Shown here in pieces: positions 1 through 64,000 of a DNA stretch of 64,000 nucleotides. How positions within the stretch are numbered: the stretch's first letter is position 1; each line of letters begins with the position of its first letter. A model generated the notes under the pieces. The model was not told the DNA's origin, searched no databases, and saw only the letters and a program-made list of their open reading frames with translations. Where the stretch lies: positions 1 through 64,000 of the forward strand of contig JANQSY010000135.1 in assembly GCA_028279065.1 (NCBI GenBank). Reading direction: 5' to 3'. A program made the position numbers and the translations under genes. The stretch is from Cytophagales bacterium (GTDB taxonomy: Bacteria > Bacteroidota > Bacteroidia > Cytophagales > CCMP332).

Positions 1-169
1 GAATAGGATTTCCATTCTTATCCTGGGCTCTTTTTAAATACCAGGATTCTGCCCACCCTTTTTGCCCAAGGTATCCCTTCTTTACCTGTTGATGAAGCCC
101 ATAAATGGTTGAAGTGGACCTAAACCTTTTCATGAGCTTGATGAGGCCTATTTTTAAGCCTTCAAACAT
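1..169 (-). CDS. Partial CDS, N-terminal 56 codons, unknown
   Basis: An open frame starts at ATG (complement of 167-169) and runs off the left edge, so only the N-terminus is visible. The start reads MFEGLKIGLIKLMKRFRS and is basic and amphipathic. It is followed by a Trp-rich stretch (GWAESWYLKRAQ) and a DKNGNPIP motif at the edge. A lead-in of this kind, ending in D-x-x-GNP-x-P, resembles N-termini of some Bacteroidota SAM-dependent methyltransferases. That is only a memory-based resemblance, and no catalytic motif lies in the window. It begins 2 bp beyond the stop of the next gene (172-660), so the two are probably cotranscribed. Confidence 0.5.
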   Translation of the reverse strand, partial: MFEGLKIGLIKLMKRFRSTSTIYGLHQQVKKGYLGQKGWAESWYLKRAQDKNGNPI

Positions 170-171
170 GT

Positions 172-660
172 TTAAACAAAGTTTTTTGATTTCAAGATAG
201 GCAATTCGAAATGAGCGGCAAGTTCCCGCCCTGCCTGGTCAGCTTGAGCCATGGTCTTGAAACGCTTGAAATCAAATAGTTGTTCTTTCGGATCCCGGGT
301 AAAGCCAATAAAATAACCTGTATCCTTGACGTTCATCTTGACATTCGGGAGTGAATAGAGGTTATAGTTTGCGGTTCTCTTTGCCATAAAAACATGGTTC
401 ATTTCCGAAATAGGAAACCAATCTCCCAAATAGATCAATGGAAACCCCCTATAAGGTTTTATCTGCCCCTTTTCCATGTCTAGGATCATGCCCCGTTGGT
501 ACAAAAATGCGGTAGCTCCAAGGATTGGGATGATGATGGCAATACTGTTGAGGATGGTTGCAAGAGCTCCAAAAGCTATGAAGAACAGACCGGCTACCCT
601 GACCGCTGAAGGAAGCCGATATGTGACGGTGGTTATTCGTTTTTTCTTAGTAAGATCCAT
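172..660 (-). CDS. Hypothetical two-TM membrane protein
   Basis: A protein of about 162 residues that I do not recognise. The longest frame opens at a TTG at 669, but an ATG three codons in (660) is preferred. After a basic N-terminus (MDLTKKKR) comes one long hydrophobic block of about 35 residues (VAGLFFIAFGALATILNS onward), long enough for two membrane passes joined by a tight turn. The rest is soluble and contains a short PH-like beta pattern (GQIKPYRGFPLIYLGDW). The topology suggests a small inner-membrane protein with a cytoplasmic C-terminal domain. It sits 2 bp upstream of the truncated gene at the window edge and is probably in the same transcript. The function cannot be assigned. 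Confidence 0.7.
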   Translation of the reverse strand: MDLTKKKRITTVTYRLPSAVRVAGLFFIAFGALATILNSIAIIIPILGATAFLYQRGMILDMEKGQIKPYRGFPLIYLGDWFPISEMNHVFMAKRTANYNLYSLPNVKMNVKDTGYFIGFTRDPKEQLFDFKRFKTMAQADQAGRELAAHFELPILKSKNFV

Positions 661-691
661 ATTGTTCAATACGGAAATTTACCAAGAATGA

Positions 692-1540
692 TCACCATTC
701 AGTACTAAGGGTGATTGAGAAGCTTGGAGCCTTGGCAACCAGATTTCCAAATCCTCGCCCAGTGGCTAACCAGATCCTGTAATTTTTGTAAGGTTTCACG
801 CTGAGTTTAAAATACCAGGCAAGGAATTCGATATTATCTATGTAGAGACCCGTAAATGTACTGTTTCCATCATTATGGGTTCCGTCAGAGAGGTTTCTTT
901 GGAGTTCCAATCCACCCATGAATAAGAAAAGGTTTTTGAGAAAGTTTATACCGCCATACGCTGTTGTATATGACTGGGTGCTGTAGTTGTTCGTTCTGAA
1001 ATTGACGCCGGTTTCCGCTGCGGCAAACCATAACCTCCTTCCATGACCAATCCCAAGGTAGGGGGCGAAGGTCCAGGCATCGAATCCTGTTCTTAGGCCT
1101 GTTGATTCTTCATAGGTACTGGTATTTGCGTCCACCCTTAGTTTGGCGGTGGCAGACCAATAGTCCTTTTTCCAAATGTTGTAGATGCCGTTCAATCGGA
1201 TATTCCCTACTCCGATGAGTTCACCCTGTTCAGGGGTTTGAATGAAAGAAACGAACTCCGGATTCACTTCACCTGTTTTAACCCACTTTACAGGGATCTC
1301 AGCAGAGATGGTTAATTTATTTGTAATGCCATATTCAGCATAGATGGGTATGGTTTGGTCTGAAACCTCCAATGGAAGAGGTATCTGGTCAAGATCATCG
1401 ATCTCACCAGCATATAAGGCATTATAGGTGATAATGGAATATCCTGCCTGAACATACCCATGTTTTTGTTGTCTCGTCCAGGATTGGGCCTGAGCTACAG
1501 TGACGGCAAGGAGGAATAGAATAGAAAGCTTAAACCTCAA
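692..1540 (-). CDS. Outer-membrane beta-barrel protein (channel/transporter-like)
   Basis: A 282-residue protein with a clear signal peptide (hydrophobic core LSILFLLAVTVAQA, cleavage after AQA). The rest alternates polar and hydrophobic residues and has many aromatics, as expected of outer-membrane beta strands, and it ends in the aromatic-terminated strand ITLSTEW. The motif YAEYGITNKLTISAEIPVKW is the kind of girdle seen in the phenol-degradation meta-pathway/XagA-like outer-membrane family. The start is TTG: there is no upstream in-frame ATG, and the signal peptide begins exactly there. It probably forms a monomeric channel in the outer membrane, with unknown substrate. It stands alone, with gaps on both sides. 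Confidence 0.75.
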   Translation of the reverse strand: MRFKLSILFLLAVTVAQAQSWTRQQKHGYVQAGYSIITYNALYAGEIDDLDQIPLPLEVSDQTIPIYAEYGITNKLTISAEIPVKWVKTGEVNPEFVSFIQTPEQGELIGVGNIRLNGIYNIWKKDYWSATAKLRVDANTSTYEESTGLRTGFDAWTFAPYLGIGHGRRLWFAAAETGVNFRTNNYSTQSYTTAYGGINFLKNLFLFMGGLELQRNLSDGTHNDGNSTFTGLYIDNIEFLAWYFKLSVKPYKNYRIWLATGRGFGNLVAKAPSFSITLSTEW

Positions 1541-1634
1541 GGCAATTTATTTGCTAATAAATGGATGTCCTAAAAAAGGGGATGTTCAAAATATGACAAT
1601 AAAAGAGATTGCTTAAAGGGTTTTTTTCTTAGCC

Positions 1635-2093
1635 TTATTTTTTGGTTGCCTTCCATTTGCTGTACTCAACCAGGCTCTGGAATTTTGATGTCAATATCTT
1701 GATCTCCTCGGTTTCGTACTCTTTGAATTCGATCTTTCCTTCAATCCCATCCCGTTTCCAGGTGATGGTTTTTGTCACCAGGTCCTCTGCTTCCATTTTG
1801 TAGGATCTTTTTCTATTCTCAAGATTTGCCTCCTTGGCATAGTTCCAAAGTTTTGTTATCTCCTCCTTACTGACTTTGGTCTTGTACTTAATTGGGTGCA
1901 TTTGGTCCAATTTATGATAGCTCGCGTGCCCATTCTCATATACCTGAATGTAGAAGCTTTTGCAGGGTCCATTGCATCCCGGATCCCTTAATGCTATCCA
2001 CTCATAGGTGTTTTTCTCCGATTCGGACAAAAGGAATTGATCTGTCCCGATCAACCAGGACAAAATCAGGATCATAATTGGAATGAAATGCAT
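1635..2093 (-). CDS. DUF6438-like secreted/anchored protein
   Basis: A protein of about 152 residues with an N-terminal hydrophobic segment (MHFIPIMILILSWLIG), either an uncleaved anchor or a signal peptide. The core begins with ALRDPGCNGPCKSFYIQVYE, a beta strand followed by C-x3-C and an aromatic strand followed by NG. That is the hallmark arrangement of DUF6438 proteins (short Cys-containing beta-hairpin domain, mostly Bacteroidota). The second half is Lys/Glu-rich and helical, ending WKATKK. The family has no known biochemical role. A strong hairpin terminator lies just upstream (2160-2196), so its promoter must sit in the 60 bp before the ATG, or it depends on read-through. Confidence 0.65.
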   Translation of the reverse strand: MHFIPIMILILSWLIGTDQFLLSESEKNTYEWIALRDPGCNGPCKSFYIQVYENGHASYHKLDQMHPIKYKTKVSKEEITKLWNYAKEANLENRKRSYKMEAEDLVTKTITWKRDGIEGKIEFKEYETEEIKILTSKFQSLVEYSKWKATKK

Positions 2094-2159
2094 CTGATTC
2101 TATTTTAATTCTTGTCCTAGAGAGGACTTACTAAAGTTACTGCGGCATAGCCCGAATAT

Positions 2160-2196
2160 AAAAAAACCCAGAAGTAGATTAAAAATCACTTCTGGG
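2160..2196 (-). terminator. Intrinsic terminator (minus strand)
   Basis: A 9-bp perfect stem (CCCAGAAGT at 2167-2175 with ACTTCTGGG at 2188-2196) followed on the minus strand by seven T (2160-2166). It is the second terminator-like hairpin downstream of the DUF4397 gene and lies immediately ahead of the gene at 1635-2093. Confidence 0.8.
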
Positions 2197-2278
2197 CAGA
2201 TCGGGAGGAAATATCGAAAACCAAATAATTTGACCTGGCGTCGCCTGTGGTCAAAAAATATTTCCATAAAATGGAAAC
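2197..2278 (-). other. Structured intergenic segment between two terminators
   Basis: Between two minus-strand terminators sits an 82-bp segment with two more inverted repeats. One is TTGACC/GGTCAA with an inner GGCG/CGCC at 2230-2254. The other is TTTCCAT/ATGGAAA around 2260-2276. No ORF of useful length is present. It could be a short noncoding RNA ending at the 2160-2196 terminator, or repeat-type intergenic structure. Confidence 0.4.
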
Positions 2279-2308
2279 AAAAAAACCCCTCAGCCGAAAC
2301 CAAGGGGT
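2279..2308 (-). terminator. Intrinsic terminator of the DUF4397 gene
   Basis: ACCCCT (2285-2290) pairs with AGGGGT (2303-2308); reading on the minus strand the stem is followed by seven T at 2279-2285. It lies 36 bp after the stop codon of the 2345-4042 gene. Between stop and stem there is also a small GGGGC-UUCG-GTCCC tetraloop hairpin at about 2318-2331. Confidence 0.75.
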
Positions 2309-2344
2309 CATCGGGACCGAAGCCCCTACCAAACCAAAGCAGTT

Positions 2345-4042
2345 CTAGTCTAGCTTCACAAATCTTTGGTTGATAGCTCCTTTTTCATTGGCCAATCTTA
2401 GGATATAAGAACCCTTTTGGAGTCCGGCCATTGGAACTTGAAGAGATTGTACACCGGTGTTCAGATCCAATGCTCTTTCCTCTACTTTGCGTCCGGTTAG
2501 ATCGAAGATCTCCATTTGAAGATCCACCCTGTCCATAACTTCCAGATCGATGTTCAGTTGATCGCTCACCGGATTCGGGTAAATATTGAAACTTTTCACT
2601 TCGTTGATCTCAAGTCCGGTAACAACCGGAAGTGCGATCAGGGATCCACCGCTTGGAAGAGCTACAAATAATCCGAAAGCATCCCCATTGCTGTTCTGGC
2701 TGGGATCTAGGAATCCGCTTGCTACTACTACAAGAGCGGAATCATCCAAACTCAATGTAGACAATGGGGCGCTGAAAGTTGCAACTAGGGTAGTTCCTGA
2801 TGCATCATAGATCTCAAGGGTAAGGTCGGCTGTGCCTACCTCAAGGTAGTCAGCATTGTACTCACCATAAGAAATATCATCCACAATGGTTCCAACTCCG
2901 ACTGCCACCACATCCACTGGTGGAGCATCGGTAGAACCATGCATTACCAGGATATCCGTATTTCCACTTTGAGAAGCTTCTTCTCTTCCTGTAGCGAAAA
3001 TGTTAAGTCCGAATGCAGGGCTTGGGTTGTAACCGGTTGCGCTTACGATTCCATTAGCCGTTACCACATACTTTTCGTTTGCTGCTAATACAAGGTCAAA
3101 GCTTGTGATGGTATCAGCTACACTCATACTGTTTGCTGGAGCTATACCGATATTGATTCCTACCTCAGCGGGAGCATCAATAAAAGGGGAAGCAGTTCTG
3201 AAATCGAAGTCATCGATCAGCATCCCACCGTTCAGGTAAATATCTACGGTTGAAGCTGCAGCATCTGCACTGTTGTGGATCACCTGAACTCTTGCCGTAG
3301 AACTTGGAAGCTCAATAAGATTTCCACCGCTAGGCAATGCCACCCAAAGACCAAAGGCCGGTCCGGATGAATTTTGAGATGGATCAAGGAATCCACTGGC
3401 TACTACGACCAGGGCTGAATCAGCCAAACCAAGGGTTTGTAGTGGAGCCTGGAACGAAGCTACAACCACAGACCCTGTGCTATCCGTGATATTCAGAGTG
3501 TAGTCAGCATTAGCTAATTCAAGGTATCCCTGGAAATCACCGTACTCAAGGTTATCGACTATGGTTCCAGCTCCGGGAACCTGAACATCCACTGCCGGGG
3601 CATCGGTTGAGCCATGGCATACCAGAACATCAGTCTCGCCAGCTTGATTTGAATTTTCACGGCCCATGGCGTAAACATCCAAGCCGAAAGCCGGAGACGG
3701 ATTGTAGCCAGTTGAAGAAACAATTCCGTTTGCAACAACAACGTAGGTTTCATTTGCCATAAGCATGACATCAAACCCTACTATGGTGTCATTTACGGAT
3801 GTACTGTTGGATGGAGCTATTCCGACCTTAAAGGTCACCCCAGCGGGAGCGTCTATAAAAGACGTAGCAGTCCTAAATGCAAAGTCGTCGAACAACAAGG
3901 CTGTATCCAGATACACGTCAACAAGAGAAGCTGCCGCATCGGCGCTGTTATGTATCACTTGCAATCGTGCCGTCTGCTGAGCCTGGGCGTTGATCCCCAA
4001 AAACATTGCGAAGGCCAATACTAATAGTGAATTTATCTTCAT
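2345..4042 (-). CDS. Tandem DUF4397 surface protein, T9SS type A tail
   Basis: A 565-residue secreted protein. Residues 1-21 are a signal peptide (LLVLAFAMFLGINAQAQ). Two DUF4397 domains follow in tandem, at about 25-240 and 250-465. Each starts ARLQVIHNSADAAAS or ARVQVIHNSADAAAS and contains the repeated signatures MHGSTDAPPVDV and DSALVVVASGFLDPSQNS. The two copies are strongly alike, which indicates internal duplication. The last 80 residues (FNIYPNPVSDQLNID to YILRLANEKG) form a type A T9SS sorting domain, so the product should cross the outer membrane through the type IX system and be surface-attached or released. DUF4397 proteins are extracellular and functionally unassigned. It is a single-gene unit with its own terminator. 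Confidence 0.9.
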   Translation of the reverse strand: MKINSLLVLAFAMFLGINAQAQQTARLQVIHNSADAAASLVDVYLDTALLFDDFAFRTATSFIDAPAGVTFKVGIAPSNSTSVNDTIVGFDVMLMANETYVVVANGIVSSTGYNPSPAFGLDVYAMGRENSNQAGETDVLVCHGSTDAPAVDVQVPGAGTIVDNLEYGDFQGYLELANADYTLNITDSTGSVVVASFQAPLQTLGLADSALVVVASGFLDPSQNSSGPAFGLWVALPSGGNLIELPSSTARVQVIHNSADAAASTVDIYLNGGMLIDDFDFRTASPFIDAPAEVGINIGIAPANSMSVADTITSFDLVLAANEKYVVTANGIVSATGYNPSPAFGLNIFATGREEASQSGNTDILVMHGSTDAPPVDVVAVGVGTIVDDISYGEYNADYLEVGTADLTLEIYDASGTTLVATFSAPLSTLSLDDSALVVVASGFLDPSQNSNGDAFGLFVALPSGGSLIALPVVTGLEINEVKSFNIYPNPVSDQLNIDLEVMDRVDLQMEIFDLTGRKVEERALDLNTGVQSLQVPMAGLQKGSYILRLANEKGAINQRFVKLD

Positions 4043-4089
4043 GATTATTGATTTTAATTTGGTTCAACTCAATAACATGGAGGTAAAAT

Positions 4090-4105
4090 ATTTGTTTAAA
4101 CAAAT
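4090..4105. promoter_or_regulatory. 16-bp perfect palindrome upstream of DUF4397 gene
   Basis: ATTTGTTTAAACAAAT at 4090-4105 is perfectly self-complementary and lies 48 bp upstream of the minus-strand start at 4042, in the promoter region. It could be an operator for a dimeric regulator. No regulator is identifiable nearby, and AT-rich palindromes arise easily by chance. Confidence 0.3.
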
Positions 4106-4170
4106 TTCAAAAAAGTTAAACAAAATTTTTTATAGTTCTGATAAACAGTGGTTTATATTCTCAAAAAAAA

Positions 4171-4911
4171 TCAAGAAATTGGGATAAGATCTTCCTCCCA
4201 TGTCTCGAGGGAGGAATCCTTCAGGTCGTGGACAATATTCTTAAGAGAGTTCACCGACTTTTGAGCCTCCCCCTTGGGATTTTCTATTGGATCCCAGTTT
4301 GGACTTCCCTCTCCATCATGGTTGACAATGATATGATCAAACAAATGCGCATAGCTCATTTCTTTGAATGCGCTCGAAGCCCGTACCTCAAGATCAGCCT
4401 TTATATCTACATCAATCCCGTCAAAGATCTTCTTTGCCCTCTGGAATTGCTTGCCTATCATTTCATTCCTGACCTCTAGCTCCAGATCCTTACTCTGGTC
4501 CTTTTTTATCTCCTTGATCTCCTCCCTCGAAAATGGGGAAATGAATACGCTCTTAATCCTTAGCCCCCAGCCTTCCTTGTTTTGGATCAACCAGGAAGCA
4601 ATGACCGGGTTCCCCTCGTATATGCCCCTTGTTTCATTAAGCCTTCGTAATTCTTCAAAAGGAACTCCAATGGTATCCCTCCTGACTTGGAAAGCCTTTA
4701 GAATGCCTTTTTCTTCCAATGCAAGGATCTCATCGCGGCTTCTGAAATGATAATCAACTCCATCTTCTTCTCCTTTCCTTGGAACTCGACTGTGGAATAC
4801 GGTCATTCCACCCGAACTGAACATATCAGGATCGCTTGCCTGACAAGCTCTCAATAATGGTGTTTTTCCTACACAGGAGGGTCCTGCGATTATCAATAGA
4901 TCTGCTTGCAT
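4171..4911 (-). CDS. Guanylate-kinase-like P-loop protein
   Basis: A 246-residue protein from the ATG at 4911. An ATG 18 bp further upstream lies inside a terminator stem and is rejected. The Walker A loop is GPSCVGKT at residues 10-17, where canonical guanylate kinase has GPSGxGKST. The GMP-binding block is retained (SRVPRKGEEDGVDYHF), but the downstream YGTS-type nucleotide motif is replaced by TIGVPFEEL. The C-terminal half diverges and is longer than the roughly 200 residues of Gmk, with a charged helical stretch. It is therefore more likely a paralogue acting on another nucleotide or substrate than the essential Gmk. Its start codon follows directly on the U-tract of the fasciclin gene's terminator. 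Confidence 0.65.
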   Translation of the reverse strand: MQADLLIIAGPSCVGKTPLLRACQASDPDMFSSGGMTVFHSRVPRKGEEDGVDYHFRSRDEILALEEKGILKAFQVRRDTIGVPFEELRRLNETRGIYEGNPVIASWLIQNKEGWGLRIKSVFISPFSREEIKEIKKDQSKDLELEVRNEMIGKQFQRAKKIFDGIDVDIKADLEVRASSAFKEMSYAHLFDHIIVNHDGEGSPNWDPIENPKGEAQKSVNSLKNIVHDLKDSSLETWEEDLIPIS

Positions 4912-4953
4912 AAAAAAAAGCCCCGCCATGGAAAGATATCCATTTTGGCGGGG
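4912..4953 (-). terminator. Strong terminator abutting a start codon
   Basis: CCCCGCCA (4921-4928) pairs with TGGCGGGG (4946-4953), with further pairing possible in the loop, followed on the minus strand by eight T at 4912-4919. It should end the fasciclin transcript. The next base after the U-tract is the A of the ATG at 4911, so any transcript of the kinase-like gene starting upstream must pass this hairpin. Confidence 0.85.
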
Positions 4954-4976
4954 TAATAGTGGATTTTAAACTCTAA

Positions 4977-5543
4977 CTATTCTTCCTGGGGCAAAATGAT
5001 CGCGTCCACCACGTGAACAATTCCATTTGATGCTCTTACCGATCCAAGGATCTTGGCTCCTCCTGCCCACACATCTTCCCCTTCAACCTTCATGGTTATA
5101 TTGCCCCCATCCGCTACCCAAAGTGATTGGCCATCTGTGAATTGATCCTTTGTAAAGACCGAGGTTGTAACGTGGTGCTTAAGTATTCCACTCAGGGTAC
5201 TTTGATTTTCTGGTTTTAGAAGGTTCTCCACCGTTCCTTCAGGAAGGGCTTTGAATGCGTCATCGACAGGTGCAAAAACCGTAAATGGCCCCGCATTTGT
5301 AAGTGAATTTGCAAGACCCGCTGCTTGCACGGCTTTTACAAGGTAGGTATGATCTGGAGATCCAAGGGCTACCTTTAGGATGTCCATTTGGGATTCATCA
5401 TCCTGAACAGCGGATTGGCCCGCACCTCCGGAGATCTCTTCAATTTCTCCTCCGGACGATTCGTTTCCTGAAGGGGCATTGCATGCGACAAAGGCAAAAA
5501 GGAATAACAAGGAAACTAGTAGGGGAAAGGCTTTATTCTTCAT
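4977..5543 (-). CDS. Fasciclin-domain lipoprotein
   Basis: About 188 residues from the ATG at 5543; the longer frame to 5597 lacks a signal at its N-terminus. A lipoprotein signal peptide (FPLLVSLLFLFAFVAC) puts the acylated Cys at about residue 21. After an acidic Gly/Ser linker there is a single fasciclin (FAS1) domain with the diagnostic TVFAPVDDAFKALPEGTVE and the second conserved strand GIVHVVDAIILPQE. FAS1 domains mediate cell-surface adhesion, and here the protein is probably anchored in the outer membrane. It is 23 bp before a strong terminator, so it is the last gene of its transcript. Confidence 0.88.
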   Translation of the reverse strand: MKNKAFPLLVSLLFLFAFVACNAPSGNESSGGEIEEISGGAGQSAVQDDESQMDILKVALGSPDHTYLVKAVQAAGLANSLTNAGPFTVFAPVDDAFKALPEGTVENLLKPENQSTLSGILKHHVTTSVFTKDQFTDGQSLWVADGGNITMKVEGEDVWAGGAKILGSVRASNGIVHVVDAIILPQEE

Positions 5544-5638
5544 GGTAAACGGTTTTATTGAGTTCGCCAAAATCCCTTTAGCCGTGGTTTTGGGCAATGA
5601 GTTGAATCAGGTTTTAAATTGATAATTAGCAAACCGTC

Positions 5639-6217
5639 CTAAGGGCAGGCAAACCGAACAATATTTACGCGAGTAAAAAGTGTATCGAGGCAGTTCCTAT
5701 CCTGGTGGTATTCGATATTCCCTACCACTCTAAGCATTTCGATACACACACTATCTCCCGGCCCACATGAAGTCCAATTATTTACTGTCCAGAACATTGA
5801 ATTTCCTCTTGCTCTATGGGGTCCAAACGTTCCCATGCAGGGAGAAATAAAACCCGGATGATTCCTATTGCAATCCGCATTGACATAGATCTTAAGGATC
5901 AAAGGAATATTTATCCCCTGAGGATAAAATCCCGCATATCCAGAATGAAGAGGGTAAAGACTCGACAGCCCCAGTGCCGCAGCATTGTAATCCTTGCCAC
6001 CAAAAGAAAAGTATGCTGAAGTGTCCATGACCTCCCCACCCAGTGCTTCGGCAAGATCCTGGGATCGATCGGACAGGTAGGTCAATTGGTTAAGCTCCTC
6101 ATTAAAAACCCCAATCAGTTCTGGGCCTTTCCTGTTCTTTTCTTTGATTTTCTTTTTACATGCCCCTCCGAAAAGAAAGGCGAGTATGATCAGATATTGG
6201 ATTGCTCTGGTATTCAT
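5639..6217 (-). CDS. Hypothetical lipoprotein
   Basis: 192 residues with a lipobox (YLIILAFLFGGAC) followed by a Lys-rich stretch, so a lipid-anchored envelope protein. The mature part has six Cys (several in the second half: NADCNRNH, ISPCMGTF, WTSCGPGDSVC, RNCLDT, RFACP), suggesting disulfides in the periplasm or outside the cell. I do not recognise the family. The start overlaps the stop of the pterin dehydratase gene by 4 bp (ATGA), so the two are translationally coupled, although no functional link between them is evident. Confidence 0.75.
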   Translation of the reverse strand: MNTRAIQYLIILAFLFGGACKKKIKEKNRKGPELIGVFNEELNQLTYLSDRSQDLAEALGGEVMDTSAYFSFGGKDYNAAALGLSSLYPLHSGYAGFYPQGINIPLILKIYVNADCNRNHPGFISPCMGTFGPHRARGNSMFWTVNNWTSCGPGDSVCIEMLRVVGNIEYHQDRNCLDTLFTRVNIVRFACP

Positions 6218-6459
6218 AATTGCTGGAATATTTTATCGATATTACTTGCAAGGTCATGGTCCTTCTGAGTGATCCTTCCTTCAGAATGCGTCATCAGGTT
6301 TAGCCTCACCTTATTGTAGGAATGCAAAAAAATGTCGGGGTGATGATCTGCATCCTCTGCGATCTTGGCTATCTGATTTACAAAATCAACTGCCCCCATA
6401 AAATCCTTAAGCAGAAATTCTTTCTCTAACTGCCCATTTTTCTCCGGCCAGTTTTCCAT
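6214..6459 (-). CDS. Pterin-4a-carbinolamine dehydratase
   Basis: An 81-residue protein of the PCD/DCoH family, which dehydrates 4a-hydroxytetrahydrobiopterin to quinonoid dihydropterin and so regenerates the cofactor of aromatic amino-acid hydroxylases. The active-site signature EDADHHPDIF (His39, His40, Pro41) is intact, as are Thr57-His58 in LMTHSEG and the closing ITQKDHDLASNID. Length and motif spacing are normal for the family. It is cotranscribed with the lipoprotein downstream and lies 33 bp after the PqqB-like gene. A phenylalanine hydroxylase partner is not in the window. Confidence 0.9.
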   Translation of the reverse strand: MENWPEKNGQLEKEFLLKDFMGAVDFVNQIAKIAEDADHHPDIFLHSYNKVRLNLMTHSEGRITQKDHDLASNIDKIFQQL

Positions 6460-6492
6460 AGCTACATAGTTTTCTTTTAAAAATAAGACCTT

Positions 6493-7452
6493 TTAGAGAA
6501 GCGGATATGTTTTTCCCTCCCTTGCAATTCCAAACCCAGATCCCTCAACCGCCTTTGTTTCCTTACTTTCCTTAAAGATAAGAGGATTTGTATGGTTGAA
6601 ATGGATGAATTGCACCCTTCTTTTTTGATCTTCTTCCAATCCCTTGAATTGTTCCATACTTTCAATTATTGTGGGATGCGGAATTTCAGAAATGTCCCTT
6701 CCCGGAAGTTCTTCAGAGGAGTAAAAGGTGCCATCCAGGAATGCCCACCTTGAATCCTTGATCCATGTGCTTATCGAGTTCTCCCATTTTTCCCATTTGT
6801 CGATATCCGGAATGAAAAGCGCTTTCTCTTCTGGGCCCAATATTTGAAATCCAACTGTTTCAGAATATTCATCCCTATGAGGTACCAGTAAAGGCACTAC
6901 TGAAAAGTTACTGTCTAATGTAATTTTCTGATTCTCCGTTATCTCAATTAGTTCGATGTTTTTCCTTTTTACCAATTGATCCCATGGACCAGATCCTGTT
7001 AGGAATTTTTTCATTCTTGGCATTACGAAGACCGGGATACCTTGGGCATCCAATGCTTCCTTTCCCAATTCCATTAATCCTGTATAGTGACCAATGTGGG
7101 CGTGTGTAAGTAGTATCCCTTCCGGAAGCTTAAAATTGTTCCCGCCGAGGTATTCATTACAGAGCTTTAATTGCTCCTTTATATCAGGAGTAGCATCGAA
7201 CAACCAATATTTATCCTTTTTCTCTGAAAAAAGAGCTATACAGCATACCATTTCCCCTGGTTTCTTGCCCTCCCAATAAGCGTTGCAGCATTTTTTTTCA
7301 CAAGCTATTTGAGGATAGCCGGCATCCTGGGCAATCCCAAGCACGAGCAAGGTTCCCCCGTTTCCATCTGTTTCCTTTTGAAATCCTTTGAAACCTTCTA
7401 AGAAAACCATTATTGTGATGAGAATGAGGCTTGTGATTTGTGCTCTAACCAT
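6493..7452 (-). CDS. PqqB-like metallo-beta-lactamase-fold hydrolase
   Basis: 319 residues with a hydrophobic N-terminus (ITSLILITIMVFLEGF) that could be a signal peptide. The core begins LVLGIAQDAGYPQIACEKKCC, matching the PqqB pattern of a Gly-Ile strand, PQ and Cys pairs that bind a structural zinc. The metal motif is THAHIGHYTGL, and further His ligands occur in VPHRDEY and IHFNHTNPL. PqqB proteins belong to the MBL fold. In Bacteroidota such homologues often occur without any pqq genes, as here, so involvement in PQQ synthesis should not be assumed. A plausible role is that of a periplasmic metallohydrolase. It is first in an operon with the pterin dehydratase. Confidence 0.78.
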   Translation of the reverse strand: MVRAQITSLILITIMVFLEGFKGFQKETDGNGGTLLVLGIAQDAGYPQIACEKKCCNAYWEGKKPGEMVCCIALFSEKKDKYWLFDATPDIKEQLKLCNEYLGGNNFKLPEGILLTHAHIGHYTGLMELGKEALDAQGIPVFVMPRMKKFLTGSGPWDQLVKRKNIELIEITENQKITLDSNFSVVPLLVPHRDEYSETVGFQILGPEEKALFIPDIDKWEKWENSISTWIKDSRWAFLDGTFYSSEELPGRDISEIPHPTIIESMEQFKGLEEDQKRRVQFIHFNHTNPLIFKESKETKAVEGSGFGIAREGKTYPLL

Positions 7453-7608
7453 TTTTAAGGATTGATATCATTGATTTTTGAGTTGGAATGCCTCCCTAAG
7501 ATATTGAAGATTAAGCCCTTGTTAATTTGTGAAAAATTATCTTCTCATTCTTCAATTTTTTATTTTCTTCACGGTCGATTTAAGGATTCTTCCTAACAAT
7601 TAAAAACC

Positions 7609-10600
7609 ATGAAAAAACCTAGCTTGTGCTCGCTGGTAATGGCTTTTTTGCTATTGCCCTTTTCCATCTTCGCTTCCTCTGTCAAAATTGAAAACAGTTC
7701 TGGTTCTCCGATCTCCGGGGCAACGGTAAAGATCTATGATTCAGGGTGGCAGACCTTATCTGAATCCAATCCTGGTGAGTTTCCCTATCCTGCTGGGGTT
7801 TCACCAAATGTCACTGTAAGGGTTGACCTCCAAAACATGAGGTTTCAAAAATCGGGTGTATCCACATCCGGGGACCATACCATTTCCACAATAGCCGTTA
7901 ATACCCGCCTGTTGAGTTCAGGTGGGGCAGGATTAAGTGGAGGTACTGTAAAATCCCATAGAATGGGCTGGAATACTCACGGCTCCACCGATGCCAGCGG
8001 ATCGATTATACGAGAAATGCTTCCTGGAACCTATACATTCAGGATCGATTATGACAATGGAAGAGAGCAAAGAGGAGGGGTGGTCATTTCAGCAGGTGGA
8101 GGTAGCTCCCAGGAGGTCATTTTCAATACCATCAATGTTTCCACAAAGCTTATCAGTTCCGGTGGATCTGGATTGAACGGAGGAACTGTCAAATCCCATA
8201 AAGTGGGATGGAGAACCCATGGTATGACCAACCTATCGGGAGTTGTAGACCGTGAAATGCTTCCGGGCACATATACATTCCGCATGGATTATGAGAATGG
8301 AAGGCAACAGATCGGGGGGATAATGATCTCTTCCTCTAATGGATTTAACCAGGAAGTGGTTTTCAATACAGTTGGAGTGCAAATAAAGTTGGAGACCTCA
8401 GATAACCTAGCATTGGCGGGAGGGGTAGTAAAGTCACATAGAATAGGATGGAAGACCCATGGTCCCACAAGTAGTTCAGGGTTGGTAGAGAAAGAAATGC
8501 TTCCCGGTACATACACCTTCAGAATGGATTACCAGAATGGAAGGCAACAAATTGGAGGGGTCGAGATCTTCCAGAACCCCTCAGTTCAGAGCTTTGAATT
8601 CAATACCGTTACGGTAAACACCAAACTGATCTCATCGCTTGGTGCAGGTTTGGATGGGGGAACTCCTAAGTCGCATAGAATCGGATGGTATACTCATCCG
8701 GTTACAGTTAATGGTGAAAGTGTCAGGGAAATGCTTCCCGGTACCTACACCTTCAGAATGGATTACAATAACGGCAGGCAACAAATAGGCGGAATTCTTA
8801 TCCCTGCCTATGTCCCTTCAATCAATGTTGTATTCAATACGATTGGGGTCACCACGAGTCTTCATGCTTCTACCTCTGGAGGAGGTGCAGGACTTTCCGG
8901 AGCAACAGTGAAAACACATAGAATTGGCTGGAGAACGCACGGGCAAACGGATAATAATGGAGAGCAGTTCCAGGAGATGCTTCCCGGAACATATACCTTC
9001 AGGATGGATTATGAGAATGGCAGGCAGCAGATAGGTGGAATCGCCGTATCAAATAGCCCTTCCTCCCAAACTGTCCCTTTCACCGCAATGGATGTTCATA
9101 TCCATCTTCAAACATCTGATAATGCCGGGCTTGCGGGAGGAACTCCAAAAACCCATAGGATAGGCTGGAGAACTCAAGCTCAAACAGATGGCAATGGCGT
9201 AACAAGGGTGAACATGTTGCCAGGCACTTACACTTTCAGAATGGATTATAATCATGGAAGGGAGCAAAGGGGAGGTGTTAGCGTGTATGATGAATCCGGG
9301 GATGGAAGAAGAGATGTGTATTTCACTACCACTACCACCAATATCAGGGTGGAATATCAAACCGGAGATGGGATCGATCAGGCTGAAACCCGCCATCACA
9401 GGATCGGTTGGAGTCCAGTGCAATTAGCTGGTTGTGGTGATGCGATCAGAGAGTTACTGCCTGGAAATTACACTTTCAGGGTAAGGTATAATAATCAAAA
9501 TATGCAATTGGGTGGGGTAGGAGTTTCCGGATCAGATCAAACAGTATCCTTCACCTATAATGATCCGAATACTCCGAACGTCTGTAGCAGTGCAATTAGC
9601 TGCATTGAGGACACCATAAGGTACAAGGTTACTTCTGCCTTCAGGGAGAATGGCTCTTCTTCCGGAGCAGGTCACAGTCTTTGGATCCCCAACTTTTTCT
9701 ACTCTGGGCAGACCGCCAGGTTCAGCTTTGATGCCGATGCCCAAACCTATGGGTACCTGGATGTAGCGCTTGATGGTTCCGGAGCCCGACTTCATGGGGT
9801 CGCTAAAGTTTATACCGGGGGTGTTCCACCCGCAGGTACCGGCCAAAGGGATTTCACAGGTTCTTATTGGGTGATCGATATTCCGATGATTCCAAAACCT
9901 GGAGCCACACCAAAGATCGAACAAGGATCGGCCCAGCCCTTAGCTGTAACCGATCTCTGGAGGTACTTCGAGATTGTATTGAGGCCTAATCCAGGACAAA
10001 ATTTTCATATCACAGGCATCGATTGTCCAAAAGACTGCGCAAATCTTACCCAGATCACTGGCACAGGAAGCAATGACCTTGGGGTCCAAACCGGGTATAC
10101 TGCAAACGGAAAAAACCTGGGATATGGGCTCTCCACCTGGTTTGACTGGGATGCCTGGATAGATAAGGATGGCAACAACCATTGTTCAAATGGAACAAGG
10201 ACTCATTCAATAGGAAGATCCTACCATGGAGACATCAATGTGGATCTTGAGTTTGAGCCTTGTTTTGGGGATTGCCCTCCGGGGGGTATTCGCTACGCCA
10301 TGAGCAACTATAATGGTGGAAATGGGGACCACGGAATGTGGATGCCAAACTATTTCTCGAATGGGCAAACAGCCAGATGGAAATGGAAACAGGATGAGGC
10401 ATTTATAGATGTCTTTGATGATGGCACTGCCAGGGCATTTGGAATTGCCGAGGTTCAAACCGGTGGACCATTGGGCACAGAATTTTATTTTGATCTAAGC
10501 TTTGGTGCTCCCAATCCAAACACCGGGCCCAAGATCGAAAGGGCTAACATTCAACCTCAAGAATTAAGGGACACCTGGGAGTATTTCTTATTGGTAGAAG

Positions 10601-11640
10601 ATCAGGACTTCGAGATGTTCGAGTTGTTTGGGAACAGAGATGCAGACTTATCCAGAAGGCCTGCCGACGGTTCCAAAGGATTGCAAATTGGAGCTGCCGC
10701 GAATAATAAGGATGCAGATTTTGGAGCATCCACCTGGTTCTTCTATGATAAGTATGTCAATTATAGCCTGACTTCCACTTCGAGTAACCATGGAGACCTG
10801 AATGTGGACCTTGAGGCTGAATGTGATGACCGTCCCCATGGTAACTGTGTTGGAAATTCTATTGTCTCAGCTAACCAGGGGGTTCGGATAAATGGCTCAG
10901 CTGTTCCTCTTGACAGAAGCGATGTTACCCGAGCTCTTGGGGCTCCACAAGGGGGCGATGCAGTAGGATCATTCTATTCACTTGGAATGGGTGGTGACAT
11001 TGTGATACACTTTGGAGGACCGGTTGCCAATCTCAGTGGAAACGATATCCGTTTGACCGAAACCTCTTATGGGGATCCAAGCTGTAGTCAATACCCGGAG
11101 CATGCGGAGCTTTTTGCCTCTCAGGATGGTACAAACTGGACCTCTCTTGGAGTGAATTGCCTCGATGGGGAATATGATCTTGGCACCATGGAATGGGCTT
11201 TTTATTTCAAGGTGGTTGATGTTTCTCCATCAAACTATACAGGTGGAAATGGAGATGGATTTGACGTGGATGGAATTGAATGTCTGAATGGTCCCTATGT
11301 AGGTGTAAGTGAACCATCCTCTGTTAATAGAAACGGAAGCTTTGTTTTTGTACCAGACAGGCCCGTCCAAAATGTAGAATTGCTTGAAGGGGTCCAAAAT
11401 GTATCTACATACCCAAATCCATTCTCAAATACCATCAGTTTCTCATATGACCTGATCGGTAATTCAAAAGTTGAGATCAGCATCATGGATGTGCTGGGAA
11501 ATGAAGTTGACAGGATCATTCCTCCAGCTGGCACTTCTACTGCTGAATGGATACCCAGAGCAGGGATCGAGCCAGGTATTTACTTTTATGCAGTTGAAGC
11601 TGGAGAGCAGGTAGAAAAAGGTAAGATCATCAAGAAATAG
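7609..11640 (+). CDS. Giant secreted repeat protein, T9SS type A tail
   Basis: 1343 residues. There is a signal peptide (residues 1-22), then eight repeats of about 78 residues to about residue 650. The first repeat is divergent and the rest share the core KSHRIGWRTHG, MLPGTYTFRMDYENGRQQ and GG. Next are two related domains of about 190 residues, recognisable by HSLWIPNFFYSGQTARF and HGMWMPNYFSNGQTARW. A discoidin-like domain (ADLFASQDGTNW-type; here AELFASQDGTNWTSLG) precedes a type A sorting domain (YPNPFSNTISFSYD to KGKIIKK). The repeats look like small beta-sandwich (Ig/SdrD B-like) modules, which makes it a probable stalk or adhesin at the cell surface. It is monocistronic, with a terminator 20 bp downstream. 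I know no named family for the repeat. Confidence 0.9.
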   Translation: MKKPSLCSLVMAFLLLPFSIFASSVKIENSSGSPISGATVKIYDSGWQTLSESNPGEFPYPAGVSPNVTVRVDLQNMRFQKSGVSTSGDHTISTIAVNTRLLSSGGAGLSGGTVKSHRMGWNTHGSTDASGSIIREMLPGTYTFRIDYDNGREQRGGVVISAGGGSSQEVIFNTINVSTKLISSGGSGLNGGTVKSHKVGWRTHGMTNLSGVVDREMLPGTYTFRMDYENGRQQIGGIMISSSNGFNQEVVFNTVGVQIKLETSDNLALAGGVVKSHRIGWKTHGPTSSSGLVEKEMLPGTYTFRMDYQNGRQQIGGVEIFQNPSVQSFEFNTVTVNTKLISSLGAGLDGGTPKSHRIGWYTHPVTVNGESVREMLPGTYTFRMDYNNGRQQIGGILIPAYVPSINVVFNTIGVTTSLHASTSGGGAGLSGATVKTHRIGWRTHGQTDNNGEQFQEMLPGTYTFRMDYENGRQQIGGIAVSNSPSSQTVPFTAMDVHIHLQTSDNAGLAGGTPKTHRIGWRTQAQTDGNGVTRVNMLPGTYTFRMDYNHGREQRGGVSVYDESGDGRRDVYFTTTTTNIRVEYQTGDGIDQAETRHHRIGWSPVQLAGCGDAIRELLPGNYTFRVRYNNQNMQLGGVGVSGSDQTVSFTYNDPNTPNVCSSAISCIEDTIRYKVTSAFRENGSSSGAGHSLWIPNFFYSGQTARFSFDADAQTYGYLDVALDGSGARLHGVAKVYTGGVPPAGTGQRDFTGSYWVIDIPMIPKPGATPKIEQGSAQPLAVTDLWRYFEIVLRPNPGQNFHITGIDCPKDCANLTQITGTGSNDLGVQTGYTANGKNLGYGLSTWFDWDAWIDKDGNNHCSNGTRTHSIGRSYHGDINVDLEFEPCFGDCPPGGIRYAMSNYNGGNGDHGMWMPNYFSNGQTARWKWKQDEAFIDVFDDGTARAFGIAEVQTGGPLGTEFYFDLSFGAPNPNTGPKIERANIQPQELRDTWEYFLLVEDQDFEMFELFGNRDADLSRRPADGSKGLQIGAAANNKDADFGASTWFFYDKYVNYSLTSTSSNHGDLNVDLEAECDDRPHGNCVGNSIVSANQGVRINGSAVPLDRSDVTRALGAPQGGDAVGSFYSLGMGGDIVIHFGGPVANLSGNDIRLTETSYGDPSCSQYPEHAELFASQDGTNWTSLGVNCLDGEYDLGTMEWAFYFKVVDVSPSNYTGGNGDGFDVDGIECLNGPYVGVSEPSSVNRNGSFVFVPDRPVQNVELLEGVQNVSTYPNPFSNTISFSYDLIGNSKVEISIMDVLGNEVDRIIPPAGTSTAEWIPRAGIEPGIYFYAVEAGEQVEKGKIIKK

Positions 11641-11660
11641 CGAATTGAACAGATAATCAA

Positions 11661-11694
11661 AGACCACTGCTCCATTGGGGTGGTGGTCTTTTTT
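11661..11694 (+). terminator. Intrinsic terminator of the repeat-protein gene
   Basis: AGACCAC (11661-11667) pairs with GTGGTCT (11683-11689), with additional CC/GG pairing inside, followed by TTTTT. It is 20 bp after the stop codon and marks the left limit of the accessory island. Confidence 0.85.
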
Positions 11695-11833
11695 AGGTAT
11701 CTATACCTAATTACACGGAAGCGTGAATGGTACAAATATTTATACGCTAAAAATTTGGATGAGTGGTATAATGGTTAGAATTTTAATTTATGAAAGGACA
11801 TTTCACATTTAAAAAGACTGGAGGCATTGGATT

Positions 11834-12268
11834 TCAGTCCTCGGTAAGCGGCCCCTGGACATTGAAATCATTACAGTTTAATAAGCTCTTATCTTCAGGC
11901 AAAAGTGCGGTCATTTCGAAAGCGGGATTCTCGCCCACGATTAAGCCAAATGCCTGATTGTGTTTTTGATAGTCTTTAAATTCTTGAAGATTTCTCTTGT
12001 CATAAGATAAATCATTGATTTTTATCGATACTCTATTCTCGCTATTTAATATTTCTAGCGCCAACTTATCAGAAGAGTCTAACCAAAGCACCAACATGGG
12101 GTTATTTCCTCTGTTTAGCTTTAATAGATCAAAATAACTCTCAGTACCCTCCATTCCGTCAAATCCTAATTTTACTATTGTAGGCGAATTTTCTTTAATC
12201 TGATGAAACCAAATTTCAGAGGCATTATTAAGTGATTCTTCAACGCTATTAATATCAATATTTCTCAT
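11834..12268 (-). CDS. Hypothetical soluble protein (immunity-protein-like context)
   Basis: 144 residues, acidic, with no signal peptide or membrane segment. The composition and short alpha/beta pattern (EESLNNASEIWFHQIKEN; PMLVLWLDSSDKLALEIL; FGLIVGENPAFEMTALLP) fit a small single-domain cytoplasmic protein. I do not recognise it. Single, isolated, rapidly evolving proteins of this size are often immunity proteins or cargo genes in Bacteroidota variable regions, but nothing here proves that. No toxin gene adjoins it. Codon use looks AT-richer than in the flanking core genes. Confidence 0.6.
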   Translation of the reverse strand: MRNIDINSVEESLNNASEIWFHQIKENSPTIVKLGFDGMEGTESYFDLLKLNRGNNPMLVLWLDSSDKLALEILNSENRVSIKINDLSYDKRNLQEFKDYQKHNQAFGLIVGENPAFEMTALLPEDKSLLNCNDFNVQGPLTED

Positions 12269-12420
12269 AGCTAGGTTTTAGAAGGGTCAATCGTTGGGGC
12301 CAAAAAGAGCGCTTTTAAAAGCTGATTGTCAATCCTCATTTTTAGGGATTTTCAGTGCATTAAAGACTTCTTCCGCGGCAGCTTAGTACCTTTAAGGAAA
12401 ATACTGGCGTTAGCCGTTCT

Positions 12421-12544
12421 GTTACCTAAATCAACCACTTAAATCATACAGGAACGAGCATTCGCTTCACGATCAGGCGTGGGGCTGCTTATCTGTATGA
12501 AGGCTCGTGGTTGGGCCTGGGTAACGGTAAGTGGGTTCCACGCC
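12421..12544 (+). other. Highly self-complementary leader, alternative folds
   Basis: This fills most of the 301-bp gap between 12268 and 12570. Five complementary pairs occur in 124 bp: GTTACC 12421-12426 with GGTAAC 12520-12525; CCACTTA 12435-12441 with TAAGTGG 12528-12534; TCATACAG 12444-12451 with CTGTATGA 12493-12500; ACGAGC 12454-12459 with GCTCGT 12503-12508; GGCGTGG 12476-12482 with CCACGCC 12538-12544. Pairs 2 and 3 nest, pairs 1 and 4 nest, and the two sets exclude each other. A GGC-GTTA-GCC hairpin lies just upstream (12406-12415). It could be a switching RNA leader of the membrane-protein gene or a recombination-type cassette boundary. Confidence 0.4.
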
Positions 12545-12569
12545 GTTGTTTTTACCCAAACCAACCACA

Positions 12570-13013
12570 ATGAAAAAATTCTTAACCATTTGGGTAGTTG
12601 TGCCAATCGTTGCGGCTATCTACACTCAACTTCTTCAGCCAGGTTTAGTTCTCTTAGGAGTTACTCTTTACACTTATACGTTTCCTATTGAAACAGTGTG
12701 GGGACTCTTCATTGCCGTACCCTTAGTGATTTTTACGCCAGGGTTTGTATTGATATATGAGGTGGCCTTGGTACAGTTTCCTATCTATTTTAAGAGCAAA
12801 TCAGCAGTATTTCCTATAGCAATCACTTACTATGGATTTTTCTATCATTGGCTTAATACTGGCCAACTTGCATACGAAACACCCGTTGGGAAGGCAAATT
12901 TTGTCCTCTATGTCATCACTGGCCTCTTTATCCTGGGAATGGTTATTATGAGGAAGAACTACGACAAAGAGATTGAGAACATCTATCAAGGTTATGAAGA
13001 CGGGAAGACGTAA
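12570..13013 (+). CDS. Hypothetical four-TM membrane protein
   Basis: 147 residues starting at the ATG at 12570 (MKKFLTIWVVVPIVAAIY). The longer frame from 12531 begins inside the structured leader and adds a non-hydrophobic tail, so it is less likely. Four hydrophobic helices are visible: residues about 4-20, 34-68 (two passes including VWGLFIAVPLVIFTPGFVL), 80-95 and 108-130 (FVLYVITGLFILGMVIM), followed by a charged tail RKNYDKEIENIYQGYEDG. I do not recognise the family. It is probably a small inner-membrane protein, possibly accessory cargo. It stands alone between the self-complementary leader and the Panacea module. Confidence 0.65.
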   Translation: MKKFLTIWVVVPIVAAIYTQLLQPGLVLLGVTLYTYTFPIETVWGLFIAVPLVIFTPGFVLIYEVALVQFPIYFKSKSAVFPIAITYYGFFYHWLNTGQLAYETPVGKANFVLYVITGLFILGMVIMRKNYDKEIENIYQGYEDGKT

Positions 13014-13139
13014 AATCATTATGTGATTCGCATTTCCAATATCCCCATAAATGGGGATTGATGGCTAAATGGTCAAACAGTTTCTTTATGCCAATTAGGT
13101 TTGGACATGCTAAATTCTTTAGTATACTAGCTATTTTAG

Positions 13140-13170
13140 TTTTATAAATAGAAATTTGTAACTATTTTTG
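13140..13170 (+). promoter_or_regulatory. Bacteroidota-type promoter of the Panacea module
   Basis: A -7 element TATTTTTG at 13163-13170 matches TAnnTTTG exactly. Nineteen bases upstream lies TTTT (13140-13143), one base from the TTTG -33 element. Transcription would start about 13176, giving a leader of fewer than 20 nt before the ATG at 13194. Confidence 0.5.
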
Positions 13171-13188
13171 TGGATAAATTGTTGATAA
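13168..13188 (+). repeat. Two tandem TTGTkGATAA repeats, one helical turn apart
   Basis: TTGTGGATAA (13168-13177) and TTGTTGATAA (13179-13188) repeat with an 11-bp period between the -7 element and the start codon at 13194. The first copy contains TGTGGATAA, the reverse complement of a consensus DnaA box. The position suits autorepression of the operon, or DnaA binding. Confidence 0.4.
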
Positions 13189-13193
13189 CTTAA

Positions 13194-13757
13194 ATGCTTG
13201 GCAAGAAAAACGATATTACTGAGGACAAAAAAACTGTTGAGCTCTTCCTTCTAATTGCTGAGAAACTCAAGTCAAAACCTAACTATGGGGCAACGCTTCA
13301 TAATAAGGCATTGTTCTTTGTGGATTACTTTTCTTACCTGGACACTGGAAAGAAAATTTCGAAGTTCAAGTATGTCAAACAGGACTATGGGCCAACACCC
13401 AAACCAAATCAAATTCTTCCTCTAAGAGAAAACCTAATCTCTAATGGCGACCTTGAGATGGATAAAAAACCATTTTGGGGGCAGTTACAACAGCGATATG
13501 TGCCAAAAAGAGATGTGGACGACACAATATTCACAGAAGGAGAACTGGATTTAATTGATGAAGTTATCAATGGTATTTCGGATCTGAATGGAACCGAAAT
13601 TAGTGACATGTCACATCAACTTCTTTGTTGGAAAATACCCAAATACAAAGAGGAAATTCCAGAACATACTTTTCTGCTATCTGAGCGTGAGCCAACCGAG
13701 AAAGAAATTAATTGGGGACTGAAAATGGCGCGCACTCATGAATTGGGCAATAGTTAG
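13194..13757 (+). CDS. Panacea-domain (DUF4065/SocA-like) antitoxin
   Basis: 187 residues of the Panacea fold. The order is an N-terminal helix VELFLLIAEKLKSKPNYGAT, then LHNKALFFVDYFSY (the K-L/N-K-L-L-Y-like helix), then the diagnostic YVKQDYGPTPKPNQIL segment, and a C-terminal helix FTEGELDLIDEVINGISD with SDMSHQLLCWK. Established knowledge: Panacea/SocA-like proteins act as antitoxins, or as proteolytic adaptors, paired with many unrelated toxins. The downstream gene overlaps by 20 bp, the classic arrangement of a two-gene module. The start ATG is 5 bp after the tandem repeats in the promoter. I am confident about the domain; the toxin-antitoxin role is inferred from context. Confidence 0.85.
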   Translation: MLGKKNDITEDKKTVELFLLIAEKLKSKPNYGATLHNKALFFVDYFSYLDTGKKISKFKYVKQDYGPTPKPNQILPLRENLISNGDLEMDKKPFWGQLQQRYVPKRDVDDTIFTEGELDLIDEVINGISDLNGTEISDMSHQLLCWKIPKYKEEIPEHTFLLSEREPTEKEINWGLKMARTHELGNS

Positions 13758-13998
13758 AGAAAAATCATTCGATAATAAAGTTCAGCAATATTGCCATTCA
13801 TTCGAAAGAATGCATGATTTTGATTTGGCAATTGATGAAGCCTTGTCAAGAAAACCAAAAGAATTTCATCACCTATACGACCACCATTATTTGTGGGTCA
13901 CGGAGAAAATAATCAAGGGACTGCCAGAATTTAAAATCTATTACCAGATTGATGAGGAAAACAGAAAAGTCTTATTGATTGAAATTGAAGAAGCCTGA
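13738..13998 (+). CDS. Small toxin candidate, ParE/RelE-like C-terminus
   Basis: 86 residues starting 20 bp inside the Panacea gene, so probably translated by coupling. The N-terminal half is helical and acidic (FERMHDFDLAIDEALSRKP). The second half (LWVTEKIIKGLPEFKIYYQI, then DEENRKVLLIEIEEA) follows the pattern of the last three beta strands of ParE/RelE-type toxins, in which a Gly-Leu-Pro turn precedes a Y-x-I strand and a final hydrophobic strand. The match is weak and the domain is short, so the fold is a guess. What is firm is the position: a small gene overlapping the 3' end of an antitoxin-family gene. A role as the cognate toxin is inferred. Confidence 0.6.
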   Translation: MNWAIVREKSFDNKVQQYCHSFERMHDFDLAIDEALSRKPKEFHHLYDHHYLWVTEKIIKGLPEFKIYYQIDEENRKVLLIEIEEA

Positions 13999-14039
13999 CC
14001 CCTTGCAATGTTAGCTAGGAGGAAAGAGTATTTCAGTGG

Positions 14040-15011
14040 TTAAGGGTCTACGATTGGCGCTTCTATTTTGCTAGTTAATTGAGAGTAGGTCAATTTTGCT
14101 GAATCAAATCTTCTAACTGTATCCCCAAACCGTTTCTCAGTTGTAATGTCCTTGGTATTATAGCGATAAGCGAATTCATCACAATAGCTCTGCAAATGCT
14201 GAGGGGAAACGTAATGGAATGTTCCAATTACTCCACGCTTCAACAAAGACCAAAATCCTTCTACTGAATTTGTGTGAGCTACCCCATCAACATATTGACC
14301 TGACGAGTGCTTGACAATTTTGTGCGCATGGGTCCTCTTTAGCTGATTATAGGCAGCAAATTCATCCGTTACCACAAGGGCGTTTTTATCAATTCGATCC
14401 CGAAGTATGGGTAATAGAGTGTTGGCAGTAGTATTTGGAACAACCAGGGCTTCTATCTTTTTTCCTCGTTGCAACAATCCCAATACAGGCCTTTTTGATG
14501 CAGTCCCACGGCCCTTAACCTTTGTTTGGCGTTTATTTCTATGCTTGTTGCTTTCACGTCCTCCAAAATACGATTCATCTGCCTCTACCATTCCAGTAAG
14601 AAGTTCGGGCGCTGTATCCTTTAGCATTGCCCTTAGTTTATGGTTGATAAGCCAGGCTGTTTTCTGACTTGTTCCTATTCTTTCACCAAGCTCAACAGAA
14701 CTGATCCCTTTCTTGCTAACAGAAAGCTCGTACGCCGCTTGCAGCCATTTCTTTAGTTCAACCTTGCTACCCTGAAAGATGCTTCCAGTTCTAACAGTAA
14801 AGGGTAGGTCACACCCTTTTTCTGAGCAGCGATAAGAAGGAATGTCCTTGAATCTTCCACGAGGCTTGACCTTGTATGGATCTTTCACGGACCCACAATG
14901 AGGACAAGCCTTTCCATTCGGCCAGCGAAGCGATTCTAAAAACTCGTAGCAGGCCTTTTCATCCCTGAAATGCTCGTGGAATTCTGTTATCGTTTTGAAG
15001 TCGAAATCCAT
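14040..15011 (-). CDS. IS1595-family transposase (ISXO2-like DDE)
   Basis: 323 residues with the complete IS1595 architecture. There is an N-terminal zinc ribbon (CPHCGSV and CSEKGCD, residues about 36-70), an HTH-like linker (LSVSKKGISSVELGERIGTS) and a catalytic core with EADESYFGG (first Asp), VVTDEFAAY (second Asp) and HTNSVEGFWSLLKRG (third acidic/Asn site), closing with a conserved FAYRYN. The frame is intact and full length, so it may be active. I could not find terminal inverted repeats on either side. It faces the small gene at 15090 across a 28-bp near-palindrome, so it looks like a regulated divergent pair as much as an ordinary insertion sequence. Confidence 0.88.
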   Translation of the reverse strand: MDFDFKTITEFHEHFRDEKACYEFLESLRWPNGKACPHCGSVKDPYKVKPRGRFKDIPSYRCSEKGCDLPFTVRTGSIFQGSKVELKKWLQAAYELSVSKKGISSVELGERIGTSQKTAWLINHKLRAMLKDTAPELLTGMVEADESYFGGRESNKHRNKRQTKVKGRGTASKRPVLGLLQRGKKIEALVVPNTTANTLLPILRDRIDKNALVVTDEFAAYNQLKRTHAHKIVKHSSGQYVDGVAHTNSVEGFWSLLKRGVIGTFHYVSPQHLQSYCDEFAYRYNTKDITTEKRFGDTVRRFDSAKLTYSQLTSKIEAPIVDP

Positions 15012-15039
15012 TTTATAATGTTAGATGTACAAATATATT

Positions 15040-15067
15040 CAAAATACTTGTATATACAAATATTTTG
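15040..15067. promoter_or_regulatory. 28-bp near-perfect palindrome between divergent genes
   Basis: CAAAATA (15040-15046) and TATTTTG (15061-15067) flank a central TTGTATATACAA (15048-15059, itself palindromic). Only one symmetric position mismatches, so 26 of 28 bases fit dyad symmetry. The site is 28 bp upstream of the transposase start (15011) and 22 bp upstream of the small gene start (15090), where a shared operator would sit. Related half-sites (TGTACAAATAT at 15027, TTGTATATTTGATC at 15075) flank it. Confidence 0.55.
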
Positions 15068-15089
15068 ATAGTAGTTGTATATTTGATCT

Positions 15090-15293
15090 ATGGTTACTTA
15101 TGAAGAAGGCAAAAAGCACAGGCATACCATCGTCCTTTTGAAGGGTGATTCTGTTATTGCCACCTTTGGCAACCTAAAAAAGTTAACGGAATACTTGTCA
15201 GATCAAGATATTCCAAGCTATTGGACGCTCGCAAGAAAAGACTTCCCCTTAGAGTTTGGAGAGTACAAAGTATTTAAGGTCAAGCATCATTAA
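15090..15293 (+). CDS. Small HTH-like protein divergent from transposase
   Basis: 67 residues. The second half, FGNLKKLTEYLSDQDIPSYW followed by TLARKDFPLEFGEYKVFKV, has the shape of a short HTH-like module: a helix beginning NLKKL, a second helix with S-Y-x-T-L-x-R-K, then a Gly-Tyr-x-V strand pair. Short Bacteroidota and phage proteins of this sort (NLKKL...FP..Y.GY.I) are common and probably bind DNA, but this is from memory. It diverges from the IS1595 transposase with the palindrome between them, so it may be its repressor or activator. A strong terminator follows 61 bp later. Confidence 0.6.
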   Translation: MVTYEEGKKHRHTIVLLKGDSVIATFGNLKKLTEYLSDQDIPSYWTLARKDFPLEFGEYKVFKVKHH

Positions 15294-15353
15294 TACAATG
15301 ATTTCGACAGTTATTGTACTAACTAATAAATAATTTTGTACTTTTGAGTTAAG

Positions 15354-15382
15354 AAAAACCCCCGCCAGAAGCGAGGGTTTTT
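15354..15382. terminator. Bidirectional terminator
   Basis: AAAAACCC-CGC pairs with GCG-GGGTTTTT around a CAGAA loop, at 15354-15382. T-tracts lie on both sides, so it can act in both directions. It ends the small HTH-like gene on the plus strand. Confidence 0.8.
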
Positions 15383-15597
15383 GCTGATGGTTAACAAGTG
15401 TGGGATGTTCAGGTCATTGACTTATGAGATCAAGCCTGATATACCTTACAGTCTCTATCTACTGGAAGACCATTTACACTTGATTGATGAAGAAAAGGGT
15501 AGATCAGCATCGGACACAATCCTTCGCCTACGATCGAAGGCCCCGATACCTCCTACCTCTTTTTCTTCACTCAATTTCATTAGTACACGTATTAACA
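15383..15597. other. Gap with no convincing gene
   Basis: After the terminator, about 215 bp separate it from the end of the gene at 15598-16122. A plus-strand frame (15381-15632) is open but has a composition that looks random in its second half and overlaps the next gene. A hairpin CCTTCG/CGAAGG sits at about 15522-15539. I see nothing else in it. Confidence 0.4.
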
Positions 15598-16122
15598 TTA
15601 GCGCTTTCCTCCGATTATATCTTCTGGCATAATGCTATAACTCCCTTTATTAAACCAATCAATTAATCCATATTCCCAGGGGGCTCTGTCATGAGCCTTT
15701 GTCCTTCCCACAATCACTCCTGCATTGGCTTTTTTTGTTAAAATGGAAGACAACGCACTAGTAAAGTCTCTTACAGCCTTATCTCCTCTAAGATTGGGGT
15801 CAAAAACCTGAATCTTTTTAACAATATCGCTTACGGTCAATGGCCTGTTCACTCTTTTTAAAACAAACTCAGCCTTTTGTACATAAGACAATTTGGCAAA
15901 TAAATCTCCTTCTTCATTAGCAACAGGATCGGTGTTAGGCTGGGTATTGCTCCCGTAACTTTCGATTAGTACCTCTAAGCTTCTTGATTCTTCCTCTTTT
16001 CGCTCCAGCTCTGCTTTTTTTTCTTTTAGAAGATCTTCAAGTTCAGTGACTTCAGCATCGAGTTGGCTAACCTCCAAAATCGCTTTTTTAAAAGAGCCCA
16101 ATAAATTGCTTATAGTATCCAT
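15598..16122 (-). CDS. Coiled-coil plus HARE-HTH-like protein
   Basis: 174 residues. Residues about 15-55 are a strongly charged heptad-like coiled coil (LDAEVTELEDLLKEKKAELE and on). After a polar linker, residues about 80-150 (YVQKAEFVLKRVNRPLTVSD, then IVKKIQ, then LSSILTKKANAGVIVG) look like a winged helix of the HARE-HTH type, found in restriction, chromatin and RNA polymerase delta proteins. The family assignment is by pattern only. The coiled coil would make a dimer with two DNA-binding heads, so a regulator or nucleoid-type protein is plausible. It has its own promoter region with a hairpin (16143-16174), is surrounded by AT-rich DNA and has no obvious partner gene. Confidence 0.6.
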   Translation of the reverse strand: MDTISNLLGSFKKAILEVSQLDAEVTELEDLLKEKKAELERKEEESRSLEVLIESYGSNTQPNTDPVANEEGDLFAKLSYVQKAEFVLKRVNRPLTVSDIVKKIQVFDPNLRGDKAVRDFTSALSSILTKKANAGVIVGRTKAHDRAPWEYGLIDWFNKGSYSIMPEDIIGGKR

Positions 16123-16142
16123 TGTTGCTATATTTAAATAAT

Positions 16143-16174
16143 AATGGCTGGTAAAAATTTACCATTTTGCCATT
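16143..16174. promoter_or_regulatory. Inverted repeat upstream of the HARE-like gene
   Basis: AATGGC (16143-16148) pairs with GCCATT (16169-16174), and inside it GGTAAA (16150-16155) pairs with TTTACC (16158-16163). It lies 20-52 bp upstream of the minus-strand ATG at 16122. It could be an operator, or the first hairpin of a plus-strand RNA ending at the following terminator. Confidence 0.45.
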
Positions 16175-16187
16175 GAGTTTTTAAGAT

Positions 16188-16230
16188 GCCGCCTCTAGAT
16201 TTCTTGTCGGGAACAGAGGCGGCTCTTTTA
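16188..16230 (+). terminator. Plus-strand terminator without an upstream plus gene
   Basis: GCCGCCTCT (16188-16196) pairs perfectly with AGAGGCGGC (16215-16223), followed by TCTTTTATTTTA on the plus strand; the minus strand has no U-tract. The nearest plus-strand gene ends 900 bp earlier behind its own terminator. It may therefore end an antisense or small RNA running across the 15598-16122 gene, or be a relic of a lost gene. Confidence 0.6.
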
Positions 16231-16446
16231 TTTTATCAAAGTACGGAAAAAAATATCAATAAACGACAAGACGGACAACAAAAAAGTTTTTTGACTGCAA
16301 AATGTCGTTTTTGCCCATAATATAGCTTTATTCTACCTATTAGCCCACTATCACTTAGATCATGTGTTGTACATATGTGTATAAGAATACAAGAATACAA
16401 GAGGTGTTGTCTATGTTGACGCTACTTCTACTTGTAGTACTACTAG

Positions 16447-16590
16447 ATGAAAAAAGACGTGGAGATAACGCTCACTGTTATAAGGAATGAGGTTGCTGTG
16501 GTTGGTGCTTTACTAGGTGATGTTTTAACTTTGATCTACACTAATAAGAACATGGGCATAGGAAAAAAAAGACTTCATAGAGGAGAGTAA
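16447..16590 (+). CDS. Possible 47-residue small protein
   Basis: A short frame, MKKDVEITLTVIRNEVAVVG and then a hydrophobic stretch (ALLGDVLTLIY) and basic tail (KKRLHRGE). It starts 3 bp after the palindrome GTAGTACTAC (16434-16443) and sits in the otherwise empty 530-bp gap before the gene at 16653. The basic-hydrophobic-basic pattern is compatible with a small membrane-associated peptide. It matches no family I know, and the AT-rich context makes a chance frame possible. The rest of the gap (16231-16446) holds only AT-rich sequence and a short AGAATACA direct repeat at about 16383. Confidence 0.35.
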   Translation: MKKDVEITLTVIRNEVAVVGALLGDVLTLIYTNKNMGIGKKRLHRGE

Positions 16591-16652
16591 GAGTCTAATT
16601 AGTCCACTTAAAGAAGAATAATGGCACCTCTAACTAGGAGACTCATTAAGAT

Positions 16653-16916
16653 ATGACCTGTACTACTCAGTACATCCAGTTGGGATTTGTTGTTATAGCA
16701 CTTCTAGGAATGATTTTGGCGTTTGTAAATAGGCTTGTTATTGGAAAAGGTATTGGCAAGAGGTTCATTCAGGTAATAGCCGTCCTTTTATTAATACCCA
16801 CGATTGTCATACTTGCCATTCAAGGTGTAATAGGAGATCAACTTCTTGGTGGTCTACTTGGGGCTATAATTGGCTATGTTCTATCTGATTTAGCAAAAAA
16901 TAAGGATGAAGAATAA
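16653..16916 (+). CDS. Small two-TM membrane protein
   Basis: 87 residues with two or three hydrophobic segments: LGFVVIALLGMILAFV (about 10-25), IQVIAVLLLIPTIVILAI (about 38-57) and LLGGLLGAIIGYVLSDL (about 64-80), the last Gly-rich like a membrane hairpin. It ends in a charged NKDEE tail. The architecture is that of a small holin-like or YtxH-like inner-membrane protein, but no motif decides. The following gene overlaps its end by 11 bp, so the two form a translation-coupled pair. Confidence 0.65.
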   Translation: MTCTTQYIQLGFVVIALLGMILAFVNRLVIGKGIGKRFIQVIAVLLLIPTIVILAIQGVIGDQLLGGLLGAIIGYVLSDLAKNKDEE

Positions 16917-17160
16917 AATACCGAAATGGGAAGATTGGCCAAAAGATCAAAAGGGGCATCCTTATATTGAAAGTCCTTTTGGCTGGGGGCTTGGCAATCA
17001 AAAAACAAGAGTAACTTTCGTTCCTGGTAAAGAAGAAAGAGTAAGGATTGTTAAGATAAATGAAAAGGGAGTTCCATTGCGTGGTCCTGAACTCGATTTA
17101 GACAATATTCCTTATCTCATTGAATCTCTTATTAAGGTCTATAATACTGCCAAAAGGTAG
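16906..17160 (+). CDS. Hypothetical 84-residue protein, coupled to membrane protein
   Basis: Starts 11 bp inside the previous gene. It is soluble and basic, rich in Trp, Gly and Pro at the start (IPKWEDWPKDQKGHPYIESP, then FGWGLGN). This is followed by a beta-rich middle (RVTFVPGKEERVRIVKINEK) and a helical end (DNIPYLIESLIKVYNTAKR). I do not recognise the family. Overlap with the two-TM gene suggests that the pair works together, for example as a membrane anchor with a cytoplasmic partner. That is inference from gene order alone. Confidence 0.6.
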   Translation: MKNKIPKWEDWPKDQKGHPYIESPFGWGLGNQKTRVTFVPGKEERVRIVKINEKGVPLRGPELDLDNIPYLIESLIKVYNTAKR

Positions 17161-17270
17161 AAGTGGTTATACAATTATAACGTTCACTAATATCTTTTAA
17201 TGGTCAGGAAGTGAAGGGGCAATAGGGTCTCCTTCTAGATTAGGTTTCACAAATAGGCTATTTTTGAACT

Positions 17271-17399
17271 ATGAAGAAGGGCAAATCAAATGGCACAGAA
17301 GACAAGGGGAAGGATCAACCAATAAAAGGATCATTCCTTGATGTAATGAAGGCCTCGGTTAAGGATGCCAACAAAAAGACCCTAAAGAAAAAATCTTAA
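17271..17399 (+). CDS. 42-residue small basic protein
   Basis: ATG at 17271 to TAA at 17397-17399. The protein is very lysine-rich: MKKGKSNGTEDKGKDQPIKG followed by SFLDVMKASVKDANKKTLKKKS. The centre (GSFLDVMKASVKDA) is a short amphipathic helix resembling a family of tiny Bacteroidota proteins that have an F-x-D-hydrophobic-K motif between Lys-rich tails. That similarity is from memory and unverified. It lies 111 bp after the 16906 gene and converges on the core gene at 17442. Confidence 0.5.
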   Translation: MKKGKSNGTEDKGKDQPIKGSFLDVMKASVKDANKKTLKKKS

Positions 17400-17441
17400 A
17401 GAATTTTCAGCTTACGTGTAGAAAGGTATAGTTCCCCTTTT

Positions 17442-18113
17442 TTATTTGAGCAAAAGGCGAATGGATGCCAAATGGGAATACATAACCATTGGGACGATCA
17501 TACCGGGAAGCCATATAAAGGGGAAATAAAAGACCGCAATATTTGGCTGATCAAATCCGAACTTCTGGAAGGGAAATGGGGCTGAAAGAATTGCTGTAGA
17601 AACAATATTGATCAAAAGCCCTAAGCACAAAACATTCCAGATGATCAAAGGAGTTTTCCTGGGAATACCATCTTTGAAACCCCAGAAATAGATCAATGGG
17701 GCACTTAGCCCAGCCAAAATATCGAAGTTGCTTCCTTCAAAAGTTGTTAGACGAGGGATAGCTCCATTTTTATATAGCAGAAAAAGAATAATCTCCACAG
17801 GGATCCGTACAATATGGACCAGGACCAATGCCCTTAAGCTTATTGAACCCAATCGTGTATTCAAGGGGGGCAGGAATACCGCCAGCAAAAGAAAGATCAG
17901 GGCAGGGATAACAAGAAAGAGAAAATTTGGTGGAAGCTTTTCCGAGGGTAGATAAAATCCAGAAAAACCTAGACCGGTCTGGAGGGTCAACCATCCGATT
18001 ATCAACCAAAGAAGCCAGTTTGGCCATTTTCCTGACCTCCAAAACAGATATAGAGTGAGAATGGTGGTAAGGATGAAAAATCCTGAAACATAAAGTGGAA
18101 GACCAGGGACCAT
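17442..18113 (-). CDS. Hypothetical seven-TM-like membrane protein
   Basis: 223 residues, almost entirely hydrophobic, with about seven helices (LYVSGFFILTTILTLYLFW; WLLWLIIGWLTLQTGLGF; FLFLVIPALIFLLLAVFLPP; ALVLVHIVRIPVEIILFLLY; and later ones ending IAVFYFPFIWLPGMIVPMVM). A conserved-looking HIVRIPVEIIL helix contains charged residues inside the membrane, as in sensor or enzyme membrane proteins. I do not recognise a named family. It is the first core gene right of the accessory island and is separated from the epimerase gene by 77 bp. Confidence 0.75.
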   Translation of the reverse strand: MVPGLPLYVSGFFILTTILTLYLFWRSGKWPNWLLWLIIGWLTLQTGLGFSGFYLPSEKLPPNFLFLVIPALIFLLLAVFLPPLNTRLGSISLRALVLVHIVRIPVEIILFLLYKNGAIPRLTTFEGSNFDILAGLSAPLIYFWGFKDGIPRKTPLIIWNVLCLGLLINIVSTAILSAPFPFQKFGFDQPNIAVFYFPFIWLPGMIVPMVMYSHLASIRLLLK

Positions 18114-18190
18114 AGCTAGGAGATCAGTAGTAAGAAGAAGTGGAAAAAATGCTAATCCGGGAAGATCAGCATTTCTTTGACTTTTGAAGG

Positions 18191-19168
18191 TCAGTCCTTA
18201 ACGGCATCTCTTTGTCTGACCTGTTCATTGATCCAATTATAGGTCCTTTCAAGCCCATTGATTAATGGCTCTGAGGGTTTCCAATTCAACTTTTCCCCGA
18301 TCAGGTCATTGTCGGAATTCCTTCCTCGTACACCTTCCGGTCCTGGGATGTTCTTGATCCTAAGGTCCTTACCCGAGATCTTGATGATCATCTCGGCAAA
18401 TCCATTTATGGAAAGCATTTCCTCAGAACCGAGATTCACCGGCCCCACGAAATCTGATTCCATAAGCCTTCTGATCCCATCAACACATTCATCAACTATC
18501 AGGAATGACCTGGTTTGCTCTCCATCTCCCCAAACTTCAATTTCTCCTCCGTCCTCGGCTTCTGAAGCTTTTCTGCATAAGGCCGCAGGGGCCTTCTCTC
18601 TTCCTCCTTCCCAGGTGCCCTGGGGTCCAAAGATGTTATGGAACCTCGCAACCCTGACTTCCATTCCATAATTCCTGTTGTAGGCCAGGTACAATCTTTC
18701 GGAAAAAAGTTTTTCCCATCCATACTCCGAATCAGGAGCTGCGGGGTAAGCGGAATCCTCAGAGCACTTTGGGTTTTCGGGGTCCAATTGATTGTACTCA
18801 GGGTACATACATGCTGAAGAAGAGTAGAACACCTTATTCACTCCCTTTATTCTTGCTTCTTCCAGCACGTTAAGGTTGCAAAGAGCTGAATTATGCATTA
18901 TGGCAGAATCGTTATCCCCGGTAAAGACATATCCTGCTCCTCCCATATCAGCGGCAAGCTGATATATCTCATCCATATCGCTTTTTATCACATCCCTTAC
19001 AACAGATGGATCCCTGAGATCCCCCAATACGAACTCATCGGCATTCCCATTGCCATACTCATTTTCTTTGAGGTCTATCCCAACTACATAATAACCCTCC
19101 TCTTTCAATCTATTTACAAGGTGTCCTCCAATAAATCCACCTGCACCGCAAACCAACGCTTTCTTCAT
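18191..19168 (-). CDS. GDP-mannose 3,5-epimerase homologue (SDR)
   Basis: 325 residues of the extended SDR family. The NAD-binding loop is GAGGFIGG (residues 8-15) and the catalytic Tyr149/Lys153 pair is in YGWEK. It keeps the features that set GDP-mannose 3,5-epimerase apart: LAADMGGAGY, SSACMYPEYNQL with the acid/base Cys120, FHNIFGPQGTWEGGREKAPA with Lys192, QTRSFLIVDECVDG and PGPEGVRGRNSDN. This points to GDP-D-mannose to GDP-L-galactose or GDP-L-gulose conversion, here for surface polysaccharide rather than vitamin C. It lies 2 bp after the WecG-type transferase gene and is probably cotranscribed with it. Confidence 0.88.
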   Translation of the reverse strand: MKKALVCGAGGFIGGHLVNRLKEEGYYVVGIDLKENEYGNGNADEFVLGDLRDPSVVRDVIKSDMDEIYQLAADMGGAGYVFTGDNDSAIMHNSALCNLNVLEEARIKGVNKVFYSSSACMYPEYNQLDPENPKCSEDSAYPAAPDSEYGWEKLFSERLYLAYNRNYGMEVRVARFHNIFGPQGTWEGGREKAPAALCRKASEAEDGGEIEVWGDGEQTRSFLIVDECVDGIRRLMESDFVGPVNLGSEEMLSINGFAEMIIKISGKDLRIKNIPGPEGVRGRNSDNDLIGEKLNWKPSEPLINGLERTYNWINEQVRQRDAVKD

Positions 19169-19170
19169 GA

Positions 19171-19911
19171 TTAAGATGTTTTAACGATTAATTCTTTCAG
19201 ATTATAAAAAATAAATTTGGGTACAATTTCAAAGTATCTTTTCCATAGCCTTTTGGGCTCCATCATCAGTCTAAAAAACCATTCCATGGAAAGGTTTTGT
19301 ATCCATTTTGGGGCTTGGGTGACCGAGCCAATATGGAAATCAAAAGCAGCACCAACTGTGATGATCATTTTTGCTTTCACAAATGGCGCAAGGTGATATG
19401 CAAATTGTTCTTGTTTGGGAGTACTCAAACCGATCCAAATGATATCAGGATTGGTACTTGATATGGCCATCCCAATCTCCTTGAAATTGAATTTTTCGAT
19501 CGGATGAAAAGGAGGGGAATAAGTGCCAACTATGTTATGGTTTTTGAATTTTCTTTCAACCTGAGTTTTCAATTCTTCGGCAACTCCTGATTTTCCTCCA
19601 CATAGAAAATGTGTGATCTCCTTGTCAGCAGTGGATCTTAGAACATTGGCAAAAACTTCAGGGCCGTAGCACCTGGTCATGTCTTTTGCTCCTTTCATTC
19701 TTCCAATGACTACACTGGGCATTCCGTCCGGTAGATTGATATCAAATGATTGAAGGATCTTCCTGAATTTGCCATTTTTTTTGGCCTCAATGATTCCATG
19801 AGCCCCTGTGGCGCTAACCAGAACAGGCTTACCAGAAGAATCCTGAGCGCAGATTTTCTCCACTGCCTTTGGAAGGCCTTTATCAAACAGTTCTATGCCC
19901 AGAACCTCCAT
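19171..19911 (-). CDS. WecG/TagA/CpsF-family glycosyltransferase
   Basis: 246 residues of glycosyltransferase family 26. Recognisable blocks are LVSATGAHGIIEAKKNGKF, NLPDGMPSVVIGRMKGAK, the nucleotide-sugar segment HFLCGGKSGVAEEL, IVGTYSPPFHP, the family signature PDIIWIGLSTPKQEQF and ITVGAAFDFHIGSVTQAPKW. The C-terminal amphipathic helices (MEWFFRLMMEPKRLWKRYF) attach the enzyme to the inner membrane. These enzymes add the second sugar (ManNAc or ManNAcA) to a lipid-linked intermediate in surface polysaccharide or teichoic acid synthesis. With the neighbouring GDP-mannose epimerase it suggests an exopolysaccharide or O-antigen pathway whose other genes lie elsewhere. Confidence 0.92.
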   Translation of the reverse strand: MEVLGIELFDKGLPKAVEKICAQDSSGKPVLVSATGAHGIIEAKKNGKFRKILQSFDINLPDGMPSVVIGRMKGAKDMTRCYGPEVFANVLRSTADKEITHFLCGGKSGVAEELKTQVERKFKNHNIVGTYSPPFHPIEKFNFKEIGMAISSTNPDIIWIGLSTPKQEQFAYHLAPFVKAKMIITVGAAFDFHIGSVTQAPKWIQNLSMEWFFRLMMEPKRLWKRYFEIVPKFIFYNLKELIVKTS

Positions 19912-20019
19912 TATTCTTGGGAAAATGACCGGTTTTTCAAGGCCGCAAAGGTACTACAATTAAAGCTTAATCGACTATTTATCAATATTTTACTCTTCTG
20001 GTTTTAAACTCTGGCGAAT

Positions 20020-20580
20020 TCAATTATTGTACTGGTTCATCAATCGACTCATGTCTAAATGAGGAAGATCCAACACAGCGGCCACTGCCCGTTCAACGGA
20101 ATTCTTTAGGCTCGGTTTTTCTTCTTCCGTAAACTCGCTTAACACAAAATCAACCTGGCCTCCTTTTTTGAATTCATTACCGATGCCAAAACGTAACCTC
20201 GGATAGTCGGATCTGCCCAGCAATTCCTCAATATTCTGAAGTCCATTGTGCCCACCCGAACTTCCTTTTTTTCGGATCCTGATAGTTCCAAGGGGGAGTG
20301 CCAGATCATCGGTTAAGACAAAGACCCTCTCAATAGGGACCTTTGCTTCATTCATCCAATACCTCACAGCCTTTCCACTCAGGTTCATAAAGGTTTGAGG
20401 CTTGATCAGGATAAGGGTTTTACCCCTGGTTTTAAAACTCCCAATCTGAGCATACCTTTCGGAACTGAAAACCACATCCCTTTTGCTTGCCAGTTCGTCC
20501 AGAATAGCAAAGCCCACGTTATGCCTTGTCTCGGAATATTCAATTCCTGGATTTCCAAGTCCGACTACTAGGTATTTCAT
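20020..20580 (-). CDS. pth: Peptidyl-tRNA hydrolase
   Basis: 186 residues, normal for bacterial Pth, which recycles peptidyl-tRNA that has dropped off ribosomes. The signature VVGLGNPGIEYSETRHNVGF contains catalytic His20, and Asn residues of the substrate groove are in GNPG, FMNLSGKAV and GGHNGLQNIEE. RFGIGNEFKKG and the C-terminal lid helix are also present. The ATG at 20580 directly follows the U-tract of the terminator of the upstream L25 gene, so expression probably depends on read-through of that hairpin. L25-Pth adjacency is common across bacteria. Confidence 0.95.
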   Translation of the reverse strand: MKYLVVGLGNPGIEYSETRHNVGFAILDELASKRDVVFSSERYAQIGSFKTRGKTLILIKPQTFMNLSGKAVRYWMNEAKVPIERVFVLTDDLALPLGTIRIRKKGSSGGHNGLQNIEELLGRSDYPRLRFGIGNEFKKGGQVDFVLSEFTEEEKPSLKNSVERAVAAVLDLPHLDMSRLMNQYNN

Positions 20581-20624
20581 AAAATAAAAAACCCGCCCCT
20601 TGGGAAGATTCCTAAAGGGCGGGT
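20581..20624 (-). terminator. Terminator between L25 and pth, touching pth ATG
   Basis: ACCCGCCC at 20591-20598 pairs with GGGCGGGT at 20617-20624 (inner CTT/AAG pairs possible), followed on the minus strand by TTTTTTATTTT. The U-tract ends at 20581 and the pth start codon begins at 20580. It can act as a partial attenuator that sets the L25:Pth ratio. Confidence 0.85.
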
Positions 20625-20643
20625 AGGTTTTGTGAATGAGGTA

Positions 20644-21363
20644 TTAAGACTCTCCGCCTTCCTCTTTGGCTCCTTCTCCTCCTTCTTGCTGTCCTTCTCC
20701 TCCCTCAGCTGGCTTATCTCCCTCTGCTGCTGCCCCTGCTTCTGCTCCTTCAGCTCCTTCGGCTGCCAATGCTTCTGCTTCCTCGGCAGCTGCAGCTTCT
20801 TCGGCTTCAAGGGCCTTCAGTCCTCTAGGAATCTCAACAGAAACAACTGTGATCCTGTCCGGAACAAGGATCTCTCCATTTTCAACATGAAGATCCTTCA
20901 CCTTAAGGGATTTCCCTAGATCCAATGCGGATACATCCAACTCGATTTGCTGCGGCATGTCCTTGGGCAAGGCCTGAACCGAAACCTTCCTTCTTTTCCT
21001 AACAAGCACACCACCAGCGATAACACCTGGAGAGGTGCCCACCAATTTCACGGGGACCTCCATTTTTACCTTTTTTCCGGGAGTGAGTTCCCTGAAATCC
21101 GCATGGATGATGATGTCGCTTACAGGATGGTATTGTACATCCTGTAAAATACACCTGTATTCCTTGCCTTCGATGTCAACCACCACGTAGTAAACCTCGG
21201 TTGTATTCACCAACTTGTTCAACAAGTAAGCTGGTGCGGAAAAATGTACATGATCCTCAGCACCATAAAGAACACAAGGAACATTTCCTTCTGCCCTTAT
21301 CTGCTTGGTATTGGACTTGGAAAGATCTTCCCTTTTATATCCTACTATGTCAACCGTCTGCAT
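20644..21363 (-). CDS. rplY: Ribosomal protein bL25 (Ctc-type)
   Basis: 239 residues, the long Ctc/TL5-type form. The N-terminal 5S-rRNA-binding domain (VDIVGYKREDLSKSNTKQIR, then VPCVLYGAED, DVQYHPVSDIIIHADFREL) is followed by the C-terminal beta domain (KVKMEVPVKLVGTSPGVIAG, GGVLVRKRRKVSVQALP, LKVKDLHVENGEILV). From about residue 185 comes an unusual tail of some 50 residues made almost only of Ala, Glu and Gly. This tail adds length beyond the normal domain and is probably disordered. It is 19 bp downstream of prs and is followed by a terminator before pth. Confidence 0.93.
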   Translation of the reverse strand: MQTVDIVGYKREDLSKSNTKQIRAEGNVPCVLYGAEDHVHFSAPAYLLNKLVNTTEVYYVVVDIEGKEYRCILQDVQYHPVSDIIIHADFRELTPGKKVKMEVPVKLVGTSPGVIAGGVLVRKRRKVSVQALPKDMPQQIELDVSALDLGKSLKVKDLHVENGEILVPDRITVVSVEIPRGLKALEAEEAAAAEEAEALAAEGAEGAEAGAAAEGDKPAEGGEGQQEGGEGAKEEGGES

Positions 21364-21382
21364 TTCCTTAAACTTTAATTTT

Positions 21383-22312
21383 TTAGATAAATAATGAACT
21401 TATCGATTCGTGATCATGGATCTTCCTTATCGCTTTTGCAAAAAGATCCGAACAGCTTAATACCTTAATTTTTTCCGATTCCTGGCTTAGTGGGATCGTA
21501 TCTGTTACGATCAACTCTTCCAGGCTTGATTCGTTTATCCTGTCGTACGCTGGTCCTGAAAGGATGGGATGGGTAACAACTGCCCTTACTGAGTTGGCTC
21601 CTTTTTCCATGACTACGCTTGCCGCCTTGGTGATGGTCCCGGCGGTATCGATGAGGTCATCAAGAATAACCACATCAGCTCCTTCCACGTCCCCAATGAT
21701 CTTCATTGACTCGACTTCATTGGCCCTTTTTCTATGCTTATCACAAACCACGATCTCGGAATCTTCGAAATAGCTAGAAAATCCCCTAGCTCTTCCCATT
21801 GCTCCCACATCTGGTGCTGCAAAAACAAGCTTCCCGAATTGAAGGGTTTGAAGGTGGGGTACAAAGATGGCTGAGCCATAGAGGTGGTCAACAGGGAATT
21901 CAAAGAACCCTTGTATCTGTCCTGCATGAAGATCACAGGTGATAATCCTTTGGGCCCCAGCGGCGGTCAAAAGATTTGCCACCAACTTTGAAGAGATTGG
22001 CACCCTTGGCTTGTCCTTCCTATCCTGCCTTGCATATCCGAAGTAGGGCATCACCACGGTGATGGTTATTGCCGAGGCGCGCCTGGCAGCATCGATCAGC
22101 AGCAGCAGCTCCATGAGATTGTCGGAAGGAGGGAAGGTGGATTGGATAAGAAACACATCACAACCCCGGACCGATTCATCAAAACTCACGGTCATTTCCC
22201 CGTCGCTGAATTTCGTATGGGTCACCTTCCCAAGGGCTTTTCCATAGGAACGACAGATCTTCTCGGCAAGGTATTCCGAGGCACTACCACTGAAAATTTT
22301 TACCAACGACAT
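21383..22312 (-). CDS. prs: Ribose-phosphate pyrophosphokinase
   Basis: 309 residues, the normal length for class I PRPP synthetase, which makes PRPP from ribose 5-phosphate and ATP for purine, pyrimidine, NAD, His and Trp synthesis. Visible motifs are IKIFSGSAS-type N-terminus, VVMPYFGYARQDRKDKPRVP (ATP-binding loop), ITCDLHAGQIQGFF (divalent metal His), VVCDKHRKRANEV and the PRPP-binding loop VVILDDLIDTAGTI. It is cotranscribed with L25 and pth. The start ATG at 22312 is 24 bp after a good -7 element. Confidence 0.96.
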   Translation of the reverse strand: MSLVKIFSGSASEYLAEKICRSYGKALGKVTHTKFSDGEMTVSFDESVRGCDVFLIQSTFPPSDNLMELLLLIDAARRASAITITVVMPYFGYARQDRKDKPRVPISSKLVANLLTAAGAQRIITCDLHAGQIQGFFEFPVDHLYGSAIFVPHLQTLQFGKLVFAAPDVGAMGRARGFSSYFEDSEIVVCDKHRKRANEVESMKIIGDVEGADVVILDDLIDTAGTITKAASVVMEKGANSVRAVVTHPILSGPAYDRINESSLEELIVTDTIPLSQESEKIKVLSCSDLFAKAIRKIHDHESISSLFI

Positions 22313-22335
22313 GAGGACGGGTCAAAAAAGGGATG

Positions 22336-22343
22336 CAAAGCTA
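22336..22343 (-). promoter_or_regulatory. -7 element upstream of prs
   Basis: On the minus strand TAGCTTTG matches TAnnTTTG exactly. No TTTG is found 19 bp upstream. Transcription would begin about 22329, giving a leader of roughly 17 nt. Confidence 0.45.
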
Positions 22344-22430
22344 AAAAATTTTAAAATTAAAAGTTAGAGCGAACTAAATAATTGGATCAAAAAGTCCTAA
22401 GCATCAAAGCTTTTTGGATAATTTGGTCCT

Positions 22431-22766
22431 ATGCCTAAGAAGTACAGATCCCTGAAAGAGTTTTATCCGTTTTATCTCACCGAACATCAAAACCCGATCT
22501 CCAGGAATCTCCACTTCATCGGTACTTTCTTGCTTTTCCCTTGCCTTTTTTATGCCTTGTTTTCAAAAACATGGTGGATTTTGGCACTTATACCCCCAAT
22601 AGGTTATGGATTTGCGTGGGTAGGTCATGCGTTTTTTGAGAAAAACAAACCAGCTACTTTTCAGTACCCTGTTTACAGCCTTGCATCGGATTTTATTATG
22701 TTTTGGGATATCCTTAATGGAAGGATCGGCAAAAAGATGGAAGAGGCCAAGCACAACATTAACTAG
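22431..22766 (+). CDS. Mpo1/DUF962-family membrane protein
   Basis: 111 residues of the DUF962 (YGL010w/Mpo1-like) family. The signature FYPFYLTEHQNPISRNLHFI at the N-terminus contains the conserved His-x-x-x-x-x-R/N-x-x-H metal-type residues, and WVGHAFFEKNKPATFQYP holds the second His cluster. Two TM segments (FIGTFLLFPCLFYALF and WWILALIPPIGYGFAW) lie between them. Yeast Mpo1 is an iron-dependent dioxygenase of fatty-acid alpha-oxidation, so a lipid oxidation role is possible, though bacterial members are uncharacterised. It is followed 13 bp later by the MFS gene and probably shares a transcript with it. Confidence 0.85.
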   Translation: MPKKYRSLKEFYPFYLTEHQNPISRNLHFIGTFLLFPCLFYALFSKTWWILALIPPIGYGFAWVGHAFFEKNKPATFQYPVYSLASDFIMFWDILNGRIGKKMEEAKHNIN

Positions 22767-22779
22767 GGGAGGAAGCTAA

Positions 22780-23937
22780 TTGATAGATCAAAAGAAACTC
22801 TATAGCAGGCAGTTCTTACTGCTTTGTTTCAGCAGCTTCCTGTTCTTTGGGTCTTTTAACCTGATCATTCCTGAGTTGCCTGCTTTCCTCGATCATTTAG
22901 GAGGTGGTGAATACAAAGGATACATAATCAGCCTTTTCACGGTGGCAGCAGCGCTTTCCCGGCCATTCAGCGGAAAATGGACAGATAGGATCGGCAGGAT
23001 AAAGGTCATGATCATCGGTGTTGGAGTAAGTTTCTTGGTTGGATTGATGTACCCTTGGGCGCTTACCGTATTGGGTTTCCTTTTTCTCCGGTTTTTCCAT
23101 GGTTTTTCTACAGGTTTTAAGCCTCCGGGGACCGCTGCATACACCGCAGATGTGGTCCCGGCAAGGAGGAGGGGAGAAGCTATGGGAGTTTTGGGGGTCT
23201 CTGCTTCAATGGGAATGGCAACAATGCCGGCGCTTGGAGGATTTATTGGCCCCACGTTTGGCTGGGATGTGATGTTCTATTGCTCTTCCTTTTTTGCTCT
23301 TCTTTCGATTTTAGTTCTCGCAGGGATGAAAGAGACCCTTCCAGATCCGGAGCCGCTGAGTTTAAAACTTTTCAAAGTCAGCTGGAAGGATGTGTTTGAA
23401 CCAAGGGTCTTTACTCCCTCTCTTGTTTTGCTTTTTGCTACCATGCCCTTTGGGATCATTCTTACTATTATGCCGGACTTCAGTGATCATTTGGGATTTG
23501 AAAACAAGGGTTCAATCTTCTCTGTATTTATGATCTCTTCGATTTTGGTAAGGGTTTTTGCAGGCAGACTTTCAGATAGATTTGGACGAAGAGTGGTATT
23601 GGCCGGGGGTCTGACTACAATGGTTCTGGCTCTAATAATTATCAGCCTTGCGGAAACCCAGCTTCAATTGATCATTGGGTCTTTTGTGTTTGGACTCGCT
23701 AATGGATTCAATTCCCCGACGATTATGGCTTGGGCAGTCGATCTTGCTGATGATAGGCATAGGGGAAGGGCCATGTCCACGTTTTTTCTTTCTCTCGAGA
23801 TTGGGATAGGGACAGGCGCGTTTTTCTCAGGATTGATCTTCAGAAATGATCCGGAAATGTTTCAGCCCATATTTGTCCTCGGAGCTATTATGGTAGGGAT
23901 AGGTTTGATGGTTCTTTTATACAGAAGAAAGATCTGA
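22780..23937 (+). CDS. MFS transporter
   Basis: 385 residues with twelve predicted helices in two halves. The MFS signature between TM2 and TM3 is FSGKWTDRIGRIKVM, and its second-half counterpart is FAGRLSDRFGRRVVL. RFFHGFSTGFKPPGTAAYTA in TM4 resembles motif B/C of drug:H+ antiporters, and the family's Gly-rich GVLGVSASMGMATMPALGG antiporter motif C is present, so efflux is more likely than uptake. The start is TTG at 22780, as no ATG lies near. The stop TGA abuts the stop of the convergent S74 gene. Confidence 0.9.
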   Translation: MIDQKKLYSRQFLLLCFSSFLFFGSFNLIIPELPAFLDHLGGGEYKGYIISLFTVAAALSRPFSGKWTDRIGRIKVMIIGVGVSFLVGLMYPWALTVLGFLFLRFFHGFSTGFKPPGTAAYTADVVPARRRGEAMGVLGVSASMGMATMPALGGFIGPTFGWDVMFYCSSFFALLSILVLAGMKETLPDPEPLSLKLFKVSWKDVFEPRVFTPSLVLLFATMPFGIILTIMPDFSDHLGFENKGSIFSVFMISSILVRVFAGRLSDRFGRRVVLAGGLTTMVLALIIISLAETQLQLIIGSFVFGLANGFNSPTIMAWAVDLADDRHRGRAMSTFFLSLEIGIGTGAFFSGLIFRNDPEMFQPIFVLGAIMVGIGLMVLLYRRKI

Positions 23938-26553
23938 TCACTGGTTTTCAAGCTCTTCTATCCTCTCTTCAAGCTTATTGATGATATCCTGTTGTTCTTG
24001 AATTGCTTTTATAAGTATTGGAGTCAGACCTATATAGTTAATTCCTTTATAGGAAATTGCCCCTTGGGGCTCTCCATTTTCGTCCTCTATTCCTGGATGC
24101 TCATCTTGCGATACCAACTCCGGAAAGACTTGTTCAAGTTCCTGGGAAAGCAAACCGATTTGGTCATCTTCCGGGAGGCTCATCCACGTGCCAACATCAT
24201 TCTGAATGAACTTATATTTTTTAGGTTTGAGTTGTAGAACCTTATCCAACATTGGTTCGGCATCCCGAATATTTGTTTTAAACCTTTCGTCAGATATCTG
24301 GGTCCAGGTTCCGGAGTACCCTCCATTTCCTGAGCAAAAAACCCCGTATCTTGTTCCGGAACCAATTGCTCTTCCATAGACCCCATATTTAGTTGAACTT
24401 GAGGTCCCATTTCCTGTTGCGTAAACCCCGTAGGCCGCGCTTGTTCCATTATTGACTCCAGTTGCAATAATCCCTCGGCCCGTGCCCGATGAGGTTGATG
24501 TTCCGGTAGACTCAATTCCATAAGTGAAGTTTGAAGAGTTTGTAGTAATAACTTCAATTCCCCTTAAAACCGTAGAGCGATTGACAGAAATCGGGTAAGT
24601 CGGGGTTGTGGTCCCCACACCTATGTTTCCATTGAAATAATTGTAATCCTCTCCATTGGTATATATACCATAAACATTACCGGTAGTGGCCGAACTTGCT
24701 GTGAAGATGTACGCACCATAAGCGGTTCCTGTTCCGTCATGATTTGTAGAAGAATACAAACCATATGCAGAGCTGGCTTCGCCTGATGGTTGAGCGGCGT
24801 AACCATACACTCCATATTTGTTACCACCACCATCAGCGCTTGAGCCCCCATATACTCCGTATTTGCTGGTTGTGCCGCTGTAGTTATTATCCACTCTGAT
24901 CCCATAATAAGTGGTGGAATTTGTGTTGGGTGTATAAACTCTTAACCTATATGGTGTACTTCCAGTGATCCCAATGGCTGAGTTTCCTTCAACAATTAAT
25001 CCATCTGTCGGAGCGGCACTGCTACCGGAATAGGATGATCCGATTGCTACTCCGCCTTCAACATCCAGTTTGTTTACCGGGATGGATGTACCTACCCCAA
25101 CTGAGCCCTGGAAGTAATTGTAATCCTCACCTATATTGTAAGTTCCCCATACGTTCCCCGAAGTTGCTGAAGAACCAGTAGAATTATAGTTAGAATACAC
25201 ATTTCCTGTGCCATCATGATTCACGATGTTGACGGTTCCATACGCCTGGCCTGTATTTCCAATTGCTGCATTTACATTGTTGTAAGTTCCATACCTATGA
25301 CTTGAGCCATCAGTCGAGATCCAATTATAGATCCCAAATTTTCCTTGTGTACCAGCGTAATTATTGTTGTTTCTGATCCCGTAATAGGTTGTGGTATTTG
25401 TATTTGGCACTTCAATATGGAGCCTGTATGCCGTAATGCCTGTGCTCCCTATTCCCACATTTCCTTCAACTATCAATCCATCTGTCGGAGCTGAATTAGA
25501 CCCTGAATAATTTGTTCCAATCGCCATTCCACCCTCAACATCAAGGCGGTTTACCGGGGTGTTAGTGCCAAGCCCAACGCTGTTGATCCCTCCTCTTTCG
25601 ACGTAAATCGCATAGTTTCCTGCAGCTCCATTGGTCCAGTCGATCAGCCTGAAATCCTCAGATCCTCCTGTATTGTAGTCTCCAATGATCCACCGATCAG
25701 CGATGCCCGTTCTGAAGTTGATATAATTATTTGAGGTTGCTGATCCTTTATCAAGCCTTAGATATGCCCATCCTGTGTTGGATTGTAGCCTTGCAACCAC
25801 AGTGCCATTATTGTAAACATGCAGATTGTGGCCTGGATCTTTTATACCAATTCCAACCATTCTTGAAGCCAGTTCTATAGACAATACCGGTAATCCATTT
25901 CCAAGGAAATGATAAGTGTCAGTCGAATCTTCATATTTGAGCCCATAATTCTGAAAGGGAGGACTATGAGCCAAAACCATACGACCAACATTTTGGGTGC
26001 CCGACCTGAACTGGTAGATCATGGGCGAGTTACCTGTTCCAGCAACTGGATAAACAATTGATGCGGCATCATCCGAAAAGAATACTCCACCGGTATCTCC
26101 ATTAACCCTGAACTTGTTGTTTCCCACGGCCAGGGTGGTCAAGGGTGCATTCGTGCCTACTCCAAGGCGCCCATTAGCATTATCCCAAAAGAGATTGGAA
26201 TTGCTCTGGATGTTGGTACTACTTGTCCAATATGCTACCTCACCGGCGGTGCCTGAACCTGTTACAAAACCACCGCTTGCTACTATGGGCTGCTGCCAGG
26301 TGACCCCATCCCAGAACATTATTGCACCGATAACGGTATCAAAAACGAACATCCCCTTGTCAACCGCGCCAAGGGCCCAGCCTGAAGAAACATCCGTTCT
26401 TGGAAGCTGGACACCCAATGGTTGACCGGAATTGTATACATCCAACAGGGAATTTGGGTTGGGTGAGGTGGTTCCAATTCCAACATTATTTTGAGAATTT
26501 GCCTGGAATCCAATAAATATGATTGATAAGGCTAGTAGGAGAGGCTTTTTCAT
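23938..26553 (-). CDS. Secreted repeat protein with S74 chaperone/peptidase tail
   Basis: 871 residues. There is a signal peptide (LLLALSIIFIGFQANSQN) followed by NVGIGTTSPNPNSLLDVYN, the typical start of Bacteroidota tail-fibre-like surface proteins. The middle holds two long repeats (about residues 335-480 and 490-640) marked by NKLDVEGGVAIGSSYSGS, DGLIVEGN, TTYYGIR and SGNVWGTYN/TTGNVYGIYT, plus a Gly/Ser/Thr-rich collar. The C-terminus from ISDERFKTNIRDAEPMLDKV to the coiled coil INKLEERIEELENQ is an S74 intramolecular chaperone domain, with catalytic Ser-Asp in SDERFKTN, which trimerises and then cleaves itself off. No phage genes are near, so it is probably a trimeric surface fibre of the cell. 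Confidence 0.88.
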   Translation of the reverse strand: MKKPLLLALSIIFIGFQANSQNNVGIGTTSPNPNSLLDVYNSGQPLGVQLPRTDVSSGWALGAVDKGMFVFDTVIGAIMFWDGVTWQQPIVASGGFVTGSGTAGEVAYWTSSTNIQSNSNLFWDNANGRLGVGTNAPLTTLAVGNNKFRVNGDTGGVFFSDDAASIVYPVAGTGNSPMIYQFRSGTQNVGRMVLAHSPPFQNYGLKYEDSTDTYHFLGNGLPVLSIELASRMVGIGIKDPGHNLHVYNNGTVVARLQSNTGWAYLRLDKGSATSNNYINFRTGIADRWIIGDYNTGGSEDFRLIDWTNGAAGNYAIYVERGGINSVGLGTNTPVNRLDVEGGMAIGTNYSGSNSAPTDGLIVEGNVGIGSTGITAYRLHIEVPNTNTTTYYGIRNNNNYAGTQGKFGIYNWISTDGSSHRYGTYNNVNAAIGNTGQAYGTVNIVNHDGTGNVYSNYNSTGSSATSGNVWGTYNIGEDYNYFQGSVGVGTSIPVNKLDVEGGVAIGSSYSGSSAAPTDGLIVEGNSAIGITGSTPYRLRVYTPNTNSTTYYGIRVDNNYSGTTSKYGVYGGSSADGGGNKYGVYGYAAQPSGEASSAYGLYSSTNHDGTGTAYGAYIFTASSATTGNVYGIYTNGEDYNYFNGNIGVGTTTPTYPISVNRSTVLRGIEVITTNSSNFTYGIESTGTSTSSGTGRGIIATGVNNGTSAAYGVYATGNGTSSSTKYGVYGRAIGSGTRYGVFCSGNGGYSGTWTQISDERFKTNIRDAEPMLDKVLQLKPKKYKFIQNDVGTWMSLPEDDQIGLLSQELEQVFPELVSQDEHPGIEDENGEPQGAISYKGINYIGLTPILIKAIQEQQDIINKLEERIEELENQ

Positions 26554-26656
26554 AACATTGCAAGTCTAAGTTGCTGATTATTAATACCTAAAACCCAAGT
26601 CCTGTAACCGCAAAAACGGACAAAACCCAGATAATTTCAGGATGGTAAGAATAAAA

Positions 26657-27907
26657 TTAAGCCTTTTTTAATTCAATGAGGGTCAGCTCGGGTGCTATTC
26701 CAAGCCTTCCAGGGTAGCCAATGAATCCAAATCCCCGGTTTACGTATAGGTGCTGATTCCCCTTCTTATAAAGGCCAGCCCATTGGTCGTAGATGAACTG
26801 AGCTGGGCTCCATTTCATGAATTCGTTCTCAATTCCCATTTGAAATCCATGCGTATGGCCGGAAAGGGTGAGTTCAATGTTTGGGAAATCGGGCCTGACC
26901 TGTGCATCCCAATGGCTGGGATCATGGGAAAGCAATATCCTAAGATCAGCATCATCAGAATTTCCATAGGAATTGGGAAGGTCACCGTACTTCTTGAATC
27001 TATGTCTTGCCCCCCAGTTCTCCACTCCGATCAACGAGATCCGGGCACCGTCAATTAGAATCTCCTTTTTTTCGTTTCTCATCAATTGCCAATCCATTTC
27101 TTTATGGACCTGCAAAACTCGATTGAAATTCTTCACCTTGTCCTTGGGATCCTTCCATTCCGAATAATCTCCATAATCATGATTTCCCAGGACTGAATGT
27201 ACCCCATAGGGTGCTTTCACCTTCGCAAAAACATCAACCCAGCCCTTCATTTCAGATGCCAGGTTATTTACAAGATCGCCAGTAAAGAATGCGATATCAG
27301 GTTTTTCTTCCGAAAACATTCTAACTCCCCCTTCAACCGCTTTTTTGTTCAAGAAGCTCCCAGTATGGATATCGCTAAGCTGACCTATCCTAAAGCCGTC
27401 AAGCTCTCGTGGCAATCCAGGGATATAGGCTTGGACCTTTCTCCATTGATAATCGTATGCTCCATGAATGATCCCGAATGAAAACCCTGCAAATGGCAAC
27501 CCACCTGCTAGAACACCTGCCTTCTTCAGGAAGGCCTTACGACTTATTTTTTCCCCTATGGTCGACTCAGGATTTTCCGGGCTGAGTTTTTTAATTAACC
27601 ACCTGATCCCCCTTCCCAGGTCATCGATCAGGAAAAATAGGAGCATTGGTATCTTCCCTGCAAAGTCCAGGAAAAAAAAGGTCATCATGATACTCCTTGC
27701 CGGACCTCTATACATTGCTGTTGGCAAATAAGGAAGGGTCCATACTGCTACCATTAAGAAAATCCCCCAAACCCACCAGGCTGATGCAAGAAAGATCTTG
27801 GTCCTTCTTGGGGCCCTTTTTCCCACCTCTTTTAAGCCCTGGTACAGATATAGATGTAATCCAAGGATTATTAAAAATAGGATCAGAACTGTCGAAAACT
27901 TGATCAA
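26657..27907 (-). CDS. Membrane-anchored metallophosphoesterase
   Basis: 416 residues starting at TTG. Three or four N-terminal helices (FSTVLILFLIILGLHLYLYQ; FLASAWWVWGIFLMVAVWTL; IMMTFFFLDFAGKIPMLLFF) precede a twin-Arg-free hydrophobic linker (KKAGVLAGGLPFAGFSFGI) and a calcineurin-like domain. Metal motifs are in order: QLSDIHTGSF, FFTGDLVNN, VLGNHDYGDY, LLSHDPSHWD and LSGHTHGFQMG. This is the YkuE/YaeI-type arrangement, with the catalytic domain outside the inner membrane. YaeI and YkuE were linked to lipid-A and other phosphoesters, but the substrate here is unknown. It is 22 bp downstream of the RND gene. Confidence 0.88.
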   Translation of the reverse strand: MIKFSTVLILFLIILGLHLYLYQGLKEVGKRAPRRTKIFLASAWWVWGIFLMVAVWTLPYLPTAMYRGPARSIMMTFFFLDFAGKIPMLLFFLIDDLGRGIRWLIKKLSPENPESTIGEKISRKAFLKKAGVLAGGLPFAGFSFGIIHGAYDYQWRKVQAYIPGLPRELDGFRIGQLSDIHTGSFLNKKAVEGGVRMFSEEKPDIAFFTGDLVNNLASEMKGWVDVFAKVKAPYGVHSVLGNHDYGDYSEWKDPKDKVKNFNRVLQVHKEMDWQLMRNEKKEILIDGARISLIGVENWGARHRFKKYGDLPNSYGNSDDADLRILLSHDPSHWDAQVRPDFPNIELTLSGHTHGFQMGIENEFMKWSPAQFIYDQWAGLYKKGNQHLYVNRGFGFIGYPGRLGIAPELTLIELKKA

Positions 27908-27928
27908 ACCGGTACTTCTAATTGAATA

Positions 27929-30900
27929 TTAAAGGGTCTGTTTTCCTGTGATCGACCATTTGATGTTGTTAGCGATCAAATACATCACTGGAACGATCAC
28001 AAGGGTCAGAAAGGTCGCGAATGTCAACCCAAAAATGATGGTCCAAGACATTGGTCCCCAGAATATGACATTGTCTCCTCCTAGGAAGAAATCACCTTGG
28101 TAAGAGGCAAAGAACCCCTTGAAATCAATGTTCAATCCTACAGCCAATGGTAAAAGGCCTAAGACCGTGGTTATCGCTGTCAGAAGTACCGGCCTTAACC
28201 TTGTTTTTCCAGCTTCAATGATCGCCGCCTGAATAAGCCTTCTGGTTGGCTTACCTCCTTCAGGAAGGTTGATGAACTTCCTCTTTTTTATGAGTTCAAT
28301 GAAATCGATCAGTACTATGGCATTATTCACCACAATTCCAGCAAGGGAAATAATTCCGATCATGGTCATCATGATGACGAAGTCCATGCGGAAGATCAAG
28401 AGTCCAATGAAAACCCCGATAGTACTGAACACCACAGAAGACATGATCACAAACGGAGCACTGACCTTATTGAATTGAGATACAATGATCAGGAAGATGG
28501 TAAATACGGCAATCATTAAAGCTCTAGTGAGGAAGGCCATGTTTTCGGCCTGCTGTTCCTGCTCACCGGTGAATTTGATCTCATACCCATAAGGCAGGCT
28601 CATGTTTTTTACCAGCTCTTTGATCTGATCATTGATCTGATTTGGGTTATAGCCATCCAGTACATTTGAGCTTAATGTTAGTACTCTATTCAGGTCCTTT
28701 CTATGGATCGACCCATAGGTTGAACTGTATTTAACGTCGGCCACTGATGCGATCGGTATTTGAACGATCCGACCATTCACTTGATTTCTGTAGGTGATTT
28801 CCTTGTTCAATAAGGCCTCAAGGTCATAACGGTATTTATCGTCCAGGCGAAGCTGGATCTCATAATCATCCTCACCAAGCTTGTATTTTGAGATCTCCTT
28901 TCCAAATAGAGCCGTCCTTAACTCGCCGGCAATAGAAGAAGTGGAAAGCCCGAATCTCCTGGCCTTTTCCCTATCGATATCAACAAGTAATTCAGGTTTT
29001 CCTGCTTCAAGATCGCTTTTCAGCCTTTCAATTCCCTGAATACCAGCTTCTGAGATCTTATTCTTTAGATCGGTGGAGATCTCATTTAGGACCAGAAAGT
29101 CTTCTCCAATGATCTCTACGTTGACCGGCTTTCCAGCAGGTGGCCCGGCAGGGTCTTTATCCACTGTGATTGTTACCCCCGGGTATTGCCCTATCTCCTC
29201 CCTCAAACCATTCATGATCTCTGTGGTATTTTTTCCACCTCTGAATTTGAACTCCACGAAATTGACTGTTATCCTTGCTTTGTTCGGGGTATCTGAGGCT
29301 CCCATCGAGCTTGGATCGTTTGGGTCGGCTGTGCCTTGACCTACGTTGGCAATTACCGACTCGACTATCTCCTTGTGCGGTTCTAGGTAATTGAGGATCT
29401 TTTCCTCAATATCCATAGAGAATTCGTTGGTGACCTCAATATCAGTTCCCACCGGGTATTCGATAAAAACATTCAGGTATTTCGGCTGATTTATTGGGAA
29501 AAAGATCACGTTAGGTGCAAAAATCCCGAGGAGCATGAAGGAGATTATCAATGCCAAAACAGTGCCTCCAAAGAACCAATAAGGTCTTTTCTTGGTGACT
29601 GCATACCTGAGGGTTCTCACGTAGACCTTTTCCAACCAGGGAAGAAACACGCTTTGAAAGCGCTCGGCAGTGGGCGTTAGCACAAATACATTCAATGGGA
29701 TCAAGACCCCAAACATGATCAGGATATTGCCGAGCCAGACGGGCCCTGCTCCTCCAAGGTAACTTCCCAGAGCAATAAGAAGACCGATTACGAAGAGTAT
29801 TAAAGAATCTCTTTTTGCCCTGTTTCTATTGATACCTGAGCCACCTTTCACCCGCATGAACGAGGCGATGAAAACCGGGTTGATCACCAAAGCTACAAAT
29901 AGCGAAGAGCCCAGAGTTATTATAAGGGTTATCGGAAGGTACATCATGAATTCCCCCATGATCCCCGGCCAAAAGGCAAGGGGAAAAAATGCAGCCAGAG
30001 TGGTGGCAGTGGAAGAAATAATGGGCATGGCAACCTCACCAACACCTTTCTTTGCCGCTTCTAATGCCGGTTTACCTTCTTCCATCAAGCGATAGACATT
30101 TTCCACAACCACGATTCCATTATCCACTAGCATTCCGAGAGCCATGATCAGTGAAAAAAGGACGATCATGTTGATATTGATCCCAACCGCTCCCAATACC
30201 AGGAAGGCGGTAAACATGGAAAGAGGAATTGCGAGTCCAACAAACAAAGCGTTTCTGGTTCCCAGGAAGAACAGCAGAACCCAAACCACCAGGATTACCC
30301 CTGAAATGATGGAATTCTCCAATTCACTGACTTGGTTCCTGGTTTGAAGGCTCTGATCATTGGTAACGGTTACAGAAAGATCTTTTGGGAAAACCTCTTC
30401 CTGAGTTGTTTCCAGAATTTCCATGATCTTGTCTGTCGCCACCAATAGGTTTTTACCGCTCCTCTTGATGACATCAACCATAACCACAGGTTCCATTCCC
30501 AACCTTGCGTAGTTCTCCTTTTCCACATAGTCGAATTCTACTGTTGCCAGGTCTCTCAGGTAAACTATATTTCCTTTTTCATATTTGACCACTATGTCCT
30601 CCATGGCCTTTGGGTCCTTGTATTCACCTACTACCCTGATCGTCCTTCTTACCCCATCTGTAAGAATATTTCCTCCGGACATGGTCAGGTTTTCCGCTCT
30701 TATAGCATTCTCTATATCCCCGAAACTGATCTTCCTTGATTCCATTTCATAGGGATTGACCTTTATCTTGACCTCTTTATCATCAATTCCCCTGATCTCT
30801 ACTTTGGAGATCTCTGGAACCTTTTCGATCTCATCTTCTAGGTATTCGGCATATTCCTTTAACTCATCTACGCTGTAGTTCCCCGCCAGATTTATATTCA

Positions 30901-31345
30901 GAATAGGGAACTCTGAAAAATCCATTTCAAAAACATCTGGCTCGTTCGGAAGGTCATTTGGCAGCTCACTCTTAGCCTTGTCAACCGCATCCTTGGCCTT
31001 TTGCAATGCTTCCTCGGACTCCATGTCTGCCCTAAATGTGGCAATGATGTTAGTATAATCCTGAACAGAATTAGAAGTGATCTCCTCCACATCCGAGATG
31101 ACATTCAGCTCCTTTTCTATCGGTCTCGATACCAGGCTCTCCATATCCTCCGGGGAGTTCCCGGGATAGGCGACCCCTATATAGATCTTGGGTTCCTCAA
31201 CCTCGGGGAAATTTTCCTTAGGTAAGGTCACATAGGAAAAAACCCCCATGATGACTAGGATGAATGTCAAAACAAATACCGAGGTTTTATTATCTAATGA
31301 AAAGGAGGATAACCAAAATTCCTTTTCTACTTTTTGATTAGCCAT
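27929..31345 (-). CDS. RND efflux pump inner-membrane permease
   Basis: 1138 residues, slightly longer than AcrB (about 1050). It has twelve TM helices in two halves, each with a large periplasmic porter domain. TM1 is FVLTFILVIMGVFSYVTLPK, followed by NFPEVEEPKIYIGVAYPGNS; GALGMLVDNGIVVVENVYRL-type TM4 carries the proton-relay Asp, with Asn where AcrB has the second Asp. The mirrored TM10-11 region is SLAGIVVNNAIVLIDFIEL. About 40 extra residues (RVKGGSGINRNRAKRDSLIL region, residues about 510-560) are inserted before TM7. It is the last gene of the TetR-TolC-MFP-RND operon and exports drugs or toxic compounds with proton antiport. Confidence 0.94.
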   Translation of the reverse strand: MANQKVEKEFWLSSFSLDNKTSVFVLTFILVIMGVFSYVTLPKENFPEVEEPKIYIGVAYPGNSPEDMESLVSRPIEKELNVISDVEEITSNSVQDYTNIIATFRADMESEEALQKAKDAVDKAKSELPNDLPNEPDVFEMDFSEFPILNINLAGNYSVDELKEYAEYLEDEIEKVPEISKVEIRGIDDKEVKIKVNPYEMESRKISFGDIENAIRAENLTMSGGNILTDGVRRTIRVVGEYKDPKAMEDIVVKYEKGNIVYLRDLATVEFDYVEKENYARLGMEPVVMVDVIKRSGKNLLVATDKIMEILETTQEEVFPKDLSVTVTNDQSLQTRNQVSELENSIISGVILVVWVLLFFLGTRNALFVGLAIPLSMFTAFLVLGAVGININMIVLFSLIMALGMLVDNGIVVVENVYRLMEEGKPALEAAKKGVGEVAMPIISSTATTLAAFFPLAFWPGIMGEFMMYLPITLIITLGSSLFVALVINPVFIASFMRVKGGSGINRNRAKRDSLILFVIGLLIALGSYLGGAGPVWLGNILIMFGVLIPLNVFVLTPTAERFQSVFLPWLEKVYVRTLRYAVTKKRPYWFFGGTVLALIISFMLLGIFAPNVIFFPINQPKYLNVFIEYPVGTDIEVTNEFSMDIEEKILNYLEPHKEIVESVIANVGQGTADPNDPSSMGASDTPNKARITVNFVEFKFRGGKNTTEIMNGLREEIGQYPGVTITVDKDPAGPPAGKPVNVEIIGEDFLVLNEISTDLKNKISEAGIQGIERLKSDLEAGKPELLVDIDREKARRFGLSTSSIAGELRTALFGKEISKYKLGEDDYEIQLRLDDKYRYDLEALLNKEITYRNQVNGRIVQIPIASVADVKYSSTYGSIHRKDLNRVLTLSSNVLDGYNPNQINDQIKELVKNMSLPYGYEIKFTGEQEQQAENMAFLTRALMIAVFTIFLIIVSQFNKVSAPFVIMSSVVFSTIGVFIGLLIFRMDFVIMMTMIGIISLAGIVVNNAIVLIDFIELIKKRKFINLPEGGKPTRRLIQAAIIEAGKTRLRPVLLTAITTVLGLLPLAVGLNIDFKGFFASYQGDFFLGGDNVIFWGPMSWTIIFGLTFATFLTLVIVPVMYLIANNIKWSITGKQTL

Positions 31346-31350
31346 AATTC

Positions 31351-32508
31351 TTAAGATTTAGCCAGGTCTGAAGATTTAAGAAAGGTTCCCTTACTCACAT
31401 CCCTGTAGCCTTCAAGGATGATCTGTTCTTTTCCAGTTAGCCCGGATACGATCTCGGTCTTTCCTCTGAATGATTTTCCTGTGGTTACGTATTTTTTCTC
31501 TGCCACCAGAGAGTTTTCAGCTTTTTCTGCCACGAAAATGAAGTTACCAAGGTTGTCGAATTGGATGATCTTAGTGGGGACCGTGATCGCTTTATCGTTG
31601 CTATAATCCGTCAAGGTGGCAACTGCAACCTGATTTGCCCTGGCAAGATTCACATTTTCAGGAATATCGACTTCTACAACGAAAGTTCGGTTTTCATCAT
31701 TGATGACTCTTCCAATAGCCGAGATAGTTGAACTGGTACTTTCGTTGGTAGATGGAAATTCGATATCGACCGAATCCCCAATCTTGAATTTGCCAATGTA
31801 CCTTTCAGAAACACTAGCCTGGATATACATTTGAGAAGTACCAACCACTCTGAAAACAGGTGTTCCCATCGCAACGGTCTCGCCTATCTTCATATCCAAA
31901 TTGTTAACCTGGCCATCAGCCGGAGCTTTGATATAGTAATCCTTAAGTTGAGCCCTTAATGTCGAAAGCCTTTTTTCAAGGGTTTCCTTATTGGTTTTTG
32001 CTTGAAGATATTGCACCTCGGTACCTATTTCCTGATCCCATAGGGCCTTTTGCTTTTCGAAAAGAGTGATGGCAAGTTCCAACTGGGCCTGAACTTCTGC
32101 AATGTTGTTTTGCAGAATAGTAGCGTCAATGGTCATAACGATGTCTCCTTCACGAACACTTTCGCCGTTCTCTTTCTTTATTGACATAATAGATCCCATG
32201 ACCTTACTGCTAACAAGGATATTGTTCTTGGAAGCCACTGTACCACGGACATCCACTTTGTGAATGAACTTGCCTTTATTGGCTTGCCCGATGGATACAA
32301 GTGTATAATTCCTTTGACTTGCAAGGAAATTGGTATCAAGCTCAATGATCTCTTTCTCAAGGGCACCAATCTCTCCCTGGATCTTCACTGCCTCTTCTCT
32401 CAAGGATGCGAGTTTCGCCTTCTTGCCCTCCAGGTCTTCCTGAGGGGCACAGGAATATATCCCAATAATGGTTGGGATCAATAGAGTTGCTAGGATTTGG
32501 ATTTTCAT
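31351..32508 (-). CDS. RND periplasmic adaptor (membrane fusion protein)
   Basis: About 385 residues from the ATG at 32508; the frame opens at a TTG six codons earlier. It has a lipoprotein signal (LLIPTIIGIYSCA), a short coiled coil (LEGKKAKLASLREEAVKIQG and on), the lipoyl-type hairpin (HKVDVRGTVASKNNILVSSK; IMSIKKENGESVREGDIVMT), a second helical hairpin and the beta-barrel domain (DYYIKAPADGQVNNLDMKIG). Its role is to bridge the RND permease and TolC across the periplasm. It is 5 bp upstream of the RND gene and overlaps or nearly touches tolC. Confidence 0.93.
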   Translation of the reverse strand: MKIQILATLLIPTIIGIYSCAPQEDLEGKKAKLASLREEAVKIQGEIGALEKEIIELDTNFLASQRNYTLVSIGQANKGKFIHKVDVRGTVASKNNILVSSKVMGSIMSIKKENGESVREGDIVMTIDATILQNNIAEVQAQLELAITLFEKQKALWDQEIGTEVQYLQAKTNKETLEKRLSTLRAQLKDYYIKAPADGQVNNLDMKIGETVAMGTPVFRVVGTSQMYIQASVSERYIGKFKIGDSVDIEFPSTNESTSSTISAIGRVINDENRTFVVEVDIPENVNLARANQVAVATLTDYSNDKAITVPTKIIQFDNLGNFIFVAEKAENSLVAEKKYVTTGKSFRGKTEIVSGLTGKEQIILEGYRDVSKGTFLKSSDLAKS

Positions 32509-32522
32509 TTTATTTCTCTTTT

Positions 32523-33896
32523 TCAATTGTTATAGTCTAGATGTCCGAGTGATTTCTCCAATACGATCTTTGAAACGATGGCTTGATACAGAGCATCGTA
32601 ATAATTGGCCTGAGCAGTGACATAAGAGTCATCCGCATTGATCAGGTCTATGTTGGAGCCCACCCCTTCCTGGAATTTTGTTTTCGTTATGTCAAAAACC
32701 TCTTTGGCCAGGTCCATGTTTTGACGCTGAATATCCAATTGGTCCAGGTTTGCCAATAAAGCGTCATTGCTGCTTGCGATCTCTGTGTTTATGTTGTTCT
32801 CCAACAGGTCATACTGATTCTTGATCTTCTGCAATTCGATTTTGCTCTGTTGGATCTGATATCGCTTTCTTCCTCCCTCAAAAATGGGGACCGAAAGCTG
32901 CAAACCCAACACACCGAAATTCAACCACCTGTCGTCAAAGTCAAAGATCTCATCGGCATTGTTGGTCATGGTGTTCCATCCATATCGGCCAAAGGCATAA
33001 AGGTTTGGATAATATTTCATCCTGATGTTTTTCACGTCCAGTTCCTGTAGCCCTTCTCCTGTTTGTAGTATTGAGTATTCGATCCTGTTCTCATAGGTGA
33101 AGTCGGATACCTCGGGTTTTTCTTTTAATACATTCTCAACGCCATCCAGATTTCCAGTGAAATTCACCTCGGTATTTACCGGCATTCCCATTTGGAACTT
33201 TAGGAGCTGCTCGCTGATCAAAAGGGCGCGCTCCTGTACCTTTTTTCCTGCGACCAGATTGTTGTAATTAACTCTGATCCTTGAAACATCGATCTTTTCG
33301 GCAAATCCGGCCTTGGCCATTGCTTCTGTTTCCTCCAAAAGAGACTCCAGCCTTTCGATATTGCTTTCAAGAGCTTTTATTTTTTCGCGGTTTATCAAAA
33401 CCAAGTAATAGGCCCGGTACACCGCTTCAACGATATCAATTCGCGTTTTGACGAATTCCTTCGAAGAAAGATCTCTATACGCCCTTGCAGCTTGCAGTCC
33501 AACGAAATATGACCCATCGAAGAGCAATTGCCTGGCAGAGAAAAAGAAATCACCATCATACTTTGTCCCAAAGGCTAGTTCTATCTCGGCATCGGAAGGA
33601 ACTGTGGTGTCTCCCGGAGCTGTAAACGTCGAGGCCGGAAGCAAAGACTTCCTAAGTTCAAAGTTGTAGTTAAGGAAGAATTGGGCATTGACCTGTGGAA
33701 GGCCCGCTGAGCGGATCTCGCCAATTTGAGCGCCTGCCTTGTCGATGTCCAGGTCAGAATTCAATAGGACCTGATTGTGGTCCATAGCATATCCCAGGCA
33801 ATCTTCCAATCCATAGCTGGATTTGGTCTCTTCCTGAGCCATAGCAAATGCTACAGGAAAAACCAGCAATATGTAGATTTTAAGCAGCTTTTTCAT
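32523..33896 (-). CDS. TolC-family outer-membrane efflux protein
   Basis: 457 residues with a signal peptide (LLKIYILLVFPVAFAMAQ) and two OEP repeats of long helices. LEDCLGYAMDHNQVLLNSDL opens the first and AKAGFAEKIDVSRIRVNYNN marks the end of its hairpin. The second repeat runs from FGVLGLQLSVPIFEGGRKRY to QEGVGSNIDLINADDSYVTA and ends YYDALYQAIVSKIVLEKSLG. It forms the trimeric outer-membrane duct of the RND pump. Its start overlaps the TetR gene's end by 17 bp, so regulator and pump are cotranscribed. Confidence 0.93.
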   Translation of the reverse strand: MKKLLKIYILLVFPVAFAMAQEETKSSYGLEDCLGYAMDHNQVLLNSDLDIDKAGAQIGEIRSAGLPQVNAQFFLNYNFELRKSLLPASTFTAPGDTTVPSDAEIELAFGTKYDGDFFFSARQLLFDGSYFVGLQAARAYRDLSSKEFVKTRIDIVEAVYRAYYLVLINREKIKALESNIERLESLLEETEAMAKAGFAEKIDVSRIRVNYNNLVAGKKVQERALLISEQLLKFQMGMPVNTEVNFTGNLDGVENVLKEKPEVSDFTYENRIEYSILQTGEGLQELDVKNIRMKYYPNLYAFGRYGWNTMTNNADEIFDFDDRWLNFGVLGLQLSVPIFEGGRKRYQIQQSKIELQKIKNQYDLLENNINTEIASSNDALLANLDQLDIQRQNMDLAKEVFDITKTKFQEGVGSNIDLINADDSYVTAQANYYDALYQAIVSKIVLEKSLGHLDYNN

Positions 33897-34512
33897 TTTT
33901 AGCTTGGTTAATCTTTTTAAAGTATTTAATCAGTAGTTGGTATCCTTTTTCGGAGACGATCCCGTACAGAAAGTGATCAAAGAACTGGATCTGAACCTTT
34001 GGGATCTCAAATTCCGAGGGTGGAAATGAAACCCCATCAAACGCGATTTCTGCTTCCTTTACCCTTAGTTTTGATATTATTTCGGTATCGATATCATTTC
34101 GATACAAACCAAGTTCTTTTCCCTTATCAAGGTTCTCTTTCACCGAACACAAAACGCAATCATCCATGAATTCAGAAAACATCCTCATAGCATTCGGATG
34201 ATATCGACTGAGATCAAAAAGCAAAGATGGGTTCATCATCTGCATATGCTGTCTCAGTTTGATCGAGATCTGGACAAGTTCATCAATAGGATCAATTGCG
34301 GTTTTTGTGATCTCATCAATTTCGTTAGCCTCCGTTTCCATGTGAGCTTTCATTATTTCGCAGACAATTGAATCCTTGTCGTTGAAATACTGGTAGATCG
34401 TTTTCTTGGACATGCCCAATTCACGGGCTATGTCGTCCATTGTAACGCTTTTTATTCCAAACCTGTAAAACAGGCCTTTAGATACTTCCAGAATTCTTTG
34501 CTCCATCTCCAT
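33880..34512 (-). CDS. TetR-family regulator of the efflux operon
   Basis: 210 residues. The N-terminal HTH (ILEVSKGLFYRFGIKSVTMD, DIARELGMSKKTIYQYF, NDKDSIVCEIM) is textbook TetR, and the rest is a helical ligand-binding domain (LVQISIKLRQHMQMMNPSLL and on). As the first gene of the operon it probably represses its own promoter and with it tolC, the adaptor and the permease until a pump substrate binds. A candidate operator with GGAAACT/AGTTTCC arms lies 19-46 bp upstream. Confidence 0.93.
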   Translation of the reverse strand: MEMEQRILEVSKGLFYRFGIKSVTMDDIARELGMSKKTIYQYFNDKDSIVCEIMKAHMETEANEIDEITKTAIDPIDELVQISIKLRQHMQMMNPSLLFDLSRYHPNAMRMFSEFMDDCVLCSVKENLDKGKELGLYRNDIDTEIISKLRVKEAEIAFDGVSFPPSEFEIPKVQIQFFDHFLYGIVSEKGYQLLIKYFKKINQAKNEKAA

Positions 34513-34530
34513 AAACGGCGGCTAAACTAT

Positions 34531-34558
34531 GGAAACTATTTTCATAAACAGAGTTTCC
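34531..34558. promoter_or_regulatory. Candidate TetR operator
   Basis: GGAAACT (34531-34537) and AGTTTCC (34552-34558) form an inverted repeat with a 14-bp spacer, just upstream of the TetR start at 34512. Size and place fit a TetR dimer site. Confidence 0.45.
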
Positions 34559-34663
34559 AAAGTTTTATTTCATGTTCTTTTGTATTCGGAACGACAAATC
34601 TTCTTATGGAGAAAAACAGGGACGGACGGTATTGGTTTTGCCTTCTTATTAGGGCTTAAATTC

Positions 34664-34671
34664 TATTTTTG
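34664..34671 (+). promoter_or_regulatory. -7 element of purL
   Basis: TATTTTTG matches TAnnTTTG and lies 13 bp before the TTG start of purL, so the transcript would have almost no leader. A TTTG at 34637-34640 is 23 bp upstream, wider than the usual 19. Confidence 0.45.
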
Positions 34672-34684
34672 CGGCAAATAGTTT

Positions 34685-36922
34685 TTGCCTTTGGAATCTC
34701 CCGATCTAGTTATTGATGTAAATGTTGCCCAGGAGCTTGGATTGACTGCAGATGAGTATGATAAGATCCTTGAAATCATGGGCAAAACTCCCAATTTCAC
34801 TGAACTGGCCATCTTTTCTGCAATGTGGTCTGAGCATTGCTGCTATAAGAATTCGATTACCTGGTTAAAAAAACTTCCCAGAGAATCCGATCGTATGCTT
34901 GCTGCTGCCGGTGAGGAAAATGCGGGATTGATCGACATTGGTGATGGACTTGCATGCAGTTTCAAAATTGAAAGCCACAATCACCCCTCCGCATTGGAAC
35001 CATATCAGGGAGCAGCTACAGGGGTGGGGGGTATCAATCGTGATATATTCACGATGGGAGCAAGACCTATATGCCAACTGAATTCCCTTCGGTTTGGGGA
35101 TATTAAACTCAAAAAGACCAAATGGTTGTTGGAAGGAGTGGTCAAAGGCATTGGTGATTATGGTAATGCCTTTGGGATTCCAACCGTTGGAGGGGAGGTG
35201 TTTTTTGACGAGTGCTACAACATCAATCCTCTGGTCAATGCCTTTTCAGCCGGAATCGTCGAGCACGGAAAAACCGTTTCCGCAATAAGCCAGGGAGTAG
35301 GGAACCCTGTATTCATTGTGGGCTCGAGGACCGGAAAGGATGGAATCCACGGGGCTTCTTTTGCCTCCAAGGACATCACAGAAGACTCCGTAAATGATCT
35401 TCCGGCGGTCCAGGTTGGTGATCCGTTCCAGGAAAAACTCCTTTTGGAAGCTACTCTTGAAGTGATAGAAACCGGTCACGTGGTCGGAATGCAGGATATG
35501 GGTGCTGCAGGAATTATTTGCTCTACATCTGAAATGAGCGAAAAAGGTGGCTGTGGCATGGAGATATGGCTTGATAAGGTTCCAACCCGCCAAAAGAATA
35601 TGAAGCCTTATGAGATCCTTTTGTCAGAATCTCAGGAAAGGATGCTCGTTATTGCTGAAAAGGGAAAAGAGGAAGAGATCATAAACGTCTTCAATAAATG
35701 GGATTTAAGTTGTGAGCAGATAGGTGTGGTCACCGAAGGATCGGAATTGAAGTTCTTTGAAAAAGGTGCTCTCGTTGCAAAGGTTCCAGTCTGGGACCTG
35801 GTGTTAGGTGGGGGTGCTCCTGTTTATGAAAGAGAATACAAGGAACCGGCATACTTTCAGGATTACAAGAAGTTTAATGCCCGGGATGTACAAATCCCTG
35901 AAGACCTCAGTTCGGTAGGGAGGTTCCTGATCTCCCATCCCAATATCGCATCGAAGAAGTGGGTTTATGAACAATATGATTCAATGGTTGGGACGAGTTT
36001 CATGGGTACTGTTGATCCTTCAGATGCCGGCGTGGTCAGGATAAAAGGAACTGATAAGGCGTTGGCTGTTACTGTTGATTGCAATTCCAGGTATGTGAAG
36101 AATGATCCTGAAACCGGGTGCGCAATGGCAGTGGCTGAGGCCGCAAGAAACATCATTTGTTCGGGTGGTCAACCATTGGGTGTAACCAATTGTCTCAATT
36201 TTGGCAACCCCTATAACCCAGAGGTTTACTGGCAATTTGTCCATTCGATAAAGGGAATGAAAAAAGCTTGCGAAGCTTTCAATACCCCTGTGACAGGTGG
36301 AAATGTGAGCTTTTATAATCAAAGTTCGGATGAAGGACCAGTGTTCCCGACTCCTACTATTGGAATGGTAGGCCTGATCGAGAAAAAGGAAGACCGAATG
36401 AGTATTTCTTTTAAGAATGAAGGAGACATTATCCTACTTGCCGGTGTTCTCAAAGAGGATATTGCTGGTTCAGAGTATTTGAATTCTTATCATGGGATCA
36501 ATGAATCTCCAGCTCCATACTTTGATCTTCCGGCAGAACTGGCTGTTCAATCTTTTACGTCCAAGGCCATAAAAGGCAATTTGGTCAGCTCCTGCCATGA
36601 CCTGGCGGATGGAGGATTATTCATCGCCCTGGCAGAATCTTCATTCAATCGAAACAAGGGATTCAATATTTCCCTTCCCGAGGGGTTAAGGAAGGATAGT
36701 GTTCTTTTTGGGGAATCGGGAGGCCGGATCCTGTTTTCTGCTCCGGAGGAAAAGGTTGCTGAACTGACTTTAATGGCTAAGGATGGATCTGTCCCTCTGG
36801 TCCCACTTGGAAGGGTTGAAGAAAATGCTTTTGTAATTGATGGAGAGAATTGGGGCCCTGTTGAAGATTTCAAAAGCTTACATCAGGAAAGCCTTGGGAA
36901 GCTTCTTGCCTCATCTTTGTAA
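34685..36922 (+). CDS. purL: Phosphoribosylformylglycinamidine synthase subunit PurL
   Basis: 745 residues, the small-subunit type PurL that works with PurQ and PurS. It makes FGAM from FGAR, ATP and ammonia, the fourth step of purine synthesis. The N-terminus (LTADEYDKILEIMGKTPNFT, ELAIFSAMWSEHCCYKNS) contains the catalytic His in SEHC. KIESHNHPSALEPYQGAATG is the ATP-grasp-like AIR-synthase motif, and MQDMGAAGIICSTSEMSEKG and SCHDLADGGLFIALAES mark the repeated halves. The start is a TTG at 34685, and another TTG two codons later is possible. purQ and purS are not in the window. Confidence 0.95.
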   Translation: MPLESPDLVIDVNVAQELGLTADEYDKILEIMGKTPNFTELAIFSAMWSEHCCYKNSITWLKKLPRESDRMLAAAGEENAGLIDIGDGLACSFKIESHNHPSALEPYQGAATGVGGINRDIFTMGARPICQLNSLRFGDIKLKKTKWLLEGVVKGIGDYGNAFGIPTVGGEVFFDECYNINPLVNAFSAGIVEHGKTVSAISQGVGNPVFIVGSRTGKDGIHGASFASKDITEDSVNDLPAVQVGDPFQEKLLLEATLEVIETGHVVGMQDMGAAGIICSTSEMSEKGGCGMEIWLDKVPTRQKNMKPYEILLSESQERMLVIAEKGKEEEIINVFNKWDLSCEQIGVVTEGSELKFFEKGALVAKVPVWDLVLGGGAPVYEREYKEPAYFQDYKKFNARDVQIPEDLSSVGRFLISHPNIASKKWVYEQYDSMVGTSFMGTVDPSDAGVVRIKGTDKALAVTVDCNSRYVKNDPETGCAMAVAEAARNIICSGGQPLGVTNCLNFGNPYNPEVYWQFVHSIKGMKKACEAFNTPVTGGNVSFYNQSSDEGPVFPTPTIGMVGLIEKKEDRMSISFKNEGDIILLAGVLKEDIAGSEYLNSYHGINESPAPYFDLPAELAVQSFTSKAIKGNLVSSCHDLADGGLFIALAESSFNRNKGFNISLPEGLRKDSVLFGESGGRILFSAPEEKVAELTLMAKDGSVPLVPLGRVEENAFVIDGENWGPVEDFKSLHQESLGKLLASSL

Positions 36923-36946
36923 TCTAATAATGGCTGATTAACTTTG
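36916..36946 (+). promoter_or_regulatory. Consensus promoter of tRNA-Gln
   Basis: TTTG (36916-36919), 19 bp spacer, TAACTTTG (36939-36946): an exact fit to the Bacteroidota TTTG-N19-TAnnTTTG promoter. It overlaps the last codons of purL. The same stretch TGATTAACTTTGCG occurs ahead of ffh. Confidence 0.8.
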
Positions 36947-36957
36947 CGGCCCTATTC

Positions 36958-37030
36958 TGACCGATGGTGTAACTGGCAACACGTCTGATTTTGGTTCAGA
37001 AGAGTCCAGGTTCGAGCCCTGGTCGGTCAA
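36958..37030 (+). tRNA. tRNA-Gln (anticodon TTG)
   Basis: A 73-nt cloverleaf. The acceptor stem TGACCGA pairs with TCGGTCA. The anticodon arm is TCTGA-TTTTGGT-TCAGA, with anticodon TTG in the seven-base loop. The T arm CCAGG-TTCGAGC-CCTGG is perfect and the D arm has GTGTAACTGGCAACAC. The discriminator is A and CCA is not encoded. A consensus promoter stands directly upstream and a terminator directly downstream, so it is a single-gene unit between purL and the macrodomain gene. Confidence 0.95.
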
Positions 37031-37034
37031 CTTG

Positions 37035-37066
37035 AAGCCCATTCCTATTTGGTTTGGGCTTTTTTA
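37035..37066 (+). terminator. Terminator of tRNA-Gln
   Basis: AAGCCCA pairs with TGGGCTT and is followed by TTTTT. It starts 5 bp after the tRNA and overlaps the stop codon of the convergent macrodomain gene. Confidence 0.85.
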
Positions 37067-37630
37067 ATACCCTTCGACTTCTTTTAAGCTTTGATATTCA
37101 GGCATTAGAGCAAGCTCTCTGTATACCTCAAGATTTTCATCATCGAAGATCACAAACACGACTTTCTCAATCGAAGTCTTCTGGCCTTTGAAAAAACTTG
37201 TTACCGTTTCCAGAGCAATTTCAGCTGCTAGATCCTTTGGGAAACCATAGATCCCGGTCGAAATATTGGGAAAGGCAATTGAGGTGAAACGATGAGTCTG
37301 TGCAATCTCGAGACAATTCGAATAAGCCTCCCTGAGTTGTTCCCTTTCCCCTTCATTTCCACTCTTCCAGATAGGTCCGACGGCATGGATAACAAATTTT
37401 GCCCTCAGCCCAGCTGAGCCGGTGATCACAGCTTCACCCGGGTTTAAAGGCCTCCCCAGTTTTTTGATCTCATTGTTGCCCAGGATCTGTAGGCCAGGAC
37501 CTGCAGCTCTGTGGATTGCACCATCAACACCGCCCCCTCTTTGTAGGGCAGCATTTGCTGCATTGACAATGGCGTCCCCGGAAAAATATGTGATATCCGA
37601 TCTTAGAAAGCAAAGGTTAGGATAAGGCAT
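37064..37630 (-). CDS. Macrodomain ADP-ribose deacylase-type protein
   Basis: About 188 residues from the ATG at 37630 (MPYPNLCFLRSDITYFSGDA). An upstream in-frame ATG at 37654 lies inside a terminator stem and is rejected. The macrodomain is complete: DAIVNAANAALQRGGGVDGA (ADP-ribose phosphate loop and catalytic Asn/Asp region), IHRAAGPGLQ, GEAVITGSAGLRAKFVIHAV, then AFPNISTGIYGFPKDLAAEI with the distal-ribose loop. These are YmdB/MacroD-type features, so removal of acetyl from O-acetyl-ADP-ribose or of mono-ADP-ribose from proteins is likely. Its start codon touches the U-tract of a hairpin. Confidence 0.9.
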   Translation of the reverse strand: MPYPNLCFLRSDITYFSGDAIVNAANAALQRGGGVDGAIHRAAGPGLQILGNNEIKKLGRPLNPGEAVITGSAGLRAKFVIHAVGPIWKSGNEGEREQLREAYSNCLEIAQTHRFTSIAFPNISTGIYGFPKDLAAEIALETVTSFFKGQKTSIEKVVFVIFDDENLEVYRELALMPEYQSLKEVEGY

Positions 37631-37658
37631 AAAAAAAAAGGAGGTGAAAATCACCTCC
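37631..37658. terminator. Bidirectional hairpin touching the macrodomain start
   Basis: GGAGGTGA (37640-37647) pairs perfectly with TCACCTCC (37651-37658) around AAA. On the minus strand nine T follow and then the ATG at 37630; on the plus strand CATTTTTT follows. No minus-strand gene lies upstream, so what it would terminate there is unclear. Confidence 0.75.
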
Positions 37659-37860
37659 CATTTTTTGTCCTTTTAAAATGTATTAACCTTAAACATGACA
37701 TGATCGCTTCAAAGATGATAAAAAAAGGAACATGAAAACCATTTGGCCCCAAAAATCTTTTTAAAAATTTTGAATTCCCCCAAAAAATCGCTGAAAAATG
37801 CAAAACAGGGCGTTTTGCCTTTTAGCAACATTTCAAAAGGGCCAAAAATCGCCCGTTGAT

Positions 37861-37868
37861 TAACTTTG
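37861..37868 (+). promoter_or_regulatory. -7 element of ffh
   Basis: TAACTTTG within TTGATTAACTTTGCG, almost the same string as at the tRNA-Gln promoter, 18 bp before the ffh start. No TTTG lies 19 bp upstream. The rest of the 230-bp gap from 37660 holds AT-rich sequence with no gene. Confidence 0.55.
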
Positions 37869-37886
37869 CGAAAATTTTAGTAGCAC

Positions 37887-39218
37887 ATGTTTGACAATCT
37901 CAGCGAGCGCTTAGAAGGAGCTTTTAAGACACTTAAGGGACAAGGAAGGATCTCAGATATTAATGTCGCCCAAACCGTAAAGGAGATCCGAAGGGCATTG
38001 GTAGATGCTGATGTTAACTACAAAATTGCAAAGGAGGTCACGGACAGGATTAAGAATGAGGCGATCGGCCAAAAAGTGATCTCTTCTGTTTCCCCTGGAC
38101 AATCACTTGTAAAGATCACAAGTGATCAACTGACCACCCTGATGGGGGGGCAGGAAGAAGGTATCAATCTCGGTGGTGATCCTGCCATAATCCTTTTATC
38201 AGGTCTCCAGGGATCAGGAAAGACCACTTTCGCAGGGAAGCTCGCAAAGCATCTACAAAAATCCGGAAAGTCGATCATATTGGTTGCAGGCGATGTTTAC
38301 AGACCTGCTGCGATCGATCAATTGAAGGTAGTAGGGGAGTCGATCGGGGTACCGGTATTCTCGATAGAAGGGTCAAAAGATCCAATCAAGATAGCCAAAG
38401 AGGGAATAGACCTAGCGAAGAAGGATAAAAAGAAGGTTGTGATAGTTGATACCGCGGGTAGGCTTGCCGTAGATGAGGATATGATGAAGGAGATCGAAGA
38501 TCTAAAAAGATCGATCCAGCCAAGTGAAACTCTCTTTGTTGTGGATTCAATGACTGGTCAGGATGCTGTAAATACCGCTAAGACCTTCAATGACAGGATC
38601 GACTTTGACGGGGTGGTCTTAACCAAACTCGATGGCGATACCAGAGGCGGTGCTGCTATCTCCATTCGTTCGGTGGTAAACAAGCCGATCAAATTCATTG
38701 GTACCGGAGAAAAATTGGATGGGATTGATGTCTTCCATCCTGATAGGATGGCTCAGAGGATCCTCGGAATGGGAGATGTAGTTTCCCTTGTAGAGAGAGC
38801 GCAACAGGCCTTTGATGAGGAACAAGCCCAGAAGCTAAATAAGAAGCTTCGGCAGAACACCTTTGATTTCAATGACTTTAAATCCCAAATCGCCCAGGTA
38901 AAGAAAATGGGGAATATCAAGGACCTTATGGGAATGATACCGGGAATGGGGAAAATGATGAAGGATGTGGATATAGATAATGACTCATTCAGTCCAATTA
39001 TAGCAATGATCGATTCAATGACCCCGTTCGAGAGGGAAAAGCCTGATATGATAGATGGATCTAGAAGAAGAAGAATAGCGGCAGGATCTGGGAACTCAAT
39101 TCAGGAGGTCAATAAATTGATCAAGCAATTCTCCCAAATGAGGGCGATGATGAAGAAGATGAGTAAACCGGGAAAGGGTAAGTTCAGGGGAGGGGTGAAT
39201 CCCTTGGCAATGAACTAG
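37887..39218 (+). CDS. ffh: Signal recognition particle protein Ffh
   Basis: 443 residues. The N domain starts MFDNLSERLEGAFKTLKGQG. The G domain has GLQGSGKTTFAGKLAKHLQK (P-loop), VAGDVYRPAAIDQL, VDTAGRLAVDEDM and TKLDGDTRGGAA. The C-terminal Met-rich M domain (MGNIKDLMGMIPGMGKMMKD; MRAMMKKMSKPGKGK) binds 4.5S RNA and signal sequences. It delivers nascent membrane proteins to FtsY. Its TAG overlaps the stop of the convergent pdhB gene (CTAG). Confidence 0.97.
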   Translation: MFDNLSERLEGAFKTLKGQGRISDINVAQTVKEIRRALVDADVNYKIAKEVTDRIKNEAIGQKVISSVSPGQSLVKITSDQLTTLMGGQEEGINLGGDPAIILLSGLQGSGKTTFAGKLAKHLQKSGKSIILVAGDVYRPAAIDQLKVVGESIGVPVFSIEGSKDPIKIAKEGIDLAKKDKKKVVIVDTAGRLAVDEDMMKEIEDLKRSIQPSETLFVVDSMTGQDAVNTAKTFNDRIDFDGVVLTKLDGDTRGGAAISIRSVVNKPIKFIGTGEKLDGIDVFHPDRMAQRILGMGDVVSLVERAQQAFDEEQAQKLNKKLRQNTFDFNDFKSQIAQVKKMGNIKDLMGMIPGMGKMMKDVDIDNDSFSPIIAMIDSMTPFEREKPDMIDGSRRRRIAAGSGNSIQEVNKLIKQFSQMRAMMKKMSKPGKGKFRGGVNPLAMN

Positions 39219-40195
39219 TCCTTATACATGGTCCTTTTGGCCGCTTTCACCACCCTTTCAACGTTTGGAAGGGTTTCCTCGATCAAAGTAGGGGCGTAAT
39301 GTAAAGGAATATCCCGATTGGTGACTCTTTCAATTGGAGCATCAAGGTAATCAAAGGCATATTTCTGGAGGTGATATGCCAACTCACCGGAAATAGAAGC
39401 AAGTGGCCAGGCTTCTTCTATGATAATCGCCCTATTGGTCTTTTTTATCGATTGGATGATCGAATCATAATCTATCGGCCTGACACTCCTCAGGTCAATG
39501 ATCTCAGCTGAAACACCCTCCTTCTGTAACTCATCAGCAGCCTGCTGGACGATCTTCATGATCTTTCCGAAAGAAATAAGGGTGACATCGTCACCTTCGC
39601 GATCCAGGCGTGATTCCCCTATCGGTATCAGGTATTCCTCTTCAGGAACTTCACCCTTGTCTCCATACATCAGTTCAGACTCCATGAAGATCACGGGATC
39701 ATCGTCTCTGATTGCGGTTTTCAAAAGGCCTTTTGCGTCCGCCGGGTTGCTGGGCACCAGTACTTTTAATCCTGGTGTATTTGCATACCAGTTCTCGAAA
39801 TTTTGGGAGTGTTGTGCCCCAAGTTGTCCGGCATTACCCGTAGCACCTCTGAATACGATCGGGACATTGTACTGCCCCCCGGACATAGCCAACATCTTTG
39901 CAGCACTGTTGATGATCTGATCAATGGCTACAAGGGAAAAATTAAAGGTCATGAACTCGACTATGGGCCTTACCCCATTCATTGCTGCACCTATTCCAAG
40001 TCCGGTGAATCCCAACTCAGCAATTGGAGTGTCAATAACTCTATCCGGACCGAATTCATCCAGCATGCCCTGAGAAACCTTGTACGCACCATTGTATTCA
40101 GCAACTTCCTCACCCATGAGAAAAACATTCTTATCCCTTCTCATTTCCTCTGACATGGCCTCATTCAATGCTTGTCTGAATTGGATTTCCCTCAT
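39215..40195 (-). CDS. pdhB: Pyruvate dehydrogenase E1 component subunit beta
   Basis: 326 residues, standard for E1 beta of alpha2beta2-type 2-oxoacid dehydrogenases. MREIQFRQALNEAMSEEMRR, VFLMGEEVAEYNGAYKVSQG, IDTPIAELGFTGLGIGAAMN, EFMTFNFSLVAIDQIINSAA and GAQHSQNFENWYANTPGLKV match the family closely. The C-terminal transketolase domain includes IDLRSVRPIDYDSI and RAIIIEEAWPLASI. It binds the pyrimidine ring of ThDP. E1 alpha, E2 and E3 are not adjacent, so the complex genes are dispersed. Pyruvate versus branched-chain substrate is called from similarity alone. Confidence 0.9.
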   Translation of the reverse strand: MREIQFRQALNEAMSEEMRRDKNVFLMGEEVAEYNGAYKVSQGMLDEFGPDRVIDTPIAELGFTGLGIGAAMNGVRPIVEFMTFNFSLVAIDQIINSAAKMLAMSGGQYNVPIVFRGATGNAGQLGAQHSQNFENWYANTPGLKVLVPSNPADAKGLLKTAIRDDDPVIFMESELMYGDKGEVPEEEYLIPIGESRLDREGDDVTLISFGKIMKIVQQAADELQKEGVSAEIIDLRSVRPIDYDSIIQSIKKTNRAIIIEEAWPLASISGELAYHLQKYAFDYLDAPIERVTNRDIPLHYAPTLIEETLPNVERVVKAAKRTMYKD

Positions 40196-40248
40196 TTTTA
40201 AATAATTCGAGTGCTAAATTAAAAATTGGTCCCTAACCTTTCTTATCT

Positions 40249-40284
40249 AAAAAAAAGCCCCAATACCAATTAAGGTTTGGGGCT
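40249..40284 (-). terminator. Terminator of the OmpA/TPR gene
   Basis: AGCCCCAA (40256-40263) pairs with TTGGGGCT (40277-40284), with inner ACC/GGT pairing, followed on the minus strand by eight T. Confidence 0.85.
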
Positions 40285-40304
40285 CAAATCTTTTGTATTA
40301 TGCC

Positions 40305-42086
40305 TTACTTGATCGCATCCTTGAATTCAGGCGAATCAGCATAATTTACAAACTCAAGATCGTTGATCGCTCTTTCCCTTAGGTCACCATCTAGCTCAAT
40401 GGCCTTGGGAAGGTTATCAACAACACCCTGAAGTTCACCCATTCTGGCTGATGTCACAGCTGCGCAATAGTAAGCCAGGGCATTTTTGTCATCGGCTTTG
40501 ATCGCTTTGTCAAACTCAGATTTCGCAACGCCAAAATCCTTTTTAAGAAGGTTGGCAAGTGCAAGATCATAGAGAACATCAGATGATTTGTTTGCTTCAC
40601 CTAAAGAAGACGCAGCATCCTGATAGCTCGCGATCTTCATTTCGGAAACACCTTTTAGAGCCTGAATGTTTGCCCTCAGGTCTCCGGAAGGATTCATTCC
40701 AAGAGCTTTCTTGTAATAACCAAGAGCTTTGTAGTTGTTTCCTGAAGAAAGAGCTTCAGCCAAACCTAGGTTGGCATAAGCGAAAGCATTCTCTTTTCTG
40801 TTATTGGAAATGTTGAAGTGGTTGATCGCATCCTCGAAGATCTCAGAGTTTCCATCTGACATCAAGGCTTTTTGGATCAGGGTTGCTCCCAGGTTATTGT
40901 GTGCTTGCCAGGTATCATTTTGTTTGGTGGCTGCCCTATAAAGTTTCTCTTTCTCATCAAGATCCGCAGTTAAAGTAGCGGCGTAGGCCAACTCTTCTTC
41001 ATTCAGAGTATCAACAGGAGCTTTACCTTCCCTTATCATACCTGCCAAAGCTGCGATCTCAGCATCTGTCTTCTTTGGGATCTCAGTGATGATCTCGGTT
41101 TTGGCAACCCTTAGATCAGGATAGATCTCTTTGAAGAATTTCTTGTAGGTAGGAAGCTTTTTCAAAGCTTTTTCCTTGGTCCTGAAATCTCCTCCGTTGG
41201 GGTCATCGATGATCTTGTTGATCGCGATCTTTTCATCATCGTTGAACATATCGGTTTTTGCAAGAGCTTTCTTGAACATTGTCCAATCCTGGATGATGGG
41301 CTTAAGGACGAAGTTGATGGAATCAGCCATCCCTTTGTAATCATACCTTCTCATCATCCTGCGGTACTCTTTTTCTACAACTGAAGCCCTGTCCTGAGAA
41401 AGCCTGCTGTTGATGGTTTCCAAACCTTCCGGGCTGTGATTACCAACTATTGTTACTGTTCTAGTGATGTTCTTTTCTGCTATATAAGCATCAAGAGCTT
41501 TTCCTCTGTCACTTCTTTTTTCAGAAGAACGAAGAACAGAACTTCCCTGAAGGAAGAAGAAGTTGATGTTTCTCTTTTGGATATCTGGCTCTTTTGAGAA
41601 TCCATGAGGGGCGTAAGACACTTCGTTGATATCCATGACCAGTTCAGAAGTAGTGATAACTCCAAGAGCAATGGGCATTTCAGGTGTTGATTTTGATTTG
41701 CCATTTGCTGAAGATGCAGTACCCATGATCATCAGGTCCCCTCTGATCATTTCTCCGGAATAAGGCATACTGAAGGTCTTAGATGCTTTGGGTTGTTGGG
41801 TTTTCTGATTTGGATAATCCTCATACTTAAATTCGATATCCTCGAAAGTGTATTCCTTATCTGCGTATTTGTATTTGGTAGTGACGGTATAGACCTTTCC
41901 CTTTTTTAGCATATTGACAGGCAATAATGCTGACATTGTGAAGGTTACGGTATCCGCATGCATTTCAAGAGGGTTCGGCGTTACGGTTAGATTTTGCTCA
42001 TTCGCCTTTTTGATCATTTGGCTCAGAGAGCAGCCGGAAAACGCGAAAATTGTCCCTGCCAGTAGTGCATAAAGTGTGGTTCTCAT
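40305..42086 (-). CDS. OmpA-like/TPR lipoprotein
   Basis: 593 residues from the ATG at 42086. The lipobox is LLAGTIFAFSGC. Residues about 20-180 are an unknown beta-rich domain (LTVTPNPLEMHADTVTFTMS). Residues about 185-245 resemble an OmpA peptidoglycan-binding motif (VTIVGNHSPEGLETINSRLS with QDRASVV following), though with a long helical insertion after it. The C-terminal 200 residues are tetratricopeptide-type helices (NDTWQAHNNLGATLIQKAL; AFAYANLGLAEALSSGN; YYKKALGMNPSGD; FDKAIKADDKNALAYYCAA). It is presumably outer-membrane anchored, touching peptidoglycan and binding partners through its TPRs. It resembles, but does not clearly match, T9SS proteins of this general make-up. Confidence 0.8.
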   Translation of the reverse strand: MRTTLYALLAGTIFAFSGCSLSQMIKKANEQNLTVTPNPLEMHADTVTFTMSALLPVNMLKKGKVYTVTTKYKYADKEYTFEDIEFKYEDYPNQKTQQPKASKTFSMPYSGEMIRGDLMIMGTASSANGKSKSTPEMPIALGVITTSELVMDINEVSYAPHGFSKEPDIQKRNINFFFLQGSSVLRSSEKRSDRGKALDAYIAEKNITRTVTIVGNHSPEGLETINSRLSQDRASVVEKEYRRMMRRYDYKGMADSINFVLKPIIQDWTMFKKALAKTDMFNDDEKIAINKIIDDPNGGDFRTKEKALKKLPTYKKFFKEIYPDLRVAKTEIITEIPKKTDAEIAALAGMIREGKAPVDTLNEEELAYAATLTADLDEKEKLYRAATKQNDTWQAHNNLGATLIQKALMSDGNSEIFEDAINHFNISNNRKENAFAYANLGLAEALSSGNNYKALGYYKKALGMNPSGDLRANIQALKGVSEMKIASYQDAASSLGEANKSSDVLYDLALANLLKKDFGVAKSEFDKAIKADDKNALAYYCAAVTSARMGELQGVVDNLPKAIELDGDLRERAINDLEFVNYADSPEFKDAIK

Positions 42087-42203
42087 CGAGTGCATATTGC
42101 TGTAATTTTGGGCGAAATTATTCCGTATTCAGAACTATTCCAATGAATAATAACTAATTTTATAGCCTTTAGAAAGGTTTTGTTCTATTTTTCTTGTGAA
42201 TCT

Positions 42204-42422
42204 ATGAAAAAGATTCAGACATTTTGTGAGAATCAGGCTTTTGGGGTCTGTGCAAGTATTGCTGAGAAGCTTGGTTTTTCTGCTGCCTCGGTAAGGCTGT
42301 TCTTCATTTATGCGTCTTTCCTGACCTTCGGTTCCCCGGTCATTTTGTACCTGGTCCTTGCCTTTCTCAAAAATTTGAAGGCCTACCTGAGAAAGAGTCA
42401 ATCAACTATTTGGGATTATTGA
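42204..42422 (+). CDS. PspC-domain small membrane protein
   Basis: 72 residues from the ATG at 42204. The PspC signature is FGVCASIAEKLGFSAASVRL followed by a membrane helix FFIYASFLTFGSPVILYLVL. Such minimal PspC proteins are frequent in Bacteroidota. The domain belongs to the phage-shock envelope-stress system, but without PspA or PspB genes nearby a stress role is only suggested. The 3' end overlaps the convergent GT2 gene by 17 bp. Confidence 0.85.
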   Translation: MKKIQTFCENQAFGVCASIAEKLGFSAASVRLFFIYASFLTFGSPVILYLVLAFLKNLKAYLRKSQSTIWDY

Positions 42423-43431
42423 TTCCCAGCTGATCGAATTTCGTTTGCTTTAAAACAAAAAACCTCCATGGAAGAAGACCGTTCAGGATTCCAGGCAGTT
42501 CCTTCATTTTAGGTTTTTTGATATCTCTGTTTCCAGTCCTTATCCCTCTGGAAGTGTTGTAAAAACTGAAATGTGCTCTGACCACAGCCAAGCATTCTGC
42601 TGGGCTTCCTCCAAAAAGGAACTTGATCCCTGCGAATCCATCCAGTATCAATCTTGCTATTAGAATTCGGTAGAAATCCCACCCTTTTAGGTTCTTAGCC
42701 AAAAGAATAAGGTTGTTTCTGAAGTTTAAGTATGTTTTCCTTGGGTCACCTTGCTCAAGGGAAGCTCCTCCTACATGAAATACCTCACTGGCTGGCTCGA
42801 CATAAATATTCAATCCCATACGGTTTAGCCTCCAGCAAAGGTCGATCTCCTCCATGTGCGCAAAGAATATCGGATCAAGACCACCGGCCTTAAAGTACAT
42901 ATCCTTCCTAATGACCAGGCAGGCACCTGAAGCCCAGAATATCCTTTGCCTGGAATCGTATTGGCCTTGGTCCTCCTCAAGGCGGTTGAAGATCCGTCCT
43001 CTGCAAAAAGGATATCCATAGGAATCCAGAAATCCACCAGCTGCCCCAGCATATTCAAAGCTGCTTTTTTCCTTGAAAGCTTTGATCTTGGGTTGAACTG
43101 CTCCCACTTCTGATTCAATTTCAAAGGTTTTGATCAGTGGCTCCAGCCAGCCTGAGGTCACTTCAACATCTGAATTGAGCATAACCGCGATCTCACATTC
43201 GATCATCGCAAGTCCCTTGTTGTAACCTTCACTGAATCCGTAATTTTTGTCCAGAGCAATGACATTTACGGATGGGAAGCTTTGCTTCAGGGTGCTTAGA
43301 CTTTCATCGGTAGAGCCATTGTCGATAACAAAAACAGAGTCATCAGGGGAGTTTTTTTCTACGGAAGGTAGAAATTGCTTAAGCAATTCCTCACCATTCC
43401 AGTTTAAAATGGCGACCGCGACTTTTCTCAA
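42406..43431 (-). CDS. Glycosyltransferase family 2
   Basis: 341 residues with a GT-A fold at the N-terminus. VAILNWNGEELLKQFLPSVE, FVIDNGSTDESLSTL, KNYGFSEGYNKGLAMI and the D-x-D-like VMLNSDVEVTSGWLEPL bind the nucleotide sugar. PIFFAHMEEIDLCWRLNRMG is the conserved acceptor-side motif seen in rhamnosyl- and other WcaA-like transferases. A C-terminal amphipathic or TM stretch (FAGIKFLFGGSPAECLAVV) may dock it on the membrane. The start is TTG, 3 bp after ybaB. It probably decorates a surface glycan. Confidence 0.9.
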   Translation of the reverse strand: MRKVAVAILNWNGEELLKQFLPSVEKNSPDDSVFVIDNGSTDESLSTLKQSFPSVNVIALDKNYGFSEGYNKGLAMIECEIAVMLNSDVEVTSGWLEPLIKTFEIESEVGAVQPKIKAFKEKSSFEYAGAAGGFLDSYGYPFCRGRIFNRLEEDQGQYDSRQRIFWASGACLVIRKDMYFKAGGLDPIFFAHMEEIDLCWRLNRMGLNIYVEPASEVFHVGGASLEQGDPRKTYLNFRNNLILLAKNLKGWDFYRILIARLILDGFAGIKFLFGGSPAECLAVVRAHFSFYNTSRGIRTGNRDIKKPKMKELPGILNGLLPWRFFVLKQTKFDQLGINNPK

Positions 43432-43434
43432 ATC

Positions 43435-43767
43435 TTAAATGTTAGGGAATTGGAAACCGGGGATGTTGGGAAGCCCTCCAGTAACCTTTGACATTTCTTC
43501 CTTCACCAGTCCATCAACTTTTTCAAGGGCATTATTGACCGCGGCCACACTTAGATCCTGGATCAACTCCTTATCCTCATTGTTGACAAGGGCATCGTCT
43601 ACCTCGATCTTAACAACTTTCTTGTCTCCTGAAACAGTTGCTCTTACCATTCCTCCTCCTGCTTCTCCCTCAGCTTTAAGGAGTTTAATCTTGTCTTGGG
43701 CTTCCTTGATCTTCTCCTGCATCTCCTTGACCTTGCCGAAAAGATCTGAAAAATTGAATTGGTTCAT
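43435..43767 (-). CDS. YbaB/EbfC nucleoid-associated protein
   Basis: 110 residues. A long helix (FGKVKEMQEKIKEAQDKIKL) is followed by the family core AEGEAGGGMVRATVSGDKKV VKIEVDDALV split across two strands, and a C-terminal helix (LIQDLSVAAVNNALEKVDGL). It forms a tweezer-shaped dimer that binds DNA, often encoded near recR/dnaX in other bacteria. Here it lies between the sortable surface protein (4-bp overlap upstream) and a GT2, so the usual dnaX/recR context is lost. Confidence 0.92.
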   Translation of the reverse strand: MNQFNFSDLFGKVKEMQEKIKEAQDKIKLLKAEGEAGGGMVRATVSGDKKVVKIEVDDALVNNEDKELIQDLSVAAVNNALEKVDGLVKEEMSKVTGGLPNIPGFQFPNI

Positions 43768-45683
43768 CTTATCAAAGTAATCGTCCCCTGTTCATTAAAG
43801 TTATTCCCTTTTTGGTCTGTGGCCTCGACCTCGTATAAATAGGTTCCAATCGGTGACTCGTTACCCCTAAAAGTTCCATCCCATCCATCTTCAATGTTCT
43901 TTGATTGATAGATCACCTCTCCCCATTGGTTCATAATGGTGAGCTCATAGGATTCCACAAACCTTCCTTTTCCAATAAAAACATCATTGAGCCCATCTGA
44001 ATTTGGAGTGAAGGCGGTTGGGAAAAAGATCCTGAAAACCTGTTCGATAAGTACCGAATTTGAAAATGATTGAGCTGAATCTCCCTGATTCTCCACTGCT
44101 CTAATCCTGTAATAAAAATCCTGAAAGCTTGAATCAATCCCTATATCCGCCCACGCGAATGTGGTTGAATCAAGCTCCAGCCTAAAAAAAACATCTCCGT
44201 TTACGTTTACCTTCTGAACTTCATAATATTCTACTCCAAGTTCCCATCCTACGTAAGGGGTCCATTCCAGGTCATGGCTGGATTCAGGCGCATTGGAAAC
44301 CTGGAGTATCATGGGGCATTGGGGAACAGATAACCTGGATTTATTATCGCATGAATCCTGGTAGGTGATTGAATAGCAAGGAATTCTGTTGATTCTATCC
44401 TGAACCTCATCTTCAAAGAAAGTTTCCGTTGTAGATCCTTTGAGCCCAAGATTTGAATTGCCAGTCTGTGCAAATACCGTGTACTCCACTACGTTGTTTC
44501 CCGCATCCCAGCTTACTAAGGTATTGTTCAGGTCAGTCGAGACCAAAGGATTGATCAAAGTGGAAGGAGTGTCTGATGAAAAGGACCTCAATTCTACACT
44601 GTTGGAAAAACTTATTGAGCTACCCTGGCTGATCAAAGCCAGAACCTCATAGTTGTGTTCATCTCCGCAAACGACCATGGAATCAAAATACTCCGATGGG
44701 GGGAATCCGGAAGGCAAAAAAGCAATTGGGATGCCATCCCTGTTAACTTGAAAGGAATCAAGATTGGGACCTTTATACTCTGACCAGACCAGTTGATTAC
44801 GGTTGTTTTGAGCCTCACCTGCAAGTTCAATAGAGCAAAGAGTCTCCGAACTAAATATGTTCCCACATTCATCCCTGGCATCAACCCTGAAACATTGATT
44901 GTTTACCGTATCTCCAAGATTCCCTTTTTCATAGGATTGTGTTCCATCCCCAGGCAAAGAGGTCATTAACAGGGTGAACGATTGACCACCATCCTCGCTT
45001 TGGTAAATGTCATAAAAGACCCTATCGATGGTGCTGTATTCAAAGGACACCTTATATGGATTTAGGCTTGTCCTGTAGTTCAGGATCTGTGGGATGGGAA
45101 TGTTGTCCAGGGTATTAATGGTGCCACTTATCTCGGTTCCACAACCTCCGGGAACATAGTTGCCTTTTATGGAAAAATCTTTAACCCCCGGACCCGAATA
45201 TTGATGGAAGATCTTGTCATCTGTGGTGGCATCAAGGACCTGGATTGGCGAACCATCCTTGAAATCAAAGATGTACTCTTCGTACACGATATTCGTGATC
45301 TGGATAACAACTCCATTGTTATCGCATACGAAAACATAGAACTCCGGGGCCGGGGAAGCGAGGACTTCAATGTAATTTGATTCTACCAAAGTAGCCCCAC
45401 TACCATTGACATTTCCTGTTTGCTGAATGCTGTAAATCCCAGGTTGAGAATAAGTCCAAGTGGTGTCATCAACTCCCCCCGGGGGATCTCCCGGCTGGTA
45501 CTCGTAATTATACAGCAAACTGCCTTTGTCTACATTGGACCCAACGCATTCCTGAATATTTACGGTGAGTGGAGCACAACCCCGAGTCACGTCTGCAGTG
45601 AAACAAAGCTGAGCATTTGCCTCAATAATGATGAGGCAAAGAATAACCTGGATAGAAAAGAATGATCTCAATTTAAAATCCAA
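43764..45683 (-). CDS. Surface protein with T9SS type B (CHU_C) tail
   Basis: About 640 residues. The start is taken at a TTG at 45683, which overlaps the hutH end by 11 bp and leads into a signal peptide (FFSIQVILCLIIIEANAQ); a TTG at 45671 is equally possible. The mature part begins LCFTADVTRGCAPLTVNIQE, a PKD-like domain, followed by fibronectin-type repeats with Cys pairs. The last 90 residues (FFPTAFTPNSDGLNDVFIGK; YELTIMNQWGEVIYQS; GWDGTFRGNESPIGTYLYEV) are a gliding-motility-associated C-terminal domain, the type B sorting signal of the type IX system. It is likely secreted and surface-bound. Confidence 0.9.
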   Translation of the reverse strand: MDFKLRSFFSIQVILCLIIIEANAQLCFTADVTRGCAPLTVNIQECVGSNVDKGSLLYNYEYQPGDPPGGVDDTTWTYSQPGIYSIQQTGNVNGSGATLVESNYIEVLASPAPEFYVFVCDNNGVVIQITNIVYEEYIFDFKDGSPIQVLDATTDDKIFHQYSGPGVKDFSIKGNYVPGGCGTEISGTINTLDNIPIPQILNYRTSLNPYKVSFEYSTIDRVFYDIYQSEDGGQSFTLLMTSLPGDGTQSYEKGNLGDTVNNQCFRVDARDECGNIFSSETLCSIELAGEAQNNRNQLVWSEYKGPNLDSFQVNRDGIPIAFLPSGFPPSEYFDSMVVCGDEHNYEVLALISQGSSISFSNSVELRSFSSDTPSTLINPLVSTDLNNTLVSWDAGNNVVEYTVFAQTGNSNLGLKGSTTETFFEDEVQDRINRIPCYSITYQDSCDNKSRLSVPQCPMILQVSNAPESSHDLEWTPYVGWELGVEYYEVQKVNVNGDVFFRLELDSTTFAWADIGIDSSFQDFYYRIRAVENQGDSAQSFSNSVLIEQVFRIFFPTAFTPNSDGLNDVFIGKGRFVESYELTIMNQWGEVIYQSKNIEDGWDGTFRGNESPIGTYLYEVEATDQKGNNFNEQGTITLIR

Positions 45684-47175
45684 TCTCCTTCTTTGTTGTC
45701 CGAATATAATTAACGGTTTTTTTGAGATCCTCGTGTAGGTTTCTGTCTCTTTCCAAAATTGGAACAACCTCCCTGTACTCTTTAACTATTTCCTCTAGAA
45801 ATGGAGAGGTCTTCTGATCCCTGAAAGACATCGCCTGACTGGCCGTGAAGAGCTCAATTGCAATGATCTCCTCAAGATTTTTTAAAACCCTAAAGGTCTT
45901 TAAACCTGCATTTGCTCCCATGCTTACATGATCTTCCTGGCCATTGGATGAAGAAATACTGTCGACGGAAGAGGGAGTGCAAAGTTGCTTATTAAAGCTG
46001 ACCAGGGATGCTGCCGTATACTGTGGTATCATCAATCCGGAATTCAACCCCGGATCCTGTGTTAGAAACTCAGGGAGCTCTCGCTTGCCGCCCAACATCT
46101 GGAATATCCTACGTTCGGAAATATTTCCTATTTCGGCCAGGGCCATTGTTAAAAAATCCAAAGCCAACGCTAGCGGCTGTCCATGGAAATTCCCCCCTGA
46201 AATGATCAGATTGCTTTCTGGGATAATATTGGGGTTATCGGTTACACCGTTGATCTCCTTCTCAAAGACGGAAAGGATGTAATTAAGGCTATCGACCGAG
46301 GCACCCAATACTTGAGGAATACACCTGAAGGAATATGGATCCTGGATCTGGGTCTTTTCAACTTCACCAAGTTCACTGCCATTCAACAATTCCAAAAAGA
46401 CCTTTGCGATGGTTTTTTGACCATCTTGATTTCTTATCCTTTGAATATCGGGATGAAATGCATCATATCTGCATTTAAAAGCGTCGAGCGAAATTGCTCC
46501 GACTATGCAAGCCCAATTAAGCAGGTTGAATCCTTTGGAAAGGCATTCTCCCATATAGGCCTGCATAAACTGAGTCCCGTTAAGTATAGCAAGTCCTTCT
46601 TTTTCAACCAGTTTATGAGGTTGCAAATCAAGTTCCGATATCACATCCTCAGTATTCCTTTTTTCCTCATTAAGCCAGGATTCCCCTTCACCGATGAGGG
46701 AAAGAGCAAGGTGGGCTAATGGAGCCAGGTCACCGGAGGCCCCTAGGGAGCCCATTTCGAAGATCACTGGGAAAACACTCTTATTATAATATTCGATTCC
46801 GGTGTCTATGAGGGCCTTAGTGACCCCTGAATACCCCTTTGAAAGGGAGATCAGTTTGAGTAACATGATCCATTGTGAGATGCGGGCTGGGACTTCAGGC
46901 CCCATGCCGCATGCATGCGAGCGGACCAGGTTTTCCTGTAGCTCAGCCAAATGATCTGATGGGATCTTTTTTTTGTAAAGGGATCCAAATCCTGTATTTA
47001 TTCCATAAATGGGAACTGAACGATCTCTGATCTCTTTTTCAAGGAATATTCTTCCTTTTTCAATGTTTTCAATTGCCTGGGAACTTAATTCCAGAGTCCG
47101 ACCTCCATCAAGAATCCCGATCAGGTCTTCTAGGGAAAGTTCCATTTTCTCACCGATGACAAAACTACCCGCCAT
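45673..47175 (-). CDS. hutH: Histidine ammonia-lyase
   Basis: 500 residues. The MIO-forming triad Ala146-Ser147-Gly148 lies in GSLGASGDLAPLAHL. YGINTGFGSL and ELQENLVRSHACGMGP carry the Tyr and the Ser-His pair that favours histidine over phenylalanine or tyrosine, and VTDNPNIIPESNLIISGGNF is conserved. It releases ammonia from histidine to give urocanate, the first step of hut catabolism. hutU, hutI and hutG are not here. The start overlaps the end of hisS by 11 bp, so one mRNA encodes both use and destruction of histidine. Another aromatic ammonia-lyase activity cannot be excluded. Confidence 0.9.
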   Translation of the reverse strand: MAGSFVIGEKMELSLEDLIGILDGGRTLELSSQAIENIEKGRIFLEKEIRDRSVPIYGINTGFGSLYKKKIPSDHLAELQENLVRSHACGMGPEVPARISQWIMLLKLISLSKGYSGVTKALIDTGIEYYNKSVFPVIFEMGSLGASGDLAPLAHLALSLIGEGESWLNEEKRNTEDVISELDLQPHKLVEKEGLAILNGTQFMQAYMGECLSKGFNLLNWACIVGAISLDAFKCRYDAFHPDIQRIRNQDGQKTIAKVFLELLNGSELGEVEKTQIQDPYSFRCIPQVLGASVDSLNYILSVFEKEINGVTDNPNIIPESNLIISGGNFHGQPLALALDFLTMALAEIGNISERRIFQMLGGKRELPEFLTQDPGLNSGLMIPQYTAASLVSFNKQLCTPSSVDSISSSNGQEDHVSMGANAGLKTFRVLKNLEEIIAIELFTASQAMSFRDQKTSPFLEEIVKEYREVVPILERDRNLHEDLKKTVNYIRTTKKEIGF

Positions 47176-48547
47176 TTTTTATGGTATTGATGATCTCATC
47201 CGATGAAAGAGCCTTTTGATCCCCGGTTTTGAGATTCTTAAGCATATACTTTTTTTTCTTAATTTCTTCAGGTCCTACTACGATCACATAATTGATACCC
47301 GAACGGTCTGCATACTGGATCTGTTTTTTTAGTTTCTCATTACCATGGAATGCAGATCCTTTAAGGTCGCTTCTTCTCAGTTCTCTCCACAGTTCCCAGG
47401 TTCCATTTGCGGATTCCTTATCTGTATGGCAGATCAGATAGTCTGGCCCTCGCAAAACCTCCTCGGGGAATCCATTATTACTTTCCAGGTACTCATTGAT
47501 CCTGTCCAATCCAAAAGAAATGCCGACACCTGGGATCCCGGGAACTCCAAAGACTCCTGTTAGGTCATCATATCTCCCCCCACCACTGACGCTTCCAATT
47601 CCTGAATCCTTTATGGAAACTTCAAAGATCGATCCGGTATAATAGTCCAGTCCCCTTGCCAAAACAGGATCAAACTGAAGCTTCGCTCCCAGATCCTCAC
47701 AAAGATCCAGGATCTCAGTAATTTCCTTTAATCCCGTTGAAACCCTATTATCCTGCATTTTGAGTCCTTCAAGGTTTGATACGGCACTCGAAGGATCATT
47801 GCCAATGTCAAGGTAGGATCTGAACCGGTCAAGTTCTGAACCAGTAAGACCAAGAGCAGAGAGTTCATTCAGCACTTTTTCCTGACCGATCTTTTCCAGT
47901 TTATCCAAGGCCCCGATCACTTTTTCAGCCTCTGCATTTGGGCAGAACTCCGCACATATCCCACTTAAGATCTTTCGGTTATTTATCCTGACCAGATAAT
48001 CCTTGATCCCCAAAGAGGCCATCACATCTGCAGTCAAAAGGATCATTTCCGCATCACTTCCAGGTGAATTTGAACCTACAGTATCGGCATCACATTGCCA
48101 GAACTCCCGGAACCTTCCTTTTTGGGGCCGATCTGCCCTCCAGACCGGTTGTATCTGATATCGTTTAAATGGGAAGTTTAGTTCGTTATGTTTTTTGGCT
48201 ACATATCTGGCAAAGGGTACCGTAAGATCATATCTCAATCCCTTTTCGCTGATCAATGGGGTCAGCTTTTTTTCTCCTGTTTCAAAATCTTCAAATGAAA
48301 CCTCTCCCTTTTGCCCTTTTCGAAGATACGGTCCGGAGTTCAGGATCTTATAGATCAGTTTTTCTCCTTCCATTCCATATTTGCCCAGAAGGATAGGCAG
48401 GTTCTCCATTGCAGGGGTTTGCAGTTCAGCGAATCCAAATTTTTGAAAGCTCTTCCTGATCCTTTCGATGGTCCATGACCTTTTGGCCATGGTCTCGGGT
48501 CCAAAATCCCTGGTACCCTTTGGAGGAAGTGCATTTTCGGCTTTCAT
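47165..48547 (-). CDS. hisS: Histidyl-tRNA synthetase
   Basis: 460 residues, class II. PPKGTRDFGPETMAKRSW is the N-terminus. Motif 2 is YQIQPVWRADRPQKGRFREF followed by WQCDADTVG. The histidine-A motif LARGLDYYTGSIFEV and the second GGRYDDLTGVFGVPGIPGVG are complete. The C-terminal anticodon-binding domain ends KKYMLKNLKTGDQKALSSDE. Its length and QCDADTVG match a branch common in Bacteroidota. It is first in the operon with hutH and the T9SS type B gene. Confidence 0.96.
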   Translation of the reverse strand: MKAENALPPKGTRDFGPETMAKRSWTIERIRKSFQKFGFAELQTPAMENLPILLGKYGMEGEKLIYKILNSGPYLRKGQKGEVSFEDFETGEKKLTPLISEKGLRYDLTVPFARYVAKKHNELNFPFKRYQIQPVWRADRPQKGRFREFWQCDADTVGSNSPGSDAEMILLTADVMASLGIKDYLVRINNRKILSGICAEFCPNAEAEKVIGALDKLEKIGQEKVLNELSALGLTGSELDRFRSYLDIGNDPSSAVSNLEGLKMQDNRVSTGLKEITEILDLCEDLGAKLQFDPVLARGLDYYTGSIFEVSIKDSGIGSVSGGGRYDDLTGVFGVPGIPGVGISFGLDRINEYLESNNGFPEEVLRGPDYLICHTDKESANGTWELWRELRRSDLKGSAFHGNEKLKKQIQYADRSGINYVIVVGPEEIKKKKYMLKNLKTGDQKALSSDEIINTIKNGG

Positions 48548-48621
48548 AAATCAAGGCGAAAATACTCTCAAGAATGGTTTTAAGATCAATTTGGAAGGCA
48601 CATTTTTCAAAAATTAAATTG

Positions 48622-48629
48622 TAGATTTG
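48622..48629 (+). promoter_or_regulatory. -7 element upstream of the lysine-rich small protein
   Basis: TAGATTTG matches TAnnTTTG and lies 29 bp before the ATG at 48658. No TTTG lies exactly 19 bp upstream. It sits in the 110-bp divergent gap with hisS. Confidence 0.45.
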
Positions 48630-48657
48630 CGCCTCGTTTTTTCAAAGTGGATAAGAA

Positions 48658-49032
48658 ATGGCAGGATTGACCCGCAAAGAACAGAATCTTAAGAAAAGGT
48701 CGAAGACCAGAAGTTCGGTACATAAGTCCCTTAATTTCCAGCCTGTGGTCAAAAAGGTGGATGTTGAAGAGATCAAGGCCGGATGGGGAAAGAAGTCTTC
48801 ACCCAAAGCAAAGAAGGAAGAGGAAAAAGCTGAAAAGGTAGAGACTGCTAAAGCTCCTGAGAAACCAAATACGGAAGAAAAATCTTCCATGCATGAGTCA
48901 GCTCCAAAAGCTGAAGCGCCCGCCAAGGAGAAGGTAGCTGAAGAAAAAGTCAAAGCTGCTCCAAAGGAAGAAGGTAAAGCAAAAGAAAAAGCTCCTAAAT
49001 CCCAAGAGGAAGCTGTAGAAAAGGCTGAATAG
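48658..49032 (+). CDS. Lysine/glutamate-rich hypothetical protein
   Basis: 124 residues. The N-terminal 45 residues are basic and non-repetitive (MAGLTRKEQNLKKRSKTRSS, VHKSLNFQPVVKKVDVEEIK, AGWGKK). The rest is low-complexity Lys/Glu/Ala/Pro (KAKKEEEKAEKVETAKAPEK, EKVKAAPKEEGKAKEKAPKS), predicted disordered. The N-terminus looks like a ribosome- or nucleic-acid-binding segment, and the tail resembles those of histone H1-like proteins. I do not recognise a family. It has a plausible promoter of its own and converges on the phosphodiesterase gene. The antisense frame across it is an artefact of its composition. Confidence 0.75.
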   Translation: MAGLTRKEQNLKKRSKTRSSVHKSLNFQPVVKKVDVEEIKAGWGKKSSPKAKKEEEKAEKVETAKAPEKPNTEEKSSMHESAPKAEAPAKEKVAEEKVKAAPKEEGKAKEKAPKSQEEAVEKAE

Positions 49033-49039
49033 GTTTTCT

Positions 49040-49534
49040 CTAGCCTCTTTTTCCAAGTTCAATGGCCTGGAGGTTTTTCACCTCGCCATCCAGTATCTCA
49101 AAGCGCAAAGCCGTTCTGATCCTATGGAACCCCTGTTTTCCAGCGGCTCCGGGATTCATATGTAACAGATCCAGGTCGTGATCTTTTACAACTTTTAGGA
49201 TATGGCTGTGGCCCGAGATGAATATTTCTGGTCTTTTTTCTTGCAAGATTTTTTTTACCCCCGGAGCATATTTGGGTGGGTAACCTCCAATATGGATCAT
49301 TCCTACCTTTAGACCTTCACAATCGAAGAACAATTGTTCCGGATATTGGGCCCTGATCTCCCTACCATCGATATTTCCATAAACTCCCCTGAGAGGCCTT
49401 AGTTCCTGGATCCTATTGGCAACCTGATAATCGCCAAAGTCCCCCGCATGCCAAACCTCATCTGCTTCATGGATCAAATCCTGCATCTGTTCATCGATAA
49501 ACCCATGGGTGTCCGAAAGAAGAAAGATCTTCAT
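49040..49534 (-). CDS. YfcE/MJ0936-type metallophosphodiesterase
   Basis: 164 residues, the normal size of the small one-domain calcineurin-like phosphodiesterases. Metal motifs appear as IFLLSDTHGFIDEQ, VWHAGDFGDYQV, RGVYGNIDGREI (where GNxD replaces GNHD) and FISGHSHILKV with MNPGAAG. Such enzymes hydrolyse phosphodiesters such as bis-p-nitrophenyl phosphate in vitro; the natural substrate is unknown. The start overlaps the end of pyrE by 4 bp, so the two are coupled. Confidence 0.92.
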   Translation of the reverse strand: MKIFLLSDTHGFIDEQMQDLIHEADEVWHAGDFGDYQVANRIQELRPLRGVYGNIDGREIRAQYPEQLFFDCEGLKVGMIHIGGYPPKYAPGVKKILQEKRPEIFISGHSHILKVVKDHDLDLLHMNPGAAGKQGFHRIRTALRFEILDGEVKNLQAIELGKRG

Positions 49535-50175
49535 CCTTTCCAGTCCCCGGGAGATTGCCTCCAGGACTCAAGGATGGGCAGGTCGGATCCTTTTATCAGG
49601 TCCTGGGCTTGGGCAATGGGAAGGAGATCCTGATAGGTGCATAGTGATACAAATTGAATATCAGCATCTCTGAACTGCTCCTCCGCTGCCGGGAATCCAT
49701 ATGAAAAGGTTGAAAGAACTCCAAGGACTTTTGCTCCTGATTCGATCACAGCCTTCGCTGCCTTGATGGAGCTTCCTCCTGTTGAGATCAGGTCTTCCAC
49801 GACCACCGTTTTTAGCCCGGCTTTTATCTCACCTTCAATCTTGTTTTCCCTGCCATGAGCTTTTGCCTTATCCCGAACATAGATCAGAGGCAGGTTGAGC
49901 CGATCAGCAAGGATACTCGCTTGAGGTATTCCAGCTGTGGCAACACCTGCAACCACCTCGCATTCGGGAAAGAAATGCTGAATAGCTAAAAGCAGGCAAC
50001 GGCTGATCTCATCCCTGCTTTTTGGAAATGAAAGAGTCTTTCGATTGTCACAATAAATTGGCGATTTCCATCCTGATGTCCAGGTAAAGGGATCCTCAGG
50101 CTTCAGGATAACCGCCTTTGTCGCGATCAATTCTTCCGCGATCTTGGTAGCTATTTCAGTTTTTTGAAAACTCAT
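49531..50175 (-). CDS. pyrE: Orotate phosphoribosyltransferase
   Basis: 214 residues from the ATG at 50175; a TTG lies two codons upstream. The PRPP-binding loop is VVVEDLISTGGSSIKAAKAV. FTWTSGWKSPIYCDNRKTLS, GVATAGIPQASILADRLNLP and YVRDKAKAHGRENKIEGE (the flexible catalytic loop with Lys-His) are diagnostic of PyrE. It adds PRPP to orotate to give OMP in pyrimidine synthesis. It diverges from the NUDIX gene with only 31 bp between the starts. Confidence 0.95.
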   Translation of the reverse strand: MSFQKTEIATKIAEELIATKAVILKPEDPFTWTSGWKSPIYCDNRKTLSFPKSRDEISRCLLLAIQHFFPECEVVAGVATAGIPQASILADRLNLPLIYVRDKAKAHGRENKIEGEIKAGLKTVVVEDLISTGGSSIKAAKAVIESGAKVLGVLSTFSYGFPAAEEQFRDADIQFVSLCTYQDLLPIAQAQDLIKGSDLPILESWRQSPGDWKG

Positions 50176-50206
50176 TTCCAATTGAATAATATTGTTAGTT
50201 GTAAAT

Positions 50207-50860
50207 ATGGAAAGGTTCTCGAAAAAAATAATTTACGGGGGAAGTTCAAGAATCATTTTTGATGGTGAGCCTAGAAATCCCGTTCCATTTCTGGATGACC
50301 CTATCCCATCATCCAAGGAACTGAAATTCGACTCCGATAATGATCTCGGGGATTATTTGATCGAAAACTGGAACCAATTTGCCTACAAGAGCCGATCGAT
50401 AATGGTAGGTGAAAGGGATGCTTCCAAGGCATTTTCTCAGTTAAGAAACAAGTTACGCGCAGAAAAGGCTGCTGGGGGAGTTCTAAGGAAAGATGATACA
50501 TTCCTGATGATCAAAAGGAATGGGTTCTGGGAGTTTCCAAAGGGGAAATTGGAAAAGAGTGAGGAGTGGGAACTTGCAGCGATGAGGGAGGTTGAGGAGG
50601 AGACCGGGGTGAGAGGAAGTATCAGTTTTGATATACATACCACCTATCACGTTTATAAGAGAAAAGAAAACATAAATCTGAAGGAAACCAGATGGTATGG
50701 AATGGAAGTAGAAGAAGTGATCGATCTGAAACCTCAGGAAAATGAAGGGATAACACATGTTGGGTTTTTCAACCAAAGTGAGGTTGAGAAACTTTTGATT
50801 GGGAGTTATGACAATATGGTCAAGACCTGGGAACTATATAAGTTCCATCACAACTTATAG
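50207..50860 (+). CDS. NUDIX hydrolase
   Basis: 217 residues from the ATG at 50207; the frame opens at a TTG five codons earlier. The first 85 residues are an unknown N-terminal domain (FSKKIIYGGSSRIIFDGEPR and on). Then comes a NUDIX domain with the complete box GKLEKSEEWELAAMREVEEE followed by TGV. The preceding strand FLMIKRNGFWEFPKGKLEKS and the long loop (YHVYKRKENINLKETRWYGM) resemble diadenosine-polyphosphate or nucleotide-diphosphate hydrolases of Bacteroidota. Substrate unknown. The 3' end overlaps coaD by 13 bp, convergent. Confidence 0.88.
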   Translation: MERFSKKIIYGGSSRIIFDGEPRNPVPFLDDPIPSSKELKFDSDNDLGDYLIENWNQFAYKSRSIMVGERDASKAFSQLRNKLRAEKAAGGVLRKDDTFLMIKRNGFWEFPKGKLEKSEEWELAAMREVEEETGVRGSISFDIHTTYHVYKRKENINLKETRWYGMEVEEVIDLKPQENEGITHVGFFNQSEVEKLLIGSYDNMVKTWELYKFHHNL

Positions 50861-51300
50861 GGTAGGTATTTATCCGGGCTTTTACCAAACTTATGGACCT
50901 CCCTGATCACTGATGAACTAACAGCTGCATACTCCGGAGAGGTAATAAGAAACACTGTTTCTAAACCCTCAAATAGGTCCCGGTTTATTTGTGAAATGGT
51001 ATTCTCATATTCGAAATCAGTTGTGTTTCGTAGCCCCCTCAAGATGTATTTTGCCTGGTTTTCTCTAGCAAATTCTGCTGTCAATCCGGAGTAGGTCTTT
51101 ACAGAAACCTTTGAGTTTCCCTTGAAAGCCTCAACTATTTTTTCTTCCATCAACTTGGAATCGAAATACCTGGTTTTATTGGGATTGATGCCAAGTCCAA
51201 TTATCACCTCGTCGAAGATCTTAAGGCCCCTCTGCACCACATCATAATGCCCGTTCGTAAATGGATCAAAAGATCCCGGAAATACTGCTATCCGGCTCAT
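50848..51300 (-). CDS. coaD: Pantetheine-phosphate adenylyltransferase
   Basis: 150 residues, a normal length. IAVFPGSFDPFTNGHYDVVQ carries the nucleotidyltransferase T/HxGH motif (NGHY), FAFARENQAKYILRGLRNTTD-like sequence holds the second substrate block, and YAAVSSSVIREVHKFGKS is the KMSKS-like ISSSxxR motif. It makes dephospho-CoA from 4'-phosphopantetheine and ATP. It overlaps the DUF3822 gene by 4 bp, the usual Bacteroidota arrangement. Confidence 0.95.
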   Translation of the reverse strand: MSRIAVFPGSFDPFTNGHYDVVQRGLKIFDEVIIGLGINPNKTRYFDSKLMEEKIVEAFKGNSKVSVKTYSGLTAEFARENQAKYILRGLRNTTDFEYENTISQINRDLFEGLETVFLITSPEYAAVSSSVIREVHKFGKSPDKYLPYKL

Positions 51301-52181
51301 GTAGGTACTGAAAAGAATGAAGAAAAGGACTCCAGGTGCTTGTGCTCAGGGACTTCATCGAACAGGTAACCGAAATAAAACAGTTTAGGACGTTCGGCTA
51401 TGGCAACCTCTCCAAAAAAACTCTCCAGTAAGGATTTAAGATTATCACTTTCTTCAAAATCCCCGCTGAGCTTTACCGATAAGCTCCCGGCGTCTGTATT
51501 GATCTGTTCAGAAAGAAGGGAAGCGAAATAAACCACATCCTCTAGAAAATGGCATTCAAATGAATTGTAAAAAACAGGAAGGCCATTGCTGATAAGGATC
51601 GTCTTTAGGTTCATTCCCGTCCAATCAAGCCATAGCTCGGTTGATTTTTCAGGACTGGAAACCCCCGTTGCGAATTCCAGGATCCCATCGGAAGCGTGAA
51701 TAAAATTGATCCTTTTCTTGGGATACTTCTTGGTGAAGTAATCATTCAACTTTTTCTGAGTGGCGAAAACAGTGGAAAACCCCAGATCGGGATGTTTTTT
51801 GGACTTGGGGTCCAAATCTGCATCAAGGGGTCCAAAAGTAGATTCAAGAACAAGCCTGCTTTTCTTGTCATCAAATAATGTACTTGGGATAAGGGTACAG
51901 TATGGGTTGTCCTGAGCTACAATTATCTTTTTCCAAAACCCGGCAGCAAGAAAATGATGATGGTGATATACATCCTCCAGGGCTTCTTCGACCTCCATAT
52001 TTCCCTCCCAGGTTATATGGTCGAACCAAAGGATCCTTTTCTCTTTTGGATCAAGGACGCAACACTTTAAAGTCTTTGAGCCAATAGTAAGTGAGAGAAT
52101 ATATTTTTCCAGGTGATCAACAAGGAATTTTTCATCCTTGACTGTCAGGATTTCTTCAGTAATTTTTTCAGTCTTGCTCAC
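51297..52181 (-). CDS. DUF3822-family protein
   Basis: 294 residues with a GTG start. The family DUF3822 is confined to Bacteroidota and is typically placed directly upstream of coaD. It has an actin-like/FtsA-like two-lobed pattern of strands (YILSLTIGSKTLKCCVLDPK; FSTVFATQKKLNDYFTKKYP; FATGVSSPEKSTELWLDWTG; TILISNGLPVFYNSFECHFL). No catalytic motif is visible. A link to CoA or ribosomal RNA processing (the neighbour is often rsmD) is not shown by sequence. It is coupled to coaD by a 4-bp overlap. Confidence 0.85.
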   Translation of the reverse strand: MSKTEKITEEILTVKDEKFLVDHLEKYILSLTIGSKTLKCCVLDPKEKRILWFDHITWEGNMEVEEALEDVYHHHHFLAAGFWKKIIVAQDNPYCTLIPSTLFDDKKSRLVLESTFGPLDADLDPKSKKHPDLGFSTVFATQKKLNDYFTKKYPKKRINFIHASDGILEFATGVSSPEKSTELWLDWTGMNLKTILISNGLPVFYNSFECHFLEDVVYFASLLSEQINTDAGSLSVKLSGDFEESDNLKSLLESFFGEVAIAERPKLFYFGYLFDEVPEHKHLESFSSFFSVPT

Positions 52182-52186
52182 AAAGT

Positions 52187-52765
52187 TTATTCCCAGTTGC
52201 CGGAGGTCGAAACCTCTGTTCTGGAACCTACTCTTAGTGGTTCACCTTTACTTCTTAATTCGCTGAGATAGCTGATCGGTTGCCTATCCTTGATCTCAAA
52301 GACATCAACCATGATATTGTTCTTTTCGATCCTATCCGAGAAGATCACAAAGTCCTTATCGGAACCTGGAATTCTGGGAAGATTCCTCACGTCAAAATTT
52401 GGAAACTGATCTGAAGGAAATAGTCTGTCTTTAACAGCTGTAGCTCCAACCGTATCGATATGCACGATCACGCTATCACCTCCATACTGCCTTACAATAA
52501 TCTCCTCTGAACGTTGAATGTTGTAGATGGTGTCACTGTTGATGAATGTCATTACCGAATCCCAATGGCCGGCGTATTTCCCATGTACACTCAGGTAAAC
52601 TTTTTGAACCTCCCTTAAGATCTTGAGTTTTTCAATTTTTGCAATTTCCTCGGCTTTAACCCTTTGCCTCTCTTTTATTGGGCCCTCAATGCTTTTATAT
52701 AGCATAAAAGCCAAGCCAAGTGCTACAACGAAAAGAAATACAGAAACCGCTTTTATGACGTTCAT
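52187..52765 (-). CDS. Hypothetical membrane-anchored protein
   Basis: 192 residues with one N-terminal TM helix (AVSVFLFVVALGLAFMLYKS), a charged coiled-coil neck (EGPIKERQRVKAEEIAKIEK) and a soluble C-terminal domain (REVQKVYLSVHGKYAGHWDS and on). The neck and N-terminal part resemble the one-helix, pseudopilin-like architecture seen in some secretion proteins, but without the Gly-Phe cleavage motif. I do not recognise the family. It is 5 bp upstream of the DUF3822 gene, so probably in the same operon. Confidence 0.7.
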   Translation of the reverse strand: MNVIKAVSVFLFVVALGLAFMLYKSIEGPIKERQRVKAEEIAKIEKLKILREVQKVYLSVHGKYAGHWDSVMTFINSDTIYNIQRSEEIIVRQYGGDSVIVHIDTVGATAVKDRLFPSDQFPNFDVRNLPRIPGSDKDFVIFSDRIEKNNIMVDVFEIKDRQPISYLSELRSKGEPLRVGSRTEVSTSGNWE

Positions 52766-52820
52766 TATGAAGAGAATTTGCGTGCAATAATAACCATTAT
52801 GAAAGAGATTTAAAATCTAA

Positions 52821-53336
52821 TCAAGGCTTTAAAACCTCGGCAAATCCTTCCAATTTCAATAATCCTTCCAAGGAATCAGCCAATTTGAAAATACCATGTT
52901 TGGATCCCGTTGAGATATTTTCAATCTCATCAAAATCGAGCCATTTGACCTCACCGATCGCCTCGAATTTTTCCCCTACTTCAGGATCACTTCCTCTTTT
53001 TATCTCAAATGATTTCGGCTCCATCAGAAAAAAGACCTCCACCGCGTGAAATGGCTTTTGGATGTACTCGGACATAAACAGGAATCTTTCGGTTTTTGCA
53101 AGGACGCCAGTTTCTTCGAATACCTCTCTTTCCAATGCTTGTTTTAATCCTTCACCGAAAATCACCTCACCTCCTGGAGGTGCCCATAAAAACCCGTTCT
53201 CACCAACCCCAATATTTTTTACCAGAAGGATCCTTTTCCAATTGGTGATAATTCCAGAGATCCTCAGCCGAACCCTGGCTCCATAGGTTTTTTCAACCAA
53301 TTGTTGAATTTTGCCGGATGAGTCAGTCTGAGACAT
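52821..53336 (-). CDS. NUDIX hydrolase (head-to-head with thioesterase)
   Basis: 171 residues from the ATG at 53336. The box is GEVIFGEGLKQALEREVFEE followed by TGV, preceded by FLWAPPGGEVIFGE. The strand order RLRISGIITNWKRILLVKNI and a late VFFLMEPKSFEIKRG are typical of small nucleotide-hydrolysing NUDIX proteins. The start overlaps the start of the divergent PaaI gene by 19 bp, and later TTG starts (around residue 12) are possible. It is not otherwise linked to its neighbours. Confidence 0.85.
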   Translation of the reverse strand: MSQTDSSGKIQQLVEKTYGARVRLRISGIITNWKRILLVKNIGVGENGFLWAPPGGEVIFGEGLKQALEREVFEETGVLAKTERFLFMSEYIQKPFHAVEVFFLMEPKSFEIKRGSDPEVGEKFEAIGEVKWLDFDEIENISTGSKHGIFKLADSLEGLLKLEGFAEVLKP

Positions 53337-53794
53337 ATCCGAAAGTAAAGACCAAGAATCCAAAATTCCGAGAGCTCGTACATAAGAAATTGGAGGGTCA
53401 GGAATTCATGAGGTTGCTTGGAATTGAACTGATAGAGATCGAAGAGGGTAGGACCAGGGCCATACTTGAAGTTCAAAAACATCACAAACAACAAAACGGC
53501 TTTTTACACGGAGGGGTCATTTCCACTTTGGTTGATGTGGTCATGGGTTTTGCAGCCTTTTCTCTTGTTCCCCACGATCACCATGTTGTAACCGGAGATC
53601 TCAGGATCTCATATCTCTCACCTAGCATGTCCCGAAACGTTTATGCCAAGGGGTGGGTATTAAAGCCAGGAAAAAAACTTCACTTCTGTGAGGCAGAGGT
53701 TTGGGAAGAGGGACAAGGGGAAAATAAGCTCATTGCCAAAGCATCTTCATCCATGGCCGTGATATTTCCTGAAGATTTTCACAAAAAGAATTGA
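53318..53794 (+). CDS. PaaI-type hotdog thioesterase
   Basis: 158 residues of the 4HBT hotdog fold. RELVHKKLEGQEFMRLLGIE is followed by EGRTRAILEVQKHHKQQNGF LHGGVIS, where HGG is the conserved catalytic turn and the central helix VISTLVDVVMGFAAF follows. VVTGDLRISYLSPSMSRNVY completes the barrel. Such enzymes hydrolyse acyl-CoA thioesters, often aromatic, as in phenylacetate breakdown. No paa genes are nearby. The gene begins inside the first codons of the divergent NUDIX gene. Confidence 0.9.
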   Translation: MSQSETYPKVKTKNPKFRELVHKKLEGQEFMRLLGIELIEIEEGRTRAILEVQKHHKQQNGFLHGGVISTLVDVVMGFAAFSLVPHDHHVVTGDLRISYLSPSMSRNVYAKGWVLKPGKKLHFCEAEVWEEGQGENKLIAKASSSMAVIFPEDFHKKN

Positions 53795-53843
53795 TTACTG
53801 GCCTAATTTTGGATGATAATTGGTCATATTAAAAAATAGAGAC

Positions 53844-54290
53844 ATGAAAACAGCATTGATAACAGCAATCCTCCTTTTGCCCTTCGGGTTTTCCATGGCC
53901 CAGGGCCTTGAATTGGAAGAGGAACCTAAACAACAAACAGGGGTTGCCGTAATGACCTTTGACTCTCCAAGTCATGATTTTGGTGACATTACGGCAGGAA
54001 CAAAGGTTTCACATACATTTAAGTTCACAAACACCGGAACGGCTCCCCTTGTGATCTCAAGGGTTCAAACCACCTGCGGTTGTACTGTTCCGACCTGGCC
54101 AAGTCAACCTATTCCTCCGGGAGAAAAGGCTGAGATCGCGGCAACTTTCAATAGTCAGGGAAAGATGGGAGTTCAGAATAAGGTGATCACCATTCACTCA
54201 AATGCCAGTGAACCCGTATTCAGGCTTACCTTAAAAAGCAACGTATTAAAAAAGGAGTCTGCTAATTCCGCCTCTGATATAAATAACTAA
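53844..54290 (+). CDS. DUF1573 secreted protein
   Basis: 148 residues from the ATG at 53844. A signal peptide (TALITAILLLPFGFSMAQG) precedes a DUF1573 domain: FDSPSHDFGDITAGTKVSHT, FKFTNTGTAPLVISRVQTTC, GCTVPTWPSQPIPPGEKAEI and MGVQNKVITIHSNASEPV. This is an Ig-like ASPM/SPD-2/Hydin-type fold found throughout Bacteroidota; its function is unknown. The Cys-Gly-Cys-T motif could form a disulfide or bind a ligand. It precedes the Bat genes by 18 bp and may share their transcript. Confidence 0.9.
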   Translation: MKTALITAILLLPFGFSMAQGLELEEEPKQQTGVAVMTFDSPSHDFGDITAGTKVSHTFKFTNTGTAPLVISRVQTTCGCTVPTWPSQPIPPGEKAEIAATFNSQGKMGVQNKVITIHSNASEPVFRLTLKSNVLKKESANSASDINN

Positions 54291-54308
54291 ACTTCCCTTT
54301 TCGGGCAT

Positions 54309-55193
54309 ATGAAGGAGGTTCTCAAAAAGGTTCGAAATTTTGAGATACGAATCCGACAGGCCGTAGATTCTCACATGCATGGGAATTTCGAGTCTGTATT
54401 CAAAGGATCCGGACTTGAATTCGACGATGTCAGATCCTATGAGTACGGAGATGATGTCCGGACAATTCATTGGAAAGCCACTGCAAAGGGTCATGGGACA
54501 TTTGTTAAGACCTTTAAGGAAGACAAGGAGCAGGTAGTGTTCTTCCTTGTGGATGTTAGCGCGTCACAAAACCTTGGTCAAGAGGGGAATAAGAAAGTCG
54601 ACATTTCAAAAGAGATCTGCTCTGTTCTTGCTTTCTCAGCAATAAGAGAGTCAAGTCAGACTGGGGTCTTGGCCTTTTCCGATCAAAGGGAAATGTTCAT
54701 CCCACCTGCAAAGGGACGTTCTCATGCAATGAGGATCTTTAAGGAGATCTTTTCCCTGGATCCCTCTTCCAAAAGGACAGACCTCAGGAAGATGTTGGGA
54801 TATGTGATGAACAGATTGAAGAGAAAAGCTGTGATCATCCTGATCTCTGACTTTATTGATGAAGGTTATGAAAGGAACCTGAAAGCCCTTTGCAATCTCC
54901 ATGACCTTGTGGTGATCCACGTTTCTGATCAAAGAGAAAGAAAATTGCCCAGAATGGGGATAGTTCCATTGAAGGATCAGGAATCAGGAAAGACCTTTTG
55001 GATCAACAGCTCTTCCAGAGAGTTTTCCAACATATCCGGGAATTATTTCAGAGAGAATTCGGCAAATCTGGAACAGCTCTCGAATAGATTGGGTGCAAAT
55101 TATATCCACATTGATACAGATGAAGATTATGTTCCCAAGCTGATCAAGCTTTTTAGGATAAGGAATCTAAGCAAACGAAATCCCAAGCGTTGA
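54309..55193 (+). CDS. DUF58-domain protein of the Bat operon
   Basis: 294 residues. The DUF58 signature SGLEFDDVRSYEYGDDVRTI HWKATAKGH is intact and is followed by a VWA-like strand VVFFLVDVSASQNL with a partial MIDAS (D-x-S-x-S). LITVHVSDQ-like VVIHVSDQRERKLPRMGIVP closes the VWA. In Bat operons DUF58 is usually preceded by a MoxR AAA-ATPase and works with it as a chaperone-like metal-cofactor system. Here no MoxR lies nearby. It is coupled to the next gene (stop TGA inside TTGA). Confidence 0.9.
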   Translation: MKEVLKKVRNFEIRIRQAVDSHMHGNFESVFKGSGLEFDDVRSYEYGDDVRTIHWKATAKGHGTFVKTFKEDKEQVVFFLVDVSASQNLGQEGNKKVDISKEICSVLAFSAIRESSQTGVLAFSDQREMFIPPAKGRSHAMRIFKEIFSLDPSSKRTDLRKMLGYVMNRLKRKAVIILISDFIDEGYERNLKALCNLHDLVVIHVSDQRERKLPRMGIVPLKDQESGKTFWINSSSREFSNISGNYFRENSANLEQLSNRLGANYIHIDTDEDYVPKLIKLFRIRNLSKRNPKR

Positions 55194-56068
55194 AAGGTAT
55201 ATTCATTGCTTTGATCCTTGTCTCCTTCAAGGGGGTAGCTGAACAGCCTGTAGGAAGATTCCACTCAGATACCATTACAGTCGGAGCTCCTGTTGATTTC
55301 TCCCTGACTATGAAATACCCACTGAACTGGCAAGTGATCTTTCCGGATTCCAATGCCAGTTATTATCCCTTCGAAGTGATCGACATACGGTATTTCGAAA
55401 CCCGGAGTGACAGTCTTTGGTCCTTTGATAGTGCCGTTTACACTTTTCTGAGTTTCGAGCTCGATTCCGTTCAAAGCCTAAGTTTACCCGTGAGCATTAT
55501 CAAGGAAAAGGACTCCTTCTCGATTCCAAGTATCCCGGAAAAGGTGGTTTTGATGGAGTTGATCCCTGAAATAAGCGATACGGTTTCTGTAAGGACCTAC
55601 ACAGAACCAGCTCTTTTGCAGGTCGTATTCAATTATCCCAAGCTTTTTTGGGCTTTGGGGATAACCCTGGCAGTGATTCTTGTGGTTGTAGTTTTTTTCG
55701 GCGGCAGGATATACGTCAGTTATCAAAAGTTCTTATTAGGCCGGAGGCACGGGAGGTTCTTAAAAGAGATGGATGAATACCTTCAAAATGCATTTGAGCT
55801 TCCAAGTAAACAGAAGGTAGAATCTATTGAGGTGTTTTGGAAAAGATATATGGAATCCATTTCGGAAATAAGGTACTCCGCAATGACCACCAGGGAAATT
55901 TCTATCCTGGAAAATCACGAGAATATATCTGCCTGCCTTAAGTCTTTGGATAATTTTAGTTATGGTGATGTTCCCATTGGAAATTGGAAAGATGTACTGA
56001 TGGAGTTCAAGCATTTCGCAGAAGACCATTATTTCAAACGAATTGAATCCCTGAAGAGAAGGAAATGA
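55190..56068 (+). CDS. DUF4381/BatD-like Bat-operon membrane protein
   Basis: 292 residues. It starts at a TTG that overlaps the DUF58 stop. A short signal-like helix (IFIALILVSFKG) is followed by a beta-sandwich domain (DTITVGAPVDFSLTMKYPLN; EVIDIRYFETRSDSLWSFDS; VYTFLSFELDSVQ), one TM helix (LFWALGITLAVILVVVVFFG) and a cytoplasmic helical domain (LKEMDEYLQNAFELPSKQKV, then EVFWKRYMESISE). This periplasmic-TM-cytoplasmic arrangement is what sits between DUF58 and BatA in Bat operons. No motif is diagnostic. Coupled to batA by an ATGA overlap. Confidence 0.75.
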   Translation: MKGIFIALILVSFKGVAEQPVGRFHSDTITVGAPVDFSLTMKYPLNWQVIFPDSNASYYPFEVIDIRYFETRSDSLWSFDSAVYTFLSFELDSVQSLSLPVSIIKEKDSFSIPSIPEKVVLMELIPEISDTVSVRTYTEPALLQVVFNYPKLFWALGITLAVILVVVVFFGGRIYVSYQKFLLGRRHGRFLKEMDEYLQNAFELPSKQKVESIEVFWKRYMESISEIRYSAMTTREISILENHENISACLKSLDNFSYGDVPIGNWKDVLMEFKHFAEDHYFKRIESLKRRK

Positions 56069-57105
56069 GCGGAGATTGGTCCTGGTTTAAATTGAGTTGG
56101 CTTTTTCCTGATACCCTTAGAGGGTTTGAATGGGTCCATCCGGAGTTTTTATATGGGCTATTACTGGTTCCAGTTATCTATTTCCTAAGGTGGGTATTGT
56201 TTTTCAGGATCAGACAAAAGCTTGATGTGGCCTTACCTCCCGGCCGGTCAAAATCATCCTGGTCATCCTTTTTAAGGTTATTGCCGACCCTCTTCTTTCT
56301 TCTTTTCCTCAGTTTCCTTTTGGTTTCTCTGGCGAGACCCCAACGGACCAATGAAACCGTTGAACAATGGTCTGAAGGAATAGATATTGCCCTGATCCTG
56401 GATGTATCCCAGTCTATGGAGCTACAAGACTTTAAACCCAACCGCCTTGAAGCTGCGAAAAGGGTTGCCAGGAATTTTATTGAAGGAAGGTTTCAGGATA
56501 GGGTTGGAATGGTCGTTTTTTCAGGAGATGCATATTCCCTTGTTCCCTTAACCACAGACTATGATCTGTTGATCAAAAGTATTGATCAGATCAAACTCCA
56601 AATGATACCCCAGCAGGGTACCGCAATAGGCAGTGCACTTGCTGTAGGAATTAACCGAATGAAGGAATCGGTTTCTTCTTCAAAGGTGATCATCCTGTTA
56701 AGCGATGGAGATAATAATGCCGGCAATATAGACCCAAAGACCGCCGCAGAGCTCGCTTTTGCATACAATATCAAGATCTATACGATTGGAGTGGGCAAGG
56801 ATGGGAAAGTGCCCTATGGGAAGAACTTCTTCGGCGCTACCCAATATATCACCAATTCACTAGATGAAACCACCTTAAGGATGATCGCAGAGGTGGGTAA
56901 TGGCCAATTCTTCAGAGCATCAAACGACGAGGCTCTTGAGGGTATTTTCTCTGAGATTGACCTATTGGAGAAGGCAGAGATCAAAGAGAACCGTTATCGT
57001 GATACCAAGGATTTCTACCAGATATACCTTTACTGGGCCCTTGTATTTTTTGTAGTCTGGCTTTTTTCTAAGAACACCTTTCTGGCTAATTCTTTAGAGG
57101 ATTGA
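56065..57105 (+). CDS. BatA-like VWA protein
   Basis: 346 residues with two N-terminal TM helices (GLLLVPVIYFLRWVLFFRI; LLPTLFFLLFLSFLLVSLAR), a VWA domain and a C-terminal TM (YQIYLYWALVFFVVWLFSKN). The MIDAS metal site is complete: ALILDVSQSMELQDF (D-x-S-x-S), a Thr in PLTTDYDLL and Asp in LLSDGDNNAGNIDPK. It belongs to the Bat (Bacteroides aerotolerance) group of oxidative and envelope-stress operons. The operon stops here: BatB and BatC do not follow and the next gene is convergent, its stop codon abutting the batA TGA. Confidence 0.9.
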   Translation: MSGDWSWFKLSWLFPDTLRGFEWVHPEFLYGLLLVPVIYFLRWVLFFRIRQKLDVALPPGRSKSSWSSFLRLLPTLFFLLFLSFLLVSLARPQRTNETVEQWSEGIDIALILDVSQSMELQDFKPNRLEAAKRVARNFIEGRFQDRVGMVVFSGDAYSLVPLTTDYDLLIKSIDQIKLQMIPQQGTAIGSALAVGINRMKESVSSSKVIILLSDGDNNAGNIDPKTAAELAFAYNIKIYTIGVGKDGKVPYGKNFFGATQYITNSLDETTLRMIAEVGNGQFFRASNDEALEGIFSEIDLLEKAEIKENRYRDTKDFYQIYLYWALVFFVVWLFSKNTFLANSLED

Positions 57106-58422
57106 TCATTCAAATCCTGCCAAATCCGGAAGCCACTCAATGATCCCCGGGAAAAGGATCAGCAAACTCATAACCAATAGCTGCACCATTACGAATGGAA
57201 TGATACCTCGGTAAAGCTGTCCAGTCGAAATGTAGGAGGGAGCCACTCCTTTTAAATAAAATAAAGAGAATCCAAAGGGGGGAGTAAGAAAGGAAGTTTG
57301 AAGATTTACAGCAAGAAGAATCCCTATCCAGATCAGGTCGACATTCAGCTGTTTGAAAATTGGAGCCACTACCGGAACAATAATGAAAACGATCTCGATG
57401 AAGTCTATGAAAAAGCCGGCAACGAAAACCAGGGCCATTACCAGTGCCACAAATCCCCCTGAGGATAAGTTGCTTCCAAGGATGACCTCGGTTAGCAGAT
57501 GATCCCCACCCAATCCCCTGAAAACAAGGGAAAAGGCGGTTGCCCCAATGAAGATCATGAATACCATCGATGTCAGGTAGGTAGATTCGCGCCCTATCTC
57601 CTTTAGGGTTTTGAGGTCCATTCTTCCTTGCATCCATGCCAGAACGATTGCCCCAACTGCCCCAACAGCTGCAGCTTCAGTGGGGGATGCAATACCAGCA
57701 AATATTGAACCCAGCACTGCAAGGATCAGCACAAAAGGGAGGATCATGGGCTTTAACAATTTGATTAACTTCAGATCCGACTTTCTGTTTTGATCCATGT
57801 CTGTATCCGGAACCCAATCAGGTTTTAGGAGGGTAATGACCAGTACCATAACCAAATACAGAATAACCAAACCCACCCCAGGCACAACTGCTGCCATAAA
57901 GAGTTTCCCCACCGAAACATTGAGAACACTTCCCAACAAGACCAACACCACGGAGGGAGGAATGATCTGACCCAAGGTTCCGGAAGATGAGATCACCCCT
58001 GTAGCCAGTTCTGCTTTATAGTTGTTTTTGATCATTGTAGGCAGGCTTATCAAGCCCATGGTAACAACAGTAGCTCCAACAATACCAGTTGATGCGGCAA
58101 GCATCGCCCCGACGATTATAACTGCATATGCGAGCCCTCCCTTGATCCTTCCCAACAACTTTCCCATTGATTCCAAAAGGTTCTCAGCCAGGCCGGACCG
58201 TTCAAGTGTGATCCCCATAAAAATGAAAAGAGGGGCGGCTATTAGAACATAGTTATTGACTATGCCAAATATCCTAAGCGGAAGGGCATAAAAGAAATCC
58301 ATACCCAATGTGAAAACCCCAAAAATGAAAGCAACACCACCAAGGGTAAAAGCGACAGGATACCCGAAAAGGATCAGGATAAAGGCGGTGGCAAACATTA
58401 TGATTGGAAGCCACTCTGTCAT
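57106..58422 (-). CDS. TRAP transporter large permease (DctM)
   Basis: About 438 residues from the ATG at 58422, the usual length, with about twelve TM helices; the frame to 58491 is an unsupported extension. The DctM signatures are PLFIFMGITLERSGLAENLL, AVIIVGAMLAASTGIVGATV, SSGTLGQIIPPSVVLVLLGS and FIGATAFSLVFRGLGGDHLL. It imports an organic acid with the sodium gradient, using DctQ and a periplasmic DctP. It overlaps dctQ by 4 bp. DctP is not in the window, so the substrate cannot be guessed. Confidence 0.93.
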   Translation of the reverse strand: MTEWLPIIMFATAFILILFGYPVAFTLGGVAFIFGVFTLGMDFFYALPLRIFGIVNNYVLIAAPLFIFMGITLERSGLAENLLESMGKLLGRIKGGLAYAVIIVGAMLAASTGIVGATVVTMGLISLPTMIKNNYKAELATGVISSSGTLGQIIPPSVVLVLLGSVLNVSVGKLFMAAVVPGVGLVILYLVMVLVITLLKPDWVPDTDMDQNRKSDLKLIKLLKPMILPFVLILAVLGSIFAGIASPTEAAAVGAVGAIVLAWMQGRMDLKTLKEIGRESTYLTSMVFMIFIGATAFSLVFRGLGGDHLLTEVILGSNLSSGGFVALVMALVFVAGFFIDFIEIVFIIVPVVAPIFKQLNVDLIWIGILLAVNLQTSFLTPPFGFSLFYLKGVAPSYISTGQLYRGIIPFVMVQLLVMSLLILFPGIIEWLPDLAGFE

Positions 58423-58907
58423 TTTTGAAACCTTTGAATGAGGTTTTGGATACCCTGAAGGAATAGTAAAAGGAACATGATGGGTATGCAAGCTTTGATC
58501 AGGAATCGGAAGGGGAGTCCTCCCGGGTCCGGTGATCCTTCAAGGATCTCAAAGCTGTTCATCGCGAATTTCAGGGAGTAGACAAACCCTACTATACAAA
58601 ACGGAAGCAGTAAAAGGCATACTCCAATTAGATCAATGGTGTTTCTCCTGTTATCTGCCCATTTATTATAGAACAGGTCCACTCTCACATGTTTATTCAG
58701 CAAATAGGTTTGGGCGGCGCCCAACAGGAAGATCAGCCCGAAGAGGTGCCATTCCAATTCAAAAAGCCAGGGAAAGGAAATGTTGAAAAGGTACCTGAAT
58801 AACACATCTGTCAGGACGACAAAGGGAAGTATGATATTGACCCAGGATGCCAGGGTTCCTGAAATTGAAACCAACTTCTTAATTCCTCTTGCCAGTAGTC
58901 TCAACAT
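58419..58907 (-). CDS. TRAP transporter small permease (DctQ)
   Basis: 162 residues with four TM helices (LASWVNIILPFVVLTDVLFR; FELEWHLFGLIFLLGAAQTY; LIGVCLLLLPFCIVGFVYSL; FLIKACIPIMFLLLFLQGIQ). The conserved DctQ motif is QTYLLNKHVRVDLFYNKWAD, here with HVRVD. It holds the large permease and the binding protein together. First gene of the pair, translation-coupled with dctM. Confidence 0.9.
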   Translation of the reverse strand: MLRLLARGIKKLVSISGTLASWVNIILPFVVLTDVLFRYLFNISFPWLFELEWHLFGLIFLLGAAQTYLLNKHVRVDLFYNKWADNRRNTIDLIGVCLLLLPFCIVGFVYSLKFAMNSFEILEGSPDPGGLPFRFLIKACIPIMFLLLFLQGIQNLIQRFQK

Positions 58908-58962
58908 CTGCTCAATATTAATTCAAGAATTTTGAATTGTATATTGATCAAAAATTTAAGGA

Positions 58963-59385
58963 TTGGAAAGAGTAAGAATCAGTATCCCGGAGGATCTCCC
59001 CTTTTTCATCGAGGAAAAAGTTAGAGTAAGTGACCTTAACTATGGGAATCATTTGGGGAATGATGCTGTTCTGTCCCTTTTGCATGAGGGGAGAATGCAG
59101 TTCCTTAATTCATTCGGCTGGGATGAAATGGATCTCGCAGGGGTTGGTTTGATCATGGCTGATTCGGCAATTGAATACAAGTCTGAGGGCTTTCTTGGTG
59201 ATCGGTTGAAGATCTTTGTTGGATTTGGAAGAAAATCCCCTGTTGGCTTTGATCTGCTTTACCGGATCGAAAAACGAGATGGGCAACTTGTGGCCAAGGC
59301 AAAAACCGGAATGATCTGCTTTGATTATGACAAAAGAAAAATTGTTTCTCTTCCTGAGGAGGTAACCGAGAAGATCAAGAGTTGA
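58963..59385 (+). CDS. Hotdog thioesterase (YbgC/FadM-like)
   Basis: 140 residues with a TTG start; no ATG is available. The fold is clear: FFIEEKVRVSDLNYGNHLGN (catalytic Asp-Asn-Asn region, where YbgC has D-x-x-x-H), LSLLHEGRMQFLNSFGWDEM, IMADSAIEYKSEGFLGDRLK and LLYRIEKRDGQLVAKAKTGM. It probably cleaves acyl-CoA. Its stop precedes the rlmN TTG by 3 bp, so the two are cotranscribed. Confidence 0.88.
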   Translation: MERVRISIPEDLPFFIEEKVRVSDLNYGNHLGNDAVLSLLHEGRMQFLNSFGWDEMDLAGVGLIMADSAIEYKSEGFLGDRLKIFVGFGRKSPVGFDLLYRIEKRDGQLVAKAKTGMICFDYDKRKIVSLPEEVTEKIKS

Positions 59386-59388
59386 AAA

Positions 59389-60426
59389 TTGGAAAAGAAA
59401 AAGGACATAAGGAGTTATTCTCTTGATGATCTAATACCGAAGATCGAATCCATGGGACAGCCAAAATTCAGAGCTCGTCAGGTTTGGGATTGGGTGTGGA
59501 AAAAGGATGTCGGTGACTTTGATGAGATGAGAAACATTCCCAAGGATTTTTTGAAGGAATTAAAAGATGCCTTTGATTTCAGTCGCCCACGGATTGGTGA
59601 AACCCAAAAAAGCTCTGATGGAACGATTAAATGCGGCTTTAAACTTGGCGATGGTGAATATGTTGAAGGTGTACTGATTCCCACTGAAGACAGGATCACT
59701 GCTTGTATCTCCTCCCAGGTCGGGTGCAGCTTGAGTTGCGCTTTTTGTGCAACGGGATTATTAAAGAGGAAAAGGAACCTTGAGGCTTTTGAGATCTATG
59801 ACCAGGTCTTCAAAATGAACCTGTTGTCAAAGAGAGAATATCAAAGGCCTATTTCAAATATCGTTTATATGGGAATGGGTGAGCCCCTTTTGAATTATTC
59901 ATCTGTCGTCAGATCTGCTGAAATGATAAGTTCAGTGGATGGTTTGCACATGTCGCCTTCCAGGATAACCGTTTCAACTGCCGGGATAACCAAAATGATC
60001 GAGAAACTGGCGGAGCTTAAACCAAGGTTCAACCTTGCCCTTTCATTGCATGCCGCCAATGATGCAAAAAGGAATGAGGTCATGGAGATCAACAAGACCA
60101 ATGATCTTCAGGGGCTTATAAGTGCCCTCAATAAATTCTATGACCAGACCGGCAACCGAGTCACATTCGAATATATCCTATTGAAGGATTTCAATGATTC
60201 TGATCAAGACGCAGATGAATTGGTTCAAATTGCCAGGAAGGTCCCATCAAAGGTCAATCTAATTGAGTACAATCCGGTTGAAGGATTGGATTTTGATCGG
60301 ACTGCAGATTCCAAAGCAGAAAGATTTCGCGAATATCTGGTAAAGAATAGAATACCTGCAAGCCTACGAAGAAGCAGGGGAAAAGATATCGATGCTGCCT
60401 GTGGTCAGTTGGCAGGAAAGAAATAA
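59389..60426 (+). CDS. rlmN: Dual-specificity rRNA/tRNA methyltransferase RlmN
   Basis: 345 residues with a TTG start. Radical SAM motif CxxxCxxC in GCSLSCAFCATGLLKRKR. The N-terminal RNA-binding helical domain (SLDDLIPKIESMGQPKFRAR, QVWDWVWKKDVGDFDEMRNI), NIVYMGMGEPLLNY, LALSLHAANDAKRNEVMEIN and C-terminal LRRSRGKDIDAACGQLAG with the methyl-carrying Cys are all present. It methylates A2503 of 23S rRNA and A37 of some tRNAs through an S-methyl-Cys intermediate. Second gene of a two-gene unit, closed by a bidirectional terminator. Confidence 0.96.
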   Translation: MEKKKDIRSYSLDDLIPKIESMGQPKFRARQVWDWVWKKDVGDFDEMRNIPKDFLKELKDAFDFSRPRIGETQKSSDGTIKCGFKLGDGEYVEGVLIPTEDRITACISSQVGCSLSCAFCATGLLKRKRNLEAFEIYDQVFKMNLLSKREYQRPISNIVYMGMGEPLLNYSSVVRSAEMISSVDGLHMSPSRITVSTAGITKMIEKLAELKPRFNLALSLHAANDAKRNEVMEINKTNDLQGLISALNKFYDQTGNRVTFEYILLKDFNDSDQDADELVQIARKVPSKVNLIEYNPVEGLDFDRTADSKAERFREYLVKNRIPASLRRSRGKDIDAACGQLAGKK

Positions 60427-60455
60427 ATAGGGCAGGGTTTCCCAACCCTATTTTA
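60425..60455. terminator. Bidirectional terminator between rlmN and floA
   Basis: AAATAGGG (60425-60432) pairs with CCCTATTT (60446-60453), and an alternative AGGGTT/AACCCT hairpin lies inside; ATTTTACCTTT follows on the plus strand and a T-run on the minus strand. It separates the two convergent operons. Confidence 0.7.
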
Positions 60456-60459
60456 CCTT

Positions 60460-61467
60460 TTAGCCTTTGTTTCCTGATTTGCCGGACCCCTTCTTATCCG
60501 AACTTTTTCCAGATCCTGCAATAGAATCCCTCATATCGGTGTCGGCCTCTATATTCCTGAGGCGGTAATAGTCCATGACACCCAGGTTGCCCAATTTAAA
60601 GGCTTCCGAGATCGCCTTGGGTATTTCTGCTTCAGCTTCGATAACCTTGGCTTTCATTTCCTGGCTTTTGGCCTTCATTTCCTGCTCACTTGCAACGGCC
60701 ATCGCCCTTCTTTCTTCAGCTTTGGCTTCGGCAACCTTTAGATCTGCATTTGCCTGATCGATCTGCAGTTTTGCTCCGATGTTCTCTCCTACGTCCACAT
60801 CTGCAATATCTATGGAAAGGATCTCAAAGGCGGTACCAGCATCTAATCCCCTTTGAAGGACAAGTTTTGAGATCTTATCAGGATTTTCCAGAACCTCCTT
60901 ATGTGTGCCTGCCGAACCGATGGAGGTGACAATTCCTTCCCCGACCCTAGCTAGGATAGTGTCTTCGCCTGCACCTCCAACGAGTTGCTGGATATTGGCT
61001 CTGACGGTAACCCTTGCAGTGGCGATCAACTGGATCCCGTCTGCCGCAACGGCTGCAACCTTTGGTGTGGTGATCACCTTTGGATTTACAGAAATCTGGA
61101 CTGCCTGAAAAACATCCCTACCTGCGAGGTCTATGGCAGTTGCCTGCTTAAATGAAAGGTTGATATTCGCCTTATCAGCAGAAATCAATGCAGTGATCAC
61201 ATTTGGCACCTGTCCCCCTGCTAGAAAATGGGTTTCAAGCTCCCTTGAGGTAACTGTCAGTCCCGCCTTAGTTGCAGTAATCATGGAATTGACCACTATT
61301 CTTGGCGGAACCTTTCTAATTCTCATCAGAACGAGCTCTAAAAGACCAATTCTAACTCCTGAAAATCTTGCGGTGATCCAAAGGTTGACAGGAACAAAAT
61401 AGAGAAATAGAAAAAAAACTATTATTGCTCCAACCAAGATCAATATCGGTAGTATACCAGCTGCCAT
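60460..61467 (-). CDS. floA: Flotillin-like protein FloA
   Basis: 335 residues of the FloA (UPF0365) family. There is one hydrophobic anchor ([20 protein letters not shown]) followed by an SPFH-type domain ([29 protein letters not shown]-like [60 protein letters not shown]) and a charged coiled coil rich in Ala-Glu-Ala-Lys ([20 protein letters not shown]). It organises functional membrane microdomains. nfeD stands 1 bp upstream, the standard partner. The last 20 residues are Ser/Gly/Lys rich. Confidence 0.95.
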
Positions 61468-61468
61468 A

Positions 61469-61936
61469 TTATTTTATTTCTTCTACGATAACCTTTTGAT
61501 TATCAATTTTCAATATTCGGATTCTTTTTCCGGATTCAATATAATCCGCGAAAGATGACACTTCATAGTTTTTCCCGAAAAATTCACCTTTGCCCATGGG
61601 GCGCAGACTTGATGCGGAAACGCCTTCTTGCCCCACCTCTAACTCATTTGTTTTCCCTTGGTTGAATTTGCTGGTATTTGAAGTTTTCAAGGAAAACCTC
61701 TCCCATGATTTGCCACGTAGACTTAAACCAACTACCACCACGGAAAAAATAAAACTCCCGATGAAAAACATGTGCGCGGTTCCACTCGGAAAATAGCTAT
61801 AGGAAAGCACAATTCCTGTGATATAGGATGCGACTCCCAAAATTCCAAAAACAGTGGTTCCAGGGATAAAAAGGATTTCGACTATGGCTAGTGCCAAGCC
61901 TATTACAATAAATCCTATTACAATCAGCCACTCCAT
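61469..61936 (-). CDS. NfeD-family membrane protein
   Basis: 155 residues: three TM helices ([60 protein letters not shown]) followed by a C-terminal OB-fold NfeD domain ([40 protein letters not shown]). NfeD proteins bind flotillin-type partners and are always encoded beside them. It is 1 bp from floA, so the two are translated together from the same mRNA. Confidence 0.93.
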
Positions 61937-61939
61937 TTC

Positions 61940-63415
61940 TCAATAAGCCTTAGCAAATATCACCCGTTGACTTGAAGGTTTTCCTGTAACCATGCATTTT
62001 CCTTCTTCTTTTTCTCCCTCAATTGGGATACATCTAATGGTCGCCTTTGTTTCATTCTTTACCTTTTCCTCTGTTTCTGCTGTCCCATCCCAATGTGCAA
62101 GAAAAAACCCACCCTCATTTTTCACCTTCTTCTTAAAATCATCATAAGAATCAATTTTCTGGGTGTTTTCCTCCCTGAATTTCAAGGCCTTGTTGAAAAT
62201 GTTCTTTTGAGTTTCTTCCAGCAAGCTTTCTATCCTTCCTTCAAGACCTTCCATAGGCACGATCTCCTTTTGTCCTGTATCCCTCCTGGCCAATTCGACA
62301 TTCTCGTTTTCAAGGTCCCTGGGCCCAATTGCTAAACGAACAGGTACGCCTTTTAATTCATACTCAGAGAATTTCCAGCCTGGCCTTTCTGTATCCCGGT
62401 CATCGAGTTTTACCAGTATTCCCCTTTTTCTCAATCCATCCTGTATCCTCTTTCCAACTTCACAGATCTCCCCGTATTGCTCTTCGTTTTTGTAAATAGG
62501 CACTATTACGACCTGAACAGGTGCTAGTTTTGGAGGAATGATCAGACCCTGATCATCCCCATGCGCCATGATCAAAGCTCCCATTAGCCGTGTACTCACT
62601 CCCCAGGAAGTTCCCCAAACCAACTCTTGGTTACCTTCCTTGGTAGCGAAGGTCACATCAAACGCCTTTGCAAAATTCTGTCCAAGGAAATGGGAGGTCC
62701 CGGCCTGCAAAGCTTTTCCATCCTGCATCAAGGCTTCAATGCAATAGGTATCTACCGCACCCGCAAACCTTTCACTTTCGGTCTTCAAGCCTTTGATCAC
62801 AGGTATGGCCAAAACATTTTCCGCGAAATCCGCATAGACATCCAAGATCCGTAATGTCTCCTCAACAGCTTCTTTTTCAGTGGAATGTGCGGTATGCCCC
62901 TCCTGCCATAAGAATTCTGCGGTCCTGAGGAACAAACGTGTTCTCATTTCCCACCTCACAACATTTGCCCATTGGTTGATCAGCAATGGGAGATCCCTAT
63001 AGGATTGTATCCAATTCTTATAGGCATTCCATATCACGGTTTCGGAGGTAGGCCTGATGATCAGTTCTTCTTCCAGCGCAGCTTCAGGATCCACTACAAC
63101 CCCTTTTCCGTCTTCAGAATTTTTAAGTCGATAATGAGTAACGACTGCACATTCCTTTGCAAATCCCTCGACATGGTCGGCCTCCTTACTCAGATATGAT
63201 TTCGGAATGAACAAGGGAAAATAGGCATTGACATGTCCAGTGGCCTTGAACATATCATCAAGCTCCCTTTGCATTTTTTCCCATATGGTAAACCCGTAGG
63301 GCTTAATTATCATGCATCCCCTGACCGGTGAATTTTCTGCAAGATCAGCTTTTATGACAAGGTCATTGTACCATTGTGGATAGTCACTTTCTCTGCTTGT
63401 TATGCCTTTCCCCAT
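61940..63415 (-). CDS. proS: Prolyl-tRNA synthetase (ProS type 3)
   Basis: 491 residues of the eukaryote/archaeal-like type, without the bacterial editing domain. The N-terminus is [20 protein letters not shown]. Class II motif 2 is [20 protein letters not shown] followed by [16 protein letters not shown], and motif 3 is [20 protein letters not shown]. The anticodon-binding domain ends [20 protein letters not shown] with the Cys of the C-terminal zinc-like domain. It charges tRNA-Pro. It is followed 4 bp on by nfeD-floA, so it heads that transcript. Confidence 0.95.
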
Positions 63416-63520
63416 CTTTTATTTAGGCTTTTGGTATAGGATTTGCTGATTTCAATAAGAGCGCAAAGATAATCCAGCGCAGGGTTAAATAATTGGCGAA
63501 TTGAATAAAGAAAAATGACC

Positions 63521-64000
63521 ATGAAAAACCAGTACTACATCCTTTCAATTTCCTTGATCCTCGTTCTTTTGACTGCGTTTAAAGGTCTGGCCTGGAATTC
63601 CGCAACCTACGAGATCAGGCCGGTTACCATTAGTCATAATCTTGCTCTGACCAATGCAGAACCTGATCTGTATCTTGAGACAAATCCCTTGAGATATAAT
63701 CAGTTTCCACACCATCCTGAATTTCTTTTGATCAAGCATGATCCGGGGCCCTTTGTCTATTGGAATGAGTACTATGGATTCCGTCCGGGCCTTTTTTCGA
63801 ATCGCCTGTTCATATATGGAAATGAATTTATTGATGTTGGAGATGGTACCCCGGGAATGATGGGGTCTTACCTGGTTACGAAAAGAAGAATGTTTCTTTT
63901 CAGAATGGGTAGCGAGATCTTTGTTCTCCTTCTTGATCTTGTCTCGGATATCTATTTGACAACAAGCATGGGACCTCAATTCTACTGCTATAATGGTTCA
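63521..64000 (+). CDS. Partial CDS, signal-peptide protein of unknown family
   Basis: An open frame of 160 codons runs off the right edge; an ATG at 63515 two codons earlier is also possible. A signal peptide or membrane anchor (MKNQYYILSISLILVLLTAF) is followed by a Trp/Tyr/Pro-rich extracytoplasmic domain (WNSATYEIRPVTISHNLALT; YNQFPHHPEFLLIKHDPGPF; YWNEYYGFRPGLFSNRLFIY) and a possible second hydrophobic segment (GSEIFVLLLDLVSDIYL). I do not recognise it. It is divergent from proS with 105 bp between the starts. Confidence 0.6.
   Translation, partial: MKNQYYILSISLILVLLTAFKGLAWNSATYEIRPVTISHNLALTNAEPDLYLETNPLRYNQFPHHPEFLLIKHDPGPFVYWNEYYGFRPGLFSNRLFIYGNEFIDVGDGTPGMMGSYLVTKRRMFLFRMGSEIFVLLLDLVSDIYLTTSMGPQFYCYNGS

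Follow-up and report, generated by a model that had tools for sequence, protein, structure and literature searches.

In a Cytophagales stretch of DNA of 64,000 nucleotides (hereafter the window) we identified two overlapping genes, panA and panT, that quite probably form a type II toxin-antitoxin (TA) operon of the PanAT kind, in which a standalone Panacea antitoxin would directly neutralize a putative acidic toxin of predicted RelE/ParE fold, one that more probably binds a protein than cleaves mRNA (Table 1).

Table 1. Features of the panA-panT locus; positions are those of the window
Feature	Position	Strand	Description	Evidence
TATTTTTG	13163..13170	+	fits TAnnTTTG, the -7 element of Bacteroidota; just 5' of the panA start	weak
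panA	13194..13757	+	standalone Panacea (SocA-like, PF13274) antitoxin, 187 aa	Pfam, AF2
C-terminal helix of the antitoxin	13695..13757	+	past the Panacea core (~residues 168-187), candidate toxin-clamping element	AF2, alignment
panA 3' end/panT 5' end overlap	13738..13757	+	20 bp	sequence
panT	13738..13998	+	86-aa RelE/ParE-fold toxin candidate, pI 5.6	AF2, Foldseek, homologues L003/L023/L026

The antitoxin gene and its overlapping partner

The initial annotation had described a Panacea protein overlapped over 20 bp by a second ORF without a clear family, and all of these claims stood. Both reading frames are present exactly as given, and the first product matches PF13274 over residues 37-147 (E = 2.5e-14) with 54.6 bits against the Pfam gathering score of 25.7; a whole-genome Panacea search recovered it with 55.4 bits. 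The GP(V) signature motif of the domain is present as GPT at positions 66-68, its GP being invariant across 18 aligned Panacea sequences, and the conserved core residues H141 and W146 are both invariant in the same alignment. Beyond Panacea, Pfam and PADLOC searches recovered no HTH, zinc or other domain in this protein. Its AF2 model has a pLDDT of 90.6, and a Foldseek search with this model found no Panacea structure and only weak winged-helix matches. The tail of the antitoxin (PTEKEINWGLKMA) forms a helix in the model (DSSP residues 169-185) of lower confidence, with pLDDT values of 68-79 per block, and the span coding for it takes in the overlap with panT. Most standalone PanAs (P0009, L026, L052, L056 and P0004) possess a similar C-terminal tail, while those with an HTH lack it; the helix is a candidate for an element clamping the toxin. 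Upstream of panA, TATTTTTG has no clear -33 partner. TAnnTTTG is the consensus of the Bacteroidota -7 element, and its matches number two in the 190-bp region against 0.3 expected, a weak signal.

The 86-aa frame resembles the long genes of the window in codon usage (0.155 bits per codon versus about -0.03 for the other forward frames). Among 5000 Markov resamples, 23 contained an ORF of 86 aa or more with its start close to the panA stop. As homologues elsewhere hold the same gene position, this ORF is a real gene. The overlap likely couples translation of panA and panT, which would ensure that antitoxin is always made; the corresponding genes overlap by 47 bp in a Flavobacteriales locus (L003) and abut in a viral one (L026). 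No family in Pfam (PF05016 included), NCBIfam or PADLOC and no sequence relative in the PDB was recovered for the partner, and a search of PHROGs gave one weak match of 19 residues to phrog_13019 (E = 0.0017), a family without assigned function. The models of the BECR toxin families matched neither it nor its homologues P0007, L023 and L026 at E-values up to 1. It likewise shows no significant sequence similarity to E. coli RelE or to the partner of an HTH-Panacea protein (L006), and searches of plasmids, phages and viral contigs with the protein returned nothing.

Predicted fold and putative mode of action of the partner

Modeling of the 86-aa protein alone, one of the checks proposed in the initial annotation, yielded a RelE/ParE fold with a mean pLDDT of 88.8 and a pTM of 0.79, this AF2 model resting on an alignment of four sequences. 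Its secondary structure elements (E4-7, H9-21, H25-38, E44-47, E50-54, E65-72 and E77-85) follow the beta-alpha-alpha-beta-beta-beta-beta order expected for the RelE/ParE (BECR) fold. In a Foldseek search against the PDB the first 29 places were all taken by RelE/HigB/YoeB/YafQ/PfiT-type toxins (prob 0.97-1.00), among them Mycobacterium tuberculosis RelE2 (PDB: 3g5o; TMq 0.74, TMt 0.78, prob 1.00). None of the E-values falls below 0.001 (range 1e-3 to 5e-2); such modest values are expected of a short chain, and it is the consistency of the matches that constitutes the argument. The model hence predicts the full fold over the whole chain, such that the RelE/ParE likeness noted earlier stands, and its restriction to a weak end of the protein does not. 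Similarly, the earlier suggestion of a new toxin type holds for the sequence family, which is unnamed, and fails for the fold, which is predicted to be the common RelE/ParE one, ParE-type partners of Panacea antitoxins having already been published (PMC8832971). The model thus points to a known fold, not a new one, that is carried by a divergent sequence family.

The chain terminates directly past its last beta strand, and the gene of an IS1595-type transposase (14040-15011) has its end 42 bp past the panT stop, with an 8-bp direct repeat, AATGTTAG, at 14007-14014 and 15017-15024. These features would suit truncation of the toxin by the inserted transposase gene; however, the panT stop lies upstream of the repeat, terminal inverted repeats around the transposase gene were not found in the window, and the 87-aa Panacea partner of a Helicobacter canis prophage, judged from its sequence, also ends directly after the last strand-like segment. 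We accordingly regard such a truncation as highly improbable.

RelE-type RNases are basic, and their catalytic residues (Arg/Lys/Tyr) lie in the sheet and in a C-terminal stretch. The 86-aa protein is acidic, and in a sequence alignment, which maps residues between very distant proteins in place of a superposition, it ends where E. coli K-12 RelE goes on with VGKRERSEVY, leaving the basic catalytic stretch absent. ParE toxins, which have the fold in common with RelE, are gyrase inhibitors without the RNase residues (PMC11980606). Because the partner is acidic and without the RelE C-terminal stretch, and ParE lacks the RNase residues, these sequence features lead us to rate, with moderate confidence, a protein-binding (ParE-like) mode above RNA cleavage. 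The partner might instead be a ribosome-dependent RelE/HigB-type mRNase with unusual residues, making the pair a conventional mRNA interferase TA of divergent sequence, as its nearest solved folds are mostly RelE/HigB/YoeB RNases, 11 of the 13 BECR toxin families in Pfam act as RNases (PMC11980606) and RelE-like proteins regularly lie downstream of HTH-Panacea antitoxins. Nevertheless, its acidity and the absence from the aligned C-terminus of the stretch holding the late catalytic residues of RelE argue against this, as do the relatives, which have K, R, I or Q at the basic position of the PEFKIYYQI strand and share no invariant basic or His residue in the sheet; we consider an mRNase unlikely. 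Taken jointly, a ParE-like target would be the leading candidate, though short of an even chance, a target of another kind comes next, and RNA last.

In the protein-binding mechanism that we favor, the antitoxin, encoded first, would bind the 86-aa partner directly and block it, perhaps helped by its C-terminal helix. We infer direct binding because standalone Panacea domains neutralize toxins through direct contact in published systems (PMC10440598); in other PanAs added elements can do the neutralizing, and Panacea has been suggested to be a sensor (PMC10440598). The domain would here act as the neutralizer and possibly also as a sensor releasing the toxin, for instance on phage infection, and the freed partner would most likely bind a protein target and so halt growth, as ParE does with DNA gyrase. 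Toxicity of the partner cannot be assumed, since eight PanTs (Kurata 2022, PMC8832971) and ten systems (NetFlax, PMC10440598) were non-toxic in E. coli.

Recurrence of the pair and kinds of Panacea partner

A search with the antitoxin recovered a locus of the Flavobacteriales MAG NORP157 (L003, the same contig as NVRW01000041.1), in which a standalone Panacea gene is followed by an overlapping gene whose 116-aa product aligns to the 86-aa protein (BLASTP E = 4e-7). In an IMG/VR viral contig (L026) a 91-aa partner is encoded directly downstream of a standalone Panacea gene. Smith-Waterman comparisons of the 86-aa protein gave z-scores of 9.1 (L003), 9.9 (L026) and 11.5 (L023), with none of 500 shuffles as good in each case. 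Co-occurrence in other genomes, which the initial annotation had proposed as a check, is hence found in two or more genomes or contigs that are unrelated (L003 and L026), the exception being L023. When 395 genomes of the class were searched with a profile of the toxin, three credible members emerged (window, L003 and L023), two of which (window and L003) adjoin Panacea, a pairing count that is weaker than an independent test as the profile was built from the window and L003. The third is an orphan homologue (L023/L080, G472:C322, 2132-2482) with no Panacea or other evident antitoxin within ~6 kb; it is the main counter-example to the pairing and odd for a potent toxin.

The three-member toxin alignment recovered nothing from the genome contigs, a second genome scan with the antitoxin alignment gave only the known NORP157 contig, and a further search of 396 genomes of the phylum with the toxin profile yielded one chance match only. 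We rejected L101 as a chance match sitting in a 530-aa membrane-protein-like frame, and likewise the profile matches L024 and L025, whose matched positions showed no small ORF resembling a toxin.

The orphan, the rarity of the family and the catalytic features missing from the alignment could together indicate a decayed, non-toxic RelE-fold protein or a Panacea co-regulator, in a pair no longer working as a TA. Against this, the open frames and operon position have been kept across lineages at only 22-31% identity, which argues for selection on the pair, and several standalone PanAs have partners of other sequences that are alike in size and acidity. Decay appears to us more unlikely still than an mRNase. 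The pair is accessory and was probably acquired, since GC at third positions is 0.38 and 0.35 for its two genes versus 0.40-0.53 for the long genes of the window, and a Panacea gene is absent from genomes of the same genus (G641) and the same family (G642).

The Panacea loci that we fetched display three common architectures: 1) a toxin-like gene 5' of that for an MqsA-like Panacea protein of ~330 aa; 2) an HTH-Panacea protein of ~267 aa with a downstream RelE-like protein of ~114-129 aa; 3) a standalone Panacea protein of ~167-203 aa with a short downstream partner, mostly of ~86-126 aa. Like the window protein, the short partners have acidic to neutral pI values (L003, L052 and L056, 4.9; L019, 5.0; L027, 6.3; L026, 6.6), versus 8.8 for the HTH-Panacea partner tested (L006) and 9.7 for E. 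coli RelE. An exception is the partner of a standalone Panacea in phage vir080 (L018), which is basic (pI 9.2) and aligns with the RelE-like set. We did not accept the L052 and L056 partners as proven relatives of the window protein, their similarity being confined to the beta hairpin (hhalign P 0.09 and 0.014), nor those of L019 and L027, whose sequence similarity is not significant. With the kinship of these four not established, the association of standalone Panacea with short acidic RelE-fold partners and of HTH-Panacea with basic RNase-like ones appears to be a pattern rather than a proven family. A more tentative reading, less probable than not, would pair standalone Panacea with a separate and undescribed class of RelE-fold toxins, short, acidic, no longer able to cleave RNA and directed at a protein target; these would be spread over Bacteroidota, phages and prophages, with HTH-Panacea keeping the classic basic RNase type.

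Standalone Panacea genes with small overlapping downstream partners also occur in L018 (Caudoviricetes sp. vir080, Methanobacteriales host; 1605-2490) and L019 (the Helicobacter canis prophage; 2378-3162), records in which the Panacea genes are annotated only as hypothetical.

Several observations concern the neighborhood of the pair. Elements of 59 bp (12283-12341) and 51 bp (11734-11784) are 95% and 82% identical, respectively, to positions 5085-5143 and 4495-4545 of a contig of the same-genus genome (L085, G641:C430), and flank a 144-aa minus-strand ORF in the window and an unrelated 123-aa ORF in G641; the same flanks around a different gene look like cassette-like exchange. Paralogues of the 144-aa gene (11834-12268 in the window; 3670-4107 in L086, G000:C131) lie near IS1595-type transposase genes on both of these contigs, that of L086 being at 2308-3222. 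Just upstream of this region is encoded a 1343-aa protein (7609-11640) whose repeats (KSHRIGW...MLPGTYTFRMDY) are numerous and alike and whose C-terminus is sorting-like. A palindromic 24-mer, CAATCCCCATTTATGGGGATATTG, lies between genes at 13037-13060 on the minus strand; its shortened form is found at 14 places in the genome with at most one mismatch, versus one for the reversed control, and it makes up a small repeat family. A 29-bp inverted repeat without a spacer (15025-15082; 79% complementary), possibly a shared operator, separates the divergent transposase gene from a 67-aa ORF at 15090.

Relationship to known systems

With the PanAT systems, which have Panacea/DUF4065 antitoxins (Kurata 2022, PMC8832971; NetFlax 2023, PMC10440598), the pair shares a standalone Panacea antitoxin, an adjacent small partner and an antitoxin-first order; it differs in that the sequence family of its partner lies outside Pfam, NCBIfam and PADLOC, although PMC8832971 may already include this family among its 41 PanT clusters left unassigned. 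Of the folds in the Panacea-centered NetFlax network, RelE/ParE is one of the commonest (PMC10440598). To the RelE/ParE (BECR) superfamily of 13 Pfam families (PMC11980606) the partner is similar in size and predicted fold (Foldseek prob 1.00 to RelE/HigB/YoeB/PfiT), but it is acidic, lacks a RelE-like basic C-terminus and matches no superfamily model, and its antitoxin is Panacea instead of an RHH, Phd or HTH type. The pairs of HTH-Panacea and 114-aa RelE-like proteins (L006, L030 and L033) share the gene order, the Panacea domain and a RelE-like downstream partner, whereas their antitoxins have an N-terminal HTH and no extra C-terminal helix, and the L006 partner is basic with a charged tail. 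The type VI SocAB system of Caulobacter (cited in PMC8832971 and PMC12795458), set beside the pair by description, also has a Panacea-domain antitoxin (SocA). Its SocB attaches to the sliding clamp and is broken down through ClpXP, which the other PanAs tested did not require (PMC8832971). A SocB-like clamp-binding mode for the 86-aa partner was considered and found no support.

The panA-panT pair is probably functional; the pairing of Panacea with ParE is known, and what is new is a partner sequence family outside the Pfam BECR families. A fold is thus assigned to an otherwise unclassified Panacea partner, and a testable split emerges between HTH-Panacea with basic RNase-like toxins and standalone Panacea with short acidic RelE-fold proteins. 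Should the acidic partners prove toxic, they would constitute a toxin family of the BECR fold additional to the 13 that Pfam lists.
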